This document shows positions 1-10,004 of a stretch of 10,004 nucleotides of DNA, piece after piece. A model generated the notes under the pieces. It had not been told where the DNA came from. It made no database searches and saw nothing but the letters and a program-made list of their open reading frames with translations. The DNA comes from Streptomyces lilacinus (GTDB lineage: Bacteria > Actinomycetota > Actinomycetes > Streptomycetales > Streptomycetaceae): positions 119,799-129,802 of the forward strand of contig KL569415.1 of assembly GCA_000715685.1 (NCBI GenBank), given 5' to 3'. Positions within the stretch are counted from its first letter, which is position 1; each line of letters begins with the position of its first letter. The position numbers and the translations under genes are program-made.

Positions 1-16
1 TGTGTATAAGAGACAG
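1..16 (+). other. Residual Illumina Nextera transposon mosaic-end adapter
   Basis: The first 16 bases are identical to the last 16 bases of the 19-bp Tn5 mosaic end used in Nextera libraries (it ends in TATAAGAGACAG). This is library adapter, not genome. It marks the left edge of a contig or an untrimmed read end, so any reading frame crossing it (for example one starting at position 2) is an artefact. Confidence 0.95.
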
Positions 17-88
17 CGGCAGCACGGTCTCCGGCCGGCCCCGCTCATAATTCGCTTGCCCTGGCCACGGATCAACGCTGCACTGTGG

Positions 89-114
89 CCGGACACCACG
101 CGTTGTGGTGCCGG
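89..114. promoter_or_regulatory. Inverted repeat upstream of the acetyltransferase
   Basis: CCGG-A-CACCAC (89-99) is mirrored by GTGGTG-CCGG (105-114) around a 5-nt centre, giving ten paired positions with one bulged A. It ends 6 nt before the SD sequence GAGGAGG (121-127). It could be a repressor operator or a 5' leader hairpin limiting translation of the downstream gene. The symmetry is seen directly; the regulatory role is inferred. Confidence 0.4.
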
Positions 115-138
115 TATTTCGAGGAGGCAGCGGCGGCA

Positions 139-1368
139 ATGGAGATTCGTTGCACGACCGATGAGGACGTTGACGTCTTCGTCGACACAGTCCATGCCGC
201 GTTCGGGCGCTTCCCGGAAACCCCGATCGAGGGCGGCGGGCTCTGGTGGTCGGCGCTCGAAACGGACCGCTGCCTGCTCGCCCTGACGGCGGACGGGCGG
301 CCCGTCGGCACCGCCGCCGCGCACTCCTTCGAGCTCACCCTGCCCGGTGAGACCCTCGTCCCGGTCTCCGGGGTGACCGCCGTCGGCGTCCTGCCCTCGC
401 ATCGGCGCCAGGGCGTGCTCAGCGCGATGATGCGGCATCAGCTCGCCGAGCTGCGGGCCCGCGGGGAGTTCCTCTCCGTGCTGCTGGCCTCCGAGGCCCC
501 GATCTACGGCAGGTTCGGCTACGGACCGGCGACCTACACGACGCGGCTGACGGTGCCACGCCACCAGGCCGCCCTGGCCGTTCCCCGGGGGCGCGCACTG
601 GCCGACGCACCGGCGACCGGCTCGGACACCGGCTCGGTCGAGGTCCTGCGTCGTGCCGAGTGCGGCGAGATCCTCGAAGAGGTCTACGACCGGTATCGCC
701 GCGCCCAGCCCGGCGCGCTGTCCCGCCCGCACCGCTGGTGGGCCTTGCGCGCGGGGCAGCCCCCGATCTCGCCGGCGCCGCGCTACGTCGCCGTCCACCG
801 GGACGCCGACGGCGTCCCGGACGGGTACGCCAGCTACTCGATCGAGTCCGGCACCTTGACGGTCGACGAGACCATAGCCACCGACGACGCGGTCTTCACG
901 GCCCTGGCCCGGTTCGTACTCGGACACGACCTGGTCTCCCAGGTCGTGTTCAAGAACGTCCCGCCCGAGCACCCGCTGCGCTGGCAGTTCGCGGACTTCC
1001 GCGCCGGTGAGGTGAGCTACGACACCGACTGGCTGTGGGTGCGGCTGTTGGACGTCCCAGGTGCTCTGACCGCGCGCGGCTGGTTCATGGACGGCGAGCT
1101 CGTCCTCGACGTCGAGGACCCGTTCCTCGGCGAGCACGGCCGCTACCTGCTGACCGTCCGGGACGGCAAGGCCGACTGCGTCCCGACGGACCGGGAGCCC
1201 GACCTGTCCCTGGACGCGCGCGACCTGGGCTCGATCTACCTCGGCGGCACCGCCCCGAGCACGCTCGTGCGTGCCGGACACATCCGAGCCCACCACTCGG
1301 GCGCGGCCGCCCTCGCCGACGCCCTCTTCCGCGCCGAGCGCTCCCCGCACTGCCTGCACTGGTTCTGA
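139..1368 (+). CDS. Eis-like GNAT family N-acetyltransferase
   Basis: This 409-residue protein is close to the roughly 400-residue length of the Eis family, cytoplasmic acetyl-CoA-dependent N-acetyltransferases whose mycobacterial member acetylates aminoglycosides at several amines. Residues 79-97 hold the acetyl-CoA site (TAVGVLPSHRRQGVLSAMM, with the R-R-Q-G-V loop). Residues 122-129 (IYGRFGYG) match the Eis segment that carries the general-acid tyrosine, here Y123. The chain ends in Phe, as in Eis, where the terminal carboxylate acts as a base. A second GNAT-like region and an SCP2-like C-terminal domain are expected from the family. The ATG at 139 is preferred over the in-frame upstream ATG at 85 because GAGGAGG lies 11 nt upstream and the extra residues look non-coding. 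It stands alone, with a 283-bp gap downstream. The family call is firm; the substrate is unknown. Confidence 0.9.
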   Translation: MEIRCTTDEDVDVFVDTVHAAFGRFPETPIEGGGLWWSALETDRCLLALTADGRPVGTAAAHSFELTLPGETLVPVSGVTAVGVLPSHRRQGVLSAMMRHQLAELRARGEFLSVLLASEAPIYGRFGYGPATYTTRLTVPRHQAALAVPRGRALADAPATGSDTGSVEVLRRAECGEILEEVYDRYRRAQPGALSRPHRWWALRAGQPPISPAPRYVAVHRDADGVPDGYASYSIESGTLTVDETIATDDAVFTALARFVLGHDLVSQVVFKNVPPEHPLRWQFADFRAGEVSYDTDWLWVRLLDVPGALTARGWFMDGELVLDVEDPFLGEHGRYLLTVRDGKADCVPTDREPDLSLDARDLGSIYLGGTAPSTLVRAGHIRAHHSGAAALADALFRAERSPHCLHWF

Positions 1369-1651
1369 CCGCGCGCCCGGCCGACCCGCACACGTCTCGT
1401 TGCTGACTTCTAGCCTCACCCATTCGGGTGCATCGGGGGCGAACCGGGTGCGAGGCGTGGAGTCGCCGGTCGCCTGGACGGGGTGTCCCGGCGCCCCCTC
1501 GACGCATTCGCCCACTGGCGCCGAGCAGGGGTGAACCGCCGGACATGACGGCTGGAATCGGCACCGTACGACCACAAGGCGCCTCCGCTAGAGTGCGAGC
1601 GAGGTTGCATAAACCCCGAATCGGGCGATGTCGTCGACGGAAGGCGGGGCC
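1369..1651. other. Intergenic region with a weak candidate promoter
   Basis: No convincing gene, RNA or repeat is visible between the acetyltransferase and the SDR gene. TAGAGT at 1589-1594 fits the Streptomyces -10 pattern TAGRRT and lies about 57 nt before the chosen SDR start, but the hexamer 17 nt upstream (GTACGA) is a poor -35. There is a short CACCC/GGGTG inverted repeat near 1420, too small to call a terminator. Confidence 0.3.
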
Positions 1652-2383
1652 ATGAAGTTCGCAGTCATCGGCGGAACAGGACTGATCGGGTCACAGGTCG
1701 TGGAGGACCTGAACGCGGCCGGGCACCACGCCGTACCCCACTCCCTGTCCACCGGCGTGGACGTCATCACCGGCCAGGGGGTGGAGGAGGCCGTGACGGG
1801 TGCCGATGTCGTCATCAACCTGACGAACTCCCCGACCTTCGACGACGCCTCGCTCGCATTCTTCCGGACCTCGATGGACAACCTTCTCGCCGCGAGCCGG
1901 AAGGGTGGGGTCCGGCACTTCGTCATCCTCTCGATCGTCGGCGCGGACCGCGTACCCGGCCTGGACTACTACCGGGCCAAGGTGCTGCAGGAGGACATCC
2001 TCAAGGCCGGGCCGGTCCCGTACTCCATCGTGCGCGCCACGCAGTTCATGGAGTTCATGGACGCGACCCTGGCCATGACCACCGACGGCGACACCGTCCG
2101 CCTGCCGCGCACGCCGATCCAGCCGGTCGCCGCCGCGGACGTCGCCCGTGTCGTCGCCGAAGTCGCCACGGGCAGCCCCCTGAACGGCGTCCTCGACATC
2201 GCAGGTCCCGACGTCTACCCTCTTGACGAACTCGGCCGGCTCACCCTGACGGCCAAGGGCGACCGGCGAGCCGTCGTCACCGACGACAGCGCCGGCCTCT
2301 TCGCCGCCGTCCAGGGCGACGCCCTCACCGCCCCGAAGAACGCCCGCATCGCCCCCACCCACTACACGGACTGGCTCTCCTGA
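1652..2383 (+). CDS. SDR family (atypical, NmrA-like) NAD(P)-binding oxidoreductase
   Basis: A 243-residue cytoplasmic protein with a Rossmann fold. The N-terminal strand is followed by the dinucleotide-binding loop GGTGLIG (residues 7-13), an NLT motif after the fourth strand (56-58), and YYRAK at 106-110, which fits the YxxxK catalytic pair of extended or atypical SDRs. The later segment with VRATQFMEF is typical of NmrA-like NAD(P)H-binding proteins, which act as reductases/isomerases or redox sensors. The ATG at 1652 is chosen because GGAAGG lies 7 nt upstream (1639-1644) and the protein then starts directly on the first Rossmann strand. An in-frame ATG at 1628 would add eight residues lying over that SD. 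Its substrate is not predictable, and it shows no operon link to its neighbours. Confidence 0.88.
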   Translation: MKFAVIGGTGLIGSQVVEDLNAAGHHAVPHSLSTGVDVITGQGVEEAVTGADVVINLTNSPTFDDASLAFFRTSMDNLLAASRKGGVRHFVILSIVGADRVPGLDYYRAKVLQEDILKAGPVPYSIVRATQFMEFMDATLAMTTDGDTVRLPRTPIQPVAAADVARVVAEVATGSPLNGVLDIAGPDVYPLDELGRLTLTAKGDRRAVVTDDSAGLFAAVQGDALTAPKNARIAPTHYTDWLS

Positions 2384-2602
2384 CGGGCCCAGCGGGTTCG
2401 GTTTCCCGAGCTCCCGAGCTCCTGAGCCGGGGGCCGGTCGCGATCGATCGCCGTGGGCCGCCCGCCGCCATTGCCTGCTGAGGGCGTCCTAGGGATCCGG
2501 GGATCCGGTCAGGCCGGTTTCCCGCTTGTGCGGTCCCGGCCCCACGGGAACGCTGTTGGCCCTCACCCCTGGCATATGCATGCCTTCGAGGAGGGAACAG
2601 CC
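2384..2602. other. Intergenic region before the repeat-rich secreted protein
   Basis: This 219-bp stretch contains two tandem GAGCTC units near 2409-2422, a doubled GGATCCGG motif near 2494-2508, and a small GGCAT/ATGCC inverted repeat at 2571-2584. The frame of the following gene is open back to 2453, but residues upstream of 2603 have no signal-peptide character. No clear promoter hexamers were found. Confidence 0.3.
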
Positions 2603-3622
2603 ATGCCCTTCAGACACACCGCCGTCGGCGCGCTCGTCACAGGTCTCGTACTCGTAGCCGCGCCCACGCTCCCGGCCGCGACCGCCGCGGCTCTCCCGCC
2701 CGGCTGCACCAGCGGCGCCCTGCCGGCCGGCGGCGTCCACCTCGTGTGCACCCGGGGCGTCCCCGCCGGTACGACACTCAGCGGCACCGACCGGGCGGAC
2801 ATCATCGAGGTCAGGGGCGGCGACGACGTCAGTGGCCACCTGGCCGGCGTGATCAACGGCCTCGGCGGGGACGACGTCGTCATCGTCGACAAAATCCTCT
2901 CCAGCGGCAGCGGAAGAAACATCCGCGGGTCCGTCGACGGCGGTGACGGCGACGACAAGATCACCGTGACCGACATGGACAAGTTCAGCGTCCAGGGCAC
3001 CATTCACGGTGGTGCGGGCAACGACACCATCACCACCGGCGAGGTGTCCTATCTGGGGGGCATCGACGGTGGTGCCGGGAACGATGTGATCACCACCGGC
3101 GACGTGTACAGCAGCACGATCGACGGCGGAGACGGCAACGACATCCTCCGCCTCGCCGCCTTCCGCGTACCCGGATATGACAAGGCGAGCCGTCTCGACG
3201 GCGGAGGCGGCAACGACACCATCACGGTCGGGAAGCTGGCCGGCCCCCTCCATGGCGGCCCCGGTGCGGACGAGATCACCGTGGGCGGGACAACCCCCAT
3301 AGAATCCCGCCTCCCCAAGCCCGCCACCGTTTACGGGGACGAAGGCGATGACGTCATCCGCGTCGGGGCGATCGGCGCGGGCGACGGGGCGCGCGCCACC
3401 TACGTCAGCGGGGGCACCGGAGCCGACCTCATCGAGGTGCCGTCCGCCGGGCAGGACGGATACGCCACGGTCTCCGGGGACGACGACGATGACGTCATCC
3501 AGGGACCGGGCGCCACGCCGGTCGTCCTCGGCCCGTACGGGACCGTCGACGGCGGCGAGGGCGACAACACCTGCCGCACCGACAACAACGCGGGCGGCAC
3601 GGTCACCAACTGCCGGAGCTAG
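2603..3622 (+). CDS. Secreted protein with RTX-like calcium-binding repeats
   Basis: A 339-residue protein with a Sec signal peptide: MPFRHTAV, a hydrophobic stretch (about 9-22), then small residues, with likely cleavage near A28-A30. The rest carries about eleven repeats of the form G-G-x-G-(N/D)-D-x-I/V-x (for example GGAGNDTITT, GGDGNDILRL, GGTGADLIEV). This is the RTX/haemolysin-type calcium-binding pattern that folds as a parallel beta-roll when calcium is bound. The repeats are spaced by roughly 15-30 residues rather than in strict tandem. Four cysteines flank the repeat domain (C35, C49, C324, C337) and could form capping disulfides. The ATG at 2603 is chosen because GAGGAGGGA (2588-2596) lies 6 nt upstream and a signal peptide follows directly. 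No protease, lipase or other enzyme domain is visible, so it is probably a structural or calcium-binding extracellular protein. The secretion call is solid; the function is unknown. Confidence 0.85.
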   Translation: MPFRHTAVGALVTGLVLVAAPTLPAATAAALPPGCTSGALPAGGVHLVCTRGVPAGTTLSGTDRADIIEVRGGDDVSGHLAGVINGLGGDDVVIVDKILSSGSGRNIRGSVDGGDGDDKITVTDMDKFSVQGTIHGGAGNDTITTGEVSYLGGIDGGAGNDVITTGDVYSSTIDGGDGNDILRLAAFRVPGYDKASRLDGGGGNDTITVGKLAGPLHGGPGADEITVGGTTPIESRLPKPATVYGDEGDDVIRVGAIGAGDGARATYVSGGTGADLIEVPSAGQDGYATVSGDDDDDVIQGPGATPVVLGPYGTVDGGEGDNTCRTDNNAGGTVTNCRS

Positions 3623-3658
3623 GCCGTTTCTTGCGGATCATCTGATCGTTGGTCTTGG

Positions 3659-3883
3659 GTGCCGTTGACTGATGCCCGGTGGGCCAGGATCGAGCCGTTG
3701 CTGCCGGACCGGGCACCAAAGCGTGGTGGTCGGTGGCGGGATCACCGTGAGGTGATCGATGCGATCGCGTGGAAGTACCGGACAGGCTGCCCATGGCAGG
3801 ACCTGCCCGGGCGCTACGGCTCGTGGAAGGGTGCCGACACCCGGCTGCGGAACTGGGCGGTCGACGGCACCTGGGAGAAAGTG
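3659..3883 (+). pseudogene. Truncated IS5/IS4-type transposase (N-terminal fragment)
   Basis: Reading from a GTG, residues 1-75 match the N-terminal DNA-binding domain (DUF4096 type) of IS5-group transposases, including LTDARWARIEPLLPDR, GGRWRDHREVIDAIAWKYR, and WAVDGTWEKV. In complete elements the frame continues into the DDE catalytic core, with motifs such as VDSTIVRAHQHAAG. None of that is present here: homology stops at about 3883 and the frame runs into unrelated sequence. It starts 36 bp after the stop of the RTX-like gene. A GATCA/TGATC inverted repeat lies just upstream at 3636-3647, but I could not identify terminal inverted repeats or a target duplication. It is a dead insertion-sequence remnant. 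Confidence 0.8.
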
Positions 3884-4039
3884 TCCGTCCCCCACACGGA
3901 AGAGCTGCCCGCCCCCCCCGCTCCGCCCACAAACGCATCGCCCGCTCCGGGGAGAGAGAAGCCCACCCGCACCATCCGGTTCGTCACCCTGCGGCACAAC
4001 CTTCGCCGCGATGACCGCGACACCGCAGGCGAGGACCAC

Positions 4040-4207
4040 ATGCGGCGTGTCTACCGGCACCGCTGGTTCATACGCCCTCACCCGACGAACCAGCTCTCCA
4101 CCGGCGAAATCAAGAAGATCTGGCGTGGCCCGTACCCCGTTGTCCCGCCCGGCTGCGGGCACGCGCCGATCCTCGGAGGCGGCCGCTTCAACGTCCTGCG
4201 CCGCTGA
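4040..4207 (+). CDS. Hypothetical small protein, in frame with the transposase remnant
   Basis: A 55-residue ORF beginning MRRVYRHRWF and ending FNVLRR, basic and aromatic, with KKIWRGPYPVVPPGCGHAP in the middle. GAGGA (4031-4035) lies 4 nt before the ATG. About 87% of third codon positions are G or C, which supports coding. The frame is open from the transposase GTG at 3659 through to this stop, so the whole 182-codon stretch could be one chimeric gene. The segment 3884-4039 also has coding-like third positions but no family I recognise. A run of eight C residues at 3912-3919 means that frame continuity depends on that run being correct. I do not recognise the family. Confidence 0.45.
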   Translation: MRRVYRHRWFIRPHPTNQLSTGEIKKIWRGPYPVVPPGCGHAPILGGGRFNVLRR

Positions 4208-4472
4208 AGCGCCGACAGATCGCCGATCTGCCTGTCCGGGGTGCCGTTATCGAACGGCGGACCGGCGAGCGCACGGCTGTGCCGCTGTGCGGAGTAATGA
4301 ACGCTGGCCGGACGCTCCACGCGGGCGTGCAGACCCAGTGTGGGGGCCCTGAGGGTCCTCGGGCGGCCGGCCCGGTACCTCCGGCGTGTCTGCGCTCGAG
4401 AGGTTGCCCCGAGGGCTTCTACGACCGCTCCGGGCGACCATGAGACCAGCCAGAAGATTGGTGTGGCCTGGT
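4208..4472. other. Gene-free convergent intergenic region
   Basis: This separates the plus-strand genes from the 3' end of the minus-strand block. It contains a perfect 15-bp palindrome, CAGATCG-C-CGATCTG (4216-4230), just after the small ORF. No T-run follows it, so it is not a standard terminator. No ORF here has convincing coding character. Confidence 0.4.
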
Positions 4473-4474
4473 CT
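4443..4474 (-). terminator. Possible stem-loop at the end of the minus-strand block
   Basis: AGACCAG (4443-4449) pairs with CTGGTCT (4468-4474). The pairing extends through CCA/TGG with one bulge, and the stem overlaps the stop codon of the repeat protein (4473-4475). No U-rich tail follows on the minus strand, so it may be a transcript-end or stabilising hairpin rather than a classical intrinsic terminator. Confidence 0.3.
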
Positions 4475-5528
4475 ATTGGATTGTGGTGGGTTCCTCCGCC
4501 ATCGTGGTGCCTGGTCGAACGGTCCAGGTTCCACTGCCGGCGGGGGTTTCCACGGAGCGGGACTTGAGGGCTTCGACGTCTACATCAGGTGGCCACTGGG
4601 TGCCGGTCATGGACCAGCGCACGCCATCAAGGCTGATGCCGCGCAGGTCAGCGTTGCGCAGGTTGGATGTCGTGAAGTCGTGAAGGAACCTGTCAACCAG
4701 ATTCATGTCGAGCGCAGACAGGTCCCGGCCGAGCATTTCGCTGAGGGTCTTCTTCACCCCCTTGGTCCAGATGTCCACCAAGTTGAGGATCAAGCCGAGG
4801 GCACGGTCGAGGTCGAGGGAGAGGTTGATGGCGACGGTGCGGGCGACGACGTTTCGGTCGTTGTCGAGGTCGTGGGCGAGCCTGAGGGCGAGGCCGTGGG
4901 CGACGTCGAGGGCACGGGCGAGGGCTCGGGCATGGGGGCGGGCGAGGTCGGCGGTGAGGCTGGGCGCGAGGTCGTTGACGATAAGGCCGTGGGTGAGGTC
5001 GCGGGTGAGGTCGCGAGTGATGAGGTCATGGGCGTCTTCGAGGTCATGGGCGATGACGACGACGAGGTCGCGAGTGCTGGCGAGGTCGCGGGCGTCTTCG
5101 AGGCCATGGGTGAGCGCGCGGATCCGCTCGAGGCTGTGGGTAACGATGCGGTCGAGGGTGCGGACGTGGTCCAACCTGCGGTGTGAACGTGCGACGTCGG
5201 GATGGGCACGCAGTTGCATGCGGGCCTCTGCGCCCACGGACTCCAAGAGTTGCTGGGCGAGGGAAGAATCTGTGGCCGCGGTATTCGGATGCGCTGGAGG
5301 GCGGGGCCCGGGCGGGGCTGTGGAGAGTACTTCGTGCAGGCCGGCTTCGACGTCGAGGACGGTGTCGAGGTTGTCGACCATGGCGTCGGGGCGGGACTGG
5401 AGCAGGACTTCGTGCAGGCCGGCTTTGACGTCGAGGACGGCGTCGAGGTCGTTCATCATGGCGCGCTGCTGGGCGAGCCAGGGGTCTGTGGTGGGGTCGT
5501 ATGCGTCAGTCTCGTGGTGACTGGTCAC
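4473..5528 (-). CDS. Asp-Leu helical-repeat protein with pentapeptide-like C-terminus, sigma-factor partner
   Basis: A 351-residue protein of unknown function. It starts with a GTG overlapping the sigma-factor stop codon by 4 bp (GTGA) and has a strong SD, GGAGGAGGAA (5540-5531), so translation is probably coupled to the sigma factor. Residues 28-42 and 54-68 are near-identical copies of a 15-residue segment (LDxVLDVxAGLHEVL) spaced 26 residues apart. Residues 120-255 are mostly helical with many (R/H)DL triplets at 4-8 residue spacing and no strict heptad. Residues 285-306 (FTTSNLRNADLRGISLDGV, then RWS) resemble pentapeptide repeats, followed by a short tail with SVETPAGSGTWTVRPG. From memory, proteins ending this way commonly neighbour sigma factors in actinomycetes, but no biochemical role is known to me. 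There is no signal peptide or membrane segment, so it is probably cytoplasmic. Candidate roles are sigma regulator or scaffold (inference). Confidence 0.8.
   Translation of the reverse strand: MTSHHETDAYDPTTDPWLAQQRAMMNDLDAVLDVKAGLHEVLLQSRPDAMVDNLDTVLDVEAGLHEVLSTAPPGPRPPAHPNTAATDSSLAQQLLESVGAEARMQLRAHPDVARSHRRLDHVRTLDRIVTHSLERIRALTHGLEDARDLASTRDLVVVIAHDLEDAHDLITRDLTRDLTHGLIVNDLAPSLTADLARPHARALARALDVAHGLALRLAHDLDNDRNVVARTVAINLSLDLDRALGLILNLVDIWTKGVKKTLSEMLGRDLSALDMNLVDRFLHDFTTSNLRNADLRGISLDGVRWSMTGTQWPPDVDVEALKSRSVETPAGSGTWTVRPGTTMAEEPTTIQ
5329..5463 (-). repeat. 78-bp-period tandem duplication inside the repeat protein
   Basis: Bases 5329-5385 recur at 5407-5463 with about 6 differences in 57, a period of 78 bp. 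The period is a multiple of three, so the duplication is in frame and gives the two LDxVLDVxAGLHEVL copies. High DNA identity suggests a recent event. Confidence 0.85.
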
Positions 5529-6097
5529 TGTTCCTCCTCCCCGTGGGCGACGTTTTTGGCGATGGCTTGGCGGGCTTTTTTGAGGCTGGCGCGTACCGCC
5601 TCAGGGGTCATCCCGAGCTGCCCGGCGATCTCCTTGGGCGTGAATTCGCTGATTGTCCAGGCCAGGACTTGGCGTTGTCGGGGCGGTAGCGCTTTCATCT
5701 GTTCCAGCACATCGTGCCGGGCCTCCCATTCCGCCACGGCGTTCGTCCTGAGCAGAGATGTCGGTTCCGGCAGCGGATCGACAGGCTCCTCTCGAACCTC
5801 GGCGAACCGTCGGATGTAGGCGCGCGAGCTGACCGTGTGGACCCATGCCCGGGGTGAACGCAGGTCGTTCCAGCGCCGGTAGGCCACCGTCATGGTGTCC
5901 TGGGCGATGTCCGCGGCTTCCGTCAACGAAGCACCCTGGTTGACCAGGAAGCCGATCAGGCCACGGATGTTCTTGCGATAGAAGTCTGAGAACTCCCCGT
6001 CCACGGCCAGGCGCTCCCGGCTGCGGTGGCCGAGCGCATGGTCCTCGTGCGCGGCTGCCCGGGGATCGGTGCCGTCCGCCGGCTCGCGGGTACTCAT
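5525..6097 (-). CDS. Sigma-70 family RNA polymerase sigma factor, ECF-like
   Basis: A 190-residue protein with sigma region 2 at about 36-98 (FYRKNIRGLIGFLVNQG, AADIAQDTMTVAYRRW, then an RAWVHTVSSRAYIRR helix for -10 recognition) and region 4 at about 130-182 (LPPRQRQVLAWTISEFTPKEIA, then a helix-turn-helix GMTPEAVRASLKKAR). There is no region 3 or 1.1, as in the extracytoplasmic-function group. The ATG at 6097 overlaps the stop of the upstream membrane-protein gene (ATGA), and AGGAGGG lies 5 nt upstream. Its own stop overlaps the next start (GTGA). No zinc-binding ZAS-type anti-sigma factor is adjacent; its partners are the small membrane protein upstream and the repeat protein downstream. 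It probably directs transcription of a small regulon; the inducing signal is unknown. Confidence 0.92.
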   Translation of the reverse strand: MSTREPADGTDPRAAAHEDHALGHRSRERLAVDGEFSDFYRKNIRGLIGFLVNQGASLTEAADIAQDTMTVAYRRWNDLRSPRAWVHTVSSRAYIRRFAEVREEPVDPLPEPTSLLRTNAVAEWEARHDVLEQMKALPPRQRQVLAWTISEFTPKEIAGQLGMTPEAVRASLKKARQAIAKNVAHGEEEQ

Positions 6098-6351
6098 CCT
6101 CGCCCCTCCTGCGTCCCCGTCGAGCCACAGATGATCTCTATTCGCAACCGGTGGCCATCACTGCGCTGCTCGTCGACCTTCATCCGGCTCCCCCCGGGGA
6201 CCGCCTCGATGGTACGGGCGAGGTATTGGCGCTGCTCCCGCTCTTGCTGCGCTCGCCAGCGCAGGCGTAGCCACAGGCTGAGCAGGGCACACACCTGTCC
6301 CACAACGATCGCGACGATGGTGACGGCAGGCGTGGCCGTGTCCACGGTCAT
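6094..6351 (-). CDS. Small single-pass membrane protein upstream of the sigma factor
   Basis: An 85-residue protein with one hydrophobic segment at about residues 9-28 (PAVTIVAIVVGQVCALLSLW), followed by a basic, probably cytoplasmic, helix (RLRWRAQQEREQRQYLAR), then a short C-terminal domain with PGGSRMKVDEQ and LRIEI. The charge pattern predicts an outside N-terminus and inside C-terminus. The ATG at 6351 is chosen because AGAGGGGG (6366-6359) lies 7 nt upstream. An in-frame ATG at 6369 would add six residues and would overlap the stop of the preceding ORF by 4 bp. The stop overlaps the sigma-factor start (ATGA). A membrane protein coupled to a sigma factor could tether or sense for it, but it shows no known anti-sigma motif. 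Function is inferred only from context. Confidence 0.72.
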   Translation of the reverse strand: MTVDTATPAVTIVAIVVGQVCALLSLWLRLRWRAQQEREQRQYLARTIEAVPGGSRMKVDEQRSDGHRLRIEIICGSTGTQEGRG

Positions 6352-6365
6352 CCAGCATCCCCCTC

Positions 6366-6689
6366 TCATACAGTCCCAGGACCAGCGGCCTGGCCCCGTC
6401 GTAGAGGAGAGGCCAAAAGGGCCGGCTCCGTGAACTCCGTCGTGGGGTTTCGCCGAGGCGCTGCGCCACGTGGAACGGGCGGTGCGCGCGCTCTGGGGCT
6501 GTCGGGCGGAGGGGCGGTCTGCGGCGACTCGTCGAAGGGGCGGACGGTGCTACGTCGTGCCTCTGGGGCTGGAAGGAGGGCGAAGCACGGGCCAGCGGAC
6601 TGGGCCCGCGGGTCCTGGCTCAGACACCAGCCGCAAAGTTGCGGGGTGATCATGTGCTCGCCGTTGTGGGGCCTGCTCGTCGTGTTCAC
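6366..6689 (-). CDS. Doubtful hypothetical protein between the Nudix gene and the membrane protein
   Basis: A 107-residue ORF starting at a GTG. Its start overlaps the restored Nudix stop by 4 bp (GTGA), and its own stop overlaps an in-frame ATG of the next gene (ATGA). Residues 13-45 (from MITPQLCGWCLSQDPRA) look protein-like and hold a CxxC plus another Cys, as in a small metal site. The C-terminal half is Pro/Arg/Ala-rich with poorer third-position bias and may be non-coding. The SD upstream of either start (6689 or the ATG at 6653) is weak. The overlap pattern argues for a gene; the composition argues against it. Confidence 0.38.
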   Translation of the reverse strand: MNTTSRPHNGEHMITPQLCGWCLSQDPRAQSAGPCFALLPAPEARRSTVRPFDESPQTAPPPDSPRARAPPVPRGAAPRRNPTTEFTEPALLASPLRRGQAAGPGTV

Positions 6690-7193
6690 GCAGCCACGGG
6701 GACGACAGCCGCTGCTTGTGGAAGCAGACAGCGGTCACGCCAGTACGCCCGCCGGTCAGTCCATTCCGCTACACGCCCGGCCCTCCAGGCTTCCACCGTC
6801 TGGCGGTCTGTTGCTTCGGTGTGTGGATCCATTGTGTCTGGCCGGATCCATGCCAGCTCGGAGCACAGGTGTGGTTCTCGGTTCTCAGGGGTGCCGGTCC
6901 AGGTTTTTGGTGTGGAAGTACCAGCCGACGACAGGAGTGCCGTCGTTGCTGGTCTTGTTGAGTACGTGCGCGGTATGGAGGTCCTGGATGTGTACATGGA
7001 GGTCGTTTTCCTCTTCAGCTTCGCGGGCGGCTGCTTGGACGAGCAGCTCGCCGTGGCCGACGCGGCCGCCGGGGAGGGACCACATGCCGTCGGCGAAGCC
7101 GGTGTTGGCGCGGCGCATGAACAGGACGGTGCCTTCGTCGTTCTGGATGATCAATCCGGCGAAGACGACGGCGGAGCGCTGGGCCTTGGCCAC
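6686..7193 (-). pseudogene. Nudix hydrolase interrupted by a one-base frameshift
   Basis: Residues 1-96 from a GTG with SD GGGAGGA (7208-7202) form the N-terminal half of a Nudix hydrolase, an enzyme family that cleaves nucleoside diphosphates linked to other moieties. The Nudix box GX5EX7REUXEEXGU is at 43-65 (GGRVGHGE, then REAEEENDL), but the conserved Gly is Asp (D64). The frame ends at 6885. If the A5 run (T5 at 6904-6908 on the plus strand) is read as four, the frame continues KTWTGTPENREPHLCSELAW, then EAWRAGR, to a TGA at 6688-6686, giving about 168 residues, a normal Nudix length. The continuation has the residue character expected of a Nudix C-terminus, so I treat this as one gene with a frameshift. 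It may be a decayed gene, a sequencing error, or a slippage site. Confidence 0.82.
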
Positions 7194-7206
7194 GCGAAGG
7201 TCCTCC

Positions 7207-7244
7207 CTGGGGTCGGTCTACGGCCAGGACCGTACCGGCCCCAG
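7207..7244 (-). promoter_or_regulatory. Extended stem-loop between the GT2 and Nudix genes
   Basis: CTGGGG-t-CGGT (7207-7217) pairs with ACCG-g-CCCCAG (7234-7244). Inside it ACGG (7220-7223) pairs with CCGT (7230-7233), leaving a 6-nt loop. That makes fourteen Watson-Crick pairs with one mismatch or wobble and a 2-nt bulge. The hairpin touches the SD of the Nudix gene, and there is no T-run. It could attenuate, occlude the SD, or mark a processing site. Confidence 0.4.
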
Positions 7245-7287
7245 GGCTGGCGCTGCGGGGGTTCGGCCAGGAGGCATTCGTTGGTGG

Positions 7288-8166
7288 TCAGAAGACCGGC
7301 GGTCGGCCGGCGCGGGTCAGCTGGGCGACGGTGCGCCAGCTCATGGGCGACCGTTTACCCGCCTCTTCGCGCAGGCCCTCGCGGAATCCGTCGAGTGTGG
7401 CGCGCCAGGCGGGGCGGCCGCGTACCCGCCAGGCGGTCAGTAGCGCCCATGTGGCGAGGTTGAGGGGGATGAGCGCGGCGGGCAGGTTGCGGCGGGCGAG
7501 CCAGACGCGGTTGCGGGCGGTGAGCCGGTAGAAGCCGGCGTGACGGGCCGGGTTGGTGGCTGGGTGGTGGACGACCACATCGGGCCGGTACAGGCCCTTG
7601 TCTCCGTGGCTCCACAGCCGCCAGGCGAGGTCGATGCCTTCGTGGAAGAGGAAGAAGTCGCCGGGCCAGCCGCCGGCGAGGTCGAAGGCGGAGCGGCGCA
7701 CCATGACGACGCCCTCGGCCATGACCGTCACGATGCCGGGGCGGGCGGCATCGGTGGCTCGCAGGCGGGGCACCCAGCGGCGCAGCGTGATCCCGGTGTC
7801 GGGGTCGGCGATGCGCGGCTGCACGTACGCCAGCGACGCGTCACGCTCCAGCTCGGCGGTGAGCCGGGCCAGGACGTCGCGCTTGGGGAGGACGGCGTCG
7901 TTGTCGAAGAAGAAGATCAGCTCGCCCTTGACGTTCGCGGCGCCGATGTTGCGGCCTTCGGGGATGCCGAGGTTCTCCTCCAGTGCGACCGTGCGGACGC
8001 CGTCGGGGACCTGCTCGGGGACGACGCCGTTGCCGACCACCACCACGTCGAGGTCGATGCCTTCCTGGGCCAGGAGCGAGGCCATGGCCTTTCGGAACTC
8101 ATCCGGGCGGTCGTTCATGGTCAGGACCACGGCCCCGACAGCCGGGCGGGAGGCTCCAGTGCTCAC
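7288..8166 (-). CDS. Family 2 glycosyltransferase
   Basis: A 292-residue GT-A fold glycosyltransferase that transfers a sugar from a nucleotide sugar to an unknown acceptor, with inversion. The N-terminal strand VGAVVLTMNDRP is followed by a nucleotide-binding region, GIPEGRNIG, then the DxD-type metal site DND at 88-90 (FFFDNDAVL). An acceptor-side motif HEGIDLAWRLW follows at 175-185, typical of rhamnosyltransferase-like GT2 enzymes. The C-terminal part (TARNRVWLARRNLP, ALIPLNLATWALLTAW) is weakly hydrophobic and may sit at the membrane. The GTG at 8166 is preferred because AAAGGA lies 9 nt upstream, homology starts just after, and the start overlaps the stop of the upstream frame by 4 bp (GTGA). 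An in-frame GTG at 8214 has no SD. It lies in the minus-strand block with another glycosyltransferase. Confidence 0.9.
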   Translation of the reverse strand: MSTGASRPAVGAVVLTMNDRPDEFRKAMASLLAQEGIDLDVVVVGNGVVPEQVPDGVRTVALEENLGIPEGRNIGAANVKGELIFFFDNDAVLPKRDVLARLTAELERDASLAYVQPRIADPDTGITLRRWVPRLRATDAARPGIVTVMAEGVVMVRRSAFDLAGGWPGDFFLFHEGIDLAWRLWSHGDKGLYRPDVVVHHPATNPARHAGFYRLTARNRVWLARRNLPAALIPLNLATWALLTAWRVRGRPAWRATLDGFREGLREEAGKRSPMSWRTVAQLTRAGRPPVF

Positions 8167-8622
8167 GGGGCGGGATCCTTTGGTCGCGGCAACTTCACCT
8201 TGCGGTTGCCCCACCGTAATGCACCCGCACGCGACTGCTCCCGTTTTCTGCCGGACCGGGCCACCCGCCTTGCGGATGGCGGTGAGCCCCCTATGCCGGT
8301 TGGTGAGGGAGGAGGCTCGGGGGTGGTTTGGGAGAGACGCGGCGCTGGGACAGGCTTTGCCGCCCTGGCGGTTTTCCGGCCATCGGCCGCCTCAGCCACC
8401 TGGCGGGCGGCACATGCGGTGCAGTCGCTGACCCGGTACCGAAAGTCCTGCTCGACGCGCTGGGGCTGTGCCCGGTAATCCCATGAGGACGGCAGCAGTC
8501 GCGACGAGGGCGACGGAGTCCTCGTCCTCGAAGTCGAACCATTCCCCATGCGTCCTGTACGGGGCGAAATAGGCCCGCAGGGCGGATTCAAGGTCCTGAC
8601 CGTCTCGGGTCTTCCACGTCAC
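8163..8622 (-). pseudogene. GIY-YIG (T5orf172/MUG113-like) protein remnant with a frameshift
   Basis: Reading from a GTG at 8622, residues TWKTRDGQDLESALRAYFAP and YRTHGEWFDF resemble the C-terminal half of T5orf172/MUG113-type GIY-YIG proteins, in which an HGEWF segment follows the catalytic part. The N-terminal GIY-YIG half is absent. The frame then changes at about 8476-8483: removing one T from GGATTACC would give VLMGYRAQPQRVEQDFRYRV and continue through SDCTACAARQVAEAADG to a TGA at 8165-8163, which overlaps the GT2 start. Third positions in that continuation look coding at first and then fade into a basic, Pro-rich tail. It is probably a truncated, frameshifted gene. The family call rests on remembered motifs and is moderate. 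Confidence 0.5.
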
Positions 8623-8768
8623 ACCTTGATCGTGAAGGCGGACGGGACGTCTTCATCGGCCCCGACGGCGGCCAAGAGTCCGACGTCGGGGGCGAAGGCA
8701 CGGAGGCGTACGTCTTGCCCGAGGGCCGGCGCCGTCCGTATCGACTCCGAGCGGCACGAGTGCCGCAT
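8619..8768 (-). CDS. Small hypothetical ORF overlapping the glycosyltransferase tail
   Basis: A 49-residue ORF from the ATG at 8768-8766, ending VPSAFTIKV, with the middle QDVRLRAFAPDVGLLAAVG. Its last 30 codons have about 83% G/C third positions, versus about 57% for the glycosyltransferase frame over the same bases, so this frame looks the more coding-like here. There is no clear SD. Its stop overlaps the GTG of the next frame (GTGA). It may be an independent small gene, the end of a gene that lost its start, or the true C-terminal continuation of the glycosyltransferase after a frameshift. I do not recognise it. Confidence 0.38.
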   Translation of the reverse strand: MRHSCRSESIRTAPALGQDVRLRAFAPDVGLLAAVGADEDVPSAFTIKV

Positions 8769-9882
8769 GCCGGCTGCTGTGTGACAGCTCGGCGTTGGCG
8801 GCGGTCACGGCGTCGGCGTAGCGGGAGTCGCCGAGGACGGCCGTGATGGCGTCGGCGATCTCGCCGCGCGTCGTGGTGAGATCCAGCGCGCGGCCGAGGC
8901 CGCGCCGGGCGAATGCGGCGGCGTTGTCGGGCTGGTCGGCGAGAACGCCCATTCCCAGGACGGGCGTTGCGCCCTGCACCGCGTCGAGCAGGGACGCCCG
9001 GCCTCCGTGGGTGACGAACAGGTCGGCACGGTGCAAGAGCGCGGGCTGCGGGACATGTGCGACGACCTTGATGCGGGGGTCCGCGCTGCGCAGGTCCTTT
9101 GCGAGGCCTCCCGCGGAGACGATCGCGTCGCAGTCGATTCCGGAGAGTGCGGCCATGACCTCCCGGTACGCGTTTCCCACGACGGTGCGGAGACCGGGCA
9201 TCGCGGTGGTCAGGGTGCCCAGGCTCACGTAGACGAGCGGGCGGGAGGGGGAGTGGTCCAGGCGCTCGGGGAGGGTGGTCCGGAATTCGGCGACGGTGCG
9301 TCGGACCGCGCGCGGCGAGGGCGGGGGCGTTTCGTGGAACCACTGGATCGGTGCGGGGGTGAGCATCGGGGGCAGTGCGGGGGTGTCCTGGTCGTGTTGC
9401 TTGTAGAGGCGGGTCAGGGCGGGTGCGATGTCGGTCTCCCAGAGGTCCAGGAGCAGCGGGCCCAGGCCGTTGTCCGCCGCGTACATGGGCAGATCCAGGA
9501 CCTTCGCCGCGAGGTGCGCGCCGAGATCGCTGCACTCGGCGATCACCAGGTCGGGCCGCGCCCGCGTCCACGCGGTGATCAGGGCATGGGCCTTCGTCTC
9601 GGCCTGATCCGGCCAGAGCCGACCAAAGACGTAGCGGTTGAAGGGTGCGTTCCCGGATTCCTTCCAGATCTCACTTGCCGCTCGTTGAACGCCGGGATCG
9701 CAGGTCCAGTTCGTTCCCGCCCTGTGGAATTCCACTCCTCGCCGCAGGGCTTCGCGGCGGAACATGGAAGGGGCGTACAGCGCGACATCGTGGCCCTGCT
9801 CAAGGGCCGGGCTGGTGACGTAATCGAGCGCGGACACATGCGAAGGTATCGGCTCAGCAGTGATGGCTATCCGTAAGGTCAC
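8653..9882 (-). CDS. Macrolide-type (GT1, MGT family) glycosyltransferase
   Basis: A 409-residue GT-B fold enzyme of the UGT/MGT family, which moves a sugar from a UDP- or dTDP-sugar to a small-molecule acceptor, either to inactivate antibiotics or to decorate natural products. The N-terminal acceptor domain begins RIAITAEPIPSHV, with H15 at the position of the catalytic histidine. The linker strand YVSLGT is at 218-223. The donor site has VPQPALLHRADLFVTHGG (277-294) and DQPDN (316-320). The GTG at 9882 is chosen because GGGAG lies 5 nt upstream and homology starts at once; an in-frame ATG at 9984 would add unrelated residues. The last 29 or so residues (from about 381) are Arg/Pro-rich and unlike the family, suggesting a frame change or a lost stop near 8715. 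It is the first gene of the minus-strand block. Confidence 0.9.
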   Translation of the reverse strand: MTLRIAITAEPIPSHVSALDYVTSPALEQGHDVALYAPSMFRREALRRGVEFHRAGTNWTCDPGVQRAASEIWKESGNAPFNRYVFGRLWPDQAETKAHALITAWTRARPDLVIAECSDLGAHLAAKVLDLPMYAADNGLGPLLLDLWETDIAPALTRLYKQHDQDTPALPPMLTPAPIQWFHETPPPSPRAVRRTVAEFRTTLPERLDHSPSRPLVYVSLGTLTTAMPGLRTVVGNAYREVMAALSGIDCDAIVSAGGLAKDLRSADPRIKVVAHVPQPALLHRADLFVTHGGRASLLDAVQGATPVLGMGVLADQPDNAAAFARRGLGRALDLTTTRGEIADAITAVLGDSRYADAVTAANAELSHSSRHAALVPLGVDTDGAGPRARRTPPCLRPRRRTLGRRRGR

Positions 9883-9943
9883 AAAGACTCCCAGGGGTTT
9901 CACCGACGTTGGCTGCGCTGATCTGATCACGGCGCATCGGCAA

Positions 9944-9994
9944 GTGTCCCCATATAGCGGAGAGGTGGGGGACACCTGCGGCATCTCCGCAGGT
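9944..9994 (-). promoter_or_regulatory. Two inverted repeats and a candidate -10 upstream of the glycosyltransferase
   Basis: GTGTCCCC (9944-9951) and GGGGACAC (9968-9975) are perfect 8-bp inverted arms 16 nt apart. ACCTGCGG (9974-9981) and CCGCAGGT (9987-9994) form a second perfect 8-bp pair around 5 nt. Read on the minus strand, TATATG (9956-9951) lies between the first arms and could be a -10, but no good -35 is visible. This fits an operator-controlled promoter for the minus-strand block; the second repeat could instead end an upstream gene outside the window. Confidence 0.4.
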
Positions 9995-10004
9995 CACTTA
10001 AAGC

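Follow-up and report, generated by a model that had tools for sequence, protein, structure and literature searches.

A conserved, overlapping trio of membrane protein, ECF-type sigma factor and repeat protein genes in actinomycetes, preceded by a promoter-like element

Among the main routes of bacterial signalling are the ECF sigma factors, for many of which no regulator is known (review PMC8999054). The same question is raised by a locus of Streptomyces lilacinus in which the gene of such a sigma factor (SIG) overlaps those of a small membrane protein (MEM) and of a repeat protein (RP): which partner restrains the sigma factor and what does it switch on? The window, i.e. the whole stretch of 10,004 nucleotides analysed here, comes from a genome of 7.56 Mb (assembly 86.5% complete), whose nearest relatives, judged by the trio genes, are Streptomyces.

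All three genes lie on the minus strand. MEM (6351..6094) encodes 85 aa, counted from a start at 6351 (an in-frame ATG at 6369 is an alternative), SIG (6097..5525) encodes 190 aa, and RP (5528..4473) a protein of 351 aa that belongs to no Pfam family. As an earlier sequence-only reading had described, the genes overlap by 4 bp, with ATGA at the MEM stop/SIG start (6094-6097) and GTGA at the SIG stop/RP start (5525-5528), and the SD sequences that it had noticed are present, an AGGAGG-like sequence standing 5' of both downstream starts (SIG and RP). SIG matches the Pfam families Sigma70_r2 (25.7 bits, cut-off 24) and Sigma70_r4_2 (39.7 bits, cut-off 25.7) and the NCBIfam model of the ECF superfamily, TIGR02937 (46.3 bits, cut-off 42.9); by its domain content, with regions 2 and 4, it is therefore an ECF-type sigma-70 factor. 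In NCBIfam its best match is TIGR02983 (SigE family, Streptomyces sigma factors), yet the 64.4 bits obtained lie under the cut-off of 141.55, and membership in this family was rejected. PADLOC models of anti-phage defence gave no family for MEM, SIG or RP at E<=1.

Several other features were found in the window. A remnant of an IS5-family transposase (3659-4207, plus strand) lies 265 bp from the RP end; it matches DUF4096 with 91 bits and NF033580 with 86 bits, below the cut-off of 110 and over the first 78 of 258 positions only. IS5 transposases also occur near the trios of two plasmid loci, L175 and L177. Further genes on the plus strand encode a protein with RTX-like calcium-binding nonapeptide repeats (2453-3622; HemolysinCabind 27.9 bits, cut-off 23) and a GNAT acetyltransferase with an SCP2-like domain (85-1368; NF002367 315 bits, cut-off 259; the model group includes Eis). 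Positions 2-16 of the window read GTGTATAAGAGACAG, which we take to be Nextera adapter sequence, directly after an N run in the contig, and the same word appears at two further places in another locus (L075:9700-9815). Contig joins at such adapter-like sequence beside N runs may not be real.

A protein search with RP returned 29 proteins, RP itself included, and 32 when the alignment served as query; the source names of these relatives, as shown, were hypothetical or uncharacterised. A profile built from 26 of these proteins found 25 loci in one-per-species genomes, namely of Streptomyces, Streptosporangium and a relative, Nonomuraea, Kitasatospora, [Actinomadura] parvosata and Nocardia. The distribution of the trio genes is patchy, as the profile matched 15 of 120 near genomes and the single RP sequence 9 of 100, the own genome being counted.

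We compared 42 loci with an RP match, 25 of them bearing the RP N-terminal repeats and 17 the C-terminal domain alone (the latter include L029 and L034). The sequence-only reading had mentioned similar neighbourhoods in actinomycetes and had named rare co-occurrence of the homologues as an argument against a common system. In our gene-neighbourhood survey the homologues do co-occur, in a kept order: among the repeat-bearing loci SIG stands directly upstream of RP in 25/25, although L021 is truncated by a contig end and the SIG match in L031 is partial, and MEM precedes SIG in 23/25. The SIG>RP junction is -4 in 21 of the 25, -1 in three and -20 in one, while the MEM>SIG junction is -4 in 18/23, the remaining five having no start near the junction. 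Both RP ends lie in a single open frame in 22/25; the frame is lost in L028 (frameshifted), L065 (with stops) and L066 (which runs off its contig). By contrast, the 17 loci with the C-terminal domain alone gave a SIG match in four cases, none in 13, and a MEM match in none; in this set the N-terminal repeats occur beside SIG only.

As the 42 loci had been found through RP, reverse searches with SIG and MEM were run in 100 genomes as a check. SIG gave five matches above 160 bits, all of them trios (G000, G050, G014, G055 and G013), the next best reaching 133.5 bits; MEM gave nine matches, each adjoining a SIG-like gene, one of which is cut short. Among 296 neighbour genes of 24 loci no trio-specific family was found, and only two general groups were shared. 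Broken copies of the trio are seen in L012, L028, L031, L065, L144, L177 and L178, and in one genome (G049) the promoter-like element and MEM are kept, with SIG reduced to its start. Judged by these comparisons, the MEM-SIG-RP trio is a conserved, overlapping unit in actinomycetes. MEM and RP have no match at cut-off in the libraries searched; ECF sigma factors that have a promoter of their own are of an already known kind. A literature search, which covered part of the ECF literature, returned no publication on the trio.

The conserved element that precedes MEM was examined in 23 loci, where the family consensus is GTTCACG-N17-CTCTTA(C), located 66-99 nt upstream of the MEM start chosen in this analysis. 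In the window it occupies 6393..6455 on the minus strand and comprises GTTCACG (5' base 6435), 17 bases and CTCTCC (6411-6406), with flanking conserved columns (matrix score 40.1). The matrix was made from 22 distinct loci, L017 having been dropped; both blocks are strongly conserved in them, GTTCAC is preceded at 10-18 nt by an A/T-rich block, and behind CTCTTA there is a further, weaker block. With leave-one-out matrices the element was the best site of its locus, on both strands, in 22/22, a test that is not fully blind because the aligned sites had been chosen as best matches to a pattern found by eye. The scores ranged from 0.7 (Nocardia) and 8.0 (L066) up to 45.3. The core alone was best in 21/22 (rank 5 in the Nocardia locus), and the block after the -10 block alone in 0/22. 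A scan of both strands of 43 loci (609,848 bases) gave 24 sites with a score over 10, i.e. 23 trio promoters (L017 included) and one site in L034 (17.6), compared with none or one in each of five shuffles.

Because the aligned sites had been pattern-picked, plasmid loci were held out as a further test; seven were fetched of ten hits, none of which had been used earlier. In the four plasmid trios with MEM the element was the best site in every case, with scores of 15.0, 28.6, 27.8 and 32.8, the runner-up never exceeding 4.6; in the three plasmid loci without MEM no site scored above 2.5. The weakest held-out site (L175) has its -10 block one base closer. On these alignments, a conserved promoter-like element precedes the sigma operon, and our inference is autoactivation, with SIG switching on its own operon through GTTCACG-N17-CTCTTA.

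Few copies of the element were found elsewhere. In its own genome the pattern had seven exact matches (one for the reversed pattern) and 21 with at most one mismatch (seven for the reversed pattern), and the trio copy alone scored above 8 among all of these; some of the others contain sequencing-adapter sequence, and adapter-like sequence lies beside N runs at the matches on contigs C7 and C11. A stricter pattern had 14 matches in 18 trio genomes, against five for its reverse: ten trio promoters, one site of Streptomyces sp. CBMA152 with a score of 35.2, and three sites below 5. As it misses 9 of the 19 trio promoters in these genomes, further weak targets are possible. The CBMA152 site (L097, G124:C15:380892-381127) is unlinked and stands before a 44-aa ORF that resembles only the N-terminal repeat of RP (E about 1e-4, the set of ORFs being small). 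It lies within 236 bp that carry 29-bp inverted repeats, 86% identical, with CTAG on both flanks, and that occur as a single copy in the genome; in our interpretation this stretch is either a small mobile element or a relic.

Self-activation predicts that a sigma factor and its promoter change together, and the more distant relatives of SIG fit this prediction. Among those of about 94-134 bits a MEM-like gene (15-27 bits) precedes SIG in five loci, with a third gene that differs from RP or with none called; the latter is the case in L138, which has MEM and SIG. In L070 and L071, on the other hand, the SIG relative is accompanied by an RP-like C-terminal domain, and MEM gave no match there. The third gene of one related MEM-SIG operon (L143:3778-5727; 649 aa) has an N-terminal extension with DIDAKL/DVEHKL motifs, behind which its product looks like a NuoF-type redox protein by sequence.

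Before such related operons another element occurs, GTCACR-N16-GCACT, first spotted by eye in five loci and then tested on all 17 non-trio SIG loci of the set. An exact copy was found in the 600 nt preceding the SIG match in 7/17 (L137, L138, L139, L140, L141, L070 and L071), of which L137, L139, L070 and L071 were not among the loci used to spot it. By chance, 0.005 copies per 600 nt would be expected, a rate derived from 15 matches in a total of 1.75 Mb, both strands counted and these sites included. In L143 the element lies just beyond 600 nt, with 17 bases between the blocks, and L147 has it with two mismatches; the remaining eight loci lack it at 0 or 1 mismatch, the best having two in L142 and L145. 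When the two elements are aligned on TCAC, their spacing is the same.

The sequence-only reading had seen no classical anti-sigma factor in the trio, and none is recognisable for MEM or RP in Pfam or NCBIfam at E<=1. MEM has a single hydrophobic segment (residues 10-28), predicted to cross the membrane once, followed by the start of a basic tail, a feature which that reading had also picked out and which proved basic in 16/16; this tail is probably cytoplasmic. No Pfam family exceeds its cut-off, the best match being LapA_dom (13.3 bits, cut-off 28). The trio resembles the canonical pair of an ECF sigma factor and a membrane anti-sigma factor, as set out in the review PMC8999054 (abstract and section 8), in its ECF sigma factor, its one-pass membrane protein within the operon and its promoter-like element; it differs in that MEM is upstream, has about 85 aa and matches no anti-sigma family, and in that a large third gene is coupled to SIG. 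With the ECF sigma factors without cognate anti-sigma factor it shares the lack of a recognisable one, but none of the partners that we found named for these in section 3 of that review is a short membrane protein together with an RP-like protein.

RP consists of three parts. The conserved N-terminal region (5319..5471, minus strand) holds two LDxVLDxEAGLxxIL repeats. A 78-bp tandem repeat (5321-5463, 87% matches) coincides with both of them; relatives also carry both, and the repeats may have been copied recently in this lineage or have undergone conversion with each other. The central domain (residues 110-266; 4731..5201, minus strand) is a predicted four-helix bundle of varying length in relatives, and the C-terminal domain (4506..4712, minus strand; FLxDFTTxDLRxADLxGxxLxGVRWS...) is the best-conserved and most confidently modelled part. 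The mean pLDDT of the AlphaFold model is 76; the N-terminal helices are of low confidence (47-53 at residues 31-70), while the C-terminal domain modelled alone reached 83.5.

A lattice of two residues, and hence of six bases, underlies the centre of RP. In 26 proteins the Leu-Leu spacing there is even in 636/723, compared with 45% in shuffles (maximum 50%) and 285/528 in the ends of the same proteins, and the chance of a Leu is 0.24-0.39 at distances +2, +4 ... +16 and 0.02-0.04 at odd ones. The lattice is mostly [A/D][L/R] in the clearest members, with phase shifts in the window RP and some others. At least 85% even Leu spacing in a leucine-rich 120-aa window was found in 12 of 25 RP-like proteins and in 0/224 other proteins of these loci. 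The helical periodicity modestly exceeds that of shuffled dipeptides, with a mean z of 1.34 and values above 2 in 7/26. The earlier description of RP as a pentapeptide-like repeat protein is for the most part incorrect: only about 20 residues near the C-terminus weakly match solved pentapeptide proteins in the PDB (E 0.03-1), whereas the DL-rich part is predicted to be helical and follows the two-residue lattice. With no Pfam family at E<=1 and a mostly helical model, RP differs from pentapeptide repeat proteins, and a pentapeptide solenoid was rejected.

Based on these observations, we tentatively suggest that the trio might be a self-contained, self-activating ECF sigma cassette, a reading whose chance we place just short of even. 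SIG would recognise GTTCACG-N17-CTCTTA before its own operon and by feedback raise MEM, SIG and RP together, while MEM would sequester SIG in an inactive state at the membrane, to be released by an envelope signal. As the main product of the operon, RP would act through its helical bundle and its C-terminal domain, and its N-terminal LDxVLDxEAGL repeats would adjust the feedback by contact with SIG or MEM. MEM is favoured as the regulator, and as the likeliest brake, because a MEM-like gene is still found next to SIG in operons with another third gene; RP is favoured as an output with a sigma-linked N-terminus because its C-terminal domain occurs without SIG in 13/17 loci and its repeats only beside SIG (25/25). 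Several points run counter to this cassette: the rank of the Nocardia core, the shifted -10 block of L175, the incompleteness of the assembly, L070 and L071 without MEM and L138 without a third gene; moreover, a third protein could bind the element.

Not far behind is the possibility that RP itself is the anti-sigma factor of SIG or its sensor, with the repeats folding on SIG, the bundle and the C-terminal domain sensing a cytoplasmic signal and MEM as an anchor or accessory. Sigma and anti-sigma genes often overlap, as SIG and RP do by 4 bp in 21/25 loci; the N-terminal repeats are conserved beside SIG alone, their low model confidence might be that of a segment which folds on a partner, and L070 and L071 pair SIG with an RP-like protein in the absence of a MEM match. 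Nevertheless, we consider this explanation doubtful, as the C-terminal domain mostly occurs without a SIG match, MEM-SIG pairs persist with other third genes and RP matches no anti-sigma family. It is improbable that SIG governs a global stress response through a wide regulon with otherwise divergent promoters, the operon being one target only and RP and MEM acting as regulators. A pattern that misses nearly half of the trio promoters would let weaker targets escape too, and one strong unlinked site exists in CBMA152, but the trio copy stands alone above 8 among the 21 near matches of its own genome, and the four non-trio matches in 18 genomes do not exceed the five of the reversed pattern.

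The element might also be the binding site of another regulator, with SIG acting elsewhere, and the weaker conserved block after the -10 block could then be an operator. This is very unlikely: the fixed spacing of the two blocks and the A/T-rich block upstream of them agree with a promoter, a different element stands before related sigma operons, and the downstream block is not distinctive by itself. Least probable of all, to the point of being hardly credible, is that the overlaps are a by-product of dense gene packing and reflect no joint function of the three proteins. Short gene overlaps are common in actinomycete genomes, and several trio copies are broken, as dispensable genes would be; yet the same order recurs in several genera without a trio-specific family among the neighbours, and one element is common to the trio loci, so that order, neighbours, element and overlaps together make this explanation already unlikely.

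A further suggestion, which is more speculative than the cassette and to which we give a rather small chance, is that MEM-SIG might be a transferable switch with its own promoter specificity, driving little beyond its own operon and combined with different third genes. RP would then be a cargo whose helical domain, laid on a six-base (two-codon) lattice, could be quickly rewritten, being hypervariable between conserved ends, one of which would face SIG. The two-residue lattice is in any case an unusual way of encoding a helical domain. The trio looks like a portable self-activating switch with testable parts, and, being compact and having a clearly predicted promoter, it would allow regulator and output to be tested directly in laboratory Streptomyces. 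The two promoter classes, of the trio and of the related operons, constitute a natural test of how promoter recognition by ECF sigma factors changes, and might possibly provide orthogonal switches.
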